From: Planctomycetota bacterium
GTDB taxonomy: Bacteria > Planctomycetota > Planctomycetia > Planctomycetales > Planctomycetaceae
Assembly (NCBI GenBank): GCA_003388505.1
Contig: QQVO01000076.1
Span: 124,001-188,000, forward strand
Direction of reading: 5' to 3'
Length of the DNA stretch: 64,000 nt
Under the pieces are notes generated by a model, which worked only from the letters and a program-made list of their open reading frames with translations, had not been told where the DNA came from and did no database searches. A program made the translations under genes and the position numbers. Each line of letters starts with the position of its first letter. The stretch's first letter is position 1. Positions 1 to 64,000 of this stretch are shown here, piece after piece.

Positions 1-708
1 CATCCGTTCATTCTCGCGGGCCGACTCGGGACGCAGCGCGTTGAGGAATTTTCCCGGCTCATAGGAGAGCGATTCCACCCGGCAGGCCATCGGCACCCGG
101 TTGATGTGCACGTTGAAGATCGACAGGAAGATCCCCACTTTCAGCGCCGGGCCTCCGATGGACTCATCGTGCTCCAATTCCTCGATCTCGACAATCTTTC
201 CATCGGCCGGAGAAACGACCACGCCCTCTCCCGTGGGAATCCGCCGCGGCGGATCGCGAAAGAACCACACGATCAGGCCGCCGATCACCAGCAGCACGAC
301 GGCGTCGATCCCGAAGAACCAGCCCCACGCTCCCCGCGCGCCGAGTCCGAACAGCGCCCACAGGCAGAACGCGGCCGGGACGAACGTCAGCAGGGAGAAC
401 ACGAGCAACTCGGCAAGTCCCACTCGGGCGAACGGCAGCCGGTCGCGCCAGGCGAACGGGTCGTCTTTGGTCTCCCAGTGGTAGCCGCCCAGATTGCGGA
501 AAAACTTGACGTCCCTGGGATCGAACACCGGATGCGGGCAGACGTTCTCACTCCCCTTGCGCGTCCGTTCCATCCGCTGGATGTAACCCCGTCGGAAGAC
601 CCACAGATACCACCGCCGCACGCAGCCCCACGCGAGTTCGAGCCGCATCACGATTCCACCGCCCGGCTGGATTGACGTGATGCGCGGGTCTGTCTGCGGG
701 CTGGCCAT
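1..708 (-). CDS. psd: Phosphatidylserine decarboxylase, C-terminus cut by window edge
   Basis: Decarboxylates phosphatidylserine to phosphatidylethanolamine at the membrane. The visible 236 residues start at ATG 708 and remain open at position 1. After a charged N-terminus, a hydrophobic hairpin (about residues 85-125) leads into the family core: WFFRDPPRRIP, then VVSPADGKI, GPALKVGIFLSIFNVHINR and YEPGKFLNA. The HINR region carries the conserved histidine of the family. The LGST-type serine self-cleavage site that would generate the pyruvoyl group lies outside the window, so activity cannot be judged. The N-terminal extension of about 75 residues before the first membrane segment is longer than in the short archaetidylserine-decarboxylase type. 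It is co-directional with the FxsA gene upstream, separated by 209 bases of repeat DNA. Confidence 0.9.
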   Translation of the reverse strand, partial: MASPQTDPRITSIQPGGGIVMRLELAWGCVRRWYLWVFRRGYIQRMERTRKGSENVCPHPVFDPRDVKFFRNLGGYHWETKDDPFAWRDRLPFARVGLAELLVFSLLTFVPAAFCLWALFGLGARGAWGWFFGIDAVVLLVIGGLIVWFFRDPPRRIPTGEGVVVSPADGKIVEIEELEHDESIGGPALKVGIFLSIFNVHINRVPMACRVESLSYEPGKFLNALRPESARENERM

Positions 709-773
709 GGTGCTGGAATCGGGGTCCGGTAGGAGTCGATGGATGGATGTTGTTCGCAACGCGATTGTAGCCA

Positions 774-868
774 GGTCAGTTCCACACAACTCGGCCGGGA
801 CCCGGCGTCGAGGAAACGGGCCCAGGGGATTCTCGAACAGAACACGGATTTTCGCGGATTCTCGTCCT
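774..868 (+). repeat. Dispersed repeat R1, partial copy
   Basis: Begins GTCAGTTCCACACAACTCGG and runs through a GGGATTCTCGAACAG block to ACACGGATTTTCGCGGATTC. It matches the left third of the fuller copy at 45016-45312 and, in reverse, 8981-9236. The copy stops where a different repeat (852-926) begins. Confidence 0.7.
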
Positions 869-926
869 AGACAGCCCAAACACCGCTCGACGCGGACACA
901 TGGTAAAGCAATTTGCACTAACCATC
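852..926 (+). repeat. 75-base repeat, copy 1
   Basis: Contains CCGCTCGACGCGGACACA followed by an AGCAATTT block. It matches 31724-31799 at roughly 80 percent by eye. It overlaps the end of the R1 fragment, so the two repeats are joined here. It lies just past the fxsA stop codon. Confidence 0.6.
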
Positions 927-1382
927 ACGTTGAATCATGTCGTGCGGTCTCTCGGCGGTTGAACTGTCGATCACCCGGCCGCTCCGGATCTGAATCGTCC
1001 CGCGCACCCAGCGGCTGAACAGCCGCCGATAGCCGCGGCGGCTTGCCGGAATGAGGAAGCTGAAACCAAGGGCGTCTGTCAGCAGTCCCGGTGTCAGCAA
1101 GAGGACGGCGCCCGTCAGAATCAGGACTCCGTCCAGCAACTCCTGGCCCGGAAACTTTCCCTGATTCATTCGCATCCGCAGTTCGTTCAGAACATTCAGC
1201 CCCTGCCTGCGGGCAAGCGCTGCTCCGAGGATTCCCGTACAAGCGATCGTGCCGACAGTCAGCAGAAGCCCGGTCCCGCCCCCCCATTGCGAAGCAATTG
1301 CATGATGGAACTGAAGCAGGATGACCAGTTCCAGCACCGGCACGAGAGTCAGCAGGGCAATCAGAATCAGCAAAGTGCGCAT
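918..1382 (-). CDS. fxsA: FxsA family membrane protein
   Basis: A 154-residue FxsA-family cytoplasmic-membrane protein. Escherichia coli FxsA is known for suppressing phage T7 exclusion by the F plasmid; the normal cellular role of the family is unclear. The start is placed at ATG 1382 because MRTLLILIALLTLVPVLEL is the classic first membrane segment with the family's P-x-x-E motif. The upstream reading frame is arginine-rich shadow sequence. Further hydrophobic segments lie at about residues 33-58 and 76-105, including the GxLLLTPGLLTDALGF motif diagnostic of the family. The basic C-terminal tail is probably cytoplasmic. No strong ribosome site is visible. Confidence 0.85.
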   Translation of the reverse strand: MRTLLILIALLTLVPVLELVILLQFHHAIASQWGGGTGLLLTVGTIACTGILGAALARRQGLNVLNELRMRMNQGKFPGQELLDGVLILTGAVLLLTPGLLTDALGFSFLIPASRRGYRRLFSRWVRGTIQIRSGRVIDSSTAERPHDMIQRDG

Positions 1383-1555
1383 CAGATTAACTGGTTGCCT
1401 GCCAGGCGAGTGTCGCGTCGGAAAGGCTGGTTTGGGCCGCAATCGGCCGGAATGCTTTCGCGGAAACCGGCAGCCGCTCTCGCGCGACCGACACACAGGT
1501 GAACGGTCGCACTGAGCGAGAGCCTACAGCAGTGTACGCGACTCGCCCCGGCAGG

Positions 1556-1885
1556 TCACACCCCTTGACGCGGCGTCGGCTTGCAGGAGCAGCGCAGTTC
1601 CCGCGACTCCTCTCCATCGCCCGCGATGCGCAGAGTCGTGTCGGTGGGGGCTTCAATCCGCATCCAGACGTGCTGAGGATCGATCGTCCTCACGGAGAGG
1701 GCGATCGGCCCCTGACACTGCGGGACTTCCAACCGCGCAGGCTTCCGGCCGACACGGCAGACGTGGCCGATCACCGACCGGGTCTTGTTTCCCAGCGTCG
1801 CGATCAACAGTCCGACCACAACAATGGCTGCCGAGGCAATCAACAGCGGAGCGTACGGCATCATGTCGGTGAGTAAGTTCTGCAT
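1556..1885 (-). CDS. Small single-pass membrane protein of unknown function
   Basis: I do not recognise the family. The 109-residue product starts at ATG 1885 after GAGAGAAT. It has one hydrophobic segment (about residues 12-30, PLLIASAAIVVVGLLIATLG), then a soluble part with predicted beta character (ARLEVPQCQGPIALSVRTID, WMRIEA) and a C-terminus containing CSC. The soluble half could be a small OB- or NfeD-like beta domain, which is only a guess. It lies between the diadenylate cyclase and fxsA on the same strand, so it may be co-transcribed with them. The longer open frame to 2065 is arginine-rich and unlikely to be translated. Confidence 0.55.
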   Translation of the reverse strand: MQNLLTDMMPYAPLLIASAAIVVVGLLIATLGNKTRSVIGHVCRVGRKPARLEVPQCQGPIALSVRTIDPQHVWMRIEAPTDTTLRIAGDGEESRELRCSCKPTPRQGV

Positions 1886-2151
1886 GATTCTCTCACTGTG
1901 GGTGTGTTGGCGCACGGCGTCGATGTTGCAAGCAGCGTGCCGCATTCTTGCCGGTTGCGTATCATCAGACGTCACAACCAGTTCCGCTGAAAGAGGCCGA
2001 AATCGGCCGGGCCGGCCGCATCGTCCCCGGTTCCTCGCAGATCGCCCTGAGCGATCATCGAGCACGCCGTCGCCGGAAGCTCAGCACCGGTAAATGCCGC
2101 GAACGCAGGGGCGGCCCCGGTGGCGGCTGAGAACAATCACCGCCTCTCGCC

Positions 2152-3372
2152 TCAGTTCTTCCCGTCTTCTGGCGCCGCAGTTTCCCCAGTGGGTTGCCGC
2201 TCCATGCCGACGCGGATGTACTGCGGACGCACTTCGACAACCGTCAATCCCTCGGGCAATCCATCGAGGTCCTCCGGATCGACGAAGACGTACTTCCTGC
2301 CCCCGGGCGGTGGAAGCTGAACCGACTGGCGGATTTTCTCCGGGTTGAGGAGGCTGAACGCGTTCGGAGAGCCGGACAACGTCACTTCAACCGTTTGGGA
2401 ACTCGGCCGGCTCACCATCCATCCTTCCGGAGCGCCGGCGAAAGCCAGGGGAATGTCGAGGGTTTGCTGGACGACTTCGACGCTGCGCGTTGCGAACGGC
2501 ATCCAGAGGATGACCGAGACGATGACGGCCACCCCCGCCGTTGCCCATTCTTTCACGGAGACGACTTTCGACCACGATCTTCGCTCAGCGAGATCGCGGT
2601 CGTCGACGAATTGCGCATACAGCGTGCGACATTCCGTCGCAGACGACAGTTCCCGCAATCGACCGTGCTCGGCGACGGCGATCGTGCCCCGCTCCTCGGA
2701 AACAGCGAAGACGAGTGCGTCGCAGCGTTCGCTGAGCCCCAGCGCCGCCGCGTGCCGGGTGCCCCGTTCGCCGAGTTCATCGAGATCGCCGGTCAGCGGC
2801 AGATGGGCGGCGAACCGTTCGATCTTGTCTCCAAGAATAATGACGGCGCCATCGTGCGCGGGAGACTTCCGGTTGAAGAGGCTCAGGAGCAGGGGGACGC
2901 TCACCCGGCCTCTCAGCAACACGCCCCCATTGACGTGCCGGCCGATTGGCTCCCGGCCCTGGAGCACGATCAGTGCTCCAGTCTTCGCTTGCGCCATCTT
3001 GGCGAGCGCTTCAATCAAGCTTCCAATCAGCGATTCCTCGCGTTCTCCGCCGACTGCCTTCCAGCTTCGCCGGGACATCAGGCGTTCGATGCCGGCCCGC
3101 ACGTCCTCCTGGTAGACGATCAGGAATCCCAGCAGCAGCGCCGTCATTCCCACCTGAAACAGAGCCAGCGTGAGGTAAAGATTGAGCCACTGGGACGCCT
3201 GATAGATAATCAGGACCGCCGCCACCAGGGCCACGGCGCTGTACGTTCCGCGTCGCCGCAGCCACGCCAGGGCGACGTAGAGCAGGCAGGCCACCAGCGC
3301 GATATCCAACAGATCCGCCGGACGCATCGCGCGGGAGATCTCTGCCCACATCAATGAAAGCGATTCACGCAC
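2152..3372 (-). CDS. cdaA: Diadenylate cyclase (CdaA type) fused to a YbbR/CdaR-like domain
   Basis: Predicted to make c-di-AMP from two ATP at the inner membrane. Three N-terminal membrane segments (about residues 20-38, 45-60, 66-87) precede a DisA_N catalytic domain (about 100-260) with HDGAVII (DGA at 174-176). The second motif reads GTRHAAALGLSE, so the usual RHR is RHA at 206-208. A fourth hydrophobic segment (276-292) then leads to about 100 residues resembling one YbbR repeat (about 297-395). In Firmicutes CdaA and its regulator CdaR (TM plus YbbR repeats) are separate neighbouring proteins, so this is a one-chain version. The topology is consistent: catalytic part inside, YbbR part outside. 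The start is GTG 3372; ATG 3351 is an alternative that loses seven residues. Confidence 0.9.
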   Translation of the reverse strand: MRESLSLMWAEISRAMRPADLLDIALVACLLYVALAWLRRRGTYSAVALVAAVLIIYQASQWLNLYLTLALFQVGMTALLLGFLIVYQEDVRAGIERLMSRRSWKAVGGEREESLIGSLIEALAKMAQAKTGALIVLQGREPIGRHVNGGVLLRGRVSVPLLLSLFNRKSPAHDGAVIILGDKIERFAAHLPLTGDLDELGERGTRHAAALGLSERCDALVFAVSEERGTIAVAEHGRLRELSSATECRTLYAQFVDDRDLAERRSWSKVVSVKEWATAGVAVIVSVILWMPFATRSVEVVQQTLDIPLAFAGAPEGWMVSRPSSQTVEVTLSGSPNAFSLLNPEKIRQSVQLPPPGGRKYVFVDPEDLDGLPEGLTVVEVRPQYIRVGMERQPTGETAAPEDGKN

Positions 3373-3706
3373 GCGTCATCCGCCATGCACTGCTTCGGCT
3401 TGATCCGACCCGGGTTCTCTTGCAAACACCGTCTGCCGCTGCCGACCGAATGCATGATAGCTTCTCGAAGACGGCGAGGAACGCTCGATTCACGCGGCGG
3501 TGATTCATCGATTCCAACCGCCGCGTACGTCGACACCGCGGAGAACATCGCCGTCGTCAACGGCGCATCGCGCGATTCCGAACCGCCCCTACCGCCCGTC
3601 ATGCGAAAACGTTCGGCTTTTCGCATTGCACGAGAGTTGATAGCATGCCGTTGAGCGGTGAGAGATCGGTCCGAATCGCGATTGAGTCCGACCAACAACT
3701 CACAAC
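3373..3706. other. Intergenic stretch upstream of cdaA and tRNA-Gln
   Basis: No gene, hairpin or repeat could be supported here. It must contain the cdaA promoter (minus) and the tRNA promoter (plus), but no clear -35/-10 pair is recognised. Confidence 0.4.
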
Positions 3707-3776
3707 TGCCCGGTGGTGTAACGGTAGCACGAATGACTCTGGATCATTTAGTCTAGGTTCAAATCCTAGCCGGGCA
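3707..3776 (+). tRNA. tRNA-Gln(CUG)
   Basis: A complete cloverleaf. Acceptor TGCCCGG pairs with CCGGGCA (7 bp). The anticodon stem is AATGA/TCATT with loop CTCTGGA, giving anticodon CTG at 3739-3741. The T stem is CTAGG/CCTAG around TTCAAAT. The D arm has a GTG/CAC stem. CCA is not encoded; ATTTT follows. Confidence 0.95.
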
Positions 3777-4012
3777 ATTTTACAAGTGCTTTCGGGAAAA
3801 AGGGTTATGGCTTCCGGCGGAGATCGGCCGGCCGGCCCGAGACGCTCGTGCTGCGGACTTGCTCCGCGTGGCGGAACGGGAGAAACGCGGGGGCAATCTC
3901 CTGGAGGGATCGCCTGAGTGGTCCGTCGATCCATGATTCTGGAGTTCGGCGCATCGTCTTCCAGCGCGTCGACCTTCCGAACACCTCCGCCGACCGACCG
4001 GGACTCCAACTC

Positions 4013-5086
4013 TTGAAGACTTTGCTTGTCACCGGCAGCAGCGGCCTCGTCGGATCGGAGGCAGTCGAGTACTTCGACCGCTTGGGATGGCGCGTGCACG
4101 GCGTTGACAACAATCTGCGGAGGGAGTTTTTCGGCCCGGACGGAGACACGAACTGGAATCTGGCGCGGCTGCGCGAGGCAACAACGCAGTTCCAGCATCA
4201 CGACCTGGACATCCGCGACCGTGCAGCCGTATCCCGCATTTTCCGGGAGATCGAGTTCGACTTCGTGATCCACGCGGCGGCTCAGCCGTCTCACGATCTG
4301 GCGGCTCGCCGTCCCTTTGACGATTTCGACGTGAACGCCGTGGGCACGATGAATCTGCTGGAAGCCACACGGTCCCACCGGCCGGAAGCGGTGTTCTGCT
4401 TCTTAAGCACAAACAAGGTCTACGGCGACTCCCCCAACGAGTTGCCGCTGGTGGAACTGGAGACTCGCTGGGATTACGCGAATCCCGAACACCGGGACGG
4501 GATCGATGAGACGTGCCGGATCGACCGCACTCTGCACAGCCTGTTCGGAGCGAGCAAGGTCGCGGCCGACATTATGGTCCAGGAGTATGGACGATACTTC
4601 GGAATGAAGACGGCCTGCTTCCGGGGAGGCTGTCTGACCGGATCGCAGCACAGTGCCGTTGAATTGCACGGGTTTCTCGCTTACGTGATGCGGGCGACGG
4701 CGGAGGGGCGAACCTACCGGGTGTACGGCTACCAGGGAAAACAGGTCCGCGACAACATTCACGCCTTCGACGTTTGCCGTGCGCTGCACGCCTTTTACGA
4801 GAATCCGCGTCCCGGAGAGGTCTACAACATCGGCGGCGGGCGGGCGAACAGCGTGTCGGTACTGGAGGCGATCGACCGGGCGGAACAGGCGCTCGGCAGG
4901 CGGCTGAAGCGAACCTACGAGCCGCAGAACCGTGTGGGCGATCACATCTGCTATATCAGCAATCTGGGCAAACTGCAGTCGCACTTTCCCGGCTGGTCGA
5001 TCACGCGATCTCTCGACGACATTTACAACGAAATGGCGGAAGCCTTGCAGGCCGGGAAGAGGCCGAGCGCGGGGGCGGGTGAATGA
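4013..5086 (+). CDS. NAD-dependent nucleotide-sugar epimerase, CDP-paratose 2-epimerase-like
   Basis: An extended short-chain dehydrogenase that probably epimerises or modifies an NDP-sugar for glycan synthesis. The chain opens directly on the Rossmann strand, [16 protein letters not shown], which fixes the start at TTG 4013; no in-frame ATG or GTG lies between it and the distant GTG 3848. The NAD-binding GxxGxxG is at about residues 8-14. The catalytic position reads LFGASK, so the usual YxxxK tyrosine is phenylalanine; I recall this as a feature of a subfamily rather than a mutation. The KQVRDNIHA and VYNIGGG motifs near the C-terminus match CDP-tyvelose/paratose epimerases. It overlaps the next gene by ATGA, so translation is probably coupled. 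Confidence 0.85.
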
Positions 5087-6180
5087 CGACGAGCGCCGAG
5101 GCTACTGCTCCCACGATCTTGATCACGGGCGGCGCCGGGTTCGTCGGGGCGAGCTTCGCCATCGCGTTTCGCGAGCGGGATCCGCGGCAGCGAGTGATTG
5201 CCTTTGATAATCTGCGGCGTCGAGGAAGTGAACTCGCGCTGCCGCGGTTGCGACGGCACGGGGTCGAATTCGTCCATGGCGACGTGCGAAATCCCGAAGA
5301 TCTCGCCGGAATCGGGAACTTCGATTTGCTCATCGACTGTTCGGCGGAGCCGTCGGCTCTGGCGGGCGCGACCGGATCGCCGTTGCCGGTTCTCAATATC
5401 AACCTGCTCGGCACGCTGAACTGCGCGGAGGCCGCGCGGGCCTGCGGGGCGCGTGTGCTGTTCCTTTCGACCAGCCGGGTCTACCCGATTGCGCGGCTGA
5501 ACGGCGTGCCCTTTGTCGAAGAAGAGACCCGGTTTTGCTGGACGCCGGAGGAAGAATTTCCCGGAGTCACGCAGGCCGGCATCTCCGAAGAATGTCCGCT
5601 CGATGGGCCGCGGTCATTCTACGGGACCAGCAAGCTGGCAAGCGAAATGATCTTGCAGGAGTACGGCCATGCCTATGGTCTGCCGGTCCTGATTAATCGT
5701 TGCGGCGTCCTGGCCGGGCCCGGGCAACTGGGCCGCGTCGATCAGGGCGTGGTCACGCTCTGGGTCGCTCATCACTATTTCGAGCGTCCGCTGCGTTACA
5801 TCGGCTTTGGCGGCGGTGGAAAACAGGTCCGCGACGTGCTTCACGTCCAGGATCTGTTTGACCTGGTCGTCGAGCAGTTGGACCGCGACGACATCTGGGA
5901 CGGACGGGTCTACAACATCGGCGGAGGAGTGGAACAATCCGTGTCGCTCCTGGAACTCACACAACTCTGCCGGCAGGCGACCGGGAAGCAGGTTCCGATC
6001 GGAGCAGTTCCCGAGACGCATCCGTTTGACGTGCGGATTTACACGTCCGATCTGACGAAAGTCTCTCGCGATCTTGAGTGGCGTCCACAGCAATCGCCCG
6101 AGACGATCGTTACAGAAATCCACGAGTGGATTGCGGCGGATGAGGCGACGCTGGAACCGATTCTGATTCCAGACGCATGA
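5083..6180 (+). CDS. NAD-dependent nucleotide-sugar epimerase/dehydratase, paralogue of the preceding gene
   Basis: A 365-residue extended SDR. The Rossmann motif [14 protein letters not shown] lies near residue 12, and the catalytic motif SFYGTSK is intact here, unlike in its neighbour. [16 protein letters not shown] and VYNIGGG repeat the layout of the upstream paralogue. The two may form a heteromer or act in sequence on the same NDP-sugar; this is inferred from adjacency and similar length. The start ATG 5083 overlaps the previous stop by four bases, and its own stop overlaps the glycosyltransferase start in the same ATGA arrangement, which is strong evidence for one operon. Confidence 0.85.
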
Positions 6181-6971
6181 CCAGACCCGATCAGAACAAC
6201 GTCGCGGAATTGCAACCGGGCAACGAACAGGCCGGTGTGTTTCTCTCGGTGGTGATCCCCGCCCACAACGAGGAGGGATGCGTTCGCGAGACCGTCGAAT
6301 CGATCCTCGCGGCGTTTGCAGAACGGAACATCGCGGATTGCGAGATCCTTGTCATCAATGACAACAGCACCGATGGAACAGAGAAAGTCCTCCAGTCCCT
6401 CGCAAACAGCCACCCTCAAGTGCGGTACATCAATAACGACCCGCCGCACGGCTTCGGTTTCGCGGTCCGTCGCGGACTCAATGAATTTCGCGGCGAGTGC
6501 GTCTGCATCATGATGGCGGACCTTTCGGACTCCCCGGAAGATCTCCTCCGCTATTACGACGCTCTCAAGAACGGCGCCGAGTGCGTCTTCGGATCGCGTT
6601 TCATCAAAGGCGCCAGGGTGATCGACTATCCGAAACTGAAGCTCTACGTCAACCGGCTGGCGAACTGGTTCATCAAAGTCCTGTTCGGACTGCGCCACAA
6701 CGACATTACCAACGCCTTCAAGGCGTATCGCAGGGACGTGATCGACGGCCTCCGTCCAATCGTCTCCCATCACTTCAACCTCACGGTCGAACTGCCGCTC
6801 AAGGCGATCATTCGCGGCTACCAATACGAGACGATTCCGATCTCATGGCGCAATCGGCGCGTCGGTTCCTCCAAGCTCCAGATGAGAGAGATGGGCAGCC
6901 GCTACCTGTTTATCGTCTTGTACGCCCTCCTCGAAAAGCTGCTCGCCAAGGGCGACTACTATCGCCGGTAG
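6177..6971 (+). CDS. Family 2 glycosyltransferase, dolichyl-phosphate mannose synthase-like
   Basis: A 264-residue GT-A fold transferase, likely moving a sugar from a nucleotide donor to a polyprenyl phosphate. It shows SVVIPAHNEEG (about residues 24-34), the donor-binding VINDNSTDGT (about 59-68), MMADLSDSPE (the DxD-like acidic motif), FGSRFIKGA, and RRVGSSKLQM late in the chain as in DPM1/GtrB proteins. There is no C-terminal pair of membrane helices, so it probably associates peripherally. It is the last gene of the operon with the two epimerases, suggesting they supply its donor. The GT39-like gene facing it could use the lipid-linked sugar; that link is inference. Confidence 0.85.
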   Translation: MTRPDQNNVAELQPGNEQAGVFLSVVIPAHNEEGCVRETVESILAAFAERNIADCEILVINDNSTDGTEKVLQSLANSHPQVRYINNDPPHGFGFAVRRGLNEFRGECVCIMMADLSDSPEDLLRYYDALKNGAECVFGSRFIKGARVIDYPKLKLYVNRLANWFIKVLFGLRHNDITNAFKAYRRDVIDGLRPIVSHHFNLTVELPLKAIIRGYQYETIPISWRNRRVGSSKLQMREMGSRYLFIVLYALLEKLLAKGDYYRR

Positions 6972-7058
6972 CTGACTCGGCGGGGGAAGTTCCGAGAATC
7001 GGCGTCTTCCAACTGTTCGAGACCGGTTCGAGCGTCCTCATCAGTCGCAACCGCAGCT

Positions 7059-8609
7059 TCAGGGATCCCCGTCCGAGTTGTCATCCGAGTTGGCCTCGGA
7101 AACCTCTTCGAGAGAAGGCTCGTAAACCTCCGCGTAGCAGGCAAACAGGTCGTCTTTCGCCCCGAAACGCGAGACAAGCGTTGTGCCGAGTCGGTCAGGC
7201 AGATCGTTGTCGAAACCGTATCGGGCCACTATCAATTTGTCGAAATCGAACTGACCGACTTCGAAATACCGCTCCGCCTCCACGCCCAGAATCACGTTGC
7301 GATGCAACAGCCACGCATCGAACACATAGGCGGGATCGACGGCCAGGCGTTCCTCCTGCGGGAACCGTTCCATCAGCAGGCGCGTGAACCGCCGGCTGTC
7401 ATAGTTCGGGTCGTTCCAATGCCGAACATGGGCGACCCAGGTGCGCAGTCCGAGCCCGGGAAGCATCACCAGAACGGCCGCCGACCAGACGACTGCCCGA
7501 TATCGCAGCCGCCGAAATAACAGTTCGGAGAGACGGGAGAGCGTCCCGGCGACGCAAATCATCACCAGTGCGCCCGGGTAGCACCAATATCCCTTCGAGG
7601 CATGCAGCCCGAGGCAGGCGACCATGAGGTAAAGCGAGGAGAACGTGAGCCACGCCAGCAGAACGGTTCCCGGCGACCGGCGTCGCACGGCGTCCCACGC
7701 AATGAACACCAGACCCGCCAGCATGAGCAGACCCTGCCACGTTCCGGTGCGCTCCCCCACGAGCTCAACCTGGTGCGGCAGGTAAGGCCACGGCCAGAGA
7801 ATCCGCCACAGCGTCCCGGGCTCCGGCCGGTCGAACACGTTGTCGATGAACTGGTGCCGAAAGGCGTCTGTGTCCATCAGGATCAGCGGCAGCCAGGCCG
7901 AGAGGACGATGAGTGCAGCGGCTGTGAGAAGGGCCCCATGCAGCAGCGATCGCCTCCAGTCCGGGCTGCGCCACATCACCCACACGCCGATCTGGAGGCA
8001 AAACACAATCGCGAACGGATGCGTGAGCAATCCCAGGCCGCACAGGACTCCCGACGAGACCAGCCGCAGAAGCGTTGGCCGGCGCGACCAGTTCAAGGTC
8101 GCGCAGAGCGCTGCGAGGCCGAACATGCCGCACAACATGTCCGGACGAGCCATTGTCGCCGGGAAGTAGAAGACCCGCGAAAGCGAATACAGCGCGGCCG
8201 CAGCCACGGCCGTCGTTTCGTCGCCAACCAGCATTAGCGCCAGTCGGTAGACGAGCCAGATTGCCACGAGACCCGCGATCGCTGACGGCAGGCGAGCCGT
8301 TCCGAATCCCGGCGGCAGCACATGAAAACACGGCGCCTGAGCATAGAAAAACGCGGGGGGCAAGGCCGTCAAAACCTGATCCGCTTTGTAGAAGACGCTC
8401 TCCCGGCGGCGCTCCGGAGCATACGGGACGCGCGGCACGCCTTCCGTCGCGATGGTGAAACCCGGAACCGAAAACCAGTCCTCATCCTGCCCCCCGGACT
8501 GGCGATACATCAGCGGGACGCGCAGCACAAGAAAGCAACTCGCGACGACAAACAGCGAACACAACGCGGCGCGTTTCGATTTCAATCGAGCACTCTCAAC
8601 CGGATGCAA
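7059..8609 (-). CDS. GT39/ArnT-like integral membrane glycosyltransferase
   Basis: A polytopic 516-residue protein of the GT-C type, which transfers a sugar from a lipid-phosphate donor outside the membrane. After the first segment (about residues 14-33) an acidic DED (42-44) in the first outer loop matches the catalytic acidic pair of this fold. About ten further hydrophobic segments follow to about residue 395, then a soluble domain of about 120 residues ending in an acidic tail (SEANSDDNSDGDP). The start is TTG 8609, preceded by GAGGGAGAAG at a good distance. It converges on the GT2 gene with an 87-base gap. The acceptor is unknown. Confidence 0.8.
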   Translation of the reverse strand: MHPVESARLKSKRAALCSLFVVASCFLVLRVPLMYRQSGGQDEDWFSVPGFTIATEGVPRVPYAPERRRESVFYKADQVLTALPPAFFYAQAPCFHVLPPGFGTARLPSAIAGLVAIWLVYRLALMLVGDETTAVAAAALYSLSRVFYFPATMARPDMLCGMFGLAALCATLNWSRRPTLLRLVSSGVLCGLGLLTHPFAIVFCLQIGVWVMWRSPDWRRSLLHGALLTAAALIVLSAWLPLILMDTDAFRHQFIDNVFDRPEPGTLWRILWPWPYLPHQVELVGERTGTWQGLLMLAGLVFIAWDAVRRRSPGTVLLAWLTFSSLYLMVACLGLHASKGYWCYPGALVMICVAGTLSRLSELLFRRLRYRAVVWSAAVLVMLPGLGLRTWVAHVRHWNDPNYDSRRFTRLLMERFPQEERLAVDPAYVFDAWLLHRNVILGVEAERYFEVGQFDFDKLIVARYGFDNDLPDRLGTTLVSRFGAKDDLFACYAEVYEPSLEEVSEANSDDNSDGDP

Positions 8610-8786
8610 AAACTTCTCCCTCTTCAGATCCGCGAGTCGCTATGGCGGTGCGTGAGCGTAGCACGATGTTTCGCAGCCTGCATCCGTCGCTCTCGCACCG
8701 GCCTGACGGGTTCGATCACCCCGACGCAGGACCCACAAAGTTGGGGCACACGGTGCATCCCAGCGCGGCCTCCGGCCGCAAACAAT

Positions 8787-8812
8787 GTAGCCGACTCGCT
8801 CCGCCGAGTCGG
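8787..8812 (+). repeat. REP-like hairpin with GTAG base
   Basis: GTAG at 8787-8790 is followed by CCGACTCG (8791-8798), loop CTCCGC, then CGAGTCGG (8805-8812): an 8-bp perfect stem. A second hairpin, GCGGCC-TCC-GGCCGC, lies just upstream at about 8765-8779. See the finding on REP families. Confidence 0.65.
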
Positions 8813-8980
8813 CTGTCCAGAACGTGGAACTTGCTGCACGCGAAATTCGCGCGCCACGCGAAGATTCTCACCGTGAGTTGTACAGAGTTGCTACGATGAG
8901 CTTGATCAGTGCCTTGCGCGGAACTGCTCCAAGATGCACCGAGTGGATGCAACCGAGTGGTTCGCCGATTCAGATGTTTG

Positions 8981-9236
8981 GGATTGAGTGACTCTCCGAG
9001 TGATTCGAATGGAAGGCGGATGACCACGGATCGGGCCGATTTTCGCTGATGGCTTTCTATGGGGTGCAGAGTATTCACGCATGGGTCGATGCGATCTCGT
9101 CGCTGCCGCGTCTGGAAGGAATTCCCCACAGAATCCGTACTGATCCGCCAAGTCCGCGAAAATCTGTGTCCTGTTCGAGAATCCCCGGGGCCCGGTTTAT
9201 CGGGGCCGGGTCCCAGCCGACTTGTGTGTAACTGAC
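8981..9236 (-). repeat. Dispersed repeat R1, near-complete copy
   Basis: Read in reverse it starts GTCAGTTACACACAAGTCGG and ends GACTCTCCGAATC-like, matching the 45016-45312 copy along its length with some gaps. It fills most of the 650-base gap between the GT39 gene and the sulfatase fusion. The rest of that gap (8610-8980) holds only the hairpins noted at 8765-8812. Confidence 0.7.
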
Positions 9237-9255
9237 AGCCCTGACAGGGCACGAG
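9237..9255 (+). promoter_or_regulatory. GCCCT-hairpin just upstream of a start codon
   Basis: GCCCT-GAC-AGGGC (9238-9250) followed by ACGAG, the GAG of which forms part of the ribosome site for ATG 9262. The same hairpin plus ACGAG precedes ATG 26627. A degenerate version is at 40927-40944. Confidence 0.45.
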
Positions 9256-9261
9256 GCTCCT

Positions 9262-11970
9262 ATGCGAATCTTTTTCCTGGTGGTTCTTGCGGCTTTGTCG
9301 TCGTTCCCGTTCGACTCCGTCACGGCCGACGACCACTCGCTCCACATCGCGAGTTTTCAGATCGATGCAACGCCCCCGCTGGGGTCGCCGTTGTGCAACG
9401 GCAACGTGACTCCTGCTCAGGAGATCGTGACACCGCTGACAGCCCGTGGCGTTGTCTTGGTCGGCGCCGGCGATCCCATTGTGCTGTGCGCCTTCGACTG
9501 GGTGGGAATCGGCAACGAGAGTTACGACTCCTTCCGCGCAGCGATTGCTCATTCCGTCGGCACGACGCCGGAACGCGTCGCGCTGCACGTACTTCATCAG
9601 CATGATGCGCCGGGGAGCGACTTCGCGACCGAACGGCTGCTCGCCGAACAGGGGCTTGCTCGGGAGTTCTCCAATCCGGATTTCGACGCCGACGTGATGG
9701 ATCGTCTCGGCGAGGCTGCGAAAGAATCGCTTGAGCATCTGGAGCCGGTCACACACGTCGGGTTCGGTGCGGGAACGGTCGAGAAGGTCGCCTCGAATCG
9801 ACGCATTCTTGGCCCGGACGGTCGCGTTGTGATTCAACGACAGAGTTCCGGCGGAAGAAACCCCGCAGCCCGTGACGCTCCCGAGGGTGTGATCGACCCC
9901 CTCGTACGACTCATCGCGTTCTGGAACGACGATCAGCCGCTGGTCGTCATGACCTACTACGCCACTCATCCGCAGAGCTATTACGGAAAAGGAAGCGTCA
10001 ACTGGGACTTCGTCGGGATCGCGCGTGACATTCGTGAACAGGCGATTCCGGGCGTCCGGCACGTCCATTTCAATGGAGCGGCAGGCAATGTCGCAGCCGG
10101 GAAATACAACGACGGCTCTCCGGAAAACCGGCCGAAACTCGCGGAGCGACTTGCGGACGGCATGCAGCGCGCCTGGGAGTCGCAGGAAAAATCGCTCATC
10201 ACCGCAAGCGACGTCGACTGGGCCGTGCGGCCCGTCTCACTGCCGACCCGTGATGTGTTGCAGGAATCCGAACTCGTCGCAAAGCTCGAGGATGCGTCGC
10301 AATCCCGCAAGACCCGCCTTCGCGCTGCGCGCGATCTTGTGTTTGTCCGCCGCATGCGAAACGCGCATCGCATTCCGCTCTCCTGCCTCACGCTCGGCAC
10401 CGCCCGGGTGCTTCACATGCCGGGAGAACTGTTCGTCGAATATCAACTCGCCGCGCAGCAGATGCGTCCGGAGAGTTTCATCGCCATGGCGGCCTACGGG
10501 GACTACGGGCCCGGCTATATCGGGACCGAGATCGCCTACAGCCAGGGCGGGTACGAAACCGGTATCGTCTCGCGCGTCGCCCCGCAGGTCGAGGCAGTCT
10601 TGATGGACGCCATCCGCGAACTGCTCGCCGCCGACTCCGCCGAAACATCGCTTCAGCGAGACGCTGCGGCCCCCGGCAGCGATCGGCCTCCCAACATCCT
10701 GCTCATCACGTGCGACAACCTGGGCTACGGCGACCTTGCCACGTTCAATCCGGACTCGCAGATCGTTTCACCCAACTTGGATCGACTCGCCGCCGAGGGC
10801 GCACGGCTCACCAGCTTCTACACCGCATCGCCCACCTGTACGGTCTCACGCGCGTGCCTGCTCACGGGACGCATCGCCCAGCGGCACGGGCTGCTCGACC
10901 AGCTTCCCGGCGTCGAAGGCAACTACGGCGTGGGTCTCGATCACAGCGAACGCTTGATCCCGCAGTATCTCGGAAACGCGCCGACGCCCTACGACACAGG
11001 GTGCTTCGGCAAATGGAACATCGGTTTCGCACCCGGGTCGCGGCCGACCGAACGGGGCTTCGACGAGTTTATCGGCCACGCCTCGGGAAACATGGACTAC
11101 TACCAGCACAACTACCGGGAACAGCACGATCTCTACGAAGGTGTCGAGCCGCTGCATCGCGAAGGCGACTATGCCAGCGACATTTTCGCGGAGGCGGCCA
11201 TCGACTTCATCCAGCGGCACAGCCGGGATAATGACCCGTGGTTCTGCTACCTGCCATTCAATGCCCCGCACTTTCCGACTGCCGGCAACAAACGGCCCGG
11301 AGAACCCAACATCTGGCAAGCGCCCGACTCGGCGTTCGACGCGATCGGCCTCTCGCCGGAGGAATCCACCCCCCGGAAACGGTACGAGGCGGTCGTCTAT
11401 GCGCTCGACGCCGCGATCGGCCGCGTGCTCGACGCCCTCGCTGCGGCCGGGCAGCGCGAGAACACGTTTGTCTTCTTCATGTCCGACAATGGCGCCTTCC
11501 GCCTCGATCGCGAGGGGCTCGATGTCGGCGTCAATGATCCGCTCAGAAGCGGAGGCGTGACCTGCTGGGAGGGCGGCCTGCGCGTTCCCGCCATCGCACG
11601 CTGGCCCGGAAAAATCGAAGCAGGAACGGTCATCGACGAGCCGTTCTGGTCGCCGGACCTCCTGATCGCATGTGCGCGACTGTCGGGAGCGGCCCTCCCC
11701 GACGATGTTGTCTTCGACGGCAAAGACCCGCTCCCCCTGCTGACCGAAGGTGCGCCGTCGCCGCACAAGTCACTCTACTTCTCCTATCGCAATCACTCGG
11801 CACTCCGTATGGGCGACTGGAAGATCGTCCGCGAACGACCCGACCAGCCGTGGCAGCTCTACAATCTGGAATACGATCTATCCGAGTCCCATAACCTGGC
11901 GGACGCTCACCCGGAGACCCTCGCCAAACTGATCGCCGAGTTCGAGGCGTGGGAAGACTCGTTTGACTGA
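9262..11970 (+). CDS. Secreted ceramidase-like / sulfatase fusion protein
   Basis: A 902-residue exported two-domain hydrolase. A signal peptide (residues 1-22, cleavage after VTA) is followed by a domain (about 27-460) resembling neutral/alkaline ceramidases, with ALHVLHQHDAPG (H112, H114) in place of the family HTHSG metal site and FNGAAGNVA later. A linker leads to a sulfatase (about 475-900) opening NILLITCDNLGYGD. Its active-site motif is CTVSRACLLTGR with Cys526; the usual pattern is C-x-P/A-S-R, so valine is uncommon, though Cys and Arg for formylglycine formation and catalysis are kept. GKWNIG, FMSDNGA and GVTCWEGGLRVP support the sulfatase fold. Substrate unknown; a sulfated glycan or glycolipid is plausible. 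ATG 9262 has GAGG six bases upstream. Confidence 0.85.
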   Translation: MRIFFLVVLAALSSFPFDSVTADDHSLHIASFQIDATPPLGSPLCNGNVTPAQEIVTPLTARGVVLVGAGDPIVLCAFDWVGIGNESYDSFRAAIAHSVGTTPERVALHVLHQHDAPGSDFATERLLAEQGLAREFSNPDFDADVMDRLGEAAKESLEHLEPVTHVGFGAGTVEKVASNRRILGPDGRVVIQRQSSGGRNPAARDAPEGVIDPLVRLIAFWNDDQPLVVMTYYATHPQSYYGKGSVNWDFVGIARDIREQAIPGVRHVHFNGAAGNVAAGKYNDGSPENRPKLAERLADGMQRAWESQEKSLITASDVDWAVRPVSLPTRDVLQESELVAKLEDASQSRKTRLRAARDLVFVRRMRNAHRIPLSCLTLGTARVLHMPGELFVEYQLAAQQMRPESFIAMAAYGDYGPGYIGTEIAYSQGGYETGIVSRVAPQVEAVLMDAIRELLAADSAETSLQRDAAAPGSDRPPNILLITCDNLGYGDLATFNPDSQIVSPNLDRLAAEGARLTSFYTASPTCTVSRACLLTGRIAQRHGLLDQLPGVEGNYGVGLDHSERLIPQYLGNAPTPYDTGCFGKWNIGFAPGSRPTERGFDEFIGHASGNMDYYQHNYREQHDLYEGVEPLHREGDYASDIFAEAAIDFIQRHSRDNDPWFCYLPFNAPHFPTAGNKRPGEPNIWQAPDSAFDAIGLSPEESTPRKRYEAVVYALDAAIGRVLDALAAAGQRENTFVFFMSDNGAFRLDREGLDVGVNDPLRSGGVTCWEGGLRVPAIARWPGKIEAGTVIDEPFWSPDLLIACARLSGAALPDDVVFDGKDPLPLLTEGAPSPHKSLYFSYRNHSALRMGDWKIVRERPDQPWQLYNLEYDLSESHNLADAHPETLAKLIAEFEAWEDSFD

Positions 11971-12015
11971 GAGAACGATTTCGGTTTCCGCATCGGGCCG
12001 GCGGATGGAGCCATC

Positions 12016-13059
12016 GTGATTGATCTGTCGCGGACCTGTGAAGCCAGTCCACTTCTCCACGCCGCACCTGGCGCACCGGAAGGAATCTGGTCGAGTGAGG
12101 GCGTCGCCATCGACGCGCCACCGGACAACGACATCGCTCCTGAACCGGACGCCGTGTGGCGTCCCGAAGCGGTGCGATCCGGGCTGTGTGGAGCGGTGGC
12201 CCCGAGGGTTGTGGCGCTGCCGGACGGCGGGTATCGCCTCTACTACACCCAGTTGCTGCCACGCACCGGATTTCCGGACGGAGCGAACGACTACGACAAT
12301 TCGACCGCCCGGATTCTCAGCGCATTCTCATCAGATGGGGCGGCCTGGACTCCCGAACCGGGTGTCCGGCTGACTCCGCAGCAGGGAGGCGCGGGTGAAT
12401 TCCGTGTTGTCTCGGGAGACGTCGTGCCGTGCCTCGAAAGCGGCGGCCGACTGCGGATGTACTACGAATGCTGCGACGGACCGCAATCCAGGCAGAACTC
12501 AATTCGCAGTGCGGTTTCCGCCGACGGTCTGCAGTGGACCGTCGAACCAGGCACGAGGTTCGCGTTGAGCAATCGCAACCTCTCGTCGCCTCGCATCGCG
12601 TTCCTTGACGACGGACGATGCCGGCTGTACTGCGGCGTCCACGGAGCGGGGATCATCAGCGCGGTCTCCAGCGATGGGCAGAGGTTTCAGCAGGAGCCTG
12701 GCTGGCGGATCACGGCGGACAACCGGTATGACCATTGCGCGGCGTTTGCTCCCGAGATCATGCGGCCCGCCGGCGGGAAGTATCTCATGTACTACGCCGG
12801 CTACGGCACGCCGCAACGAGCCGACATTCTCTCGGCCGACTCCGCCGACGGCCTGTCATGGACCAGATCGCCGCAACCGGTGCTGTCTCCCTCGAATGAA
12901 TGGGATGCCGCAAAGTGCTCGGAGATGTGCGTCATCTGGAACCCGGCGGCGCAGCACGGAGAACCGTTCCGCATGCTCTACGAAGCCTGCGACGGATCAA
13001 CGCCCGCCCGCCGAGGCGTGTGGCGGATCATCAGCGCCGTCTGTTCACGCAATAACTGA
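12016..13059 (+). CDS. GH43/levansucrase-type five-bladed propeller protein
   Basis: A 347-residue protein with repeated propeller-blade motifs of the GH43/GH32-like fold: YRLYYTQ, LSAFSSDGAAWTPEPG, LRMYYECCDG, IRSAVSADGLQWTVEPG, CRLYCGVHG, ISAVSSDGQRF, YLMYYAG and ILSADSADGLSWTRS. The recurrent SxDGxxW pattern marks each blade. No signal peptide is seen from the GTG start at 12016, which has GGAG just upstream, so it is probably cytoplasmic. It begins 45 bases after the sulfatase fusion and is likely co-transcribed, suggesting a role on the same glycan. Catalytic acids could not be assigned, so it may be a non-enzymatic or phosphorylase-like member. Confidence 0.7.
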   Translation: MIDLSRTCEASPLLHAAPGAPEGIWSSEGVAIDAPPDNDIAPEPDAVWRPEAVRSGLCGAVAPRVVALPDGGYRLYYTQLLPRTGFPDGANDYDNSTARILSAFSSDGAAWTPEPGVRLTPQQGGAGEFRVVSGDVVPCLESGGRLRMYYECCDGPQSRQNSIRSAVSADGLQWTVEPGTRFALSNRNLSSPRIAFLDDGRCRLYCGVHGAGIISAVSSDGQRFQQEPGWRITADNRYDHCAAFAPEIMRPAGGKYLMYYAGYGTPQRADILSADSADGLSWTRSPQPVLSPSNEWDAAKCSEMCVIWNPAAQHGEPFRMLYEACDGSTPARRGVWRIISAVCSRNN

Positions 13060-13111
13060 CGACAAACCGGTTGAACTCAGCGCCGTCTCGTCACCGGGTA
13101 AAGGACGGCGT

Positions 13112-13564
13112 TCATGGCTCCAGATCGATGTCGATGACGACCGGCTCGGCGCTCTGCGGAACTTCAAACGAGAGGTCGGTCTGCTCCGGATCCTGATACT
13201 TCTGATTGTACTCGGGAACCTCCACCACTTCGTCGGATCCCGGAGGCGCCGAAGGCGGCATGACGACGACTTTGTACCATCCAGGAGGCGCGCCCTTCGC
13301 GCCGGCGGTCGCCATCAGTTCGTACTTGCCGCTGGCGTCCGTCGCGCCGCCCGGCATGAATCCGCTTTCGTTGCCCTTGTCTGTGTCGGGACGAAACGAC
13401 ACGCCGGCGCCTGCGAACGGTTCACCATTGATGGTGACTGTTCCGGTCACCGGCACCACGTCGGGCGCCCCCTCCAGGTCGGGCCCGCATCCGACGGACA
13501 TGAGCGCGACGACACAAAGCGGAACGAGCCGTGCTTGGCTCAGGGAAAAAGGCGGTCTCTTCAT
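13112..13564 (-). CDS. Planctomycete lipoprotein with carboxypeptidase-regulatory/transthyretin-like fold
   Basis: A 150-residue exported protein. The signal sequence ends in ALMSVGC (Cys26), a workable but not ideal lipobox because Ser sits at -3. The mature part has PVTGTVTINGEPFAGAGVSFRP and ATDASGKYELMA, typical of the CarboxypepD_reg/DUF4198-type beta-sandwich found beside DUF1559 genes in planctomycetes. A proline- and glutamate-rich stretch precedes the C-terminus. It lies downstream of the DUF1559 gene on the same strand, with repeat R2 between them. Probably a cell-envelope component; the exact role is unknown. Confidence 0.75.
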   Translation of the reverse strand: MKRPPFSLSQARLVPLCVVALMSVGCGPDLEGAPDVVPVTGTVTINGEPFAGAGVSFRPDTDKGNESGFMPGGATDASGKYELMATAGAKGAPPGWYKVVVMPPSAPPGSDEVVEVPEYNQKYQDPEQTDLSFEVPQSAEPVVIDIDLEP

Positions 13565-13611
13565 TGCACTCTTCGATTTCGATGAACACTTCGGTTTCGG
13601 TTCCCCCGTAG

Positions 13612-13842
13612 GGACGAATCACCACGGCCTCGAAAGACTCTATGCCGAGGGCTCCTCAGCCCCGAAACGGATCAGGCCTCTCGCTTACGAGCGGCAACTC
13701 GCATGGTCCAAAGTCCTGCCTCGTTAGGTTACTTTCTTCCTTCCTGGAAGTTGCTGCACTTGAGTCAAGTTTCAGCGACCAACGGGAGCGGGTTCCCGAT
13801 TTCGAGCGGCAGCTCGCATGGTCCGAGGCCCTGCCTCGTTAG
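13612..13842 (-). repeat. Multi-hairpin repeat R2, two units (one partial)
   Basis: Read on the minus strand, a unit begins TAACGAGGCAGGGCCTCGG at the DUF1559 stop codon and continues with GAGCTGCCGCTCGAAA-type hairpins, GCGGGAACCCGC-type sequence, ACTTGACTCAAGT and the ACTTCC/GGAAGT pair. The second unit (about 13612-13726) is degenerate. Matching copies are at 31955-32085, 46866-47062 and 59466-59690. Confidence 0.75.
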
Positions 13843-14777
13843 AAGAGTTGGACGATCTCCCCTCCATCGTATGTCGACAGGGCCCGGTAGAGTTGCAGAT
13901 CAATATTCTCTGACAAGAAGTGCACCGAACCGTCCGCCAGCACGAACTGGGCGCCGCCTTCGTGATTGCTGCTGAAGCTCCAGCGCACGTCCCAAGGGAG
14001 GCTGGTGGGGGATTTGGCGCCATACGTGTTGATCGGAACAGCGGATGTGGCCGTATTCTCTGCCGCGTTCATCCAGCTCCAGCCGGGGCCCCCGCCGCCA
14101 TTGGCATACACCTCGTTCGTGACCGATTCTCCGACGATTGTGGTATTGCTCGTGCCGTCGATCACGTCATCGATGTTGGTATACCGCCGATAGTTCAGCG
14201 TATACAGCAGTCCGTTGTTGCGAACAAAGGCGTCCTCTTGAATCGTCACGACGTTGTTGACGTACGCGCCCCAGTTCCAATCGCTGCCCATCATACCCTT
14301 GTAATTCGTACGGGCGGCAGCCACACCGCCTGTCGTGTAGGACGTATTCTCAGTAATCACCGCAGGGGCGGAATCAGTCGGACAGAGGAACGTGTCCACC
14401 ACCGTATTCAACTGCCCGCTGGCCGCCATCGTGTTGTTGCCCGGATCACAGAGATTCCAAAGCGCCGTCTCGTCAATGTACGGTAAGAGCCGTACGGGCC
14501 AACCCCACGACTTCGATGTCTGCGTCCAGCCCAGAATGTCGGGTGGAATCGTCCCGTATCCGCCATAGATGTTGATTGGCCACGAGTGGAAGACGTCATG
14601 ATAGTTGTGCAGCGCCAGCCCGATCTGCTTGAGGTTGTTCTTGCACTGCGTGCGGCGCGCCGCCTCGCGCGCCTGTTGGACCGCTGGGAGCAGCAGCGCG
14701 ATCAGAATTGCGATGATTGCAATCACAACCAGCAGTTCGATGAGCGTGAAACCGCGACGTCGCTGAGTAGCGCGCAT
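13839..14777 (-). CDS. DUF1559 pilin-like protein
   Basis: A 312-residue member of the large planctomycete DUF1559 family. It has a type IV pilin/pseudopilin leader, RRRGFTLIELLVVIAIIAIL (GFTLIE prepilin peptidase site near residue 10), then VQQAREAARRTQCKNNLKQIGLALHNYHD. The C-terminal domain has HEGGAQFVLADGSVHFLSENID, the H-X9-DG signature. ATG 14777 is preceded by GAGGAGG at seven bases. It is probably displayed on or anchored at the cell envelope after prepilin processing; its function is unknown. The last codons (CAACTCTTC) and stop run straight into repeat R2, and the same CTCTTCTAACGAGG junction ends the unrelated DUF1501 gene at 46868. Confidence 0.9.
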   Translation of the reverse strand: MRATQRRRGFTLIELLVVIAIIAILIALLLPAVQQAREAARRTQCKNNLKQIGLALHNYHDVFHSWPINIYGGYGTIPPDILGWTQTSKSWGWPVRLLPYIDETALWNLCDPGNNTMAASGQLNTVVDTFLCPTDSAPAVITENTSYTTGGVAAARTNYKGMMGSDWNWGAYVNNVVTIQEDAFVRNNGLLYTLNYRRYTNIDDVIDGTSNTTIVGESVTNEVYANGGGGPGWSWMNAAENTATSAVPINTYGAKSPTSLPWDVRWSFSSNHEGGAQFVLADGSVHFLSENIDLQLYRALSTYDGGEIVQLF

Positions 14778-14959
14778 GGCAGACCTCCTCGCAGAATGAG
14801 ATGTGAGATGAGAAGAGCGACAGCAGATGATAACGCGCTCTTCACCGAAAATGCAAGCACATCACGGAGGCGCAGCGTCATCGCTTCGTTGCCGACCGAT
14901 GCAGCATCGTCGTTGCCGGTGCATTGAACTGAGCCGGGACGACAATGGTCGTCGCCTGC

Positions 14960-16399
14960 CTAACTCCACAACGCAGTCAGCGGTTCGCCGCCGTGCACGA
15001 TGGGCGTGGGGCGGGCCTGGGCGTCTCGCACGCGCAGCTCATGGCTGATGCCGAGCGCGTGGTAGATCGTTGCCGCGAGATCCTCAGGCGAAACGGGATC
15101 GTCAAGTGCGTATGCGGCGTCGGCGTCGGACTCGCCGTAAGTTCGGCCGCCCGTCACGCCCGCGCCGGCCAGGACGGCGGGAAAGAGCGTGCTCCAGTGG
15201 CCCCGGCCCCATTGCGCGTTCGCCTTGGGAGTGCGTCCCATTTCGCCGGTCGCCACGACGAGCGTTTCCTCAAGCAGACCGCGCTGTTCGAGATCTTCCA
15301 GCAGAGCCGAATAGGCCTGGTCGAACGTCGGCAGCAGATGCTTTTTCACGTCGTCGCTGTTGCGGTGGGAATCCCAACTGTAGCCGTCAACGCAATCGTA
15401 ATGCACCGTTACAAATCGCACGTCCGCCTCGATCAGCCGGCGGGCCATTAGGCAGGATTGCCCAAAAAGATGACGACCGTAACGGTCCCGCGATGCGTCC
15501 GGCGCGCGGCGGATGTCGAGCGCTTCCCGCGCGCGTTCCGAAGTCACAAGGGCGAAAGCCCGCTCCTGAAAGGCGTCGTACCCGGCGGCAGGCGCCCCCT
15601 CCACCGACACTTGTCGTCGTTCGAGGTCGAACTGCTCCAGCAACGACCGGCGCGTCTGAAGGCGATCGAGCGTCATGCCTTCGCCGGAGGCCAGTCCGGC
15701 GAGCTGAAACGTCAGTTCTTCGTCGGTGCAGTCGCGCCAGTAGGGGTTGTCGGTCAGCGACTGCTTGTCGACCTGCGTTGTCGCAGGATTGTAGCGCTGG
15801 CCGAGCCAGCCGGCATACTCGCCGGGACGCGGGTACTGGCCCGCCTCCTGCAAGCGTCCCAATGAATTGGGCACAACCATGTACGAAGGCATCGGACGGC
15901 TCAAGCCGTACGACTGCTGGTCGACGTACTCGACGATCGATCCCATCGAGGGCCAGTCCTGGGGCGTGGGCGTAAACCCGCCTCCGATGGGGATATGCCA
16001 ACGGCGGCCGGTCTGCAGGTAGTGGCCTCCTCCACTGTGATCGTTGAACGTGTGGGACATCGTCCGCACCACGCAGAACTTGTCCGAGACGCTTGCCGTC
16101 TTTGGAAGATGTTCGCCGATCAACAAGCCGGGAGTCCGCGACGCGATCGGCTCAAACGGACCGCGAATGTTGTCCGGCGCTTCCGGCTTGAGGTCAAAAG
16201 TCTCCAACTGGCTCGGTCCACCGAAGAGCATCAGAAAGATGACCGACTTCGCCTTGGGAACCGCGTCGGCAGCGACCGCCTCGGCGGCAAGCACTTTCGG
16301 CAGCGACAAGCCAAGAAGCCCGGCCCCGCCGGCCTGGAGAATCTCACGCCGCGTCCGGCCGTCACACGTCTGTCGACGGTCGCCATAAATCGAGAGCAT
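14960..16399 (-). CDS. DUF1501 exported protein, Tat signal
   Basis: A 479-residue protein of the DUF1501 family, which is related in fold to sulfatases and alkaline phosphatases and is abundant in planctomycetes; its activity is not established. A twin-arginine leader (TRREILQAGGAGLLGLSLPK) implies export of a folded, perhaps metal-bound protein. Family motifs are VIFLMLFGGPSQLETFDLKP, LPKTASVSDKFCVVRTMSH, GRHLFGQSCLMARRLIEA, WDSHRNS and GEMGRTPKAN. ATG 16399 has GAGGA upstream. It is the third gene in a same-strand run with another DUF1501 gene and a mandelate-racemase-type enzyme. No DUF1549/DUF1553 cytochrome partner lies beside it. Confidence 0.9.
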   Translation of the reverse strand: MLSIYGDRRQTCDGRTRREILQAGGAGLLGLSLPKVLAAEAVAADAVPKAKSVIFLMLFGGPSQLETFDLKPEAPDNIRGPFEPIASRTPGLLIGEHLPKTASVSDKFCVVRTMSHTFNDHSGGGHYLQTGRRWHIPIGGGFTPTPQDWPSMGSIVEYVDQQSYGLSRPMPSYMVVPNSLGRLQEAGQYPRPGEYAGWLGQRYNPATTQVDKQSLTDNPYWRDCTDEELTFQLAGLASGEGMTLDRLQTRRSLLEQFDLERRQVSVEGAPAAGYDAFQERAFALVTSERAREALDIRRAPDASRDRYGRHLFGQSCLMARRLIEADVRFVTVHYDCVDGYSWDSHRNSDDVKKHLLPTFDQAYSALLEDLEQRGLLEETLVVATGEMGRTPKANAQWGRGHWSTLFPAVLAGAGVTGGRTYGESDADAAYALDDPVSPEDLAATIYHALGISHELRVRDAQARPTPIVHGGEPLTALWS

Positions 16400-16616
16400 C
16401 GGCCTGTCCTCGTTTCAAAGCTGAACCACGGCGAACACGACTGCCCTTCAAACGAATGAGCGCCAGCCGTGCACAGCAAGACGCGTCCACCCGATCACCT
16501 CTCTGTGAGTGTACCATCTTGGGCCGCGCACGTCCGCCGCAACCGCACAGAGGCGGTTGCGTTGTACAAAATTGCACAGACCGCCGGGATGACCTCGACT
16601 TGGATCAGTTGCTCAC

Positions 16617-17714
16617 TCACGCTTCCCCAGCCGCGTACTTCTCCACCAGGTGCATGTCCACCTCAACGCCCAGGCCCGGGCCTTGCGGGACGGCCATTCG
16701 GCCGTTTTCGATCCGGAGAGGCGCCTTCAGAATGTCGCTTTCCAACCCGAAGTAGGTGCAGTCATTCGCGAGCGGCATGTTGGGGGAGGAGGCCGCAACG
16801 TGGAGCATGACGGCGGTCTTCAAGCCGAAGTCGTGCGCGCAGTGAAAAACGCACGGCACACCGGCCGAGGCGGCCACGTCAACGATCCGCTTGACCGCCC
16901 ACAGGCCGCCGCATTGGTAGGTGTCGGGCAGCAGGTAGTCGGCCGCCTCCAGCGCCAAGATCTCCCGCACATGCGCCAGCGTCGTTACCGATTCGTTGAG
17001 TGCCAGCGGCGTGGTCGTCAGCTTGCGGATGCGGGCCGAGTCGGCAATGTTTTCGTCCGGCATCGGCTGCTCGAGGTACTCCAGGTTGTACGGTTCGAGA
17101 TCCTTCGCCAGTTGTTCACACACTTCAGGCGAGTAGCCGGTGTTCGGGTCGATGCGCAGCTTCAACTGGTCCCCGACCGCGTCGCGGATGCCGCGGACCA
17201 TCTCCAGGTCCTCTTCGGGAGAACGGCCGGCTTTGGTCTTGAGCGTGGTGAAGCCGTCTTCAACAAATCCGCGGGCGATCTCGCCGGCCCGCTCGCGAGG
17301 TTGGATTCCCATACAGCAGGCGAGTTCGATCCGGTCCCGGTACGGTCCGCCCAGCAACCGGTACAACGGCAGTCCGGCCGCCTTCCCGAGGATGTCCCAC
17401 ATCGCCATCTCGACGGCGCTCTGGATGCGGACTCCCCCCAGATCCCAGTCGGCATAGAGCGCTTCGATCGCACCGGCGTCTTTCCCGAGCAACTTGGGGC
17501 GCAGCGAGTTCGCGATGTCGGCCGTCAGCGGCGGTTGCCCGTAAAAAGAGAGAATCTGCGGCGTCTCGCCCCAGCCGACAACCCCGCCGTCCGTCTCCAG
17601 TCGCACCAGCATTGCCCCGGTCGAAGAGGTGGCTATGTACCGTGACTGATACGGAAAGATCGCATGCTTCTGCGGAACATCGATCAGGTAGGTGTCAACG
17701 CGGGTGATTTTCAT
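16617..17714 (-). CDS. Mandelate racemase-subgroup enolase-superfamily enzyme
   Basis: A 365-residue two-domain enzyme that probably dehydrates or racemises an acid sugar or other hydroxy acid. The start is ATG 17714, giving MKITRVDTYLIDVPQ, a typical N-terminal capping-domain strand; the longer upstream frame is not family-like. Catalytic residues fall in the order and spacing of mandelate racemase: KTK (K159, K161), metal ligands D189 (RIDPN), E215 (LEQP) and E241 (LNES), then D264 and H291, 27 residues apart as in the MR Asp-His dyad. The acid-sugar dehydratase subgroup is therefore more likely than muconate-lactonising. It lies between two DUF1501 genes, all minus strand. Substrate unknown. 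Confidence 0.85.
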   Translation of the reverse strand: MKITRVDTYLIDVPQKHAIFPYQSRYIATSSTGAMLVRLETDGGVVGWGETPQILSFYGQPPLTADIANSLRPKLLGKDAGAIEALYADWDLGGVRIQSAVEMAMWDILGKAAGLPLYRLLGGPYRDRIELACCMGIQPRERAGEIARGFVEDGFTTLKTKAGRSPEEDLEMVRGIRDAVGDQLKLRIDPNTGYSPEVCEQLAKDLEPYNLEYLEQPMPDENIADSARIRKLTTTPLALNESVTTLAHVREILALEAADYLLPDTYQCGGLWAVKRIVDVAASAGVPCVFHCAHDFGLKTAVMLHVAASSPNMPLANDCTYFGLESDILKAPLRIENGRMAVPQGPGLGVEVDMHLVEKYAAGEA

Positions 17715-17822
17715 GTGCGAGATCGATCGCAAGTGTGGAGTCGGATGGTACGGATGGTCGACTGATTCGAAGAGACGAAAGCGAGCAGGTTCGCTCGATG
17801 CGCGGCTTGATCCGGCGCACAT

Positions 17823-19262
17823 CTACGCCCACAGTTCGAACAGCGGGCTTCCGTGGGAGAGGCGCACTGGTTGGCCCTCTTGGGTGCGAAGGGTGGTGTC
17901 GGTGTCGATCCCCAGCAGATGATAAATCGTTGCGGAGAGGTCTTCCGGGGAGACCGGCCGTTCGACCGGATAGGCCGCCTGGGCGTCGGAGGCGCCGTAG
18001 ACCTGTCCCCCCGTGATGCCCGCGCCGGCGAGAACAACGGTGTTGCAGGGGGCCCAATGGTCGCGTCCCGCGTTGCCGTTGATCTTTGGCGTGCGCCCGA
18101 ATTCCGAGAGGCAGACAACGAGCGTTTCGTCGAGCAGGCCGCGCTCTTCGAGATCGAGCAACAACGCTGAGAAGCTGTGGTCCAGGCTGGGCAGCAGCGA
18201 GTTGCGGTGCTTGTTAAAATTGTCCGAGTGCGTGTCCCAATAGGCGTCGTCCCGTTCCCAGTTGACCGTTACCAGCGGAACGCCGGCTTGAATCAACCTT
18301 CGCCCCAGGAGGCAACCCTGCCCGAAGGGAGTTATGCCGAATCGGTCCCGGACCGAGTCCGATTCGCTCGAGACATCAAAAGCCCGCAGTGCCGCCGGTG
18401 ACGTCAGCAAGTCGAGGGCTTGTGACTGATAAGCTGAGAAGTCGTTGACGTTCGAGACCGTGCGGAACCGAGATGCGTCGCGTTCAAATTCCTCCAGCAG
18501 TCGTCCACGATCCACCAGCCGCTGACGGGAACCGGTCGACTCAAAGGGATGAAAGTCCTCCTCATCTGCATGCTGCGATATGAAGAGGGGATCGTGCTCC
18601 TTACCGAGGAAGCCTGCGAAAAAGCCGGGGAAGATGTGGTTGTTGGCGGAGACCTGATTGGCCGGCGCGTTGAGGCTCACAGCAGGCGGCAGACCACCCG
18701 GCGCGCGGGCCGCGCCGCGGAGATGGTGATTCATCACGCTGCCGAAGCAGGGAAAGTCGTCTGCTGCGTTCTGCGGATTGGTCTTCGGCCTCCGATGCCG
18801 CACGCCGGTCAGCATGTAGTGCATGGCGACCGTGTGCGTGTTGTCGGGATGCGTGACAGAGCGCAGCAGCGCATACCGATCGGCGATCGACGCCAGCCTG
18901 GGGATGTGCTCTCCGACGTGAGTGCCGGGGACGCTGGTTGCAATCGGCTGGAATTCGCCGCGGACTTCGCGGGGCGCTTCCGGTTTGAGATCCCACGTAT
19001 CCTGATGGGCCGGTGCTCCAAAGAGGAACAGAATGATGCACGACTTCGCCCGCCCGAAGGCATCCAGCCGGGGGGAGTCGGCCTGTTCCGATTCACGCGC
19101 CGCAAGCAGACCGGGCAGGCTGACGCCCATGCCGCCAACCGCGGTCAGCCCTCCCGCATGAAGCCACTGGCGGCGGGAGGAGCCGTTGATGACTCGTCGG
19201 ATGTGTTTGTCGCTGTGTGGCACGGTCAATGAAGCAATCTTCGGGCGATGGAACTGCGGCAC
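17823..19262 (-). CDS. DUF1501 exported protein, Tat signal
   Basis: A 479-residue DUF1501 protein. The Tat motif SSRRQWLHAGGLTAVGG near residue 28 precedes the hydrophobic core. Conserved blocks are CIILFLFGAPAHQDTWDLKP (replacing the usual GGPSH with GAPAH), GEHIPRLASIADRYALLRSV, GQGCLLGRRLIQAGVPLVTV, WDTHSDNF and LSEFGRTPKINGNAGRDHW. It is the first gene of the run with the racemase-type enzyme (109-base gap) and the second DUF1501 gene. The open frame begins at GTG 19262; GTG 19223 is an alternative that still includes the whole leader. It is divergent from the propeller gene at 19406. Confidence 0.88.
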   Translation of the reverse strand: MPQFHRPKIASLTVPHSDKHIRRVINGSSRRQWLHAGGLTAVGGMGVSLPGLLAARESEQADSPRLDAFGRAKSCIILFLFGAPAHQDTWDLKPEAPREVRGEFQPIATSVPGTHVGEHIPRLASIADRYALLRSVTHPDNTHTVAMHYMLTGVRHRRPKTNPQNAADDFPCFGSVMNHHLRGAARAPGGLPPAVSLNAPANQVSANNHIFPGFFAGFLGKEHDPLFISQHADEEDFHPFESTGSRQRLVDRGRLLEEFERDASRFRTVSNVNDFSAYQSQALDLLTSPAALRAFDVSSESDSVRDRFGITPFGQGCLLGRRLIQAGVPLVTVNWERDDAYWDTHSDNFNKHRNSLLPSLDHSFSALLLDLEERGLLDETLVVCLSEFGRTPKINGNAGRDHWAPCNTVVLAGAGITGGQVYGASDAQAAYPVERPVSPEDLSATIYHLLGIDTDTTLRTQEGQPVRLSHGSPLFELWA

Positions 19263-19405
19263 TCCGTCGCGCGGTTATGCTATCTGATTGAGCACTCGCT
19301 GTTGAAGCGTCATTCGCTCGCACTCAGTGGGCATTGTGGTTTGCTTGTCTTGCATCCTGCTTGCGCAACCTGCAGGATTGTCACCGGACGAATGGAGAAA
19401 CGACA

Positions 19406-21004
19406 ATGAAACGCACACTGCTGGCTGTCATGCTGGTCGCATGGCCGGGCTTCTCGACTGCTGAGGACGTCATCGAAATCGGCTCGCGCCGCGAACTGTT
19501 CGTCGACGAAGCGCTCGTCGATCGTCTTGCGGGTAATGCAACACTGCGGCTGCACCATCCGACACCGCAAGAGGTCGTGCTCGTTCACGACGAGCCATGG
19601 GAAGGCAGCGCGTCAGCATATCACAGTGTCTTTCGAGACGGCGATCGCTACCGGATGTATTACCGCGCCTGGCGGCTGACGATCGAATCGGGCCAGCTAC
19701 GCACAAACGCGAACAGTCTCTGCTACGCGGAGAGTCCCGACGGCCTCCACTGGGAAAAACCGCAACTGGGACTGCACGACTACGAGGGCAGCACCGCGAA
19801 CAACATCGTGATCTCCAGCGCAGCGGCCGCCGAGCAACAGGCGAGAATCGGCGGCCCCGCCGTGTTTCGCGACGACAGTCCGCATGCGCCGCCCGAAGCG
19901 CGGTACAAGGCGTTCCTCATTTCCCGCAGCCCGCTCGGCATGTGGCCCTACCAGTCGGCCGACGGCATTCATTTCTCCCCCATGACCGACGGTCCGACGA
20001 TCACCAATGGCGCATTCGATTCCCAGAACCTGGCGTTCTGGGATTCGGTCCGCGGCGAATACCGGGCCTACTGGCGGTACTTTACGGAGGGCGTCACCAA
20101 TAGTGAGACCTGGGCCCCCCAAGGCATTCGCGCCATTCGCACCGCCACGTCCCCGGATCTTGTGACATGGGAGAACGAAGCCGACCTCGCTTACGTCGAC
20201 TCTCCTCCCGAACAGTTGTACGAGAACGGGGTCGCGCCCTATCACCGGGCGCCGCACCTGTTGATCGGCTTCCCGGTGCGATATATCGATCGATCCAACA
20301 CACCGTCGTCGACCGAGAGCAAGGGGCGGGACACCGACGAGTCCGATCAGGCCCTGGACTGGCCCGCGTCCCTCCGCGCGCTGCCTGATTTCGAGAAGCG
20401 AAAGGCCCGCGCGGCATCCAGCGAACGCTACGGCACGGCGATCACCGAAGGCCTGTTCATGGCCAGCCGCGACGGCGTGACGTTCAAACGCTGGAATGAG
20501 GCCTTTCTGAGGCCGGGCATCGAACGCCCCGGAACCTGGAACTACGGGCAGCAGTTCGTCGCCTGGCATCCGGTCGAAACGCCCTCCCAACTTCCGGACG
20601 CGCCCAACGAACTCTCGTTTTACGCCACCGAAGACTACTGGACCGGCGAAGGCGGCACCTCCCTGCGGCGCTACTCACTTCGCTTGGACGGGTTCGTTTC
20701 AGCGAACGCCCCGATGAACGGCGGTGAACTGGTGACGAAGCCCTTCACATTCGCGGGACAGTCTCTCTCGCTCAACTTCGCAACCTCGGCGGCCGGGAGC
20801 CTGCGCGTCGAACTGCAGGATGCCGACGGAACCCCGCTGCCCGAGTTCACGCTCGACGACTGCGACGAACTCTTCGGCGACACACTCGATCGGACCGTCA
20901 CCTGGCAGGATCGCCGGGACGTGTCGTCTCTCGCCGGCACGCCCGTGCGTCTGCGTTTCGTCCTGCAAGACGCCGATCTGTTTTCGTTCCAGTTCCAGGA
21001 ATAG
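19406..21004 (+). CDS. Secreted GH43-like propeller protein with C-terminal beta domain
   Basis: A 532-residue exported protein. The signal peptide MKRTLLAVMLVAWPGFSTAED fixes the start at ATG 19406, with GGAGA 8-12 bases upstream. The propeller (about residues 25-420) has RYRMYYRAW, SLCYAESPDGLHWEKPQLG, YKAFLIS, SADGIHFSP, RAIRTATSPDLVTWEN and EGLFMASRDGVTFKRW, again one SxDGxxW-like motif per blade. The last 110 residues (GGELVTKPFTFAGQSLSLN to the end) form a beta-sandwich-like module commonly found after such propellers. Probably acts on extracellular polysaccharide; active-site residues not assigned. It heads a plus-strand run with the two sialidase-like genes. Confidence 0.8.
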   Translation: MKRTLLAVMLVAWPGFSTAEDVIEIGSRRELFVDEALVDRLAGNATLRLHHPTPQEVVLVHDEPWEGSASAYHSVFRDGDRYRMYYRAWRLTIESGQLRTNANSLCYAESPDGLHWEKPQLGLHDYEGSTANNIVISSAAAAEQQARIGGPAVFRDDSPHAPPEARYKAFLISRSPLGMWPYQSADGIHFSPMTDGPTITNGAFDSQNLAFWDSVRGEYRAYWRYFTEGVTNSETWAPQGIRAIRTATSPDLVTWENEADLAYVDSPPEQLYENGVAPYHRAPHLLIGFPVRYIDRSNTPSSTESKGRDTDESDQALDWPASLRALPDFEKRKARAASSERYGTAITEGLFMASRDGVTFKRWNEAFLRPGIERPGTWNYGQQFVAWHPVETPSQLPDAPNELSFYATEDYWTGEGGTSLRRYSLRLDGFVSANAPMNGGELVTKPFTFAGQSLSLNFATSAAGSLRVELQDADGTPLPEFTLDDCDELFGDTLDRTVTWQDRRDVSSLAGTPVRLRFVLQDADLFSFQFQE

Positions 21005-21082
21005 CAGAGTGCGGCATCTCACAATTGGGCCGTTTAGCCGCGACCCACAGGGGAGCGCTCGCTCGAAGTAAGGCCACACAAC

Positions 21083-22381
21083 ATGCCTGCACAGCAAACA
21101 TCCACACGGCGAACGTTTCTCCAGACGTCCCTTGTCCACAGCGTCTCCACCGTCGCCCTGCCCGCGGTTTTCAGCCGGTTCGCAGCAGCAGACGATCCGA
21201 AAACCGTTGCGACCCCTGAGTATCGGCTGTCGCGCGACGTGCCGACCCGGATGTACGACGGCCAGCGGTGCTGGTGTCATCCGCGGGCCGGCATTGTTCC
21301 CGCCGCCGGCGATGCCGGCGCACCGCGCGTCGTGATGACGATGAACACGCTCGACGTCTCGGGCAGCGACGTCTTTAAGAGCATGTACGATCTCCATACG
21401 AACGATCTGGGACAGACCTGGACGGAACCACGCGAAGCGCCCGGACTGGCGCTGCGATACGAAACGATCGACGACGAGCGGCGTCCCGTAGCGGCCAGCG
21501 ACTTCTGGCCCGGTTGGCATCAGCAGTCGAAAACTCTGCTGGGCATCGGACACACCGTCGTCTACACGCCGGACTGGCGCGTCGCGCACCCCCGGCCGCG
21601 CCACACCGCGTATGCGACGTACGATGCCGGAGAGGACCGCTGGTCAACCTGGCGAAAGCTGGAAATGCCGGCCGGAGAGAAATTCCACAACTCCGGCGCC
21701 GGTTGCGTGCAGCGATACGACCTCCAGGACGGAACGATCCTGCTGCCCCTTTACTTCAAGCCGCCCGATTCCAGTTCCCGCGTGACGGTGGCTCGATGCA
21801 CATTCGACGGCGAGACGCTCCATTTTGAAGAGCAAGGCAACGAACATGCGGTCGACGACGAAACCCGCGGGCTCCACGAACCGTCGCTCACGCGATTCGG
21901 AGACCAGTTCTTCCTGACGATTCGCAACGACGAGCAGGGCTATGTCACCCGCAGCAAGGACGGCCTCAATTACGAACCGATTCAGCCGTGGCGGTTCGAC
22001 GACGGCAAGGAACTCGGCAACTACAACACACAGCAGCATTGGGTCACGCACAGCGACGGCCTGTTCCTCGTCTACACGCGGCGAGGCGCCGACAACGATC
22101 ACGTGTTCCGGCACCGCGCCCCTCTGTTCATGGCCCAGGTCGATCCGGACAAGTTGCGCGTCATCCGCCAGACGGAACAGATCCTCGTTCCCGAACGCGG
22201 CGCCCGCCTGGGCAACTTCGGCGTGACCCAGGTCAACGAGAACGAGACCTGGGTCACCGTGGCGGAATGGATGCAGACCTGGGGACCGAATTACATCCTC
22301 CCGGTCGATAACGAATACGGAAGCGACGGAAGCGTCTACGTCGCCCGGATTCACTGGTCCCGGCCGAACCGAAACATGTAA
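21083..22381 (+). CDS. Tat-exported sialidase-like (BNR) propeller protein
   Basis: A 432-residue protein with the Tat-type leader [22 protein letters not shown] and cleavage near AAADDP. The mature region is a sialidase/neuraminidase-superfamily propeller with blade motifs [49 protein letters not shown] and [13 protein letters not shown]. True sialidases have an arginine triad, which I could not assign, so the activity may be on another sugar. It begins 78 bases after the GH43-like gene and ends 38 bases before the next sialidase-like gene, which suggests co-expression. Confidence 0.78.
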
Positions 22382-22419
22382 CCTCGCCAGCGGCGACTTC
22401 GCACATTGAGATCATCATT

Positions 22420-24021
22420 ATGCATCAACATACGACAATTGCCGTCTGCCTGTTCTGGTGCGGAGTCACCCTCACGGCGGCGGCGGCCGAAGTCACGGAA
22501 ATCGACCTCGCTGTTGCCGACGCGGCCGCGAGTTGGAAGTTCACCGAACCGACCGGAACGCTGCAAGACGGGGAGCTGGTCTTCGACGGCCGCAAGGAGA
22601 TGTCGCGCGGCTTCTACCTTCCCCTGGAATGGCAGAACGCGGCGCTCGAAGCCGATTTTCTCGTCGAGCCGGCGGCAGACGGCGTCCTGGCCTGTGGTTT
22701 CGTCGTCCGCGTTCAGGATTCCGCCACGTACTACTACGTGCACTTCGACCGGACGCAGGCGATCCTCGTGAAGTCGAGCGTCGACAGTTCGTGGACGGAG
22801 ATCAAACGGGTCAGCGGGCTCGACAAGCCGGCCGGCGAGTGGCATCGCGGCCGGATCGAATGCGAAGGGGACACCCTCAAGGTCTCGCTTAACGGCAAGC
22901 TGCTCTACGAAGCAACCGACGCCGGCATCTCGGAGGCGGGACGAATCGGGTTCTACGCGAATCAGGGCATTGCGCATGTGAAGAACATCCGCATCGAGGG
23001 AGACGCGTCGCCTGCGGAGGATGAGTTTCGCATTCCTCAAAAGCCCTACCTCATCGTCTGCGCCGACGCCGGCGCTGGAGCCTACGAAGCGTTTCCCGAC
23101 GTCTGCCGGCTCAAGGACGGACGGTTGATGGCGGTCTTCTACGCCGGTTACGGACACGTCTCATTGCCCAACGACCAGTTGCCCAGCGGCGGCCGCATCA
23201 GTTATTGCACGTCGGACGACGAGGGCCTCACCTGGTCCGAAGCGGAAACTCTGTACGACGGTCCCGACGACGACCGCGATCCGTCGATCGTCCAACTCGA
23301 AAACGGCCGCTTGATCTGCAACTACTTCTCCCTCCGCAAGACGAACGAACAGGGTAAACCGTGGATCGGCCTCGGGACATGGGAGGTCCATTCGAACGAT
23401 CTGGGCCGGACCTGGAGCGAGCCCCGGCAGATTGCAGACGACTATTACTGCAGTTCGCCGATCCGCCAACTGTCCGACGGACGTCTGATCCTCGGCCTCT
23501 ACGCCGAAGGGGACGGCACCGCCTTCGGGGCCGTCGCCTACAGCGACGACGGCGGCGAGACGTGGAGCAAACCGGTCGACATCGACAACGGCGGCACGCG
23601 GCTTGACGCGGAAACCGACGTCATTGAGTTGAAAGACGGCACGCTCTACGCCGCTCAAAGGCCGCAAATGGCCTACTCAGTCTCCAAAGACCGTGGAGAG
23701 ACCTGGAGCGTTTCCAGGCCGATCGGCTTCCCCGGCCACTGCCCCTATTTCCATCGCACCACCGACGACATCATTCTCCTGGCTCACCGCGTCCCCTCCA
23801 CCAGCCTGCACTACAGCACCGATGAATGCGAGACCTGGAGCGAGAACGTCCTGGTCGACACCGTCGGCGGGGCGTATCCGTCCATGGTCAATCTCGAGGA
23901 CGGCAGCGTGCTGATCGTCTACTACGAGGAAGGGGGAGGCTCCAGCATCCGCGCAAGACGCCTGCGAGCGACGAGGGACGGAATCGAATGGCTTTCGCCG
24001 GATGGTACGCCCCTGGATTGA
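22420..24021 (+). CDS. Secreted sialidase-like protein with N-terminal concanavalin-type domain
   Basis: A 533-residue exported protein. A signal peptide (about residues 1-23, ending TAAAAE) is followed by a jelly-roll domain (about 25-195) with GVLACGFVVRVQDSATYYYVHFD and IGFYANQGIAHVKNIRIEG, like the DUF1080/LamG class. The sialidase propeller (about 205-530) has five Asp-box motifs: SDDEGLTW, SNDLGRTW, SDDGGETW, SKDRGETW and STDECETW. Conserved blade starts such as DPSIVQLENGRLIC and SPIRQLSDGRLILGLY are also present. Probably attacks an external glycan; the lectin-like module may bind it. It is the third gene of the plus-strand hydrolase run. Confidence 0.85.
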   Translation: MHQHTTIAVCLFWCGVTLTAAAAEVTEIDLAVADAAASWKFTEPTGTLQDGELVFDGRKEMSRGFYLPLEWQNAALEADFLVEPAADGVLACGFVVRVQDSATYYYVHFDRTQAILVKSSVDSSWTEIKRVSGLDKPAGEWHRGRIECEGDTLKVSLNGKLLYEATDAGISEAGRIGFYANQGIAHVKNIRIEGDASPAEDEFRIPQKPYLIVCADAGAGAYEAFPDVCRLKDGRLMAVFYAGYGHVSLPNDQLPSGGRISYCTSDDEGLTWSEAETLYDGPDDDRDPSIVQLENGRLICNYFSLRKTNEQGKPWIGLGTWEVHSNDLGRTWSEPRQIADDYYCSSPIRQLSDGRLILGLYAEGDGTAFGAVAYSDDGGETWSKPVDIDNGGTRLDAETDVIELKDGTLYAAQRPQMAYSVSKDRGETWSVSRPIGFPGHCPYFHRTTDDIILLAHRVPSTSLHYSTDECETWSENVLVDTVGGAYPSMVNLEDGSVLIVYYEEGGGSSIRARRLRATRDGIEWLSPDGTPLD

Positions 24022-24046
24022 CCGTGCGCCATCGCTCCGCAGCAAT

Positions 24047-24946
24047 CTAATCGGACTCCGGTGAATACCCCGCGTCGGCGTATTTGTCCAGGAACGCAAG
24101 GAAACGCTCGGTGGCCGGGTCGTCCGGTTTGCCGAGGTCGTTGTTCAGCCGGCTGTGGTTGCTGTCCCCCTTGCCGTACGTCGTCACCGGAATGCCCGCT
24201 TCCGCGAGCACCTCTTCCAGGCGCCCGGCCTGCGCCCTCGTGTCGGCGTTTCCCGGAAAATAGAGAATCAGGAACGGCGGAATGCCTTTGTCTTCCGCCA
24301 CGTGGGTGACGGCCGAAAAATCAACGTGCTTCTCCGGGTCGTTCCCGAACTTCTGCCGGTGCCCGAAGGTGAACATCTTCCCCCCGTAGAGCATCTGGCG
24401 AAGTTCGGCCGTCATGATGATCTTGGGGATGTCGTACGTGTCGCCGTCGACCGGAATGCAGCCCCGCAGCACCTCGAACGAAACGCCGACTTCCTTCAGA
24501 TAGCGGTCGTCGATGCAGATCAACGCCGCGAGTTGAGCGCCCGCAGAGTGCCCGCCGACGAAGATGCGGTTCGGATCGCCGCCGTATTCAGAGATGTTGT
24601 CGTGCACCCAGCCGAACGCCTTGGCGACGTCGCGGATCAGCGCATCCATTTCCACGTCCGGCAGCAAACGGTAGTTGGTTGAGACAAACACAAATCCCCT
24701 CTCCGTCAGGATCTTGGGCTTCAGCGCCACGTCGCTCTTGTCGCCGACCTGCCATCCCCCGCCGTGGATCCAGAACATCACCGGCAGCGGCTCGTCCGCC
24801 GGTTCGTCCGGCGTGTAGACGTCGAGCACCTGCCGTTCGTGCCCGTTCTCGACGTACGGGATGTCGGCCGTCAGTTTCTCTGCCGCAGCGGGCGCGGACA
24901 GTGCGAGCAACAGAATGCAAAACGCAATGGCAGTTCGAACGGACAT
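24047..24946 (-). CDS. Exported alpha/beta-hydrolase, esterase/lipase (BD-FAE-like)
   Basis: A 299-residue secreted esterase. The signal peptide [24 protein letters not shown] sets the start at ATG 24946. It has the oxyanion-hole WIHGGGW motif, [10 protein letters not shown], the nucleophile elbow [11 protein letters not shown] and the late [13 protein letters not shown] supplying the catalytic histidine. This layout matches feruloyl/acetyl-xylan esterase-like enzymes that remove acyl groups from polysaccharides; the exact substrate is unknown. It converges on the sialidase-like gene with a 25-base gap and fits the glycan-degrading character of the island. Confidence 0.85.
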
Positions 24947-25339
24947 CGTGCGGCCTCTTGGCTGGAAATTCGTCATGTGACGGTTCGCTACGATCGATTC
25001 AGATCGCATAACCGGCATTCTGACCGGCTCAAAGCAGAAAGGGAATCACGCCGCCCCCCCGCATGCATCGATTGATGAACAACGTCGCATCATCGATCAG
25101 GTCGCAAACACTGGGAGAACAGACCGCCGGACGGCCAAACGAGACACGCAACATCGTTTCCGTTGGACCAGGCCCGGACGCGGGTGTAATGTGGACCGTG
25201 CAGCGGATTCCATTCGACGTCCGGAGCGTTGATTCCTGTCCGCTGCACGATCAAGAAAACTTCACTCCGCCCCACAACGGACAGAGCGTGCCGGGCGTCC
25301 TCGCAAACGAAACCAGAGTCAAGGTGAAGTGCCGCGGCT
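24947..25339. other. Divergent intergenic region, nothing recognised
   Basis: This separates the esterase (minus) from the exporter operon (plus) and should hold both promoters. No repeat, hairpin or coding signal could be supported. Confidence 0.4.
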
Positions 25340-26524
25340 ATGAAAACAGTGCTCCAATGCGCCTTGCTTGTTTTTTGCGTGCTCCTCGGGAACCTGCTGG
25401 TGGAACCCTGGGGTTGGAGCGTGTGGGAAATGATCTCTCCCGCGCCCGACGACGCCCCGCCCCCGCCGGCCGAACCCGACGAGCGCAGCCGTGAGCTGCG
25501 CGTGCTGGGCCGCCTGACTCCCACCCACGGGATCATCAACCTCAGTGCAACGCCCGGCGACCGGCTCAAGTCGCTGAACGTCAGTGAAGGCGACCAGGTA
25601 CAAGCCGGGACGCAACTCGCGACGCTCGAAAGCGAGACGCTGCGACAGCTCGAGGTCGAGGCGGCCGAAGAACAGTTGGCGCAGGCGACCGCTCTCAGAG
25701 ACGCAGAAATCAAGGCCGCCGAAGCGCGTCTCCGCGCGTCGGAAAAAGCCCTCGAGCAGGCCCAGGCGAAGAACCCGCAACTCGAACAGCAGAAAAGGCA
25801 GGTTGAACTCGCCGCGCTCAACCTGGCCCAGGCCGAAGCGGATCTCAAACGCGTGCAGGAACTTCGCGCGGACCTGGTCGCCGTGCAGGAACAGGAACAA
25901 CTCGAACTGCTCGTCGAGAAGGCCCGCATCGAGAAGACCGCCGCTGAGACCGCGCTGGACCAGTTGCAGCAGGCAGACGAATTTCAGTTGCAGACGGCCC
26001 GGTCGGAATACGAGGTGGCGTTGGCCGGGCTCGATCAGGTGAAGACTCTCCGTCGGATTGAGCCCTACGAGGCGAAACTCAAGCTGGCGCAATACCAGCA
26101 TGACCAGACGATCCTCACAGCCCCCAGCGACGGAACGATCCTCGCCATCCCGACCAGGCCGGGCGAGTCCGTCACACCCGAGCCGATCCTGCAGATGGCC
26201 GACACGAGCGAGATGAGTTGCATCGCGGAAGTCCACAAATCCGCCGTCGATTCCCTGTCGGTGGGACAACGCGTCCGCATCGAAAGCGACGCCTTCGAGG
26301 GCAGGCAGGTCGCCGGGGAGATTGTCCGCATCGGCAACCAGGTCGATCCGCCGCAGTTGCGGAATCTCGACCCACTGGCGCCGCAGAACCGCCATGTCGT
26401 TGAAGTCCTTATCAACATCGATGAAGGCGTCGCGAACGTTTCGAACCTGATCGATCTCCAGGTCGACGTCGTCATTCTGCCCAGGGAATCGCACGACGGC
26501 GAAACCGGAGACGATGCGCAGTAG
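25340..26524 (+). CDS. HlyD/DevB-type membrane fusion protein of an ABC exporter
   Basis: A 394-residue periplasmic adaptor anchored by one N-terminal membrane segment (about residues 5-22), followed by a proline-rich spacer. The lipoyl/barrel-sandwich halves are at about 60-95 (VLGRLTP..VNVSEGDQVQAG-like) and 255-295 (LTAPSDGTILAIPTRPGESV). Between them is a long coiled-coil hairpin (about 95-245) full of Glu, Ala, Gln and Leu. The beta-barrel region (295-360) ends with DLQVDVVILPRE. It is the first gene of a run with two DevC/FtsX-like permeases and an ATPase, the DevBCA/MacB-type arrangement, and would link the inner-membrane pump to the TolC-like protein encoded convergently. Confidence 0.9.
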   Translation: MKTVLQCALLVFCVLLGNLLVEPWGWSVWEMISPAPDDAPPPPAEPDERSRELRVLGRLTPTHGIINLSATPGDRLKSLNVSEGDQVQAGTQLATLESETLRQLEVEAAEEQLAQATALRDAEIKAAEARLRASEKALEQAQAKNPQLEQQKRQVELAALNLAQAEADLKRVQELRADLVAVQEQEQLELLVEKARIEKTAAETALDQLQQADEFQLQTARSEYEVALAGLDQVKTLRRIEPYEAKLKLAQYQHDQTILTAPSDGTILAIPTRPGESVTPEPILQMADTSEMSCIAEVHKSAVDSLSVGQRVRIESDAFEGRQVAGEIVRIGNQVDPPQLRNLDPLAPQNRHVVEVLINIDEGVANVSNLIDLQVDVVILPRESHDGETGDDAQ

Positions 26525-26595
26525 TCGCTCGTCAGTTGCAGATTTTCGGCTGGAGCGGTTCGTGCGGGTTCGCGGTGCAGCCAACCCGAAAAAAA

Positions 26596-26613
26596 GCCCT
26601 CACAGGGCACGAG
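26596..26613 (+). promoter_or_regulatory. GCCCT-hairpin upstream of the first permease gene
   Basis: GCCCT-CAC-AGGGC (26596-26608) followed by ACGAG, 14 bases before ATG 26627. Same structure and flank as 9237-9255. Confidence 0.45.
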
Positions 26614-26626
26614 AAAGAATCAGCCA

Positions 26627-27784
26627 ATGCCGGCGCCGCTCGGCCTGAAGAATCTGATGCACAACGGCCGCCGCACCCTCGTGGCGACCGCCGGCGTGAC
26701 GTTTGCCGTCGCTCTGATGTTCCTGCAGTTGGGGTTTCTGCAGACGGCCGAAACCACCGCGACCACCGTCTACAAGCCGTTGAAATTCGATGTCTGCCTG
26801 ATCTCGAAAGACTATCACTTCGCGGCGGATGCCCGCAGCGTGCCGAGGTTTCGCCTCTACGAGGCCGCCTCGGTTCCCGGCGTACAGGAAGCGCAGCCCC
26901 TCAACGTCGGAATCAATCAATGGCGAAACCCCCATAATGGAGAAGCCAGCCCGGTGATGGTGCTCGGCGTCGATCCGACATCCGAGATCTTCGCCAGCCT
27001 GGCGTCTGCCGAGGAGTTCGCGCTGTTGACCGCTCCGCATTACATCCTGATCGACAGTCAGACCAGACCGGAATTGGGCCCGGCCGCGGGCGACCGCTTC
27101 GGGCCGGCTGACGCCGGCCGCGAAATCGAACTCGGAATCCGCACCGTTCGCATCCGCGGAACATTCGTCCTGGGCGCCGGTTTCGCCGCAGCCGGCGCCG
27201 TGCTCACCTCGGATTCCGGCTTCGGCTACCTCTTTCCGGGACATTCGGACGACTCCATGAGTGTCGGACTGTTGCGCCTCGAACCGGACGCCGACGCCCC
27301 GCGGGTGGCGCGTCAGATCAACGCCCTGCTCGATGACGAAGACGTTCTCGTCCTGACGAAGGAGCAGATCCTGGAGCGGGAAAGCGACCGCTGGGTCGAA
27401 CAGACGTCCTACGGAATCATCTTCCGGTTGGGGTGTTTCATCGCGTTTCTCGTCGGGACCGGAATCGTCTACCAGATCCTCTCCAGCGACGTCGCGAACC
27501 ATCGGGCCGAATACGCAACCCTCCGCGCGATCGGATACCGGAATTCCTATATCAACCTCGTCGTCTTGCAGCAGGCGATCGCCCTGGCCGTGCTGGGAAC
27601 CATCCCCGGCATCGGCGTCGCGTTCCTGCTGTATACCCTCACGGCGCGTCAGGCGCGGATTCCAATCTCGCTCACGACGACGAACGTCCTCGTCGTGGTC
27701 GGCCTGACGCTCGCCATGTGTCTCGTTTCCGGCCTGATCGCCTTGCGAAAAGTCCGGCAGGCCGACCCGGCCGATCTGTTCTAA
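26627..27784 (+). CDS. DevC/FtsX-like ABC permease, first of two
   Basis: A 385-residue inner-membrane subunit with the four-helix FtsX/MacB layout. Helix 1 is at about residues 18-38 (VATAGVTFAVALMFLQLGFLQ), a large periplasmic domain spans about 40-265, then three helices lie at about 268-290, 315-340 and 350-372. The C-terminus RKVRQADPADLF is typical of DevC. The signature ATLRAIGYRNSYINLVVLQQA corresponds to the coupling helix region. The second permease has the same length and matching ends, so the pump is probably a heterodimer. The 102-base gap before it carries the GCCCT hairpin. Confidence 0.88.
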   Translation: MPAPLGLKNLMHNGRRTLVATAGVTFAVALMFLQLGFLQTAETTATTVYKPLKFDVCLISKDYHFAADARSVPRFRLYEAASVPGVQEAQPLNVGINQWRNPHNGEASPVMVLGVDPTSEIFASLASAEEFALLTAPHYILIDSQTRPELGPAAGDRFGPADAGREIELGIRTVRIRGTFVLGAGFAAAGAVLTSDSGFGYLFPGHSDDSMSVGLLRLEPDADAPRVARQINALLDDEDVLVLTKEQILERESDRWVEQTSYGIIFRLGCFIAFLVGTGIVYQILSSDVANHRAEYATLRAIGYRNSYINLVVLQQAIALAVLGTIPGIGVAFLLYTLTARQARIPISLTTTNVLVVVGLTLAMCLVSGLIALRKVRQADPADLF

Positions 27785-27912
27785 CCCCTCAAAACCGCCC
27801 GCCGGGTGAGCATCAACCGTCAATGTCGCACTCAAGACCCGACAACTGACGTGCGGTAAGTCGCGGATCGCCCCTCTTGTCAAGATCGAATGCAACCATT
27901 GAGACAGCCTCA

Positions 27913-29082
27913 ATGACTGGTCGAAGAATCTCTCTCGCCCGGCAGAATCTCTCGCACGAAAAGACCCGCACACTGATTGCGAGTCTCGGGATCGGCTTTG
28001 CCGTCGTGCTGCTGTTCATCGAGATCGGATTCTACAACGCCTCGCTCGACAGCCCGACCGCGCTGATCCGAATTCTGAACGGCGAACTCATCCTCGCCAG
28101 CAAAGGCAAGTACTCGCTCGTTGCAGAAGTCGGATTCCCGCGCGAACGGCTGATGCAAGCCCGGAACTGTGACCACGTCGAGTCCGCAGCGCCGCTCTAT
28201 CTCCGTCAGATGGGCTGCATTCTGCGAGTGACCGGCAGCCGCGGGTTTCCGATTCGCGTCTTTGCCACCGACCTGAACAACCCGGCCTTGGACCTGACGG
28301 AACTCACCACCTATTTCGACGAACTCTCCCGTCCGCAGACCGCGCTCGTCGACGCAGCCACGCGGGACTTCTACGGAGTTCCAAAAAACGAGGCGGCGCT
28401 CAAGCAGCTCCGTTTTGAACTCAACCGGCAGGACTTGAACCTCGTCGGTCACTTTCGGCTCAATACGGATCTGGTCAACGACGGCAATCTCCTGATGAGC
28501 GACCGGAATTATGCCCACTACCTGGCCGGGCTGTCGCGAGGAGACCCGCTGTCGACCGTCGAACTGGGAGTCATCCGGCTGACCGATCCGAGCACCGCGC
28601 CGGCAGTCAAGGCCCAACTCGAAACCCTCCTCCCGGATGACGTCGCCGTCTATACGATCGACGAATTCGACCGGATGGAGCAGAAGTTCTGGAAGACGCG
28701 CGTGCCCGTCGGGGGCATCTTCTTTGTCGGCGCCGCCGTCGGCTTTCTCGTCGGCGTCGTCATCTGCTACCAGATCATCTATTCCGACGCAGCCGGCCAG
28801 CTTCCCGAATTCGCAACGCTCAAGGCGATCGGTTATCGCCCCCGCTACTTCTACCGCGTCATGATCGAGCAGGCGCTCTACCTCGCGGTCTTTGGGTTCG
28901 TTCCCGGCGTGCTGGCGAGCGTCGTCGCCTACGCCTGGCTTTCCGCCAGCACCGGGCTCGTCCTCCAGTTGACGCCCGCGCGCGTGCTCCTGGTGTTCGC
29001 GTTCACCGTCGCTATGTGCCTCATCTCCGGGGTGCTCGCCATCCGCAAGGTCGTCAGCGTCGATCCGGCCGAACTGTTCTGA
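27913..29082 (+). CDS. DevC/FtsX-like ABC permease, second of two
   Basis: A 389-residue paralogue of the preceding gene. ATG 27913 gives MTGRRISLARQNLSHEKTRT, a basic cytoplasmic start before helix 1; the twelve extra upstream codons look non-family. The periplasmic domain spans about residues 40-265; the C-terminal helices include FFVGAAVGFLVGVVICYQIIY and VFGFVPGVLASVVAYAWL. FATLKAIGYRPRYFYRVMIEQA matches ATLRAIGYRNSYINLVVLQQA of the first permease, and it ends RKVVSVDPAELF against RKVRQADPADLF. It is followed after nine bases by the ATPase gene, so coupling is likely. Confidence 0.88.
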   Translation: MTGRRISLARQNLSHEKTRTLIASLGIGFAVVLLFIEIGFYNASLDSPTALIRILNGELILASKGKYSLVAEVGFPRERLMQARNCDHVESAAPLYLRQMGCILRVTGSRGFPIRVFATDLNNPALDLTELTTYFDELSRPQTALVDAATRDFYGVPKNEAALKQLRFELNRQDLNLVGHFRLNTDLVNDGNLLMSDRNYAHYLAGLSRGDPLSTVELGVIRLTDPSTAPAVKAQLETLLPDDVAVYTIDEFDRMEQKFWKTRVPVGGIFFVGAAVGFLVGVVICYQIIYSDAAGQLPEFATLKAIGYRPRYFYRVMIEQALYLAVFGFVPGVLASVVAYAWLSASTGLVLQLTPARVLLVFAFTVAMCLISGVLAIRKVVSVDPAELF

Positions 29083-29091
29083 AACACAACT

Positions 29092-30255
29092 ATGAACACT
29101 CAAACGATCGTTCCCGAGAACACAGACCGGGCGACTTTCGGCACCCGCCACTGGAGCCGGGAGGGGGAAGGGCCCGTCATTCGGATCTCGGATCTGAACC
29201 ACTGGTACGGCGAGGCGGGCTTCCGCCGCCAGGTCCTCTTCGGCTGCAATCTGCAGGTTTACCCCGGCGAGATCGTCATCATGACCGGGCCGTCCGGTTC
29301 CGGCAAAACCACATTGCTCACCCTGATCGGCGCCCTCCGCACCGTGCAGGACGGATCGGTGTCGGTCGCCGGTCATGAGTTGCTCTCAGCCTCGGCGGAC
29401 GATCTGGTCCGTGTCCGGAGAAAACTCGGGTTCATTTTTCAGCATCACAACCTGTTCCGCTCCCTCACCGCGCTGCAGAACGTGCGCCTCGGCATGGACC
29501 TCTTCAAAGGCTCACCACGCGAACGCAACGAGCGCTCCCGGCACATGCTCGTCAGCGTCGGCCTGAAGGACCACGTGCACAAGAAACCGGGGAAACTCTC
29601 CGGGGGGCAGAAACAGCGCGTTGCAATCGCTCGCGGCCTGGTCCATCAGCCGAAAGTCGTCCTCGCCGATGAACCGACCGCCGCCCTGGACGAGGCCTCC
29701 GGCCGGCAGGTGGTCACCCTCTTCAAGTCCATCGCGGAAACGCAGCGCTGCGCCGTGCTGCTGGTCACCCACGACAATCGCATACTCGACATCGCCGACC
29801 GCATCGTGAACATGGTCGACGGACGCGTGAAGTCCGACGTCCTCGTCCGCGAGTCGATGCTCATCTGCGAGTTCCTGCAGCAGATTCCGGCCTTCAGGGA
29901 AATGCCCGCCTCCGATCTGAGCAGCGTCGCCGACGCCCTCGTCGTGGAAAAGTTCCCGGCCGGCGATGTCGTCGTCCGCCAGAACGAGCCCGGCGAGAAG
30001 TTCTACCTCATCCGGCAGGGACGCGTTCAGGTCAGCGTCGAGAAGGACGGCGCGCAGCGAAACGTCGCGGAACTCGGCGAGGGCGACTTCTTCGGCGAAG
30101 CCGCGCTGATGACCGGCAATCCCAGAAACGCAACGGTCACCGCAACCCAGCCCTCGGTCCTCTATTCACTCGCCAAACCCGAATTCGACCGCGTCCTGGC
30201 CGGCAGCGAGTCATTTGAGGAAGCACTTCGCCATGCCCTGTTTGATCGTCAGTGA
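29092..30255 (+). CDS. DevA-type ABC exporter ATPase with C-terminal cyclic-nucleotide-binding domain
   Basis: A 387-residue protein. The ABC domain (about residues 28-250) has Walker A GPSGSGKT (66-73), Q-loop FQHH, signature LSGGQKQR (169-176), Walker B VVLADEP (189-195) and switch H227. Instead of ending at about 250 as DevA/LolD proteins do, it continues into a cNMP-binding domain (about 255-375) with FPAGDVVVRQNEPGEKFYLI, LGEGDFFGEAALM and PRNATVTA. E336 and R346 stand where cAMP/cGMP-binding CAP-like domains contact ribose and phosphate. The pump may therefore be gated by a nucleotide or other small ligand; this is inference. Its last 45 bases overlap the convergent TolC-like gene. Confidence 0.92.
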   Translation: MNTQTIVPENTDRATFGTRHWSREGEGPVIRISDLNHWYGEAGFRRQVLFGCNLQVYPGEIVIMTGPSGSGKTTLLTLIGALRTVQDGSVSVAGHELLSASADDLVRVRRKLGFIFQHHNLFRSLTALQNVRLGMDLFKGSPRERNERSRHMLVSVGLKDHVHKKPGKLSGGQKQRVAIARGLVHQPKVVLADEPTAALDEASGRQVVTLFKSIAETQRCAVLLVTHDNRILDIADRIVNMVDGRVKSDVLVRESMLICEFLQQIPAFREMPASDLSSVADALVVEKFPAGDVVVRQNEPGEKFYLIRQGRVQVSVEKDGAQRNVAELGEGDFFGEAALMTGNPRNATVTATQPSVLYSLAKPEFDRVLAGSESFEEALRHALFDRQ

Positions 30256-31671
30256 GGTTCCCGCAGGCTGCTCATAGGAGGCGGGCATCAACGGAATCGG
30301 CTCCTGCAGTTCCGCCGCCCCGCGTCGCGTGATCGGGGCGCACTGCTCGATCCAGCCGCATTCCACCGCAAGGGCGCCTTCCGCCTGACGAAGTTTCGCA
30401 AACGCGGTTTCCGCAGCGAATCTGTGACGGACGACTTCGCTTTCGCTCTCAATCCGCTGCAACTCCACGCGAACGACGTCGAAGTACGTGGAGCGTCCGC
30501 TTGCGCGGAGATCCTGAAGGTCCGCAATCTTCTGATCGGTGCGAGACACGTCCCGCTCCGCGAGCGCCATCTCCTCCAGGTGATTCGACGCCTCGCGACC
30601 GTAGCGGACGACTTCATCGACCGCAGATCGTTTCATTGCATTCAACAAGCGGTCCGCTTGCCGCCGGCGCACCGAGAGAACCTGGTCGCCGTCGTGAATG
30701 GCCAGCAGGGAAGACAGAGCACACCCACCGCCGGGGACCGGAATCGTCGATCCCGGATAGGTCTGCTGCAGCATCCCCACGACCGTTGTGGAGGAATTCC
30801 GACTCATGCTGCTCAGGACGAGCCGGGCTGCGTTCAGATCAGGCCGCTGCGAGATGGCGGTCCCGGCGGATTGAGCACGATCAAAGGCTGGAAAAGCCGG
30901 CGGCTCGACCTGCGGATCATACTCCGCGTCGGATGCCGGCCACTCACCCAGCAATAGCTTGAGCGTGCTGTTCGCGCTCACAATCGCCGTTTCCACCTCG
31001 GTCCGCCGCCGCTGCAACTGACTTCTCTGCAGCGCCAACTGATGCTGATCGACCTCGGCGGCAATCCCCCGATCGCGGATCGACTCGAGGTCTGCCAATG
31101 CCTCATCGAGCCTGGCGAGCGAAGCGTCCACAAGTTCCCGCTGACGCCGGGCCTCCGCCAGCCCATAGAACGCCTGCAACGCCCGCCCGGCGGCCAGATT
31201 CGCCGCCTCCGCGGCGCGAAGCTGCAGCAATCGATACCGCAGAACCTCGTCCGGCGTCGGTTGTTTCTTGCAGTTGGGAGTCGACGGCAACTGCAGTTCG
31301 AGCAGAACGATGGCCACCTCGGGCGAAGAGTTCGCCGCGCGGCACATGCAGTCGTATTCAGTCACCGGGATGCCGGCATCGCTGCGACGATTGTTATTCT
31401 CATTGCTTGGCGCGGGCGGCGCCGCAGGAGGAGCGCCGTCCTCCACGTCGACGAACAGCGCGGCTCGTTGAAGCTCTCGCCGCTCATCCGCAGACTGCCG
31501 GCCGGCAACCGGCGCGACCGCCTGCGGAGCGTTGAAGGCGATCTCGGGAATGCGGTGTTCTTCCGGAGCGGCGACGGGAGCACGGCTCACGCGCGCCCGC
31601 TGCGAGCTGCAGCCCGTGCAGAACGCCAGCGCGCCGACAAGTACAAGCTGTCGCCATCCCCGCGAGTACAC
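30211..31671 (-). CDS. TolC-family outer-membrane lipoprotein
   Basis: A 486-residue outer-membrane efflux protein, the likely exit duct for the convergent ABC exporter. GTG 31671 is chosen because a perfect AAGGAGG (31678-31684) sits six bases upstream. The signal sequence ends LAFCTGC, a lipobox. Two long helical hairpins are visible: about residues 150-245 (LRAAEAANLAAGRALQAFY to ETAIVSANSTLKLLLGEWP) and about 350-435 (Arg/Glu/Gln-rich, ending AFAKLRQAEGAL). The EWP motif and ISQRPDLNAARL-like sequence are family hallmarks. The N-terminal region (25-130) is longer and more acidic than usual. Its 3' end overlaps the ATPase gene by 45 bases on the opposite strand. Confidence 0.85.
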   Translation of the reverse strand: MYSRGWRQLVLVGALAFCTGCSSQRARVSRAPVAAPEEHRIPEIAFNAPQAVAPVAGRQSADERRELQRAALFVDVEDGAPPAAPPAPSNENNNRRSDAGIPVTEYDCMCRAANSSPEVAIVLLELQLPSTPNCKKQPTPDEVLRYRLLQLRAAEAANLAAGRALQAFYGLAEARRQRELVDASLARLDEALADLESIRDRGIAAEVDQHQLALQRSQLQRRRTEVETAIVSANSTLKLLLGEWPASDAEYDPQVEPPAFPAFDRAQSAGTAISQRPDLNAARLVLSSMSRNSSTTVVGMLQQTYPGSTIPVPGGGCALSSLLAIHDGDQVLSVRRRQADRLLNAMKRSAVDEVVRYGREASNHLEEMALAERDVSRTDQKIADLQDLRASGRSTYFDVVRVELQRIESESEVVRHRFAAETAFAKLRQAEGALAVECGWIEQCAPITRRGAAELQEPIPLMPASYEQPAGTSLTIKQGMAKCFLK

Positions 31672-31723
31672 GCGCAACCTCCTTGACGCTATAGCGCTTT
31701 GCGAAACAGTGTTGGCGATCTGT

Positions 31724-31799
31724 CTCGCGGAATCTCCGCCTGAACAGTCCGAAAACCGCTCGACGCGGACACACGGTAGAGCAATTTACTCTAAACATT
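31724..31799 (+). repeat. 75-base repeat, copy 2
   Basis: Shares CCGCTCGACGCGGACACA and AGCAATTT with 852-926. It lies 40 bases upstream of the TolC-like gene's ribosome site, so it may sit in or near that promoter. Confidence 0.6.
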
Positions 31800-31954
31800 C
31801 CTTCCTTCATGGGTTCGGCGTTCGGCGCTGCGATGCGATTCCAATTCTCCCGATCAGACAGTCCGGCAAGCTGCACAAACTTTGCCGGTCGCCGAAACGG
31901 CGTCAACTGCCCTCGCCCCGATAACCCAGCCCGGATGATTCGTAGCGCTTTGTT

Positions 31955-32085
31955 CCCGGAAGCTGTTGCACCTGAGTCAAGTCTCAGCGACCCGGCGAGC
32001 GGCAGGGCGTAAGCCCGCCGATTCGTTCTCCCACCGGATACCTCGCATGGTCCGAGACACTGCCTCGTTGGAATCTCTCGGAGAA
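31955..32085 (-). repeat. Multi-hairpin repeat R2, copy in an intergenic region
   Basis: Read in reverse it begins CCAACGAGGCAGTGTCTCGG and carries the CGGCGGGCTTACGCCCTGCC block found at 47029-47048, then ACTTGACTCAGGT. The 626-base gap 31672-32303 otherwise contains the 75-base repeat and a 26-base tail fragment of R1 at 32092-32117. Confidence 0.65.
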
Positions 32086-32303
32086 TAACTCAATCGGGGG
32101 TCGAGAAATGTGTATGACTGACAGGCTTCAAACGCTGTCCTTGTTGCCATGCAGGCAGACGGAATCGGCGCCGTCCCCTGGCAGTCCGGTGCAGTGAATC
32201 GACTACCGCCATGATGCTACGGAATGCGACGAAGGCGGCCGGTCGCTATAGTCTCGTTTTTCCGCAAACACGAAGACCCGAACTCCTGATCCCGGAGCGG
32301 CCC

Positions 32304-33449
32304 ATGTTTCGCCTCGCCAACCGCATTCTCCTCGCCCTCACCATCATCGCCGTACTCACGGCGCCCCCGGAACCGGCCGATGCCGACGAACTCCTCCTGT
32401 TCATCTCCGCGTTCGCACCGGGGGAAGAGGGAGCGATCCACGCCTTCACTCTGAACGAAGACTCCGGACGGCTGAAGCAAATCCACCGCACCACCGACGT
32501 GGAGCATCCGTTCTTTCTCGCCGCCTCTCCAAACGGCGAGTTTCTCTATTCGATCCACGCTCCCGGCCAGTTCGGCGGCGATGAAGACGAGCAAGTCGCG
32601 GCATTCGAAATCATCGGCCGGACCGGTGAACTGAAACTCCTCAATCGCCAGTCCTCCCGCGGAACCGCCGCGTGCTACCTGGATGTCGACGCGACGGGAA
32701 AAGCGGTCGTCCTCGCCAACTATTCGACCGGAAGCGTGGCATCGTTCCCGGTGAAAGACGATGGCTCGCTCGGCGAAGCGGCGTCATTCGTGCAGCACGC
32801 AGGGGCGAGCGTCGACCCCGACAGGCAAACCGCGCCGCACGCGCACTGCTTCGTGATCAGTCCCGACAACCGGTTCGCGTTCGCCGCCGATCTGGGTCTG
32901 GACCAGATTCTCGGCTACCGGCTGGACGCGGCCACCGCCGAACTCACTTCCGCCCGGCAACCGTTCGTCCGCACACCGCCCGCCGCAGGCCCCCGGCACT
33001 TGACGTTCCATCCCGACGGCGGGCATCTCTACGTCATCAACGAACTCCACAATTCGGTGACGATGTTCGACTACGAGACGGACTCCGGAATCCTCATTGA
33101 GCTGCAGACAATCTCGACGCTCCCCGACGACTTCGACGGCGCCAGCTACTGCGCGGACCTCAAGATCACCCCCGACGGCAAGCGCCTCTACGGAACCAAC
33201 CGCGGTCACGACAGCATCGCGGCGTACGAAATCGACGAAGACGGTCGCCTGACGCTGATCGCGATCGAACCCAGCCTCGGAGCCGGCCCGCAGAACCTGG
33301 CCATCACCCCCGGCGGCGAACTCCTGCTCTGCGCCAACATGCCCGGCAACAACGTCGTGGTCTTCAATATCGACGCCGAAACCGGCCGCATCGAACCCAC
33401 CGGCGACCCCGTCCCGATGCCCAGCCCCTCCTGCATCATTTTGCCATAG
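32304..33449 (+). CDS. Exported lactonase-family seven-bladed propeller (YbhE/Pgl type)
   Basis: A 381-residue protein of the 6-phosphogluconolactonase (YbhE-like) family. ATG 32304 starts a signal peptide, MFRLANRILLALTIIAVLTA, with cleavage near ADADE. The propeller has repeated ISPDNRFAFAADLGLDQILGY, GPRHLTFHPDGGHLYVINEL, DLKITPDGKRLYGTNRGHDSI and GPQNLAITPGGELLLCANMPGNNVVVF. Cytosolic YbhE hydrolyses 6-phosphogluconolactone, but an exported version is more likely to act on another lactone or only to bind. GGAGCGG lies six bases before the start. It converges with the giant five-haem gene. Confidence 0.85.
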   Translation: MFRLANRILLALTIIAVLTAPPEPADADELLLFISAFAPGEEGAIHAFTLNEDSGRLKQIHRTTDVEHPFFLAASPNGEFLYSIHAPGQFGGDEDEQVAAFEIIGRTGELKLLNRQSSRGTAACYLDVDATGKAVVLANYSTGSVASFPVKDDGSLGEAASFVQHAGASVDPDRQTAPHAHCFVISPDNRFAFAADLGLDQILGYRLDAATAELTSARQPFVRTPPAAGPRHLTFHPDGGHLYVINELHNSVTMFDYETDSGILIELQTISTLPDDFDGASYCADLKITPDGKRLYGTNRGHDSIAAYEIDEDGRLTLIAIEPSLGAGPQNLAITPGGELLLCANMPGNNVVVFNIDAETGRIEPTGDPVPMPSPSCIILP

Positions 33450-33477
33450 AGTTCTGAGTCGTTTGTCGGACGTGAGA

Positions 33478-36400
33478 TTACTCGCCCGCCGTCGAGTTCG
33501 GCAGCGACTGAATGAACTCCCAGATCGCCTCGAACTGCGCCGACGCGTCGCCCCCCAGGATCGACTGCACACGGGTCGTGCCGTCTTCGGCGGCGAGGCG
33601 GGGCATGCGGATGTTGATGTCGTACTTCGGCGGATCGAGCACGAACCGCCGATAGAAGTCGTGCCGCATCCGGTCCTGGATGTGCATGAAGTTGATGCCG
33701 AGAGCGATGCGGGTCTTCTCGTCCCCGCGCGGCTGGTCGCTGCCGACCCCGTGACACTGCCGGCAATCAAGATGCGCCGGCATCGTCAACTCGCGGCCGA
33801 GATCGACAAGCGCATCGTTGGCGACCTCCGGCCCTGACGGCTCGTCCGTTTTGCCGAGCAATCCATGTTGAGCCGCCAGCCCTTCCGCAAGGATGTCCGC
33901 ATAGGCGGGAAACGCCGGCATCCGCGCCGGCAGCCAGGGCCGCATCGGCTCGTCGATTTCGCCCTTCAGCAACCGGGCGATCCAGCCGGTCCTCAGCTTC
34001 TCCCCGGTCCAGGTGAGATTGGGGATGTGCTCAGGAACCAGCCCACGCCGTCCTTCTTCCACCACAATCAACCGCCGGGAACTCTGCTCGCCATCCCGGT
34101 TGTGACACGAAGTGCAACGGAGCTGGCGGATGAGGCGCTCCGAAGACTGAACAATCGAGCTGCGCAGGAGCGTGTATCGTCCGTACATGACGAATTTCGC
34201 GAGCTCGGCTCGTTCCTCATCTGAGAAGCCATAGTCAGGAACGAGTGGGGGCTTCTCCCCTTCCTTCAGGCAACCGCTCGAACGAGGGTCGGTGCCCAAG
34301 AATGGGACAGTTTTGGGGAAGATTCTCACTTTTGGCCGTATCAATTCGGGCGGCTGATTACGGCCGTCGGTATGGCAATTCGCACAGCCGATAGAGACGA
34401 AAAGGTCGCGCCCTTTGGGAGAGTCGCCTTGAGGCAGCGGAGTTTCATTGTTCAATTCACCGTCGGCCGCCTTGTGCAGGTACGTCGCCAGTGCCGCAGC
34501 CTGTTCTGCGGTCAGCCGGAAGTCGGGCATCCGCGAGTAGCGGTAGTGGGCGTGCGGAGCCGTAAGGAATCCTCTCAGCCCATCGTTGGTAAACTTCTCG
34601 GTCACAAAGTCGAGCGACAGGCGATCGTAGTCGTCAGCGAGTTCTGGCTTCCCAAAGTGATGGCACGTGATGCAGCCGAGGTCTTCGAAGAGCTGCTGAC
34701 CGACATCGGCGTCAGCGCTCTCGTCGGGAGCAACCACAACGCTCTCGTTCTCAACTCCGTCGTTTTCGGCAGAAAACAGCCACGCCGTCAGATCGGCTGC
34801 GTGTTGCCTGCTAGTCGACTCGTCGAATCCTTCGAGCATCGCCGGCATGCGATGGTGATCGCGGACACTTTCCGGATCAATCAGCCAGGTCGAAACCCAT
34901 TCGGGAGTCAGTCTCCCTCGCAGTCCGGACAAACGAGGCGCATCGGCCAATAGTTCGGGCATGACGTCGGCCGTCTCATCAGCATCGACGAACGGCCCGT
35001 GGCAACGGGCGCAGCGCGAGACCGCGAAGAGTTCGCGAGCAGTGAGGAACTCCGTATGCGCTCGCTGTTCATCCGTCGTTTGACCCCAGTACCTGTCTCC
35101 ATTCCAGTACAGAGACTCCGGCGGGAGCGTGTCCATCGGTGTCGTTCCGAATTGAGGCCGGAGTGCAGACCGTGATGCCGCCTCATACGGGCCCCAGAGG
35201 ATCCGCAGACGAGACGCGCCGTCCGGCGGGCTCTCGTATTCGATCTCGATACGGTTGTAGCCTTTGTGCAGCGCGGCTATCTGAGCTTCGGCACTTCGCA
35301 GATCGGCTCCCTCTGCACTGAAGACGGTTTGCTCGTTAATGGATAACCGCACGCGACCGTTGCCTTCCGCCGAAAAGCGGTAGTCGTTGCTCAGATCAAT
35401 CCGCAAATATCCGTCGGCAATGGCGAGAAATGGGCCTGGCTGTAGTCCTAGACTGAGTCGCTCATCTCCGGCGACTGCCAGCGCTGCAACGCGGGACGTC
35501 AAGAAACTCACGTGCTGGACTCGGACTTCGTCGACTGTTTGTCGGAAATACCACCGCAACCCAGGTGCAAGCGCTGCTTCGACCTCCTCCGGCAACGCCC
35601 CTGCCGGTTCCCGCCGCACGAGCCGCGTCGGGTCCATCATCTCCTCCGGCACGGCATGTAGCGTATGCGTGTACGTCTGCCGAATGCGCTCGCCGCTGGC
35701 GGCAGAGATGCGGTAGGTGACGGCGAACTGGTTGACGGGCACGAGCGGGGGCGTCTCAATAAAGACCGTCCGGCCTTCGTCCATCAGCGTGGCGGAGAGG
35801 ACGTCGACCGGGTCGCGGCCTTCCTGATTCGGGTTGGCGACGCTCCAATCGGGCGAGCCGTAGGATTCGGAGTAGCGGTAATTCCACTGCTCGATGGCGT
35901 AGTTGCCTGGGTCCTGGGCGGTGTCCGGATCGAGCGGTTCGGAGAAGGTGAGAGAAAGGCCGTTCTGCATCGTCCGCACGGCGGTCGGCAGCGCGGTCCT
36001 CTTGCCGGTGTAACGCAGCCGCTGCAGGCAGCCGTCGGTGACGGCCCGCGTGGTCCAGCCCCGGAGGCCGCTCAGGTAGAGCTGTCCATCGTGCGGACTG
36101 ACGCGGCCTCGCATGATTCCCGAATCGAAGTCGGCCGGGATCGTCAGCACACCGGCCTGCTTGACGCCGTTGACAACTTCCTTGAGAACCAGCAGCGGTC
36201 GGCATTGACCGTAAGAGAGGTGCAGCATCTTGCCGGCGAGCGGACCCCAGTCGGGATTGGTGGCCCACACCTGTCCGCCGCTGGAGTTGTCCTCCCGGCG
36301 GGGGATCCAGGCAATCGGCCTGTCATAACCGAGCGGACGATTATCGGTCACCTGCGGTCCGCGAAACCCGAAGTGGGCGCCGGGCTGTACGACGAAAATG

Positions 36401-39400
36401 CCCGAGGCGGGCGTCCACTCGCCCTCCTGCGGCGCCACCGTCACGACGTCCCCGGGGCCGAGCCCCATGCCATTGGGATTCCGCAGGCCGGTCGCCACCG
36501 TCTCCAATGACTGACCGTCGGCAGCGACCTTCACGACGCCCTGCGTGGCGTGCACGAACCAGAAGTTGCCCTCGGAGTCGGTCTCGAGACAGGCGACGTA
36601 GTCGTGCCCGCCGGCCGACGTGAAGTGCAGGTTGCTGAAGCACTCGTAGTGATCGGCCTCGCCGTCGGCGTTGCGGTCGTACAGCCGGGTGATCTGGTCG
36701 CGACCGAGCACATGGACCACATCGTCAATGATCTTGAGGCCGAGCGGTTGGAACAGACCGGTGGCGTACCTTCGCCACGTGAGGTCTTCGAGGTTTTCGT
36801 CGACGCCGCTCACGGTCCAGACGTCGCCATGCGCTGTGCAGAGCGCAACCCGTCCGTCGGAGAAGAAGTCGTGACCACCGACGAAGAACAGGGCGTGATA
36901 CGGGTTGTCAAACGGAATCGTGATCGTGTCGACGACGTAGGCGGCGTCGGCGTCCGAGCGCAACCCTTGCGTCGTGATGTCCTCGGTCCAGCGGGCGTCA
37001 GCCGGTTGCATCCAACTCTCATCGAACGGCGTCTGCTCAATCGAACCGAGAATCTCTTCAGCCGCCTGCTCGCTCGCGTTCGGTGCGGAAAAATACACAA
37101 TATGCAGCGAGATGGTCTCCCCGTGCGGTTGAATCTCGAATGCTCCTGTCGGCTCATCGGATTCAGTAAGCTTCGCAACTCCTTCGTCAGCCACCGCGAC
37201 GGCGAACCAGTTGGTATCGTCCCGTTTCACGTGCAACGCAGGGCGCCCCGCGACTGTGATTGCAGTGACCTCTCCCTCAGCGCCGGAGAGCGTGTTGAGG
37301 ACCATCGATCGATCCGCCGGCGCAACCTGAAGCGTGCGCACAACGAATGGCCCCGTCCCGGTTTCGCCCGCCCACGGCGACTCGCGGACCAGCACGGCAT
37401 CGACTTCGTACTCAAGGACAACGCGGTCTTCGCCGGGATACATGCCGCGATACTGGACGATTGCGTCGTCACCCCAACCCGGTCCTTCCGGGAGGAAGAA
37501 CAGCGGGTCGCCGTCCGGCAGCGGGGTGCCGATGAGGCCGTAGCGGGCCGGATTGAACTTCAGAAAGCCACCGGTCCACGCCCCGCGCAACCTGCAGAAC
37601 TCGGTATCGTAACAGACGGCTGCGTCGCGATCGTCGCTGACGCGGATCGTCAGTCCTTTCCGGACTGTTCCGCCGGGAAGTCCGACCAGGCACGCCAGCC
37701 AGTCGCCGACGTCGGTCTCCTGCCAGCGGCCGTCGACCGAATCGCTCTCGAACCAGTCGAACCCGACGACCTCGCGGCCCCAGTGGTTTGGTTCTCCCGC
37801 AGCGGCGTTCTCTTCACGGAGAGCGGCGGCCCCGCGTTTCTTCTTCTCCGGCGGATCGTCGGCCTGAGTCTGAGCGCCCTCTTGTGGTTGCTCGGCAGGC
37901 GCAGTCGCCGGGTCGAATTCCACGACTCGTCGTTTCGCGCACCAGGCGACCGCCCGGCGAAGCATTTCGCACGCTTCGAAGGCTTCGTACGTTCGCTCAC
38001 TGTGGCCGAGCAACGTCTGAAAGACGCGTCCTTTGCCGTAGGTATAGGTCCAGGCCAGCGGCTCATCGCGACCGGTGTCTTTGGATCGCGCCGCAATCAG
38101 CGGTTCGATCGGCGCGGTTCCGTCCTGCCGGTAGTACAGTTCGTCGACGACGTCGAAGTCGCTCAGCCCGCGAATCACCGGATGATCGACGTCGAGCACT
38201 TCTACGGTGTACGGGCCGAACGCATCGTGGCCGCTCTTCGCGTCCCCTTCGCCGTCGTGGTTCCAGACGCGGCGGACGATGTTGCGGTATTCCGGCCAGT
38301 CGGACTCGCCCGCCATCGGCAGAGAGTAATGCCAAGCGCCGTTGGCAAAGTGAATCAGGATCAGACCGCCGCCTCGTTGCATGAAATTGACGAACGATTT
38401 CCGCGCCTCCACGCTCAAGGGCGTCGGATCCTGCCAGTTGGCGTAACTGTTCTGCACGATGACGTCGTAATCCTCCAGCGGCCTGCGCGCGAGGTCTTCG
38501 ATGTCGTTCGAGACATCGACCCGAACGCGCGGGTCGAGTTCCAGTTGCGCCCGGATGGCGGGCGTGGTCTGCTCCCAGTTGTGCCATTTGTGGGCCTCGT
38601 TGCCGGCGAAGATCAGAACGCGGATCGGTTCCTCTTCGACAACCGCCCGCTCTGTTCCGGTTCGCCCGGCAAGCGCGGCTGTGATCTCCCGATGTGTGTA
38701 ATACCGGGCCTCGACCCCTGATGCGGGAGGTTCCAGCCCGGCGGTCCAGACGAGGGCGTTGAGAATCAGCTTGCGGAATTCGGCGTGTCGCCAGTTGTCG
38801 TAGAAGTGGCCGCAGGTCGTGGCGAAGCCTCGCCCCCCATCGGGTCGCTCCCTGGCCCAGGCCACGACGTTCCCGTCGGGTTCCCGTCCCGGCAGGACCG
38901 GAACCGACAGGATCGGAACAACCTTTCCGGCCGCGTCTGACTCCGGGAAGCGGATGTTGAAATAGAATTCTTCCTTCATCGAAAAGGGCGCCACGCCGCG
39001 AAGCAACGGATGCTCCGGCGTCGCAGGCTCGATTTCGGTTTCGTGGACCTCGATGGCGGAATACCACCGGCCATTTTCGTCCCAGTCGAAATAGCCGCCT
39101 GTCCAATCGAAGGACTGCTGCGCGAAATTGTCCGGAGCGAACGTCGAGAAGTGGAATGTGACGAAGCCGCAGCCGCGGTCGATCTGCCGCTGAACAAGGG
39201 CCGCTCGCTGTTCGCTCGCGAAGTGGGGCGCTTCCTCGTACTTGTCTCCGTCGCGGCCGTCGGAGACGACCATGATCGTATCGGCGTCGCCCAAGGTCGT
39301 TTCATCTTCCGGCCAGCCGCCGATGTGATACTCGACCACGACGTGCTCGCTGACGTTCGAGTTGTCGAGCATCACTTTGAGCAGTTTCACGGACCACGGG

Positions 39401-39567
39401 TAGTCATGGATTCCGTTGCCGACGGGGCCGTGGCTCTTGGGACCGGCGATGAGGACGACTTTGCGCGGCGCGGAGTCAGCCGCGCGGGACCGGCTGCAGA
39501 GGTGCAAGGCCGCGAGAAGAATCAGTCCGGTCGCAAACAGAGAACGAGCGATCACCCAGGCGCGCAT
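33478..39567 (-). CDS. Giant exported ThuA / propeller / five-haem cytochrome c protein
   Basis: A 2,029-residue protein. ATG 39567 begins a signal peptide (VIARSLFATGLILLAALHLC, cleavage near SRAADS). Order of domains: ThuA-like 1 (about 35-300, VVLIAGPKSHGPVGNGIHDYP), ThuA-like 2 (about 310-540, VLIFAGNEAHKWHNW), a Lys/Glu-rich linker, a DUF6797/DUF1080-like beta region (about 590-850), a PQQ-dehydrogenase/NHL-type propeller (about 880-1240, GLRNPNGMGLGPGD), an Ig/PA14-like stretch (about 1260-1480), and a cytochrome part with five CxxCH motifs starting at Cys1519, 1632, 1728, 1818 and 1935. It may couple sugar oxidation to electron transfer; this is inferred from related planctomycete and verrucomicrobial proteins. 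ThuA domains are linked to trehalose and disaccharide use. Confidence 0.85.
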   Translation of the reverse strand: MRAWVIARSLFATGLILLAALHLCSRSRAADSAPRKVVLIAGPKSHGPVGNGIHDYPWSVKLLKVMLDNSNVSEHVVVEYHIGGWPEDETTLGDADTIMVVSDGRDGDKYEEAPHFASEQRAALVQRQIDRGCGFVTFHFSTFAPDNFAQQSFDWTGGYFDWDENGRWYSAIEVHETEIEPATPEHPLLRGVAPFSMKEEFYFNIRFPESDAAGKVVPILSVPVLPGREPDGNVVAWARERPDGGRGFATTCGHFYDNWRHAEFRKLILNALVWTAGLEPPASGVEARYYTHREITAALAGRTGTERAVVEEEPIRVLIFAGNEAHKWHNWEQTTPAIRAQLELDPRVRVDVSNDIEDLARRPLEDYDVIVQNSYANWQDPTPLSVEARKSFVNFMQRGGGLILIHFANGAWHYSLPMAGESDWPEYRNIVRRVWNHDGEGDAKSGHDAFGPYTVEVLDVDHPVIRGLSDFDVVDELYYRQDGTAPIEPLIAARSKDTGRDEPLAWTYTYGKGRVFQTLLGHSERTYEAFEACEMLRRAVAWCAKRRVVEFDPATAPAEQPQEGAQTQADDPPEKKKRGAAALREENAAAGEPNHWGREVVGFDWFESDSVDGRWQETDVGDWLACLVGLPGGTVRKGLTIRVSDDRDAAVCYDTEFCRLRGAWTGGFLKFNPARYGLIGTPLPDGDPLFFLPEGPGWGDDAIVQYRGMYPGEDRVVLEYEVDAVLVRESPWAGETGTGPFVVRTLQVAPADRSMVLNTLSGAEGEVTAITVAGRPALHVKRDDTNWFAVAVADEGVAKLTESDEPTGAFEIQPHGETISLHIVYFSAPNASEQAAEEILGSIEQTPFDESWMQPADARWTEDITTQGLRSDADAAYVVDTITIPFDNPYHALFFVGGHDFFSDGRVALCTAHGDVWTVSGVDENLEDLTWRRYATGLFQPLGLKIIDDVVHVLGRDQITRLYDRNADGEADHYECFSNLHFTSAGGHDYVACLETDSEGNFWFVHATQGVVKVAADGQSLETVATGLRNPNGMGLGPGDVVTVAPQEGEWTPASGIFVVQPGAHFGFRGPQVTDNRPLGYDRPIAWIPRREDNSSGGQVWATNPDWGPLAGKMLHLSYGQCRPLLVLKEVVNGVKQAGVLTIPADFDSGIMRGRVSPHDGQLYLSGLRGWTTRAVTDGCLQRLRYTGKRTALPTAVRTMQNGLSLTFSEPLDPDTAQDPGNYAIEQWNYRYSESYGSPDWSVANPNQEGRDPVDVLSATLMDEGRTVFIETPPLVPVNQFAVTYRISAASGERIRQTYTHTLHAVPEEMMDPTRLVRREPAGALPEEVEAALAPGLRWYFRQTVDEVRVQHVSFLTSRVAALAVAGDERLSLGLQPGPFLAIADGYLRIDLSNDYRFSAEGNGRVRLSINEQTVFSAEGADLRSAEAQIAALHKGYNRIEIEYESPPDGASRLRILWGPYEAASRSALRPQFGTTPMDTLPPESLYWNGDRYWGQTTDEQRAHTEFLTARELFAVSRCARCHGPFVDADETADVMPELLADAPRLSGLRGRLTPEWVSTWLIDPESVRDHHRMPAMLEGFDESTSRQHAADLTAWLFSAENDGVENESVVVAPDESADADVGQQLFEDLGCITCHHFGKPELADDYDRLSLDFVTEKFTNDGLRGFLTAPHAHYRYSRMPDFRLTAEQAAALATYLHKAADGELNNETPLPQGDSPKGRDLFVSIGCANCHTDGRNQPPELIRPKVRIFPKTVPFLGTDPRSSGCLKEGEKPPLVPDYGFSDEERAELAKFVMYGRYTLLRSSIVQSSERLIRQLRCTSCHNRDGEQSSRRLIVVEEGRRGLVPEHIPNLTWTGEKLRTGWIARLLKGEIDEPMRPWLPARMPAFPAYADILAEGLAAQHGLLGKTDEPSGPEVANDALVDLGRELTMPAHLDCRQCHGVGSDQPRGDEKTRIALGINFMHIQDRMRHDFYRRFVLDPPKYDINIRMPRLAAEDGTTRVQSILGGDASAQFEAIWEFIQSLPNSTAGE

Positions 39568-39609
39568 GCGGCTGTTCCTCGAAAGTGCAACGGGAAGTGA
39601 GACTCTGCC

Positions 39610-39723
39610 AGTAGGCCGGACCAAGCGCAGCGCAGTTCCGGCAGGAACAGCAGAGATTGGTCTCATCACCAGGTTCCCAGCATTGCCGGAGCGGCGTCGC
39701 TGCGCTCCTTGATCCGGCCTACT
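39610..39723. repeat. BIME: inverted pair of REP elements
   Basis: The left arm starts GTAGGCCGGACC (39611) and reads through GCGCAGCGC to TTCCGGC. The right arm (39684-39722) runs GCCGGAGCGGCGTCGC to ATCCGGCCTAC. The two arms are imperfect inverted copies with GTAG/CTAC outer ends. It lies in the 356-base divergent gap between the giant gene and the response regulator; the rest of that gap shows nothing. Confidence 0.75.
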
Positions 39724-39923
39724 CGCTCAACGAGAGTCTAGTTGCCATCGCAGCGAGCCACCATCGAGTGACAACCGCACGGCGCGTCGTGCGGACGTCT
39801 TGAGAGTTGAGTTCGCAGCGCGTACGATGCTCGTGATGGCGACGAGCGGTGGGTCAGCCGCGCCGTCACGGAATTCAACCTGCCGCCGCTTGCTCATCAC
39901 GCCCTGAGGCTGGGAAATCTGTC

Positions 39924-40370
39924 ATGGCCGATGAAAAGTACATACTCCTGATCGAGGACGATCGCGAGACGTCGTCGACTCTCAGCGGCGTGCTGCAGGG
40001 GAAGGGCTACAACGTGACAACCGCGCCCAATGGCGTGGAAGGCCAGAAACTGCTCAAGGCGGCCCGTCCGGATCTGGTCATTACCGACATGATGATGCCC
40101 CAGATGGGCGGCTTCCCGATTCTGGAATTCATCAACTCGATGGACGATCCGCCGAAGGTCATCATGATTACGGCCAACGAAGGCGGGCGGCACAAGGCGT
40201 ACGCCGAGATGCTGGGCGTGATCAACTACCTGCGGAAGCCGTTCGCCATGGAGGCCATGCTGGAGGCCGTGCGGAGCGCGTTTGAAGAGTCGGACGACGA
40301 CGAAAAGAAGTCGGCCAAGTCGGGTCCGCTCAAGAGATCGAAGGCGACCCGCAAGAAATCGGCCAAGTAG
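39924..40370 (+). CDS. Single-domain response regulator with basic tail
   Basis: A 148-residue CheY-like receiver without an output domain. ATG 39924 gives [13 protein letters not shown] with acidic residues E11, D12 and D13; the phosphoacceptor is D55 in [13 protein letters not shown], and the conserved Thr (MITANEGG) and Lys (YLRKPFAM) are present, so it should be phosphorylatable. After the fold (about 120) comes an acidic patch (EESDDDE) and a Lys/Arg/Ser-rich tail ([21 protein letters not shown]), which may bind nucleic acid or a partner. No sensor kinase lies in the window. Eight bases separate it from the convergent lipoprotein gene. Confidence 0.9.
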
Positions 40371-40377
40371 AGCAAAT

Positions 40378-40668
40378 TCAGTTCTCGTCGATGCCGAGGT
40401 TCCGCTCGATCGAACGGGCTCGGTCGGACATGATCAGCCCGCGGAACCAGGCCGGCTCTGTGGCGGTTTCTCTGGGGTGGCTTTCTCGCGCCTGATCTCC
40501 GGCCTGCTGCACCCAGAGTTCGTCCGGCCCTTCGGTCGAATCCGCGTAATTGCCGTCCGTCCTCAATGCGCGCCACATCGAACGCGAGTTTTGGGTGATC
40601 GCGGCGCAGCCCGAGTGGGCCATGATGAGAGCGGCGATCAACAGCAGGGCGAAACGATGGTCTGACAT
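40378..40668 (-). CDS. Small planctomycete lipoprotein (ARSIERNLGI family)
   Basis: A 96-residue lipoprotein. ATG 40668 starts MSDHRFALLLIAALIMAHSGC with a lipobox at Cys21. The mature part is acidic and ends WFRGLIMSDRARSIERNLGIDEN, a motif I associate with short conserved lipoproteins in planctomycetes; its function is unknown. The aromatic/proline segment GPDELWVQQAGDQARE precedes it. It converges with the response regulator. The longer open frame to 40794 runs through repeat R3 and is rejected as coding. Confidence 0.7.
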   Translation of the reverse strand: MSDHRFALLLIAALIMAHSGCAAITQNSRSMWRALRTDGNYADSTEGPDELWVQQAGDQARESHPRETATEPAWFRGLIMSDRARSIERNLGIDEN

Positions 40669-40693
40669 GGAACGGGCGACCGGGAAGACGAGC

Positions 40694-40811
40694 GGTTGTT
40701 CAGTCCTGAATCGACGGGTTGGGCGCCACTGGCTTTGCCAGTGCATCGCGGAGTAGACGTCTTTTCTGGTTCGCACGGGCGGAGCCAATGGCACCCGTTA
40801 ATTCAGCCTGG
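40694..40811 (+). repeat. Inverted-end repeat R3, copy 1
   Basis: A leader GGTTGTTCAGTCCTGAATCG precedes TTGGGCGCCACTGG-CTTTGCCAGTGCATC. After about 30 bases comes a decayed inverse end, CGGAGCCAATGGCACCCGTT, then ATTCAGCCTGGA. It aligns end to end with 51458-51551. The hairpin CACTGGC-TTT-GCCAGTG is perfect. It fills the first part of the 529-base gap 40669-41197. Confidence 0.7.
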
Positions 40812-40926
40812 ATGAGCCGTTCGTGGTCCGTCAATTCAGAATTTTCGGGGTTGAGCGGTTCTCACGGGAGCACGAAGCCCGCAGGGTTCCGTGCGGTGTC
40901 CCGCATCTTGAGCGTCCCTCAAAACA

Positions 40927-40944
40927 GCCCTGAGAGGGTGCAAG
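40927..40944 (+). repeat. Degenerate GCCCT-hairpin
   Basis: GCCCT-GAG-AGGGT then GCAAG, resembling 9238-9255 and 26596-26613, but not next to a recognised start codon. The remaining sequence to 41197 shows no gene. Confidence 0.35.
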
Positions 40945-41197
40945 AACCCGGGCAAGCGCAATGTAGACTTGTGGGGAGCAGGCCGCAGGTTCAGAATCGA
41001 GGTTGAGCGGGCTTGTCGCAGAAGGGCGGCAGGGTGTCCAGATCGAACGCAGAGTGGGAGCAGCGGACCTGCCGATGCTGCCGGTCGGGCGGCGTCCGGC
41101 TGTCGCCACGATCCGGGAGTTGTCCCCGAGTCGTTGAAATTGGCTGTGATCGCAGGCGGCCGCGTATCTCGAATTTCTTGAGCAGAGTCCACAACCT

Positions 41198-41905
41198 GTG
41201 ACGCCTCCCGATCAATCGCTCGATCTGCTCGTGATCGCTACGCACCCCGACGACGCGGAACTCAGTGTCGGAGGTACGATCGTCAAATCGGTCCGTGAGG
41301 GCTTGAAGGTGGGGGTGCTGGACTTGACCGACGGCGAGCCGACTCCTCACGGATCACCGGAAATTCGCGCCCGGGAGACTGCCGCAGCCACCGCGGCTCT
41401 CGGAATCGGCTGGCGCGGCAACCTGGGACTGCCCAACCGAAGAGTGATCGACGATCTGGAGGCGCGGCGTTCTCTGGCCGGAGCGATCCGATTGATCCGT
41501 CCGCAGATCATTCTGGCCCCCTACTGGGACGATGCGCATCCCGATCACGTGGCCGCCAGCCGGTTGGCGGACGCCGCCCGCTTCTGGGCCAAGTTGTCCC
41601 GAACCGATCTTCCGGGAGAGCCGTTCCACCCGCCGAGGATCGACTACTACTGGAGCATCCATTTACGGATCCACCCGAAGCCGAGTTACGTCGTCGACAT
41701 CAGCGACGCCATCGAGCAGAAGTTGGACGCCGTGCGGTGCTACGAGAGCCAGGTCGTCACTGGACGATCGCAGGACTTCCCGACGCTGATCGACGACGTT
41801 CGGGACCGGGCGCGCTACTGGGGCTGGACGATTCACCGTGCTTATGGAGAACCGTTTGCCTGCCGTGAGGAGGTCGGCGTCGAGAGCGTGCGTTCGATTC
41901 TGTAG
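41198..41905 (+). CDS. PIG-L/BshB1-type zinc N-deacetylase
   Basis: A 235-residue metal-dependent deacetylase of the LmbE/PIG-L family, closest in layout to BshB1, which removes acetate from N-acetylglucosaminyl-malate in bacillithiol synthesis. It has the zinc motif AThPDDAE (H16, D18, D19), [19 protein letters not shown], the second metal histidine in [12 protein letters not shown], and [20 protein letters not shown] as in BshB1. The C-terminal [17 protein letters not shown] is also typical. The start is GTG 41198. No bshA or bshC gene is in the window, so the pathway assignment rests on sequence likeness only. Confidence 0.85.
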
Positions 41906-42182
41906 AGCGCCTTGCAGAACTGTGTTTGTGCTGAGGGGGGCAGGTTGGCTGGAGTTCGTCATCTCCGGCGAAGTGGCGGGTCGAGAGCCGAGAGTCAAGG
42001 GTCAAGGGACACAAATCGTTGACGCGTCGTTGGTCAGGTCTCTGGACTCTCAGCCCTCAGCTCATTTGCCGTGATGCATCCGGGAATCAAGAACGGCTCG
42101 TTCCCGGGACCACAGACCGAACTGCAGAGCGCTGTAGCGGTGTTACTCTATCGGGGGCGCGTGCAGCGCGAAGTGCCGGCGC

Positions 42183-44423
42183 CTATTCGACGGGTGTGGC
42201 TCCGCCCTGATAGTTTTCAAGCTGGCGGGTCACGGCCTCCGGCGTCGGCCCGAGCGATCCAATGACCGACGCGAGGGCTGTCTTGAGCGCCGGCTCGGTG
42301 GCGGACTCCCAGGCGTCCTGGACGGCGGCGAGGTTGCCGTTCCGCAGCAACGCGCCGAACTGCTGAATGTGGAAGGCGAGTTGCAGCGCCGCGGTTTCGC
42401 GGATTTCGAGCGGGTAGCCCGGGGCGAGCGCCGCATCGGCCAGCCGTTGCTGTGCCGACGGCGTTCCGATGGCGCCGAGCGCGATGAGCGCATCGCGAGC
42501 AACGCGCTCCTCATCAACGGCCGCTGCCAACGCATCCTCAGCCGGACTCAAATCAAAGACGTTCGTTCGCCTGCCCTGTGCGATATGCCGCAGCCAATAC
42601 GCGGCGGCTGCAATCCGATCGGCCCGCTGTTGATCGGTCAAGGCCGGCGGACTGACCTGGGCCAGGAACGGTCTGAGCGTGCGGGCGATGTCGGAGGACT
42701 GGTCGGCCTCGGGCAGGTAAACGGCGGGCTGGTAGTCGCGCAGCAGATGCTGCACGCGCCCTTGAAGTCCCTGCGGTCCGTAAATGGCGATGGGAACGCC
42801 GGCGGTCCGGGCATCGGCGCGGAGGTTCGTGATTGTCTGCGAGAGTTCCCAGCGGATCGTGTTCAGGTGCAGCACGGCCAGTTCGGTATCGCCATGGGCG
42901 GCGATCTGGCGGAAGCCGTCGATGCCGGTCGTCGCGATCTCGGACTGGTAGCCGAGATTGCCGATCAGCGCCGCGACGTGATTCGCACGGCCGACATTGG
43001 GATCGATGACCACCGTTCTCGATTCGGGGTTCCCGTTAAGCGTGCGGGCGAAGATGTCGACCACACGATTCGCACCGCGAATCGGCTGTTGCGGATCGAG
43101 TTGCATCACGGCGCTCGCCGCGGCAAACCGGACGCGCTCGTGCGGGGAATCGAGCGATTCGAGCAGCACCGATCCCTCGCCGTCCGTACTCGAAAGCAGG
43201 TGTCTCGTGCCGATCTTTCCGAGCACGTTGAGAGCGGATTCGGCAGCCGCGACGCTGTTTTCTTCGAGAGCCCGCCGGAGCGCGCGTTCCACCGCGGCTT
43301 CGCCGGCCACCAGCGCCAGGTCGTGGGCCGATCCGGGACCGGAACCGATCGGTTGATCCCAACCCGCGGCGTACCGTTCCCCGGCGAGAACGATTGCCAG
43401 AAAGAGAGCCTGGGCCTGCTCATCTCCGGGGGCGAGTTGCATGAGATCGCGAGCCAACTGTTGCGCCGTAAACAGTGACGCCGACGGGGGCGACACTCTG
43501 TGCTCGCGCACCGTGCCGGCGGCGGAGTCCCAGGTCCAGACGCCGACTTTGTCATCCTCACCGGTTTCCCAGGCGACCTCGCCCCGGAAGTACTCCAGAG
43601 CGGCCCGTTCCACTCGGGCGGGAATGCCGAACGAGGGAATTCTCGTGACCATTTCCACATCGCCATACATGATTCTGGCGATCGCCCTGCGTGCTGCGAC
43701 GTGAATCGCGGGCGGCTCCCCGTCGGAGAATGCGGGGCGCCACAAATGCGGCAAGACGGTTTCCTTGCGGCCGACGAATCCCAGGATTTCCAAGACGTGT
43801 CCGCGGAGGCGATCGTCGCCGCCGCGCAGGGCCCCCAGCAGCGGTGGGACGGCCGGCTCGCCAAGTTCAATCAACGTGTAGATGAGGAGATCCCGATCGA
43901 TCGATGAATCGTCGGAATTCAGTTGCCGCAGCAGCGGGATACAGGCGTGCGGGCCGAGTTGTTTGAGTTCGTTGACGGCTTCGGATTTTTCCCGCGCCGA
44001 GCCGCCGAGTTTCGCCATCAGGTCGTCGACGTAGGCCGGGTCGTTAATCACGGCCAGAGACGCCGCCGTCAATCGGTCGACCAGTTCCCCGGCCTGCGGC
44101 TGAAGCTCGTCGAAACGAGTCAATTGCAGGAAGGTTCCTGTGCCGTGCTCCTCACGGAGCGCGAGCAGGTCTTCGTCTGACGGTTCGAGTTGCATCAGCC
44201 CGTTGAGGTAACGCGCGGCCAGCTCGGGACGCGAGAGGCGCAACATCAGGAGCACGGCGTCAAAGTACTCCCCCACCGTCTCCGGCTCTTCGGCGAGCGG
44301 CGTTTCGAATTCCTGGTCGGCGGTCTCAGTCTCATCCTGAGCGAAACACCGTCCACCGCTTCCCGGCGCCGAAAAGACGACGAGGCTCGCGAGTACAATG
44401 ACAAGCAGATTCCGGCGGACCAT
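42183..44423 (-). CDS. Exported HEAT-repeat protein with degenerate receiver-like domain
   Basis: A 746-residue protein. ATG 44423 starts a signal peptide (MVRRNLLVIVLASLVVFSA, cleavage near CFAQDE). HEAT-like helical pairs cover about residues 130-250 (EAVNELKQLGPHACIPLLRQL, GEPAVPPLLGALRGGDDRLRG), 380-455 and again 620-720. Between them (about 465-580) lies a CheY-like alpha/beta region: RTVVIDPNVGRANHVAALI, GYQSEIATTGIDGFRQIAA, ELAVLHLNTI, IAIYGPQG and PAVYLPEAD. The phosphoacceptor position is His, and the usual acidic pair and lysine are missing, so it cannot work as a classic receiver. The location outside the cytoplasm is also unusual for that fold. Probably a scaffold. Confidence 0.75.
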   Translation of the reverse strand: MVRRNLLVIVLASLVVFSAPGSGGRCFAQDETETADQEFETPLAEEPETVGEYFDAVLLMLRLSRPELAARYLNGLMQLEPSDEDLLALREEHGTGTFLQLTRFDELQPQAGELVDRLTAASLAVINDPAYVDDLMAKLGGSAREKSEAVNELKQLGPHACIPLLRQLNSDDSSIDRDLLIYTLIELGEPAVPPLLGALRGGDDRLRGHVLEILGFVGRKETVLPHLWRPAFSDGEPPAIHVAARRAIARIMYGDVEMVTRIPSFGIPARVERAALEYFRGEVAWETGEDDKVGVWTWDSAAGTVREHRVSPPSASLFTAQQLARDLMQLAPGDEQAQALFLAIVLAGERYAAGWDQPIGSGPGSAHDLALVAGEAAVERALRRALEENSVAAAESALNVLGKIGTRHLLSSTDGEGSVLLESLDSPHERVRFAAASAVMQLDPQQPIRGANRVVDIFARTLNGNPESRTVVIDPNVGRANHVAALIGNLGYQSEIATTGIDGFRQIAAHGDTELAVLHLNTIRWELSQTITNLRADARTAGVPIAIYGPQGLQGRVQHLLRDYQPAVYLPEADQSSDIARTLRPFLAQVSPPALTDQQRADRIAAAAYWLRHIAQGRRTNVFDLSPAEDALAAAVDEERVARDALIALGAIGTPSAQQRLADAALAPGYPLEIRETAALQLAFHIQQFGALLRNGNLAAVQDAWESATEPALKTALASVIGSLGPTPEAVTRQLENYQGGATPVE

Positions 44424-45015
44424 CTTCACTACCCCGAGATTCTCCGTTGCGACCGGACCCAGCGTAGCTGGTTCGCCACAACTAAACAGAATTCGACAGA
44501 CTGTCCCCAGTTTCACCCCCGATCGGAGCGATGGCAACCGGTATTCTGTCCGATCGAACACAGTCAGACGCGATCACCCAGTCTGTGTTTCCTCTTTGCC
44601 GACCGTTGTCTCCGGTGGGCCGGGTGGTCGAGGCGTCCCCCCGCACGACGAAACATCGGCGGACTGGAGCGCATCGCCCCCACCGGACAGCGGTCCGTAA
44701 CGGTAGTATCGATTGTCCTGCAAGAATCACTTGAGCGGGCGGCAGCCGGAATGGACAATCTGCGGACTTTTCAGAAGTTTCGACCCGCAGGGTTTAACAG
44801 GGAATTCGGGCTGATGCGGACGGGAGCGAGTCCACAGGCGCCCTCCGTGCCGTAACTCGTTGCAAATAAACTGATTGGGAGAATTGGCGACAATCGGGTG
44901 AATTGGATGTCTCAGGAACTGCTCCGGGTTTGCCGCATCCTCGTTTTCGGACAGGAAATCCTCTGGTACAATGCATAAGGCGGCGTCAATGCGTTCGGCC
45001 AATTCGCGATCAGAC
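44424..45015. other. Intergenic stretch without a recognised gene
   Basis: No coding signal is supported. A Leu- and Arg-rich open frame crosses it on both strands but lacks family character. The remainder of the gap to 45401 is repeat R1 plus about 90 bases of upstream DNA. Confidence 0.4.
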
Positions 45016-45312
45016 GCGGCCGGCTGGCCGTCAGTTCCACACAACTCGGCTGAGTCCCGGCCCCGAAAAACCGGGCCCAAGGGATTCTCGAACAGGACAC
45101 AGATTTTCGCGGATTCGGCGGATCAGCACGGATTCTTGGGGTGTTCCTCAAGAGGCGGCAGCGCCGAGACCGTATCGATTCAGGAGCGTATGGCGTCGAC
45201 ACGCAAGAAAACAACAAGAAAGCAATCAGCGAAAATCGGTCCAATCCGTGGTCATCCGCGTTCCATTCGAATCTCCCGGAGAGTCCCTCGAACGGGGATC
45301 GAGAGATGTGTG
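45016..45312 (+). repeat. Dispersed repeat R1, fullest copy
   Basis: Starts GTCAGTTCCACACAACTCGG, passes CCGGGCCCAAGGGATTCTCG, GATTTTCGCGGATTCGGCGG, AATCAGCGAAAATCGGTCC and ATCCGTGGTCATCCGCGTTC, and ends GGGGATCGAGAGATGTGTG. Other copies are at 774-868, 8981-9236 and 54604-54900, with a tail at 32092-32117. An open frame (from 45141) runs through it into the DUF1501 gene but is not taken as coding. Confidence 0.75.
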
Positions 45313-45401
45313 TAAACGACGCGAACGGCCGGCCAAAAGCGACCGACAAGAGTAGCAAGGCGTCGCCAACCGCAGCTTACATCACCACAATGGAAGAAGG
45401 T

Positions 45402-46868
45402 ATGCCAGGTCGATATTGCCAATCCGTTCCGCACTCCGAGCATGCGTTTGCCGGTCTCAATGCGTTGGTTCCGGAGGGAGTGACCGTTCGCAGTCGGCGA
45501 AACATGTTGAAGGCGAGTCTGGCCGGGATGGCCGGCCTGTCTCTGCCGCGATTGCTTCAGGCGCGAACTGAGGGAGTCTCCGGCCAGCCGAAGCCGGGGG
45601 GACATCGCAGCGTGATTCTGCTGTGGATGACGGGAGGGCCTTCGCACATCGACACCTGGGATCCCAAGCCGACCCGTCCCTACAACAACCGCGGTCCCTT
45701 CGCACCGATCCAGACCGCCCTCCCGGACGTCTTGATCTGCGAGCATCTGCCGAAGCAGGCCGCGATGCTCGATCGGTTCACGATTATCCGCTCGGTCGAT
45801 GCGACCAAGAGCAACCACGAACCCAACATGGTGTTTCAGACGGGCCACCTCGGTGCAAGCCCGCGCGTGGACCCGGTGAAAGGGGCGAAGTGGCCGGCGA
45901 TTGGCTCGGTTGTCGCCAAGCACCACGGCGCAAACCAGGAGGGGATTCCTCCGTACATCGCGTTCAACAAGAGCCGGTCCCATCTGGCGTCTGCCGGATA
46001 CCTGGGCAAGCAATACGAACCGTTCATTGGCAACCAGGCGGCCGTTCTGCCCGAATACGACCTGGTGGGCAATGACCTGGGTCGCAAGATCGGCGGGCAG
46101 ATGTTTCAGGTCGCCGGCGGCTTGTCGCATGAGCGATTGCTGAATCGCAAGACGTTGCTCGACGACTTCGACCGCATGCGTCGCGATCTCGACCAGGGCG
46201 GTTCCCTGGCGGCGATGGATACGTTTACTCAGCAGGCCGTGGATCTGGTGATGGGCCGCCGGGCGCAGGAAGCGTTCGATATCTCACGAGAACCGGAGGA
46301 AACGCGGGCCCGCTACGGCGATCACCTGTGGTGCCAGCAGGCGCTGCTCGCGCGGCGGCTCGTGGAAGCCGGGGCGGCGTTCGTGACGCTCGATCTCTCC
46401 TATCACACCGCGTCGGGCACATGGGACACGCATGGCGATAACATCCCCCCGTACGGCGGGATCAAGAACGGACTTGGTCCGCTGCTGCCGCTGTTCGATC
46501 ACTTGCTGACGACGCTGGTCGGCGATTTGGAAGACCGCGGGTTGCTGGACGAAGTGCTGGTGATCGCGATGGGTGAGTTCGGCCGCACGCCGAACATGGG
46601 AACGCAGGACAGCATCGACGGACGGAACCACTGGCCCGTCGTGATGTCGATGTCCCTGGCCGGAGGCGGACTGCGACACGGACAGGTGATCGGGGCGACG
46701 GAGTTCGACGGCGGGCACATCGCGCAGCGACCGGTGAGGCCGGGTGATCTGGCGGCGACGATCTACCGGCACATGGGCGTGCCGCTCGACACGCACTATG
46801 ATGACGACCGCGGACGTCCCCATCCCGCTGTGCAGGAGAACGGGAAGCCGCTGGCGGAACTCTTCTAA
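45402..46868 (+). CDS. DUF1501 exported protein, Tat signal
   Basis: A 488-residue DUF1501 protein. The start is placed at ATG 45402, with GGAAG five bases upstream; ATG 45390 is an alternative. A 30-residue pre-region precedes the Tat leader SRRNMLKASLAGMAGLSLPRL. Family motifs are SVILLWMTGGPSHIDTWDPKP, LPKQAAMLDRFTIIRSVD, CQQALLARRLVEAGAAFVTLD, WDTHGDNIPPYGG, GEFGRTPNMGTQ and GRNHWPVVMSMSLAGGG. The gene ends GAACTCTTCTAA and that junction is shared with repeat R2, so the final Leu-Phe-stop may come from the repeat. No DUF1549/DUF1553 partner is adjacent. Confidence 0.88.
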   Translation: MPGRYCQSVPHSEHAFAGLNALVPEGVTVRSRRNMLKASLAGMAGLSLPRLLQARTEGVSGQPKPGGHRSVILLWMTGGPSHIDTWDPKPTRPYNNRGPFAPIQTALPDVLICEHLPKQAAMLDRFTIIRSVDATKSNHEPNMVFQTGHLGASPRVDPVKGAKWPAIGSVVAKHHGANQEGIPPYIAFNKSRSHLASAGYLGKQYEPFIGNQAAVLPEYDLVGNDLGRKIGGQMFQVAGGLSHERLLNRKTLLDDFDRMRRDLDQGGSLAAMDTFTQQAVDLVMGRRAQEAFDISREPEETRARYGDHLWCQQALLARRLVEAGAAFVTLDLSYHTASGTWDTHGDNIPPYGGIKNGLGPLLPLFDHLLTTLVGDLEDRGLLDEVLVIAMGEFGRTPNMGTQDSIDGRNHWPVVMSMSLAGGGLRHGQVIGATEFDGGHIAQRPVRPGDLAATIYRHMGVPLDTHYDDDRGRPHPAVQENGKPLAELF

Positions 46869-47062
46869 CGAGGCAGGGCCTCGGACCATGGGAGCTACCG
46901 CTCGAAAGCGGGAACCCGCTCCCGTTGGTCGCTGAAACTTGACTCAAGTGCAACAACTTCCAGGAAGGAAGTAACTTGACGAGGCAGGGCCTCGGACCGT
47001 GTGAGCTATCCGGTGGGAGAACGAATCGGCGGGCTCACGCCCTGCCGCTCGCCGGTTCCGCC
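46866..47062 (+). repeat. Multi-hairpin repeat R2, about 1.7 units
   Basis: Unit 1 starts TAACGAGGCAGGGCCTCGG at the DUF1501 stop; unit 2 restarts GACGAGGCAGGGCCTCGG 112 bases later and then diverges into a GGCGGGCTCACGCCCTGCC block. Hairpins include CGAGGC-AGG-GCCTCG, CCGCT-CGAA-AGCGG, ACTTG-ACT-CAAGT and ACTTCC-AGGAA-GGAAGT. Confidence 0.8.
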
Positions 47063-47166
47063 CCAGCTTGCGGCTTCGCACACCGGTCGATTCTGCCGCA
47101 TCCCATCTGAGAATCGCGAATCCGGCTTGTCCGACCCACCCCCTTGCGCTTAAAGACCGCCAAATT

Positions 47167-47227
47167 GTAGGCGGCCTCACTGAGGCCGTCCGATCGCGGG
47201 AAGACCGGGCTCATTGAGCGCGGCTAC
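47167..47227. repeat. BIME: inverted pair of REP elements
   Basis: The left element is GTAG, then after one base CGGCCTC-ACT-GAGGCCG (47172-47188). The right is CCGGGCTC-ATT-GAGCGCGG ending CTAC (47224-47227). The right half plus the flank CGGCTACAGAG recurs at 49862-49891. It ends 20 bases before the hydrolase start. Confidence 0.7.
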
Positions 47228-47247
47228 AGAGATCGGGAATCCCGTTG

Positions 47248-48072
47248 ATGAACCGCGCGGTGTTGGCTGCGATCATTCTCAGCAGCGCCGGTTGCCGGAC
47301 GCTGGCGCCGGTTTCGCCGCTGGCGCGCCTTGAGCGGCGGATGGTCTTTCACCCGGTGAAATACCCCGAGGGCGACTGGGCGCCGGTCGGACTCGGCCAG
47401 GAAGACGCGTGGTTCACCGCCGAAGACGGGACGCGCCTGCATGGATGGTTCCTCGAACACAAGAATCCGCGCGCCGTGGTCCTGTTTGCCCACGGCAACG
47501 CCGGGCATCTGGCGCATCGCGCGGAATCGTTGAGGATCTTGCGGGATCGTCACGGTTTGTCGGCGATGTGCTTCGACTATCGCGGATACGGCCGCAGCGA
47601 CGGCAAACCTTCGGAAAATGGTCTCTTGATGGATGCGCGGGCCGCACGCAAGTGGCTGGCCGAGCGAACCGGCGTTGCTGAGACTGACATCGTCCTCATG
47701 GGGCGATCGCTGGGCGGGGGCGTTGTCACGGAGCTTGCCGCGGAAGACGGAGCACGCGGGCTGGTGCTCGCCAGCACGTTCACTTCGCTGCCGGACGTCG
47801 GCGCGGAGCACGTCCCCTGGCTGTCGCCGCGGGTGGTCATGGTCAACCGGTTCAATTCGGTTGAGGCGATTGAGCGTTACAACGGGCCGGTTCTGATCAG
47901 CCACGGCGACGCGGATGAGTTGATTCCATTCGAGCAGGGCGAGCGGCTCTTCGCCGCCGCTCCCGGTCCGAAGGAATTCGTGCGCATCCCCGGCGGAGGT
48001 CACAACGACCCGCAGTCGGAGGAATACCGGGAAGCGCTTGATCGATTCATCGACGCGCTGCCGCCCCCGTAG
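47248..48072 (+). CDS. Lipoprotein alpha/beta-hydrolase (YfhR/ABHD17-like)
   Basis: A 274-residue serine hydrolase. ATG 47248 gives MNRAVLAAIILSSAGC, a lipobox ending at Cys16. The alpha/beta fold shows AVVLFAHGNAGHLAHR (oxyanion-hole region), CFDYRGYGRSDGKP, the nucleophile elbow VLMGRSLGGGVVTELA, the acid ISHGDADELIPFEQG and the base IPGGGHNDPQ. This is the YfhR/ABHD13-like group, usually regarded as esterases or acylhydrolases of unknown substrate. Its TAG stop (48070-48072) is part of the GTAG at the head of a REP hairpin, so the last residues ALPPP may have been fixed by that insertion. Confidence 0.85.
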   Translation: MNRAVLAAIILSSAGCRTLAPVSPLARLERRMVFHPVKYPEGDWAPVGLGQEDAWFTAEDGTRLHGWFLEHKNPRAVVLFAHGNAGHLAHRAESLRILRDRHGLSAMCFDYRGYGRSDGKPSENGLLMDARAARKWLAERTGVAETDIVLMGRSLGGGVVTELAAEDGARGLVLASTFTSLPDVGAEHVPWLSPRVVMVNRFNSVEAIERYNGPVLISHGDADELIPFEQGERLFAAAPGPKEFVRIPGGGHNDPQSEEYREALDRFIDALPPP

Positions 48073-48324
48073 GGCCGGCTGTGCCGGCCGCGAGGCTGGA
48101 GCGACCAACGGGAACGAAGCCCCGGTCGCGGGAAGCGTTCGTCCGAAGTCTCACGACTTCGGCTACACGACCGGGGCTTCCCTCGCTTCGCTCAGTCCAG
48201 CCCCGGCCACCCACATGGGATGTGTGTCGTGGACAGCTCAGTCGGGCCGGATGTGCCGGCCGCGAACAGCGGTCCCGAACTCGTTCCCACAGCGACTCTC
48301 TTCGGCCGGCACAGCCGGCCCTAC
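48069..48324. repeat. Compound BIME: REP pair enclosing larger hairpins
   Basis: Left end GTAG-GGCCGGC-TGT-GCCGGCC (48069-48089). Right end GGCCGGC-ACA-GCCGGCC-CTAC (48304-48324), an exact inverse. A third, direct copy lacking the GTAG lies at about 48244-48261. Inside, GAAGCCCCGGTCG pairs with CGACCGGGGCTTC around a nested CCGAAGTC-TCAC-GACTTCGG. It occupies most of the 344-base gap before the DUF1501 gene. Confidence 0.8.
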
Positions 48325-48416
48325 GTTACAGACACATCCGGTCTCGAAATCGCAGGCCCTGCCGTTTACAATCCATCGGTGGAATCTGATGTGATTTGAA
48401 TGGCACGAGGTATCCA

Positions 48417-49805
48417 ATGCTACATCGTCGCGATGCGCTGTTGCGGTTGGGACAGGCGGCTGTTGGGGGAATGACGCTGCCGGGGCTGCTCCGTGCGAAT
48501 GAGCCAACGATCGGAAACGGCTCGGCCAAGTCCTGCATCCTGATCTACCTCTGGGGCGGTCCGCCGCAGATGGACATGTGGGACCCGAAGCCGAACGCCC
48601 CCGACGGCGTGCGGAGCCATTTCAGCCCGATCTCCACGTCTGTCCCCGGGATCCACTTCACCGACCAGTTGCCATTGATGGCGCAGCACGCCGACAAGAT
48701 GGCGGTGATCCGGTCGTACACGCATCCCAGCAATACGCACGAAGTGGGCGTGTATCACACGCTGACCGGGAAGGTGGACAATACGCTGGCGGTGCCGCGA
48801 AACCGCCGCAACCGCCGCGACTTTCCGAATATGGGCTCGGTGGTGGCCCGCTTTTCTCCGCCGAGCGTGATGCCGGCCAGCGTCACCGTGCCGCGGCCCA
48901 TCGGGCACGACGGCGTGGTCTATACCGGCACCTACGCCGGTTTTCTGGGGCCGCGTTACGATCCGCTCGAATTGCAGGCGCCCGGCGAGGTGGACGGACC
49001 GCCGCCGCATTCCATGGAACTGCCGCCGAGCCTCGATACCGGGCGGTTGCAGGCGCGGCGGGGTTTGCTGACAGCGCTGGATGAAGAGCAACGGGTTACC
49101 GAGGAGGTCAGCCAATTCGACCGGGCGGCCCGCCGCTCGGGGTTGGAACGGTTTCGCGAACAGGCGTTTGCGCTGCTGACGTCGCCGGACGCCAAGGCGG
49201 CGTTCGACATCGAACAGGAACCGGACGCGATGCGCGACGCCTACGGTCGGAACGAATACGGCGAAGCGATCCTGACGGCCCGCCGCCTGATCGAGGCCGG
49301 CACGCGGCTGGTGACGATGGTCTGGTATTACGTCTGCCCGGACGGCAACGTCGCCAACGTGTGGGACAATCACGGCGGCACGGGGTCGCTCGGTTCGCTC
49401 ACCGGATATGAAATGCTGAAGGAGGATTACTGCCTGCCGTCGCTTGACCGGGCCTATTCCGCTCTGATGGAAGACCTCTCGCAGCGCGGGATGCTGGATG
49501 ACACGCTGGTCGCCATGCTGGGCGAGTTTGGCCGCACGCCGAAAATCAACGGCAACCAGGGCCGCGACCACTGGGGTGCCTGCCAGTCGGTTGTGCTGGC
49601 GGGCGGCGGCATCCGGGGCGGTCAGGTGTACGGAGCGAGCGACGAGATCGCCGCGTATCCCACCGAGAAACCGGTCTCGCCGGAAGATTTCGTGGCGACG
49701 GTCTACCAGGCGATGGGGCTTGAGTCGACAACACACATCTACGACGCGTCAGGCCGCCCGCATCATCTGAGCAGCGGCGAGGCGGTGAGGGAGTTGTTTG
49801 CGTAG
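48417..49805 (+). CDS. DUF1501 exported protein, short Tat-like leader
   Basis: A 462-residue DUF1501 protein. ATG 48417 is preceded by CGAGG at seven bases; the TTG seven codons upstream is less likely. The leader MLHRRDALLRLGQAAVGGMTLPGLL carries the twin arginine at residues 4-5. Motifs: SCILIYLWGGPPQMDMWDPKP (PPQ for the usual PSH), MAQHADKMAVIRSYTHPSNTH, GEAILTARRLIEAGTRLVTM, WDNHGG, GEFGRTPKINGNQGRDHW and GGQVYGASDEIAAYP. The closest relative in the window by motif is the 17823-19262 protein (same PKINGN, RDHW and QVYGASD strings). It stands alone, flanked by repeats. Confidence 0.88.
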   Translation: MLHRRDALLRLGQAAVGGMTLPGLLRANEPTIGNGSAKSCILIYLWGGPPQMDMWDPKPNAPDGVRSHFSPISTSVPGIHFTDQLPLMAQHADKMAVIRSYTHPSNTHEVGVYHTLTGKVDNTLAVPRNRRNRRDFPNMGSVVARFSPPSVMPASVTVPRPIGHDGVVYTGTYAGFLGPRYDPLELQAPGEVDGPPPHSMELPPSLDTGRLQARRGLLTALDEEQRVTEEVSQFDRAARRSGLERFREQAFALLTSPDAKAAFDIEQEPDAMRDAYGRNEYGEAILTARRLIEAGTRLVTMVWYYVCPDGNVANVWDNHGGTGSLGSLTGYEMLKEDYCLPSLDRAYSALMEDLSQRGMLDDTLVAMLGEFGRTPKINGNQGRDHWGACQSVVLAGGGIRGGQVYGASDEIAAYPTEKPVSPEDFVATVYQAMGLESTTHIYDASGRPHHLSSGEAVRELFA

Positions 49806-49861
49806 GGGACGGACTTTACGCCAGGCTCAAAGAGCCGCGACCGCCAGGGAGCGGGTTACGG

Positions 49862-49888
49862 GTGACCGGACTTAAAGAGCCCGGCTAC
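49862..49888 (-). repeat. REP-like hairpin supplying a stop codon
   Basis: On the minus strand: GTAG then CCGGGCTC-TTTAAG-TCCGG (one mismatch). The TAG of GTAG is the stop codon of the HDAC-like gene. It is related to the right arm at 47203-47227. Confidence 0.6.
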
Positions 49889-50847
49889 AGAGCGGCCTCA
49901 TTTCTGATTAGCTCGATCACGGAATCGGCAACCAATCGATAGCTGTCCCGCGTGTAGCCCCCGCTCAAGAGCATGATGGTTGGAATTCCGCGTTTCCTCA
50001 GTTCGTCCACAACGAACAGGTCGCGTTTGAGAATCGCTTCAGCCGAAATACTCAAACCGCCGACTGGATCGCCTGTGAATATGTCCGTTCCTGCGTTGTA
50101 AACGGCGAGTCCCACCGGGGTCCTGGCAGCCGTATCGAGGAATCCCGGCAGCCGGTCGTGGAGTTCTTGCAGGTATACCGAGTCAGTGCAGGATCGTGTG
50201 ATCTCAATGGCGCAGTCGATCCGCTTCCGTGCTTCGACGTCATAGTTGGGATAGATGCGGCTGTTGTAGACGTCGAAAATGAACACGCGGTTGTCGTTCA
50301 TGAAGGTGTGGCAGACTCCATTGCCCTGATGCGCGTCCGTATCAACGAAGACGATTCGATCGGAGTCGCCGATTAACTGGTCCCTCCGGAGCGATGCTAC
50401 CGCGATGCCAGCGTCTGCGTAGATGGAGAACCCCTCTCCGCGGTCCGGCTTCGCATGGTGGTAGTCTCCGCTGAGATTCACGGCGAATCCGTGGGTCAAG
50501 GCCTCTCTCGCAGCGAGGATTGTTCCGTACGTCGCCCAGCGCATTGGGCGGAGCACGTGCCAGTCGACCGCCCACCCGGGAAGAAAACGAACCGCCGGCA
50601 CCTCAAGTGCCTTGGCGATGTATCGGGCGTCGCGAAGCTTGGCGAGATAGTCAGTGGTGTGGACGAGCAGCAGTTCGTCGCGATTTGCGGACCGCGCGGG
50701 ACGGACATGAATCTGCCGCAACGATGACCCGAAGCATTTTCGCAATTGTCTCCAGGCCCGTCCGTACTTCTGCGAGTCAAAGGGGTGGAGTCGTTCAATA
50801 CCGTAGAATCTGATGTTGTAACGACGGGAATAGACGACGCGAGACAT
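49885..50847 (-). CDS. Histone deacetylase-like zinc hydrolase (class IV/HDAC11-like)
   Basis: A 320-residue deacetylase of the arginase-HDAC fold, probably acting on acetyl-lysine, acetyl-polyamine or a similar amide. ATG 50847 gives MSRVVYSRRYNIRF. The active site is present: GDYHHAKPDRGEGFSIYAD (tandem HH plus GEGFS), zinc ligands in VDTDAHQGNG, a later D in YNAGTDIFTGDPVGGLSIS, and the transition-state Tyr in LLSGGYTRDSYR. HxxHPFDSQKYGR near the start is typical of HDAC11-like bacterial proteins. It is next to, and co-directional with, the PSP1 gene (54-base gap). Confidence 0.88.
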   Translation of the reverse strand: MSRVVYSRRYNIRFYGIERLHPFDSQKYGRAWRQLRKCFGSSLRQIHVRPARSANRDELLLVHTTDYLAKLRDARYIAKALEVPAVRFLPGWAVDWHVLRPMRWATYGTILAAREALTHGFAVNLSGDYHHAKPDRGEGFSIYADAGIAVASLRRDQLIGDSDRIVFVDTDAHQGNGVCHTFMNDNRVFIFDVYNSRIYPNYDVEARKRIDCAIEITRSCTDSVYLQELHDRLPGFLDTAARTPVGLAVYNAGTDIFTGDPVGGLSISAEAILKRDLFVVDELRKRGIPTIMLLSGGYTRDSYRLVADSVIELIRNEAAL

Positions 50848-50901
50848 GGAGAGTCAGTTTGCAGAGCGCCCGCGAGTCCTGGAGCGACGGCAACGGACGT
50901 C

Positions 50902-51429
50902 TCAATTATGACACCCGCAACTCCCGCAGCCGCCGCCGGCAGATTCGATCGGTTTGAGGCCGTCGAGGGAGACCGGTTGGACTTCGATGACGCCGAACCC
51001 GGCGGCGGCGGCCTGGAGGGCGAGTTTGGTGCACTCGGGGCCGCGCTCGTTGAGGACGTAGAGAATCAGTTTCGCCTCGTCGAGCGTCCATTCGAGGTCG
51101 ATCAGTTGCAGGTCGAGGTTCCATTCGCGGATGCGCTGTTCCCAACCGGCGAACTCTTGCTCGGCCCGGCTGCGGAGCAGCGCGGCTTTGGATTGATCGG
51201 CCTTGAGAGCAATCCGTCGCACCTGGCCGGTGGCTGGAGGGGATTCGTCGCTGCCGTTGATCGGTGCGGCCGGTTTGACGAAGTCGAGCAAGCGGCCGAG
51301 TTCAAGACCGCGGGGCGTCTCGACGACGATCGATTCATCGCGCTGCAGCGGTCCGACGTCGCCGGTCTCGAAGCGGGCGACTTCCGGCACACAGCCATAG
51401 CGGACGAGGGCGAGCGATGCGGGCGTCAT
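50902..51429 (-). CDS. PSP1 C-terminal domain protein (RicT/YaaT-like)
   Basis: A 175-residue protein. ATG 51429 gives MTPASLALVRYGCVPEVARF, the usual PSP1 N-terminal strand. ESIVVETPRGLELGRLLDFV and the C-terminal WTLDEAKLILYVLNERG are family motifs; the latter matches the consensus F-T-xEG-R-I-x-F-x-Y. In Bacillus RicT works with RicA/RicF in an Fe-S complex affecting RNA maturation. Here the chain ends GGGCGSCGCHN, with four Cys/His residues that could bind metal. It appears shorter than Bacillus RicT. Its partners are not seen in the window. The upstream gap 51430-51652 contains repeat R3. Confidence 0.8.
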   Translation of the reverse strand: MTPASLALVRYGCVPEVARFETGDVGPLQRDESIVVETPRGLELGRLLDFVKPAAPINGSDESPPATGQVRRIALKADQSKAALLRSRAEQEFAGWEQRIREWNLDLQLIDLEWTLDEAKLILYVLNERGPECTKLALQAAAAGFGVIEVQPVSLDGLKPIESAGGGCGSCGCHN

Positions 51430-51457
51430 TCGGTGACCGATGAATGGTGGAAGTAGA

Positions 51458-51551
51458 TTGGGTGCCACTGGCTTTGCCAGTGCATCCCAAGATTGACGTT
51501 GACTGTACTTCGCACTGGCAAAGCCAGTGGCACCCGTCAGTTCAGCGTAAA
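51458..51551 (+). repeat. Inverted-end repeat R3, intact copy
   Basis: GGTGCCACTGGC-TTTGCCAGTGC (51471-51493) is an exact inverse of GCACTGGCAAA-GCCAGTGGCACC (51512-51534), so each end is itself a hairpin and the two ends also pair. The element aligns end to end with 40719-40811. A half-copy lies at 56653-56703. Confidence 0.8.
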
Positions 51552-51652
51552 CGAAGCGCCAGGATCGTATTGTCGATGAAGGGGACCGGGGAGTGCAAGT
51601 GGGAGCGAGCGTCATCGAGAAGCGCTCTCCTGCGGGTCGCGGCTGAACGGTG

Positions 51653-52342
51653 TCAGAAGAACGTCGCCAACTGGGATGGCTCATCGACGACCGTTTCAGC
51701 GCCGGCGTCGATCAACTCCTGCCGGTCGCGGAATCCCCAGGAGACGCCGATCGGGCGCATGCCCGCGCGATTCGCCGTCTCCATGTCAATCGATGTATCG
51801 CCCACATACAGCCAGTCTGCCGGTGGGATCGAGAGCTGGTTCGCGATCTCGAGGGCCGAAGTCGGATCCGGCTTCACCGGGACGCCCGTGCGTTGACCGG
51901 CGACGAAGGCGAAGGGACCGATGCCGGACGTTTCCGATCCGGAGTGCTCTGTCGTCGCGCCGCCGAAGAACTCCTCGATGCACAAGCGCGTGAACTCGTG
52001 CGGCTTGTTGGAGAGGACGGCTTGCGTCACGCCGCGTGCGGCCAGTTCGGCGACCAGTTCCGGGATGCCGGGATAAGGCCGCGTGTGCACGTTCCATGCG
52101 GCCCGGTAGGCGTCATCGAACACGCGCACGCAGTGATCCACGGTCTCCTCCGTGCTCTCCTCCGGTGGGAGTGCAGCGCGAAACAGATTGCGGAGGCCGC
52201 CGCCGAGGAGAAACCGATACTCTTTCAATGCGTGAGGCGCGAAGTTGCACTCACTGAGCGTCTGATTCGCGGCCTCGGCCACGTCGCGCAGCGTGTCGAG
52301 CAGCGTTCCATCGAGGTCGAAGAGGACGGCGGCAGCGGGCAT
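51653..52342 (-). CDS. HAD-family phosphatase, phosphoglycolate phosphatase-like
   Basis: A 229-residue HAD hydrolase of the Gph type. ATG 52342 gives MPAAAVLFDLDGTLLDT with nucleophile D9 and acid D11. A helical cap covers about residues 17-80; SNKPHEFTR (motif II Ser), KPDPTSALEIA (motif III Lys) and YVGDTSIDMETANRAGM (motif IV acids) follow. The substrate is likely a small phosphate ester such as 2-phosphoglycolate. The start overlaps the stop of the upstream serine-hydrolase gene by one base (TGATG), so translation is coupled. Confidence 0.9.
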   Translation of the reverse strand: MPAAAVLFDLDGTLLDTLRDVAEAANQTLSECNFAPHALKEYRFLLGGGLRNLFRAALPPEESTEETVDHCVRVFDDAYRAAWNVHTRPYPGIPELVAELAARGVTQAVLSNKPHEFTRLCIEEFFGGATTEHSGSETSGIGPFAFVAGQRTGVPVKPDPTSALEIANQLSIPPADWLYVGDTSIDMETANRAGMRPIGVSWGFRDRQELIDAGAETVVDEPSQLATFF

Positions 52343-53493
52343 CACAGGGCCGCCGCGATCAGGTTGGAGAGACGCGTGAGATGCGAACTCCCAAGCGCGC
52401 CCATCGACGGAAGAGGCTGCGTCGAGAGCAGGACGGCGGCGGCGTCTCGGGCGGGGTCGATCCAGAAGAGGGTTCCGGTTGCCCCCCAGTGGCCGTAAGC
52501 AGTCGGACTGAGCAGATCGCTGAAGCTCGAGACGTGAGAAGTCCAGTTGAGCCGCCAGCCGAATCCCCAACCGCGGGTGCGCCGGTCCGCCTCCGGCAGG
52601 TCTTTCTGGCAGTCGAGCTGATTCGATGTCGCTGCGGAAACGGTCGCCTGCGAAAAGAGTCGCTCGTTTCCGTACACGCCGCCGCTGAGCATCATGCGGC
52701 AGAAAACGAGCAGGTCGTGAGCGGTGGAGAGCATTCCGCCCCAGGGCGCGCCGAGCGATCGCCAGTAGCGGCTGTTCCAGTTCCAGTCGTCGCCGTCCTG
52801 CTGTTCGGGCGGCACGCGGATTTCGGCGATGCGGGAGACCTTGGGCGGATCATCGCCGTCCGGCTCCCACCAGTCAGGGGGAGTCCCGAGCGCGGTGTCT
52901 TTCATGCCGAGCGGATTGAACAGTTCGCGCTGCACAAATTCGGAACAGGAGACGCCGGACACCTGCTTGATGATTTCGCTCAGCAAGGCGAAGCCCATGC
53001 TCTGATACTGCACGCCGCGCCCGGGGGGGAAGTCGAGCGAGACGCCGCAGGTTCCGGAGACGAACGATTCAAGCGGAGAACATGACGACCGTAGCGCCCG
53101 GTTGTTCGGCAGCATGTCGGGCAGGCCGGAGGTGTGCGTGAGCAGATGCCGAATTGTGATGGGTCGCTTTTCGGCAGCGCCAAACTCGGGGACGAAATCG
53201 ACGGCGCGATCGGCCAGTGCAAGCTGTCCCCGCTCGATGAGCAGCAGCGTCGCCATGGCGACGACCGGCTTGGTCAGCGACGCGATGAGAAAAATCGTCT
53301 CTTCGTTCACGGGAGGTGCGGCCGCATCGAGTCCGGTCTGCCCCCGGCAGACCGTTCCGGTCGTGCGGCCGCCGTGGACCAGTCCGAACGCCAGGCCGGG
53401 AATTTCGCCGGACTCGCCGAGACTGTCGGCGTAGCGGATGACGCGCTGCCAGCGGTGCCGGTCGACGATCGGGCGGGGTTTGGTGTGAGGCAT
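52342..53493 (-). CDS. Class C beta-lactamase-like serine hydrolase
   Basis: A 383-residue protein of the beta-lactamase/transpeptidase-like family, mostly esterases or D-amino-acid peptidases rather than resistance enzymes. ATG 53493 gives MPHTKPRPIVDRHRWQR; no signal peptide is seen, so it is probably cytoplasmic. Active-site motifs: SLTK (S72, K75), Y163 in YQSMGF (the YxN position reads YQS, so Asn is replaced by Ser), and HWGATG as the KTG-like motif. ITIRHLLTHTSGLPD and NPLGMKDT are standard family strings. It is coupled to the HAD gene downstream and 20 bases from the STAS gene upstream. Confidence 0.87.
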   Translation of the reverse strand: MPHTKPRPIVDRHRWQRVIRYADSLGESGEIPGLAFGLVHGGRTTGTVCRGQTGLDAAAPPVNEETIFLIASLTKPVVAMATLLLIERGQLALADRAVDFVPEFGAAEKRPITIRHLLTHTSGLPDMLPNNRALRSSCSPLESFVSGTCGVSLDFPPGRGVQYQSMGFALLSEIIKQVSGVSCSEFVQRELFNPLGMKDTALGTPPDWWEPDGDDPPKVSRIAEIRVPPEQQDGDDWNWNSRYWRSLGAPWGGMLSTAHDLLVFCRMMLSGGVYGNERLFSQATVSAATSNQLDCQKDLPEADRRTRGWGFGWRLNWTSHVSSFSDLLSPTAYGHWGATGTLFWIDPARDAAAVLLSTQPLPSMGALGSSHLTRLSNLIAAAL

Positions 53494-53513
53494 GAGTGCG
53501 GGAGGAAGGGGCG

Positions 53514-53879
53514 TCAGTCGGCTGACGGTTCGTCGTCGTCGGTGGTGGAGAAATTGACCGGGATATTGTGGATCGGCATGAGACGGTCGAGGTTGGTGAC
53601 CGACAGCACTTCGCGGACGTCGGGCGAGGGGTTGTAGAGGTGCACGTCGACGCCGCGTCGGCGAATCGACGCAAGCAGACCGAGCAATCCGCTGGGGACA
53701 AGTTTCACTCCCGTCAAGTCGACGCCGAACGTCTCGCACTTGTGCAGTTCGATGAGGGCCACCATCTCGTCGCGGTAGACGGCGACATTGACGTCGTCCA
53801 GGACATCCTCCCCGCGGAATCCAATCACGGTCGTCGGGCCTGTCTGGTAGACGTGCAGCACAGGGTCGTCTCTGGACAT
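53514..53879 (-). CDS. STAS-domain anti-sigma-factor-antagonist-like protein
   Basis: A 121-residue STAS protein. ATG 53879 has AAGGAG six bases upstream; the longer frame to 54086 overlaps the divergent DUF309 gene and is rejected. VLHVYQTGPTTVIGFRGEDVLDD, then DLTGVKLVPSGLLGLLASIRRRGVDVHLYNPSPDVREVL match the SpoIIAA/RsbV fold. The phosphorylated Ser of SpoIIAA (DSSG) corresponds to VPSG here, so Ser is kept but the preceding acidic residue is not. It heads a three-gene minus-strand operon with the serine hydrolase and the HAD phosphatase. No cognate anti-sigma kinase is nearby. Confidence 0.82.
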   Translation of the reverse strand: MSRDDPVLHVYQTGPTTVIGFRGEDVLDDVNVAVYRDEMVALIELHKCETFGVDLTGVKLVPSGLLGLLASIRRRGVDVHLYNPSPDVREVLSVTNLDRLMPIHNIPVNFSTTDDDEPSAD

Positions 53880-54007
53880 CGGAACTCCTTCCCGGCGGCT
53901 CGAATGGTTTTCTCCCTGCGGGAGCGAGCCGACGATTGCTGACACGCGACGCGCTCTTGGACTATAACGCCGGTGCCGGCGACGGGAAAGCTGCATCGAG
54001 CGAGGAG

Positions 54008-54562
54008 ATGGGATTCGTGAGTGACCCTCAGCAGACGGCCGACTCTTCATCATGTTCCGCTGCGTTTCCTCCGTACCGGTACACATCCGATCGGGAGCGC
54101 AGGCCGCTGGCGGACGATCCGGAAGGGATCAAAGCGATGGAAGAGTATGTTCCCGAGCCGCTTGATCCGGTCCACTGGCGGCGGTGCGGCGTGTATCTGT
54201 TCGCGATCGAACTGTTCAATACCGGCCGGTACTGGGAGGCGCACGAGGAGTGGGAGGCGCTGTGGGTGCTGGCCGGGCGGCAGGGCGTGTTGGCGGACTT
54301 TCTGAAAGGTCTGATCAAGCTGGCCGCAGCCGGAGTCAAGTGCCGCGAGAAACGGATCAACGGCGTCGCGCGGCATGCGGCGCGGGGGGTGGAGTTGTTC
54401 GGTTCTGTGCGCGCTGCGACCGGCGGCGATCGGTTGGCAGGTCTTTCACTGGCGGACTTAATTCGGGAAGCAAAGCAGATTCAGTCCGATGCGGAAGAGG
54501 GGAAGTACCCGGGAGATCCGACCGCCGAGGTCATCTATTCATTCGGGCTGCGGCCGGAATAG
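54008..54562 (+). CDS. DUF309 family protein
   Basis: A 184-residue protein with the DUF309 signature ELFNTGRYWEAHEEWEALW (about residues 72-90) followed by FLKGLIKLAAAGVKCRE. The fold is a small helical bundle; in other bacteria it may bind a ligand through the H-E-x-x-E/W cluster, but no function is established. It starts at ATG 54008 with GAGGAG directly before it; GTG 54017 has better spacing and is an alternative. The first 45 residues are polar and probably disordered. A GC-rich hairpin follows the stop codon at 54565-54583. Confidence 0.8.
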   Translation: MGFVSDPQQTADSSSCSAAFPPYRYTSDRERRPLADDPEGIKAMEEYVPEPLDPVHWRRCGVYLFAIELFNTGRYWEAHEEWEALWVLAGRQGVLADFLKGLIKLAAAGVKCREKRINGVARHAARGVELFGSVRAATGGDRLAGLSLADLIREAKQIQSDAEEGKYPGDPTAEVIYSFGLRPE

Positions 54563-54564
54563 AA

Positions 54565-54583
54565 GCGTCCCCCTGCGGGACGC
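54565..54583 (+). terminator. Stem-loop after the DUF309 gene
   Basis: GCGTCCC-CCTGC-GGGACGC, a perfect 7-bp stem three bases past the TAG stop; no T-tract follows. Related sequence is found at 51619-51640 before the HAD gene end. Confidence 0.4.
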
Positions 54584-54603
54584 GGCTGGAGCCCTGTCGG
54601 CGC

Positions 54604-54900
54604 CTGTCGTTTCCAGACATCTCTCGATCCCCGTTCGAGTGACTCTCCGAGAGAGTCGAATGGAACGCGGATGACCCCAGCGCGGGCCTTGCCCGCAACC
54701 CAATCACGTAGCGCACGCAGCCTTGCGTGCGTCCCGCTGATCGCAGAGGCCGCTGACGCACGCTGGCCGCGTGCGCTACGGACAAACGCGACAATTTGCG
54801 GAGGACGACAAACTCTCAACAGTGAGTACCACGGATGGGACCGATTCTCAATGATTGCTCTCTGTGGAGTGCAGCCTATTCACGCCTGGATCGGTGCGGC
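54604..54900 (-). repeat. Dispersed repeat R1 interrupted by an inserted element
   Basis: The left part (54604-54676, reverse of the R1 end) stops at GGATGACC and the right part resumes at 54828 with ACCACGGATGGGACC. In the uninterrupted copy at 8981-9236 these are continuous (GGATGACCACGGATCGG). About 150 bases have been inserted with ACC on both sides. The insert contains the REP pair at 54708-54779. The R1 end beyond about 54900 is lost. Confidence 0.7.
54708..54779. repeat. BIME: inverted pair of REP elements
   Basis: GTAG-CGCACGC-AGCCTT-GCGTGCG (54708-54731) and CGCACGC-TGGCC-GCGTGCG-CTAC (54757-54779) face each other with outer GTAG/CTAC. A further CGGGC-CTT-GCCCG hairpin lies at about 54682-54694. 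This fills part of the 444-base gap 54563-55006. Confidence 0.75.
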
Positions 54901-55006
54901 AGGCCGAATGTTGCTCGTGGTCCGCAGAGCGGACCTTGCTTCTGGGTTTCCCTCTGGGGAACCGGCCTGCGACGTGGACGATCCTGCGGCGTCCAGGAAC
55001 AGTGCA

Positions 55007-55504
55007 TCAACGAGCATCCGCCCAGTCTTTATTGAGCAATCGTTGTTCGATGCGGTAGGCGTGATACAGGTCGTGGAGGGCGATGTGGCGGAACATGATG
55101 AAGACCGAGTAGTGTGAATACTCGCCATGCTCCGCGGTGATGCTCCATTCTTCGGGCGTCAACTTACGGAGGTGGTCCAGCATCGCGCGTCGCTCGCGCG
55201 AGAACCGCTCCATGGCCTCGTCGAGGTCGACCTTGAGCAGTGCATCATCGGGATCGTCGTTTGCCGGCTCGTAGGGCTCGATGACAGGAGCCGGGTCGGA
55301 CAGGATGTATTCCAGCCGGGTCATCATCAGCGGCTGCACGGCGGGCAGGTGGCAGGCATGCTCGTGAGCCGACCAGACGCCCGGTGCGGGTCGCCGCTTG
55401 AGGATCGCGGCTGGGACTTCTCTGACCAGCGGGACGACCAACTTCGGACCGAAATCGAGTTGCTGCAGGATGTTGTCAATGTGACCGGGATCGGGCTGTT
55501 TCAT
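55007..55504 (-). CDS. DinB-family four-helix protein
   Basis: A 165-residue DinB/DUF664-like protein, a metal-binding four-helix bundle related to mycothiol- or bacillithiol-dependent transferases. Candidate metal histidines are in SAHEHACHLP (about residues 45-54) and FRHIALHDLYHAYRIEQ (about 137-153), giving the usual three-His arrangement. The start ATG 55504 gives MKQPDPGHIDNILQQLDFGP. It stands alone. Together with the BshB1-like deacetylase at 41198 it could point to low-molecular-weight thiol chemistry, but this is only suggestive. Confidence 0.82.
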   Translation of the reverse strand: MKQPDPGHIDNILQQLDFGPKLVVPLVREVPAAILKRRPAPGVWSAHEHACHLPAVQPLMMTRLEYILSDPAPVIEPYEPANDDPDDALLKVDLDEAMERFSRERRAMLDHLRKLTPEEWSITAEHGEYSHYSVFIMFRHIALHDLYHAYRIEQRLLNKDWADAR

Positions 55505-55888
55505 GGGATCTCGTTAATGCGGACTTCAGAGACGGTTTTACGATTTTACGATGGCAGATGGTCGGTTCGCTCCTGGCGATTTGCCGCGGTTTGACTTGAG
55601 CGCTCCCCTCCGGATCGCGGCTATACAGAAACTGTCAGTCGCGGTCGGCATTTGTGCAATGCAGCACGACGCATTGCCGAACCTCGCACAGACCTCCGTG
55701 TCTCCTGCATTGACACAGTCAGAGCGCGAACAGTTCTGTTCCATTGCGGGCGGATCGCAAAAACCAAGTGTCCACGGACATGATGAGGATGCATCCGGAT
55801 CGTTGAAAGGGGGGCGGTTCGAGCCGTCGGGTTCACCACTTCGTATGATGGTCTGGAGCGGCGGCGTCAATCGAAACAGGAGTCGAAC
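55505..55888. other. Intergenic region, nothing recognised
   Basis: Divergent gap between the DinB gene and the next membrane-protein gene. No repeat, hairpin or coding signal is supported apart from the AGGAG ribosome site at its right end. Confidence 0.4.
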
Positions 55889-56563
55889 ATGAGCATCTCA
55901 ATTCTCGAGCGGGAAACGATCGCCAACCTGGAGGTGGACAACGACCTCTTCCCGGGTGAACTCCCCGGCCAGGCCCAGGCGACGCTTGGCTACGGCCGGC
56001 TGCTGGCGGAACAGGCAGCGACGCGGCGGCGGAACGCGCTGTGGCGGACGCTGGCGGAACTCGACGTGCTGCCGTTCACCGGCAGCAGCGTCGAAGCCTA
56101 CAAGCAGGCTTGCGCCCGGCGGGCAAACCGGCGGATTGCCGAAGCGGCGCTGGCAACGGTCGGCCTGAGCGCACTGGTCGCGCTCGTCGCACTGCCGCTG
56201 CTTTTGTTTACGGCGCTCTTCGGTTTCGCGAACGCCGCGTTCTATTCCGCATTGGCGTTTTCGGCGGGCACGGTGATTGCCGTGGCAGCCGGTGTGGTCG
56301 AATCGCGGTACTCCGTCGAGCGGGAGTGGACGATGCGCGAGCTGTCGGACTACGCCGAGCCGGTCCCGGAGTTCGTGCTGCAGACGGCCGTGGAGGTCAA
56401 GCAGGCGCACCCGGACGCGGAGTTCCACGTCTGCACGCTGGAGGAGAATCGGGTCGTCGTCGATCCGTTCCTGGTGCTTCGCATCCAGGAAGGGGGCGCG
56501 GAGCGCGACTACTACCTCGAGGTGTGGAACGAATCGCGCTTCGACGGCCGGCGCGAAGCGTAA
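55889..56563 (+). CDS. Two-helix membrane protein of unknown function
   Basis: I do not recognise the family. The 224-residue protein begins at ATG 55889 with AGGAG at seven bases. The N-terminal 80 residues are soluble and helical with RRRNALWRTLAELDVLPFT and QACARRANRRIAEAALAT. Two hydrophobic helices (about 84-107 and 110-135) form a hairpin, so both ends should be on the same side, probably cytoplasmic. The C-terminal 85 residues are mixed alpha/beta (FVLQTAVEVKQAHPDAEFHV, VDPFLVLRIQEGG). A strong terminator-like hairpin follows the stop codon at 56574-56606. Confidence 0.65.
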   Translation: MSISILERETIANLEVDNDLFPGELPGQAQATLGYGRLLAEQAATRRRNALWRTLAELDVLPFTGSSVEAYKQACARRANRRIAEAALATVGLSALVALVALPLLLFTALFGFANAAFYSALAFSAGTVIAVAAGVVESRYSVEREWTMRELSDYAEPVPEFVLQTAVEVKQAHPDAEFHVCTLEENRVVVDPFLVLRIQEGGAERDYYLEVWNESRFDGRREA

Positions 56564-56573
56564 CCTGCAGAGG

Positions 56574-56606
56574 ACGGCCCCGGTTCTGCGGAAACCGGGG
56601 CCGTTT
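56574..56606 (+). terminator. Rho-independent-type terminator
   Basis: ACGGCCCCGGTT pairs perfectly (12 bp) with AACCGGGGCCGT around a 7-base loop, CTGCGGA, followed by TTCGT. It lies eleven bases past the stop of the 55889-56563 gene. Confidence 0.7.
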
Positions 56607-56652
56607 CGTGCGCAACGGGCTCTGGCGGATCGTGCCCCGATGCCGATTCGAG

Positions 56653-56703
56653 ACGGCACTGGCGGAACGCCAGTGGCACCCTGCGCCGAACGCCAATGGC
56701 AAT
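56653..56703 (+). repeat. Half copy of inverted-end repeat R3
   Basis: CACTGGCG-GAA-CGCCAGTG hairpin followed by GCACCC, then a decayed second half GCCGAACGCCAATGGCA. It resembles the arms of 51458-51551. Confidence 0.5.
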
Positions 56704-56855
56704 TCTTGAAGAGAGCAGAGAATGCGGGGCGTCAGTGGGCGCAACACTGCAAGGGAGGGCGGCTGTGCCATTCGTGATCGATCCCTTGCATGAACAGGGC
56801 GTGATCGAATCGTGCGGCGTCCGGCGAGAGCTTAGCGGTTCGCCGCGGCGAGAAC

Positions 56856-57155
56856 TCATTTTGCGTCGCGCGACATGACGATCTGGCTGTCACGGGATCC
56901 CAACACGAGATTGTCGGCAGTCACAGAGATTATCTGCCATTTGAGGTGTGGACTTCGTCGCAGTCGCAGGCACATCAGCGCATTCACCGGGTAGAAAAGC
57001 GGAGTTTCCCTGAGGACGGGCGGCGGCAGCCCGCAGTAGCGTGCATAGTCGTGTCGCAGAAGCGCTCGCGGCGAATCACACCGGGGAAGCCGATGTGCTA
57101 TCTCAGGAAGCCGGCGCTTCTCGCGTGTGCCGTTGTGATCGATCTCTACTGCCAC
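56856..57155 (-). CDS. Possible small hypothetical protein
   Basis: Not recognised. The open frame from GTG 57155 encodes 99 residues whose last 50 (RETPLFYPVNALMCLRLRRS, then a beta-like WQIISVTADNLVLGSRDS and QIVMSRDAK) look more protein-like than typical antisense shadow sequence. No ribosome site is convincing, and the frame continues upstream across the divergent zinc-ribbon gene. It may be a real short gene, a remnant, or chance. The rest of 56564-57233 holds the terminator and the R3 fragment. Confidence 0.25.
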   Translation of the reverse strand: MAVEIDHNGTREKRRLPEIAHRLPRCDSPRALLRHDYARYCGLPPPVLRETPLFYPVNALMCLRLRRSPHLKWQIISVTADNLVLGSRDSQIVMSRDAK

Positions 57156-57233
57156 AACGACGAATGACTTCGCAGCGCCCCTCCCCCCACGGGGCGAACC
57201 TACGGTTCCAACTCGGCTTGAAAGGCGAGACCC

Positions 57234-57458
57234 GTGACACTGTTCATCATTTTCGGCATCGACAGCAAGACGAAGGCGAAGCCGGTGGGCCACCATCACT
57301 GTCCGGCCTGCCAGGCGGAGCGGACGTTCACGGAACTCCGCCGGTCGCGATGGTTCTCGCTCTTCTTCATTCCGATCATCCCGCTCGGCAGCAGCAGCCT
57401 CGGCCGCGTGCAGTGCACGACTTGCGGCAGTGAGTACAACGAGGAAGCGGTGACCTGA
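57234..57458 (+). CDS. Small zinc-ribbon protein
   Basis: A 74-residue protein with two Cys pairs, CPAC (residues 23-26) and CTTC (61-64), the zinc_ribbon_15-like arrangement, separated by a hydrophobic stretch WFSLFFIPIIPLGSSSLG. The order (metal knuckle, short hydrophobic hairpin, second knuckle) matches the small conserved proteins that start with FIIFGIDSKTK-like strings. The start is GTG 57234, with AAGGCGAG upstream. Function unknown. Confidence 0.75.
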   Translation: MTLFIIFGIDSKTKAKPVGHHHCPACQAERTFTELRRSRWFSLFFIPIIPLGSSSLGRVQCTTCGSEYNEEAVT

Positions 57459-57495
57459 AGCGCCGTACGCCCCGCCGTCCTAGCCCGAATTATTG

Positions 57496-57744
57496 TTCAC
57501 CACTGAGGCACGAAGGAGTTTGGGCGGGCGTCCGACACCACCGGTGCCGCAGGATGCGCAAGTGTCCCGCGATGATGAATGGGTCGTGTCGATTCGTCAC
57601 GCGGCAACCGTGTTGGAATTGCGTCAGGAATCACGCCAGGCGGCCCACAGATTTCCTCGATGGCAGCACACCATGCAAACATACTGCGAGCGGGATTTCG
57701 CCTTTGTTCCTTTTCTCCGTGTGCTCTGTGCCTCTGTGGTGCAA
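57496..57744. repeat. Element bounded by inverted CACCAC-GAGGCAC ends
   Basis: Left end TTCACCACTGAGGCACGAAG (57496-57515), right end CTCTGTGCCTCTGTGGTGCA (57724-57743); the reverse of the right end is TGCACCACAGAGGCACAGAG. The 200 bases between show no convincing gene. It makes up most of the gap 57459-57814. Sequences of this CACAGAGGCAC kind recur in many bacterial genomes. Confidence 0.55.
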
Positions 57745-57814
57745 CTCTCGATGAACTATCCGGGACACTATAACGGCGTCGTTGACCGTCGTGGTCGGCT
57801 CCGTAGTCGTTCCA

Positions 57815-58669
57815 TCAAGTGCGGGGCACGATGATCCTCCGATACCGGCAGAGGATAAGTCCGGAAAACAGCCCGTAAGCAATCAATCCGATTGCCACCA
57901 GCCCCAGCAGCCAGGGACCGAAGGACTGATTCGAGAGTCGGCTCAGTGCCTGTCCGATCCCAATCGCTTCACTCGGATCCGTCGTGACGGCAGCGAACAT
58001 CAATCCGCCGCCGATCAGGAAATACACCACGCCGCGAGCCGCGAAGCCGGCCCGTCCGGTCCGCTCCGACCAGGTCACTTCCGTGGCGCTCATTTCGTGC
58101 GACTTCAACATCTTCTGAAAATCGGCGGTTGCCGCACGGTAGCATTGATAAGCCCCGGTCCCAATGATGGCGAGGCCGACGAGCCCGACAAGCACCTGGC
58201 CGAACGGCTGTTGCATCAGCCACGCCGTCCAGTGTTCGGCGGATTGACCGCCTCCCCCGCTTGAACCGGCGGAACTGACCACCAGGCGGATCGCCTCCAC
58301 GCCCAGCAACGTGTACACAACGCCACTGCAGACATATCCCGCCCGCACGGCGATTCCTTTGGCGTCCGCCCTCTTGTGCTCGGGATCGAAACCTGCCTGG
58401 ACGAAACGCCAGGCTGCGTAACCGAATAATCCAATACCGACGATCACCAGCAGAAACTGGCCCAGCGGCTGGCTGCCGATCTCGCTCAATGCACCGCGCG
58501 GGCCGGTGGTTTCGCCGCCGGAACCGAATGCGATCTGAATGGCCAAGCCGCCGATGACGGCGTAGACCAGCCCTTTCGCCGCGTATCCGCAACGGGCCAG
58601 CAATTCGATCCATCGCTCCTTATCGTGGGGGGCCGAATTTCGAATCGTTTCTGCTGTTGATTGGGCCAC
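57815..58669 (-). CDS. DUF1206 membrane protein
   Basis: A 284-residue integral membrane protein with three tandem units of two helices each, the DUF1206 layout. Each unit starts with a similar motif: ELLARCGYAAKGLVYAVIGG (about residue 22), GIAVRAGYVCSGVVYTLLG (about 105) and RTGRAGFAARGVVYFLIGG (about 200). The start is GTG 58669, chosen for AAAGGTGG six bases upstream; the longer frame to 58945 overlaps the DedA gene and is serine/proline-rich shadow. Family function is unknown. It follows the DedA gene on the same strand. Confidence 0.85.
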   Translation of the reverse strand: MAQSTAETIRNSAPHDKERWIELLARCGYAAKGLVYAVIGGLAIQIAFGSGGETTGPRGALSEIGSQPLGQFLLVIVGIGLFGYAAWRFVQAGFDPEHKRADAKGIAVRAGYVCSGVVYTLLGVEAIRLVVSSAGSSGGGGQSAEHWTAWLMQQPFGQVLVGLVGLAIIGTGAYQCYRAATADFQKMLKSHEMSATEVTWSERTGRAGFAARGVVYFLIGGGLMFAAVTTDPSEAIGIGQALSRLSNQSFGPWLLGLVAIGLIAYGLFSGLILCRYRRIIVPRT

Positions 58670-58832
58670 GTTGCACCACCTTTCGGTTTTTTGTGTGTTC
58701 GGCCGGCTCCTCGGCCGAGAAGCGACCGACTCGGCTGGAGCGAACCATCCGTTTCCACCGACGGTAACCGGCGTGGTTGGCGACTCCCACGGGAGAATCA
58801 CTGATCCGGCTATGGGATTTCCCCAGGTCGGC

Positions 58833-59450
58833 TCAGGCGGGGGAGGACTGCTGCTTCTCCCGCTTCCGCACGATGATCCGGGCGACGTACCAGACACAGA
58901 GAAACACGAAGACTCCCACGCCGATCCATTTGACGACGGTGGCAATCGCCTCGTGCTGGCCTTGCAGCCAGTAGCCCGCTACGGCCAGCAACGCGGTCCA
59001 GGCGGCCGTGCCGATCGTCGTGTAGACGAGATATTGTGCCAGCGGCATCTCGGCGAAACCGGCCGGAACGCCGATCAGCGTGCGAATTCCGGGCACCAAC
59101 CGGCCGATCAGAATGGCCCACCGGCCGTAGTGATCGAACCAATCATCGGCCCGTTCGATTTCCTTGCGATTCGTTCCCAACCAGTGGCCGTGCCGATCGG
59201 CCCAGTCGGCGAACCGCTCCGTCCCCACATACCGGGCGATGCCATACCACGGAAGGCTGCCGAGCACCGCGCCGATCGTGCCGGCGACGATCATCCCGAT
59301 CAGCGAGTGATCGCCCCTGCTGGCCGACGCGCCGGCCGCCGGCATCACGATCTCGGAGGGAATCGGCGGAAGGATGTTCTCAGCGAGCATCAACAGCGCC
59401 ACGCCCACATAACCCACCGACTTCACGGTCTCCAGAATAAAATCTTCCAT
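58833..59450 (-). CDS. DedA-family membrane protein
   Basis: A 205-residue DedA/VTT protein; family members recycle undecaprenyl phosphate or phospholipids across the membrane. ATG 59450 gives MEDFILETVKSVGYVGVALLML. It has the conserved ENILPPIPSEIVMPAAG motif, GSLPWYGIARYVG, the F/W-FDHYGRWAILIGRLVPGIRTLIGVPAG signature with the essential Arg residues, and a re-entrant region before the last two helices. The basic tail RKREKQQSSPA is cytoplasmic. Repeat R2 starts 15 bases upstream of its start codon. Confidence 0.9.
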   Translation of the reverse strand: MEDFILETVKSVGYVGVALLMLAENILPPIPSEIVMPAAGASASRGDHSLIGMIVAGTIGAVLGSLPWYGIARYVGTERFADWADRHGHWLGTNRKEIERADDWFDHYGRWAILIGRLVPGIRTLIGVPAGFAEMPLAQYLVYTTIGTAAWTALLAVAGYWLQGQHEAIATVVKWIGVGVFVFLCVWYVARIIVRKREKQQSSPA

Positions 59451-59465
59451 CGCGGGACCACCGCT

Positions 59466-59690
59466 CTAACGAGGCAGGGCCTCGAATCATGCGAGCTGCC
59501 GCTCGAAAGCGGGAACCCGCTCCCGTTGGTCGCTGAAACTTGACCCAAGTGCCACGAGTTCCGAAAACAAAGTAACCTAACAGGGCAGGGCCTCGAATCA
59601 TGCGAGCTGCCGCTCGAAAGTGGGAACCCGCTCCCGTCGGTCGCTGAAACTTGACCCAAGTGCAACAACTGCTGGGAAGAAAGCACCCTA
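59466..59690 (+). repeat. Multi-hairpin repeat R2, two tandem units
   Basis: Two direct units, period about 112 bases, start TAACGAGGCAGGGCCTCG (59467) and AACAGGGCAGGGCCTCG (59579). Both contain GAGCTGCCGCTCGAAAG, GGGAACCCGCTCCCG and AACTTGACCCAAGTGC. The right edge falls on the stop codon of the DUF4112 gene (CTA, 59688-59690). Confidence 0.85.
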
Positions 59691-60173
59691 CGGGGCTGCC
59701 GACCGGCGCTGAAGCCGTTCTTTCATCAGCCGCATGTTCTTCTTGTTCGCCTTGAACGTTGCATCGAACAGGTCGCCGATGAGCGGCACCGATCCGAGCA
59801 AAGTGTCCAGGCCGACGTTCCCGGCCATTCTCATCAGGGTCCGTTTCGGCAAACCGAGCCGCCGCGCCTCGAAAATAATGTAGGCCGACAAGAGAGCCGT
59901 CGTGAGGTCTCCCACGCCTGGCACGAGACCGATGATGCTGTCCCATCCGACGCGGAATTTCGTGCCGGGAATCTGAAACGCCTCATCCAGGAGTGAGGCG
60001 AACCGCTCAAGTCGTTCCACGCGGCGCTGATGCTCCGGTGCGACACGGGAACTTGACCGACGCTCCTGACCCCGCTCGACCATGCGGTGCCCTCGGCTTG
60101 ATGAACGGGAGGCAACAGATTGTTTCGGCATCCCACTGAATCCTGACGGTTCAATTCTATTCATGGCGATCAT
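59688..60173 (-). CDS. DUF4112 membrane-associated protein
   Basis: A 161-residue DUF4112 protein. After a basic, serine-rich N-terminus (about 45 residues) comes the family core: IPGTKFRVGWDSIIGLVPGVGDLTT, then ALLSAYIIFEARRLGLP, TLMRMAGNVGLDTLLGSVPLIGDLFD and FKANKKNMRLM. The two GxVPxxGD motifs form a pseudo-repeat with short hydrophobic helices. Function unknown. ATG 60173 has GGAG at seven bases. The stop codon lies exactly at the edge of repeat R2. Confidence 0.85.
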   Translation of the reverse strand: MIAMNRIEPSGFSGMPKQSVASRSSSRGHRMVERGQERRSSSRVAPEHQRRVERLERFASLLDEAFQIPGTKFRVGWDSIIGLVPGVGDLTTALLSAYIIFEARRLGLPKRTLMRMAGNVGLDTLLGSVPLIGDLFDATFKANKKNMRLMKERLQRRSAAP

Positions 60174-60448
60174 CTGGTCACTCCATGGCAGTTATCGACG
60201 ACGACTCGTGGAGTCGAATCACAGTGGGGGGATCGTATCGCTTCCGGGGCGCGAGCGGCTTCAGTCAAAGCACGGAACTTGCTCTGGAAAAGCTGCGAAA
60301 GGCGCATCCGGAATCCACCGACCACTTGCCGAATCGTAGGGGAATTCCCTGAGGTCAAACCGCGGAGTGTCATTGACGCGGCAATTCGCCGCGAGGCTTA
60401 AACTTGGATCGAACAAGCACTCGATTGGACAGTCAGGAAGCGAGAGCC

Positions 60449-60802
60449 ATGAGCAAGCCCCATATCCCCGCAGCGGATCGCGACCTTGCCAACGAGGATC
60501 CGCATGTGCCGCCCGCGTCGCGGCAAACGAGCACGTTCACGAACAATCTGTTCGGATCGCTCGTCATCGGGTTCGGCATAGCCGTCATCGTCATGGCGAT
60601 CGTCGCAGCGATCTTCAACGTCTCACCGTTGCCTCGCGACCTGTACCGCGCGGACGAAGTGATGGCGGCTGTCTGGGCGATGCTCGCCGGCCTGTGCCTG
60701 GTCGGCTGCGGAGTCACGATTATGCGGCGTGGGACCGTGTGGCCTCTCGTCATGCTGGTCGCCGCGATTATCTGCGGATTTCTCTCGTCTGCTTTCGCCT
60801 GA
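60449..60802 (+). CDS. Small three-helix membrane protein, hypothetical
   Basis: A 117-residue product. ATG 60449 gives MSKPHIPAADRDLANEDPHV, a polar start, preceded by AGGAAGCGAGAGCC. Three hydrophobic helices follow at about residues 32-56 (FGSLVIGFGIAVIVMAIVAA), 70-90 (VMAAVWAMLAGLCLVGCG) and 96-115. I do not recognise the family. It lies 79 bases before the PH-domain gene on the same strand; linked expression is possible. Confidence 0.6.
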   Translation: MSKPHIPAADRDLANEDPHVPPASRQTSTFTNNLFGSLVIGFGIAVIVMAIVAAIFNVSPLPRDLYRADEVMAAVWAMLAGLCLVGCGVTIMRRGTVWPLVMLVAAIICGFLSSAFA

Positions 60803-60881
60803 TCAGGAAATCGCGCGGCTTTGATCCGAGATCCGTCGACGATCTGCAACACACGTTATCCACCGGCCCGGAGATCCTGGA

Positions 60882-61550
60882 ATGGCTGCCACCACCGATG
60901 AACTGACTTACCAGTGCCCTCACTGCAAATCGAATGTTCGTGTGGCGAGCGCCATGATGGGCGAACTCGTTGATTGCCCCGAATGCAATCGTCAGTTTCA
61001 GGCCGAGGCGCCCATCGCCCGGCCCAGTTCGGATGAGTTCGGGCGCGGCTCTTCAGCCCGGAAGACCGTTGAGCAGCACGCCGACGACGAGCGCGTTCTG
61101 CGCGAAGTGCATCCCGCCGTGTTCCGAAGCCACATTCTTCTCACGCTGTTGATGATCCTTGCCGGTGTCGCCGGCATCGCGGCCATCCTGATGCAGCTTG
61201 CCGGAGCGGCGCTGTTCGGTCTGGAGGGCGTGACGTTGTTGATCCTCGGCAGCGTGCTGCTCGCCGCGGGGCTGGTTTACTTCCTGTTCCGCTGGGTGCA
61301 GGCGATGTCGACGACCTTGCGGGTCACGACGGAGCGGACGATCGCCATCCGGGGCTTGATTTCCAAATCGACCAACGAGGTGCAACACGACGACGTTCGC
61401 AACATCAAGTCGGAACGCAACCTCTGGGAGCGGATGTTCAACTACGGCGACATCGCACTCTCCAGTTCCGGTCAGGACGACATGGAAATCATGGTCTACG
61501 ACATCCCCGATCCCGAGGGAATCATCAAGATCATCCGGACCCACCAGTAA
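60882..61550 (+). CDS. Zinc-ribbon plus bacterial PH-domain membrane protein
   Basis: A 222-residue protein. The N-terminus has a two-knuckle zinc ribbon, CPHC and CPEC (residues about 12-35), of the MJ0042/YgiT kind, then a polar linker. Two hydrophobic helices (about 84-108 and 114-138) precede a YdbS-like PH domain (bPH2) with TTLRVTTERTIAIRGLISKSTNEVQHDDVRNIKSERNLWERMF and ends DPEGIIKIIRTHQ. Such proteins are thought to sit on the cytoplasmic face of the membrane. The zinc-ribbon addition is common in planctomycetes. Confidence 0.85.
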   Translation: MAATTDELTYQCPHCKSNVRVASAMMGELVDCPECNRQFQAEAPIARPSSDEFGRGSSARKTVEQHADDERVLREVHPAVFRSHILLTLLMILAGVAGIAAILMQLAGAALFGLEGVTLLILGSVLLAAGLVYFLFRWVQAMSTTLRVTTERTIAIRGLISKSTNEVQHDDVRNIKSERNLWERMFNYGDIALSSSGQDDMEIMVYDIPDPEGIIKIIRTHQ

Positions 61551-61676
61551 GGCGGGCAGCAGCGCGCGGGGCGTGTCGCCAACTGCATCGCACACAGTGT
61601 CAGCGCGGTCTTTCGCCGGCCGGGAGTCGCTGCTGTCAACGATCTCGCGAACAGCGGAATTCGATGAGCCGCCCGC

Positions 61677-62114
61677 TTACGCCTCGGAGGCCCGTTCCAC
61701 GAAGCCGCGAAACGAAGCGTCGTCGACTTCGACGCCCAGTTCCCGCGCCCGCTGGACCGCCTCGTCCGCCGTCCAGTTTTCGGAAACCGCCCTGTCCAGA
61801 ATGCCCAGAGCGGCGGCGCTTGAGGAATTGTCCCCGTGCATGAAGACCGGTTTGGGGAGAAGCTTGAGCTTCGAGTGCAGGCTTCGCACGTGGAAATCAT
61901 CCACCTCACCCTCGGCGACCGGAAAACAGAGGTATGTCAGCCCTGCTTCGGCCGCGGCCAGGCCCTCGTCGCGGGAGGAAAACTGAGCCGGCGCGTCGGT
62001 CGGGCGAAGGTTCAGGATCGCCTTGAAACCGCTCTTCGCCAGGTTCCGGACCGATTCCTCATCCTCCGGAGAGGCCCCCGCCACGACTTCTTCGCTGATC
62101 GTGTATTCCGACAT
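61677..62114 (-). CDS. DUF442/PTP-like protein with inactive P-loop
   Basis: A 145-residue protein of the dual-specificity-phosphatase-like DUF442 (TIGR01244) family. ATG 62114 gives MSEYTISEEVVAGASPEDEE. It has the family core FKAILNLRPTDAPAQ, AEAGLTYLCFPVAEG and a P-loop position reading VFMHGDNSSSAAALG (residues 90-104). Active members have HCxxGxRS; here Cys is Gly94 and Arg is Ser99, so phosphatase or sulfurtransferase chemistry is not expected. It could bind a ligand or act as a pseudo-enzyme. It is convergent with the PH-domain gene. Confidence 0.75.
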   Translation of the reverse strand: MSEYTISEEVVAGASPEDEESVRNLAKSGFKAILNLRPTDAPAQFSSRDEGLAAAEAGLTYLCFPVAEGEVDDFHVRSLHSKLKLLPKPVFMHGDNSSSAAALGILDRAVSENWTADEAVQRARELGVEVDDASFRGFVERASEA

Positions 62115-62270
62115 CATGTCCCCGCTGCAAAGGTGTTCAAACTCGGCCCGAGCGATCCTTGTTCGCATAAGACGCGCAAGCAGTCAACCCGACGTCGGTC
62201 GGACGGGGCCGGCGACGGTCCGTCGTGAGTGCAAGTTTCGCCGGCGACTCCGACGCCGACCAGGTTCGTA

Positions 62271-63362
62271 TTACCGGCCGGCAGAGAGTTCCTCCGGCAC
62301 GGGCAGCTTGTTCTCCTTGTAGAACGCGCGCGGATCACTCTTCAGGAATTCAATCATCGCCGGGAGCGTGTCCCGCAGGCGGTGCTGCGGCTCCCAACCC
62401 AGCCGCACGCAGGCGTGAGAGACGTCCGCTTCATAATGATCGTCGGCGAGGTCGATCATCCACGGCTTGATGAACGGCTGCTCATCGTCGCCGGAGAATT
62501 TGCCTTCGACGTACGCTCCCGCTTTCGCTACGACTTTGGGAATACGAATCGTGGGCCACTCTCGTCCATGAATCAGCTCGCCGATTTCCTCCTGCAGATC
62601 GCGATAGCTCATGACGTCCGGCTCTGCGATCAGGAACAGATCCTGCCCGCCCAGTTCCCGCCGGCGTTCCACAACCTTCCGGAAGCAAACGGCCAGGTCG
62701 TCCAGATGCACCAGCGCCTGGCCGTGCGTGGTGTTGCCGGGAAATACGAAGCTTTCCATCTGTTTCTCGTAAATCCGCGCGATCTGCTGTGAGACGGGAA
62801 GCGAGTGGCACTGCTCGTCGTAGACCCCCGCGATCCGCAGGATCACGTATGGAATATCTCCGTGCTCCTTCCGGATCACTTCTTCCGCTTCGAGCTTCGA
62901 TTGTGGGTAGGCCCACTCGGCGCGTGTCGCCGACAGTTCGGAGATCTCCCGGCCTGCGGCATCCGGCCGCATCACGAGCAGGCTGCTCGAAAAGACGAAT
63001 TGCTCCACCTGAAAGTTTTTCTGCTGCAACCCCTGCAGCAGCCGGCGGGTTCCCTGCACGGTCAGTTCATCGTAGAGCGGGCTCGGTTCGCCCGAGAAAT
63101 CATAGTAGGCTGCCAGATGGATCACGCTGGCGAGCCGCGACCCGTGCTTCGCTTGCACCGCGTCGAGCGCCGCGTTCACACTGTCGTCATCGGTCAGGTC
63201 CGCATCGACATGGTCGAGCGGCAGGCTCGAATCGCCGGGCGGCTCCACGTCGAGTCCGACCAGCGAGTAGTCGTTCTGGAGTTCCCGGGCCACCCGCGCG
63301 CCGATCAACCCGCTCGCGCCGGTAATCAGAATCGTTTCCCTGGTTTGCGGTCCGTTGGCCAT
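62271..63362 (-). CDS. Extended SDR / NAD-dependent epimerase
   Basis: A 363-residue short-chain dehydrogenase. ATG 63362 has AAGGAAAGG upstream. NAD-binding [16 protein letters not shown] lies near residue 10, with an acidic GLDVEPP strand end for NAD preference. The catalytic set is Ser in [10 protein letters not shown] and YPQSK (Tyr and Lys). The C-terminal part [22 protein letters not shown]-like region and [15 protein letters not shown] are typical of sterol- or sugar-acting extended SDRs. The substrate cannot be named. It is not part of the epimerase operon at 4013-6180. Confidence 0.85.
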
Positions 63363-63388
63363 CGCATCCTTTCCTTGAGGTCACTACT

Positions 63389-63422
63389 GGTTGTTCAATC
63401 CTGGATTGACGGGTTGGGCGCC
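63389..63422 (+). repeat. Fragment of repeat R3 leader
   Basis: GGTTGTTCAATCCTGGATTG then ACGGGTTGGGCGCC matches 40694-40727 at 31 of 34 positions, then diverges. No inverted end follows. Confidence 0.6.
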
Positions 63423-63599
63423 GATTCAGCTTTGACGAAGCCTACGCCCATACGTTGATTATTGACGCACCTATTGTCGCGTCATAATTGCCGCTCACCC
63501 TCAGTAGTCTTCTCCGATCAGGTTGGGGGATTTCCCGACGCCGGCGTCGGGTCTGATCCGATGCGCGGCGCGTTCGCCCGCTGGTATGAAGTTGCCACC

Positions 63600-64000
63600 A
63601 TGGCACATGATCCGAACCAGCCCCGGACTGCGGACGCCGGCCCGCTCGACGTCGCTCCCCGTCCGTGGGACTACAATCCGTCGTCCTGGCCCCAGAGGAT
63701 TCCGATCTGCATCCTGGCGATGATTGCCTTCTTCATCGCCGCGTACATGGGTCTGTACCAGTGGCGGCTCGTTTCCACCGCCTGGGATCCGATTTTCGGA
63801 AAACAGACCGAAGCGGTGCTGGATTCCGGCGTCTCTGAGCGGATGCGGCATTGGTTTCTCGTCCCTGACGCAATCTTCGGCGCCGTCGCCTATCTGGGCG
63901 ACGCGATCTTCGGGCTCGCCGGCTCCACGCGGCGCTGGCAATACCGTCCCTGGCTGGTGCTCATCTTTGGAATCGACGTCATCCCGCTGGGGATCGTGAG
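63600..64000 (+). CDS. Membrane protein, possibly vitamin K epoxide reductase-like, cut by window edge
   Basis: The open frame from ATG 63600 (133 residues seen) is still open at position 64000. After a polar start ([20 protein letters not shown]) comes [20 protein letters not shown] (helix 1), then [39 protein letters not shown] (helix 2 region) and [17 protein letters not shown] (helix 3). The string order resembles the N-terminal helices of bacterial VKOR-family proteins in which a later CxxC makes disulfides; that part is outside the window, so the assignment is tentative. Confidence 0.6.

Follow-up and report, generated by a model that had tools for sequence, protein, structure and literature searches.

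A planctomycete ABC ATPase that continues into a cyclic-nucleotide-binding (CNB) domain raises the question whether an export pump may be controlled by a small ligand directly at its ATPase. Such a protein is encoded in the 64,000-nucleotide stretch of DNA analysed here (the window), by an open reading frame of 387 codons without interruption. The genome, 6.8 Mb in size, carries this fusion, designated DevA::CNB, in single copy. A sequence-only reading of the window had taken the protein for a DevA-type ATPase with a built-in sensor, and had considered direct ligand control of a tripartite pump an uncommon arrangement.

The fusion gene and its two domains

The N-terminal part of DevA::CNB was identified as a member of the DevA family by the NCBIfam profile TIGR02982, with 333.3 bits for residues 29-246 against a curated cut-off of 295.8, and Pfam ABC_tran gave 115 bits. 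Walker A (GPSGSGKT, including K72), the signature LSGGQ (169-173), Walker B (LADE, D193-E194) and the switch His (H227) are all present, and the four motifs are kept in essentially all of the 76 planctomycete fusions compared. Both the DevA-type assignment and the completeness of Walker A, signature and Walker B were thus borne out. Behind the ATPase, the CAP-type cNMP domain that had been claimed was recovered by Pfam cNMP_binding (PF00027) over residues 286-370 with 87.5 bits (E 6e-25; gathering cut-off 27.5). The closest solved relatives of this part are the regulatory domains of cGMP- and cAMP-dependent protein kinases (E 2e-41 to 1e-32), and the profile scores together with these solved-structure matches rule out a chance match.

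In the AlphaFold model (pLDDT 84.5, pTM 0.66), the ATPase is followed directly by the CNB helices, the beta roll and two C-terminal helices. Foldseek with the whole model returned MacB, MetN, LolD and other ATPases, solely ATPases among the 50 matches listed. Among the matches listed in both sequence and Foldseek searches of solved structures, we found no single chain spanning ATPase and CNB. As for unfused DevA, the statement that it ends near residue 250 agreed with the finding that the C-terminal extension is shorter than 40 aa in 104 of 113 DevA matches, the remainder being mostly the CNB fusions themselves. A DevA of Acidobacteria (Sulfopaludibacter; L067, 5926-7260) carries a C-terminal extension of 200 aa with no similarity to CNB. 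The features of the locus are listed in Table 1.

Table 1. Genes of the operon, domains of the fusion protein and the convergent neighbour, with window positions
Feature	Position	Strand	Evidence
DevB-type periplasmic adaptor (membrane fusion protein), 394 aa, gene 1 of the operon	25340..26524	+	TIGR02971 193.6 bits vs cut-off 129; Pfam HlyD_3, HlyD_D23
DevC1, FtsX/MacB-type permease, 385 aa	26627..27784	+	TIGR01185 316.1 bits vs cut-off 290.35; FtsX, MacB_PCD; DevC1 clade support 99
DevC2, second FtsX-type permease	27913..29082	+	TIGR01185 257.1 bits, under cut-off 290.35; FtsX 46.7 bits; DevC2 clade support 89
DevA::CNB, ABC ATPase with C-terminal CNB domain, 387 aa	29092..30255	+	ORF; Pfam and NCBIfam profiles; AlphaFold model
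DevA-type nucleotide-binding domain, residues 29-246	29176..29829	+	TIGR02982 333 bits; motif counts in 76 fusions
CNB module: N-terminal helices ~251-283, beta roll ~284-361, C-terminal helices 362-371 and 373-386	29842..30252	+	PF00027; solved matches; model secondary structure
Phosphate-binding cassette F334-A351, with Glu336 (30097-30099) and Arg345 (30124-30126)	30091..30144	+	Conservation counts in fusions
F-x-R-Q tail at the C-terminus (residues 384-387, FDRQ in this protein), part of the last helix	30241..30252	+	Conservation by pocket state
Convergent outer-membrane efflux (TolC/NodT-like) gene	30211..31677	-	Weak: OEP 12.9 bits (cut-off 22), NodT 22.7 bits (cut-off 210)

The operon, its permeases and its distribution

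The fusion gene is the last gene of an operon with the order DevB-DevC1-DevC2-DevA::CNB, and is separated by a gap of 9 bp from the end of DevC2. This operon contains a DevB adaptor and a DevC permease, DevC1, both above the curated cut-offs of the DevBCA families (Table 1), and it carries two permeases in place of a single DevC. For DevC2 and the outer-membrane gene the curated cut-offs are not reached, and therefore their names rest on position and trees. The reading frame of DevC2 is open from TTG 27877, and ATG 27913 is the likelier start as read from comparison with DevC1. The fusion gene shares its last 45 bp (30211-30255), tail-to-tail, with the outer-membrane gene that converges on it. 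About 20 other loci carry a homologue of this outer-membrane gene in the corresponding position next to the fusion gene. Beyond this gene, the all-against-all comparison of flanking ORFs gave no conserved neighbour that would name the cargo. Elsewhere in the window, a 2063-aa ORF on the minus strand (33478-39669) shows by eye repeated CXXCH-like heme motifs and a ThuA-like start.

Among the 76 planctomycete loci, the same gene order was observed wherever the contig allows. The exceptions are family f2, to which Pirellula belongs and whose fusion gene and DevB often point in divergent directions, and locus L155, in which the fusion gene directly follows DevB. The verrucomicrobial loci carry the same operon. 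In the permease tree, DevC1 and DevC2 formed separate clades, both set apart from the DevC proteins that belong to unfused systems. By this tree they are two old, co-inherited paralogue clades, indicating a co-inherited two-permease subtype and more than a domain swap. Unfused DevA systems, surveyed in many phyla, have nearly always one DevC, and two were found in L051 and L096. The system of L096 (Myxococcota) is DevB-DevC1-DevC2-DevA without the CNB domain, representing either the ancestral form or a loss. In locus L228 of genome G341 (274-4200, 392-1594), DevA ends in a C-terminal GAF-like domain, recognized by eye, in place of CNB, and the first gene of this cluster encodes a separate CNB-CPBP (Rce1-like) membrane protein; this is another way in which a DevBCA system can be equipped with a sensor for small molecules.

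Full-length fusions were looked for in samples of genomes. Of 397 drawn from the class, 71 carry one, representing 42 of 185 genera, and so do about 8 of 169 other members of the window's order. Further fusions were found in one genome of another class, in 5 of 150 Verrucomicrobiota, all with pocket and operon intact, and in 2 of 292 cyanobacteria, one of which is Chlorogloeopsis fritschii PCC 6912. The recurrence across the class and in Verrucomicrobiota rules out an isolated oddity of one genome. The search for this architecture in Planctomycetota, as proposed from the sequence, was thus positive. The arrangement is no curiosity of one genome; it is a subtype that recurs and has an operon with two permeases.

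In the first ATPase tree, the planctomycete fusions formed one cluster (support 91), apart from rows on long branches; L156, L067, L096 and L208, which stand on such branches, were left out of the second tree. With Verrucomicrobiota added in the second tree, the PVC fusions need 2 changes. They may share one origin, as more than one is not forced by the tree. The cyanobacterial fusions are taken to be of separate origin, because they are nested inside cyanobacterial DevA in the ATPase tree. These cyanobacterial DevA proteins (L237, 9548-11020; L253, 8470-9912) carry two tandem CNB domains, with the Glu/Arg pair present in the first and absent from the second.

The nucleotide pocket and the class III cyclases

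The phosphate-binding cassette of DevA::CNB reads FGEAALMTGNPRNATVTA and includes both the Glu and the Arg of cyclic-nucleotide-binding CNB domains (E336, R345). The pocket Glu had been placed correctly at residue 336, while the Arg had been assigned to residue 346, one off from its actual position. Among the 76 planctomycete fusions, Glu is present in 59, Arg in 58 and both residues in 58, L156 being the sole fusion with Glu but without Arg. For the 59 non-decayed fusions, the counts are 59/59 for Glu, 58/59 for Arg and 59/59 for Ala347, and F334, G335, E336, L339 and A347 are invariant. Since Glu, Arg and Ala347 are near-invariant although the CNB domains average just 44% identity, the sequence comparison indicates strong selection on the pocket. 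All 5 verrucomicrobial fusions likewise keep both Glu and Arg. The residue after the pocket Arg is Asn in 47 of the 76 planctomycete fusions, in place of the usual Ala or Thr; a call between cAMP and cGMP from this residue was dropped because the pattern is non-canonical.

Class III cyclases are the proposed source of the cyclic nucleotide. The window's genome encodes two of them, L031 with a response-regulator part and L032 with FHA and GAF-like parts, as the domain parts were read from sequence; planctomycete class III cyclases are coupled to FHA, GAF or response-regulator parts. FHA-type class III cyclases adjoin the fusion operon in four independent lineages, L153/L154 (sister species), L163, L196 and L209, and the layout in L153, L163 and L196 is the operon, the convergent outer-membrane gene and then the cyclase. 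These 4 independent cases compare with about 0.1-0.3 expected from a background of roughly 97 full-length cyclase relatives in 74 genomes and 1.03 Mb of locus DNA (Poisson probability about 1e-5 to 2e-4). The presence of an FHA-type cyclase in a genome proves little, because this type is near-universal in the class (326 of 397 genomes), and for this reason it was rejected as a marker of the fusion; weight is given only to the adjacency and to the pattern of pocket loss described below. The linked cyclases possess the Asp of the catalytic metal site along with the Asn/Arg pair, and their base-selecting Lys is replaced by Asp. Asp at this position was observed in L031, L032, L153 (12262-14088), L163 (2644-4518), L196 (11701-13560) and L209 (907-2796). 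An AC-versus-GC call from the base-selecting residues was dropped, because Asp for Lys is non-canonical. Our search of the literature on planctomycete cyclic nucleotides found nothing relevant.

The CNB domain could be a working sensor for a ligand other than cAMP or cGMP. The CNB-containing N-terminal region of HetC from Nostoc PCC 7120 bound ppGpp in vitro with a Kd of 59 uM, the best of an extensive ligand list including cAMP and c-di-GMP, and the CNB domain of HetC is required in vivo (PMC10986499). For DevA::CNB we regard such a ligand as unlikely, because the cyclic-nucleotide-specific Glu/Arg cassette is kept in 98-100% of the non-decayed fusions and because four lineages have a class III cyclase physically linked to the operon.

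The 17 planctomycete fusions without Glu formed one clade in the ATPase tree (support 84), and their genomes all belong to family f5. In these loci (L210-L225 and L227), the CNB fusion is retained, and Glu, Arg and the F-x-R-Q tail are lost. An F-x-R-Q-like tail was found in 54 of 59 fusions with an intact pocket, versus 2 of 17 with a decayed pocket; the five verrucomicrobial fusions end in F-x-R-(G/A) or FGR. As traced on the tree, pocket and tail were thus lost together in one clade, a pattern expected for two parts of a single switch. Two genomes of this family each have one intact and one decayed copy (G558, L184 and L211; G653, L196 and L227). At least one class III cyclase is encoded in all 52 genomes with a Glu-keeping fusion, and none in 8 of the 13 genomes with decayed copies only; outside the linked loci, this correlation reflects largely one phylogenetic event in one clade and not many independent events.

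Homologues without the Glu/Arg pair, which had been named beforehand as evidence against ligand binding, do therefore exist, but in one family only and as a single coherent loss, the pair being kept elsewhere. Retention of CNB in this family after loss of both contact residues (17 of 76 fusions) implies that the domain can do something without them, and CNB as a whole might be taken as a fold remnant, or as a dimerisation or anchoring element without small ligand. This explanation is quite improbable, since the 17 copies represent a single clade from which the tail was also lost, and since the Glu, L339, the Arg, A347 and F334-G335 are nearly invariant elsewhere, a constancy that structure alone would not demand.

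Comparison with known transporters and a model of gated export

DevBCA-HgdD is the heterocyst glycolipid exporter of heterocystous cyanobacteria (PMC8277102). The system described here is similar with respect to DevA and DevB over the family cut-offs, a DevC permease and a putative TolC-like partner nearby, but differs in the C-terminal CNB and in having two permease genes versus one, and we have no evidence for heterocyst-type glycolipids. It also resembles HetC, an ABC exporter with CNB in its cytosolic part, the function of which requires CNB (PMC10986499). HetC is, however, a peptidase-containing single chain with an N-terminal CNB, whereas the C-terminal CNB here is attached to a separate DevA-type ATPase; only ABC_tran and cNMP_binding pass the Pfam cut-offs in DevA::CNB, and the C39 peptidase and transmembrane part of a HetC-type PCAT are absent from the chain. 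In MetN (C2 domain), ModC and OpuA (CBS, c-di-AMP), the ATPase subunit ends in a ligand-binding domain that gates transport (PMC10710835), and a domain of ligand-binding type is predicted at this position in DevA::CNB. Unlike DevA::CNB, these are importers with unrelated sensor folds and no CNB. The regulatory CNB of cGMP- and cAMP-dependent kinases and of the MlotiK1 channel share the CNB fold and the FGE...PRxATV cassette, and gave the best sequence matches among solved structures, but they belong to kinases or channels with no ABC ATPase and differ from most of the fusions in the residue that follows the Arg. CNB domains also occur fused to MFS transporters (PMC10710835), in which CNB is likewise a plug-in regulator of transport; the MFS proteins are secondary transporters and not ABC. 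By the tested scores, the DevA::CNB system is a member of both the DevA family and the CNB superfamily, and is neither a plain DevBCA, having two permeases, nor of HetC type. A description of a DevA-CNB fusion was not found in the literature searched.

Direct ligand control is a supported, and the best, reading of this DevBCA-type tripartite pump with CNB, as far as sequence can tell. We consider it fairly probable that the system belongs to the tripartite exporters of DevBCA/MacB type (type VII), represents a kind belonging to Planctomycetota and Verrucomicrobiota, and is gated directly by cAMP or cGMP. DevC1 and DevC2, two different permeases, would form the membrane part as a heterodimer, and DevB and the TolC-like protein would carry the path to the outside. 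By analogy with known ABC transporters, DevA would supply the ATPase dimer with two DevA subunits, placing two CNB domains under the dimer. Each C-terminal CNB would bind cAMP or cGMP from the class III cyclases of the cell, and the ligand would displace the C-terminal helices together with the F-x-R-Q tail, which may either help or hinder closure of the ATPase dimer, by analogy with MetN, ModC and OpuA. Export would then track the level of the cyclic nucleotide, and no new transcription would be needed.

For the cargo, a lipid of the envelope or a similar compound is a reasonable guess, because DevBCA-HgdD exports heterocyst glycolipids, and the guess gains weak support from an NTE-type lipase gene that three genomes from the window's order have directly downstream of the fusion gene. 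Its product is an NTE-type patatin phospholipase that itself contains two CNB domains (L152, 3151-5973; L157, 415-3300; L226, 4287-7115). Such a neighbour might suggest that CNB senses a ligand for another output, for instance recruiting the lipase next door, with no gating of ATP hydrolysis, but this is very improbable given that CNB is covalently attached right behind the ATPase and that C-terminal ATPase domains gate transport in MetN C2, ModC and OpuA CBS (PMC10710835).

Gating of the ATPase by a cyclic nucleotide, when joined with the other parts, leads to a wider scheme that we judge evenly poised between right and wrong. In a PVC subtype of type VII systems, nucleotide from FHA- or response-regulator-coupled class III cyclases would bind the ATPase and gate envelope export in real time; the arrangement would have a second origin in cyanobacteria; and one planctomycete family would later have cut the nucleotide control and kept the pump.

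Most of what is known of cyclic nucleotides in bacteria concerns their binding to transcription factors. If the proposed gating is true, a pump that reads a cyclic nucleotide on its ATPase would be a direct switch from second messenger to export, and the class III cyclases of Planctomycetota and Verrucomicrobiota would gain a concrete target. The sister clades, with the pocket kept in one and lost in the other, are a natural pair for testing the gating. Recurrence of the four-gene pump in Planctomycetota and Verrucomicrobiota suggests that a whole envelope-spanning exporter may be switched directly by a cyclic nucleotide.
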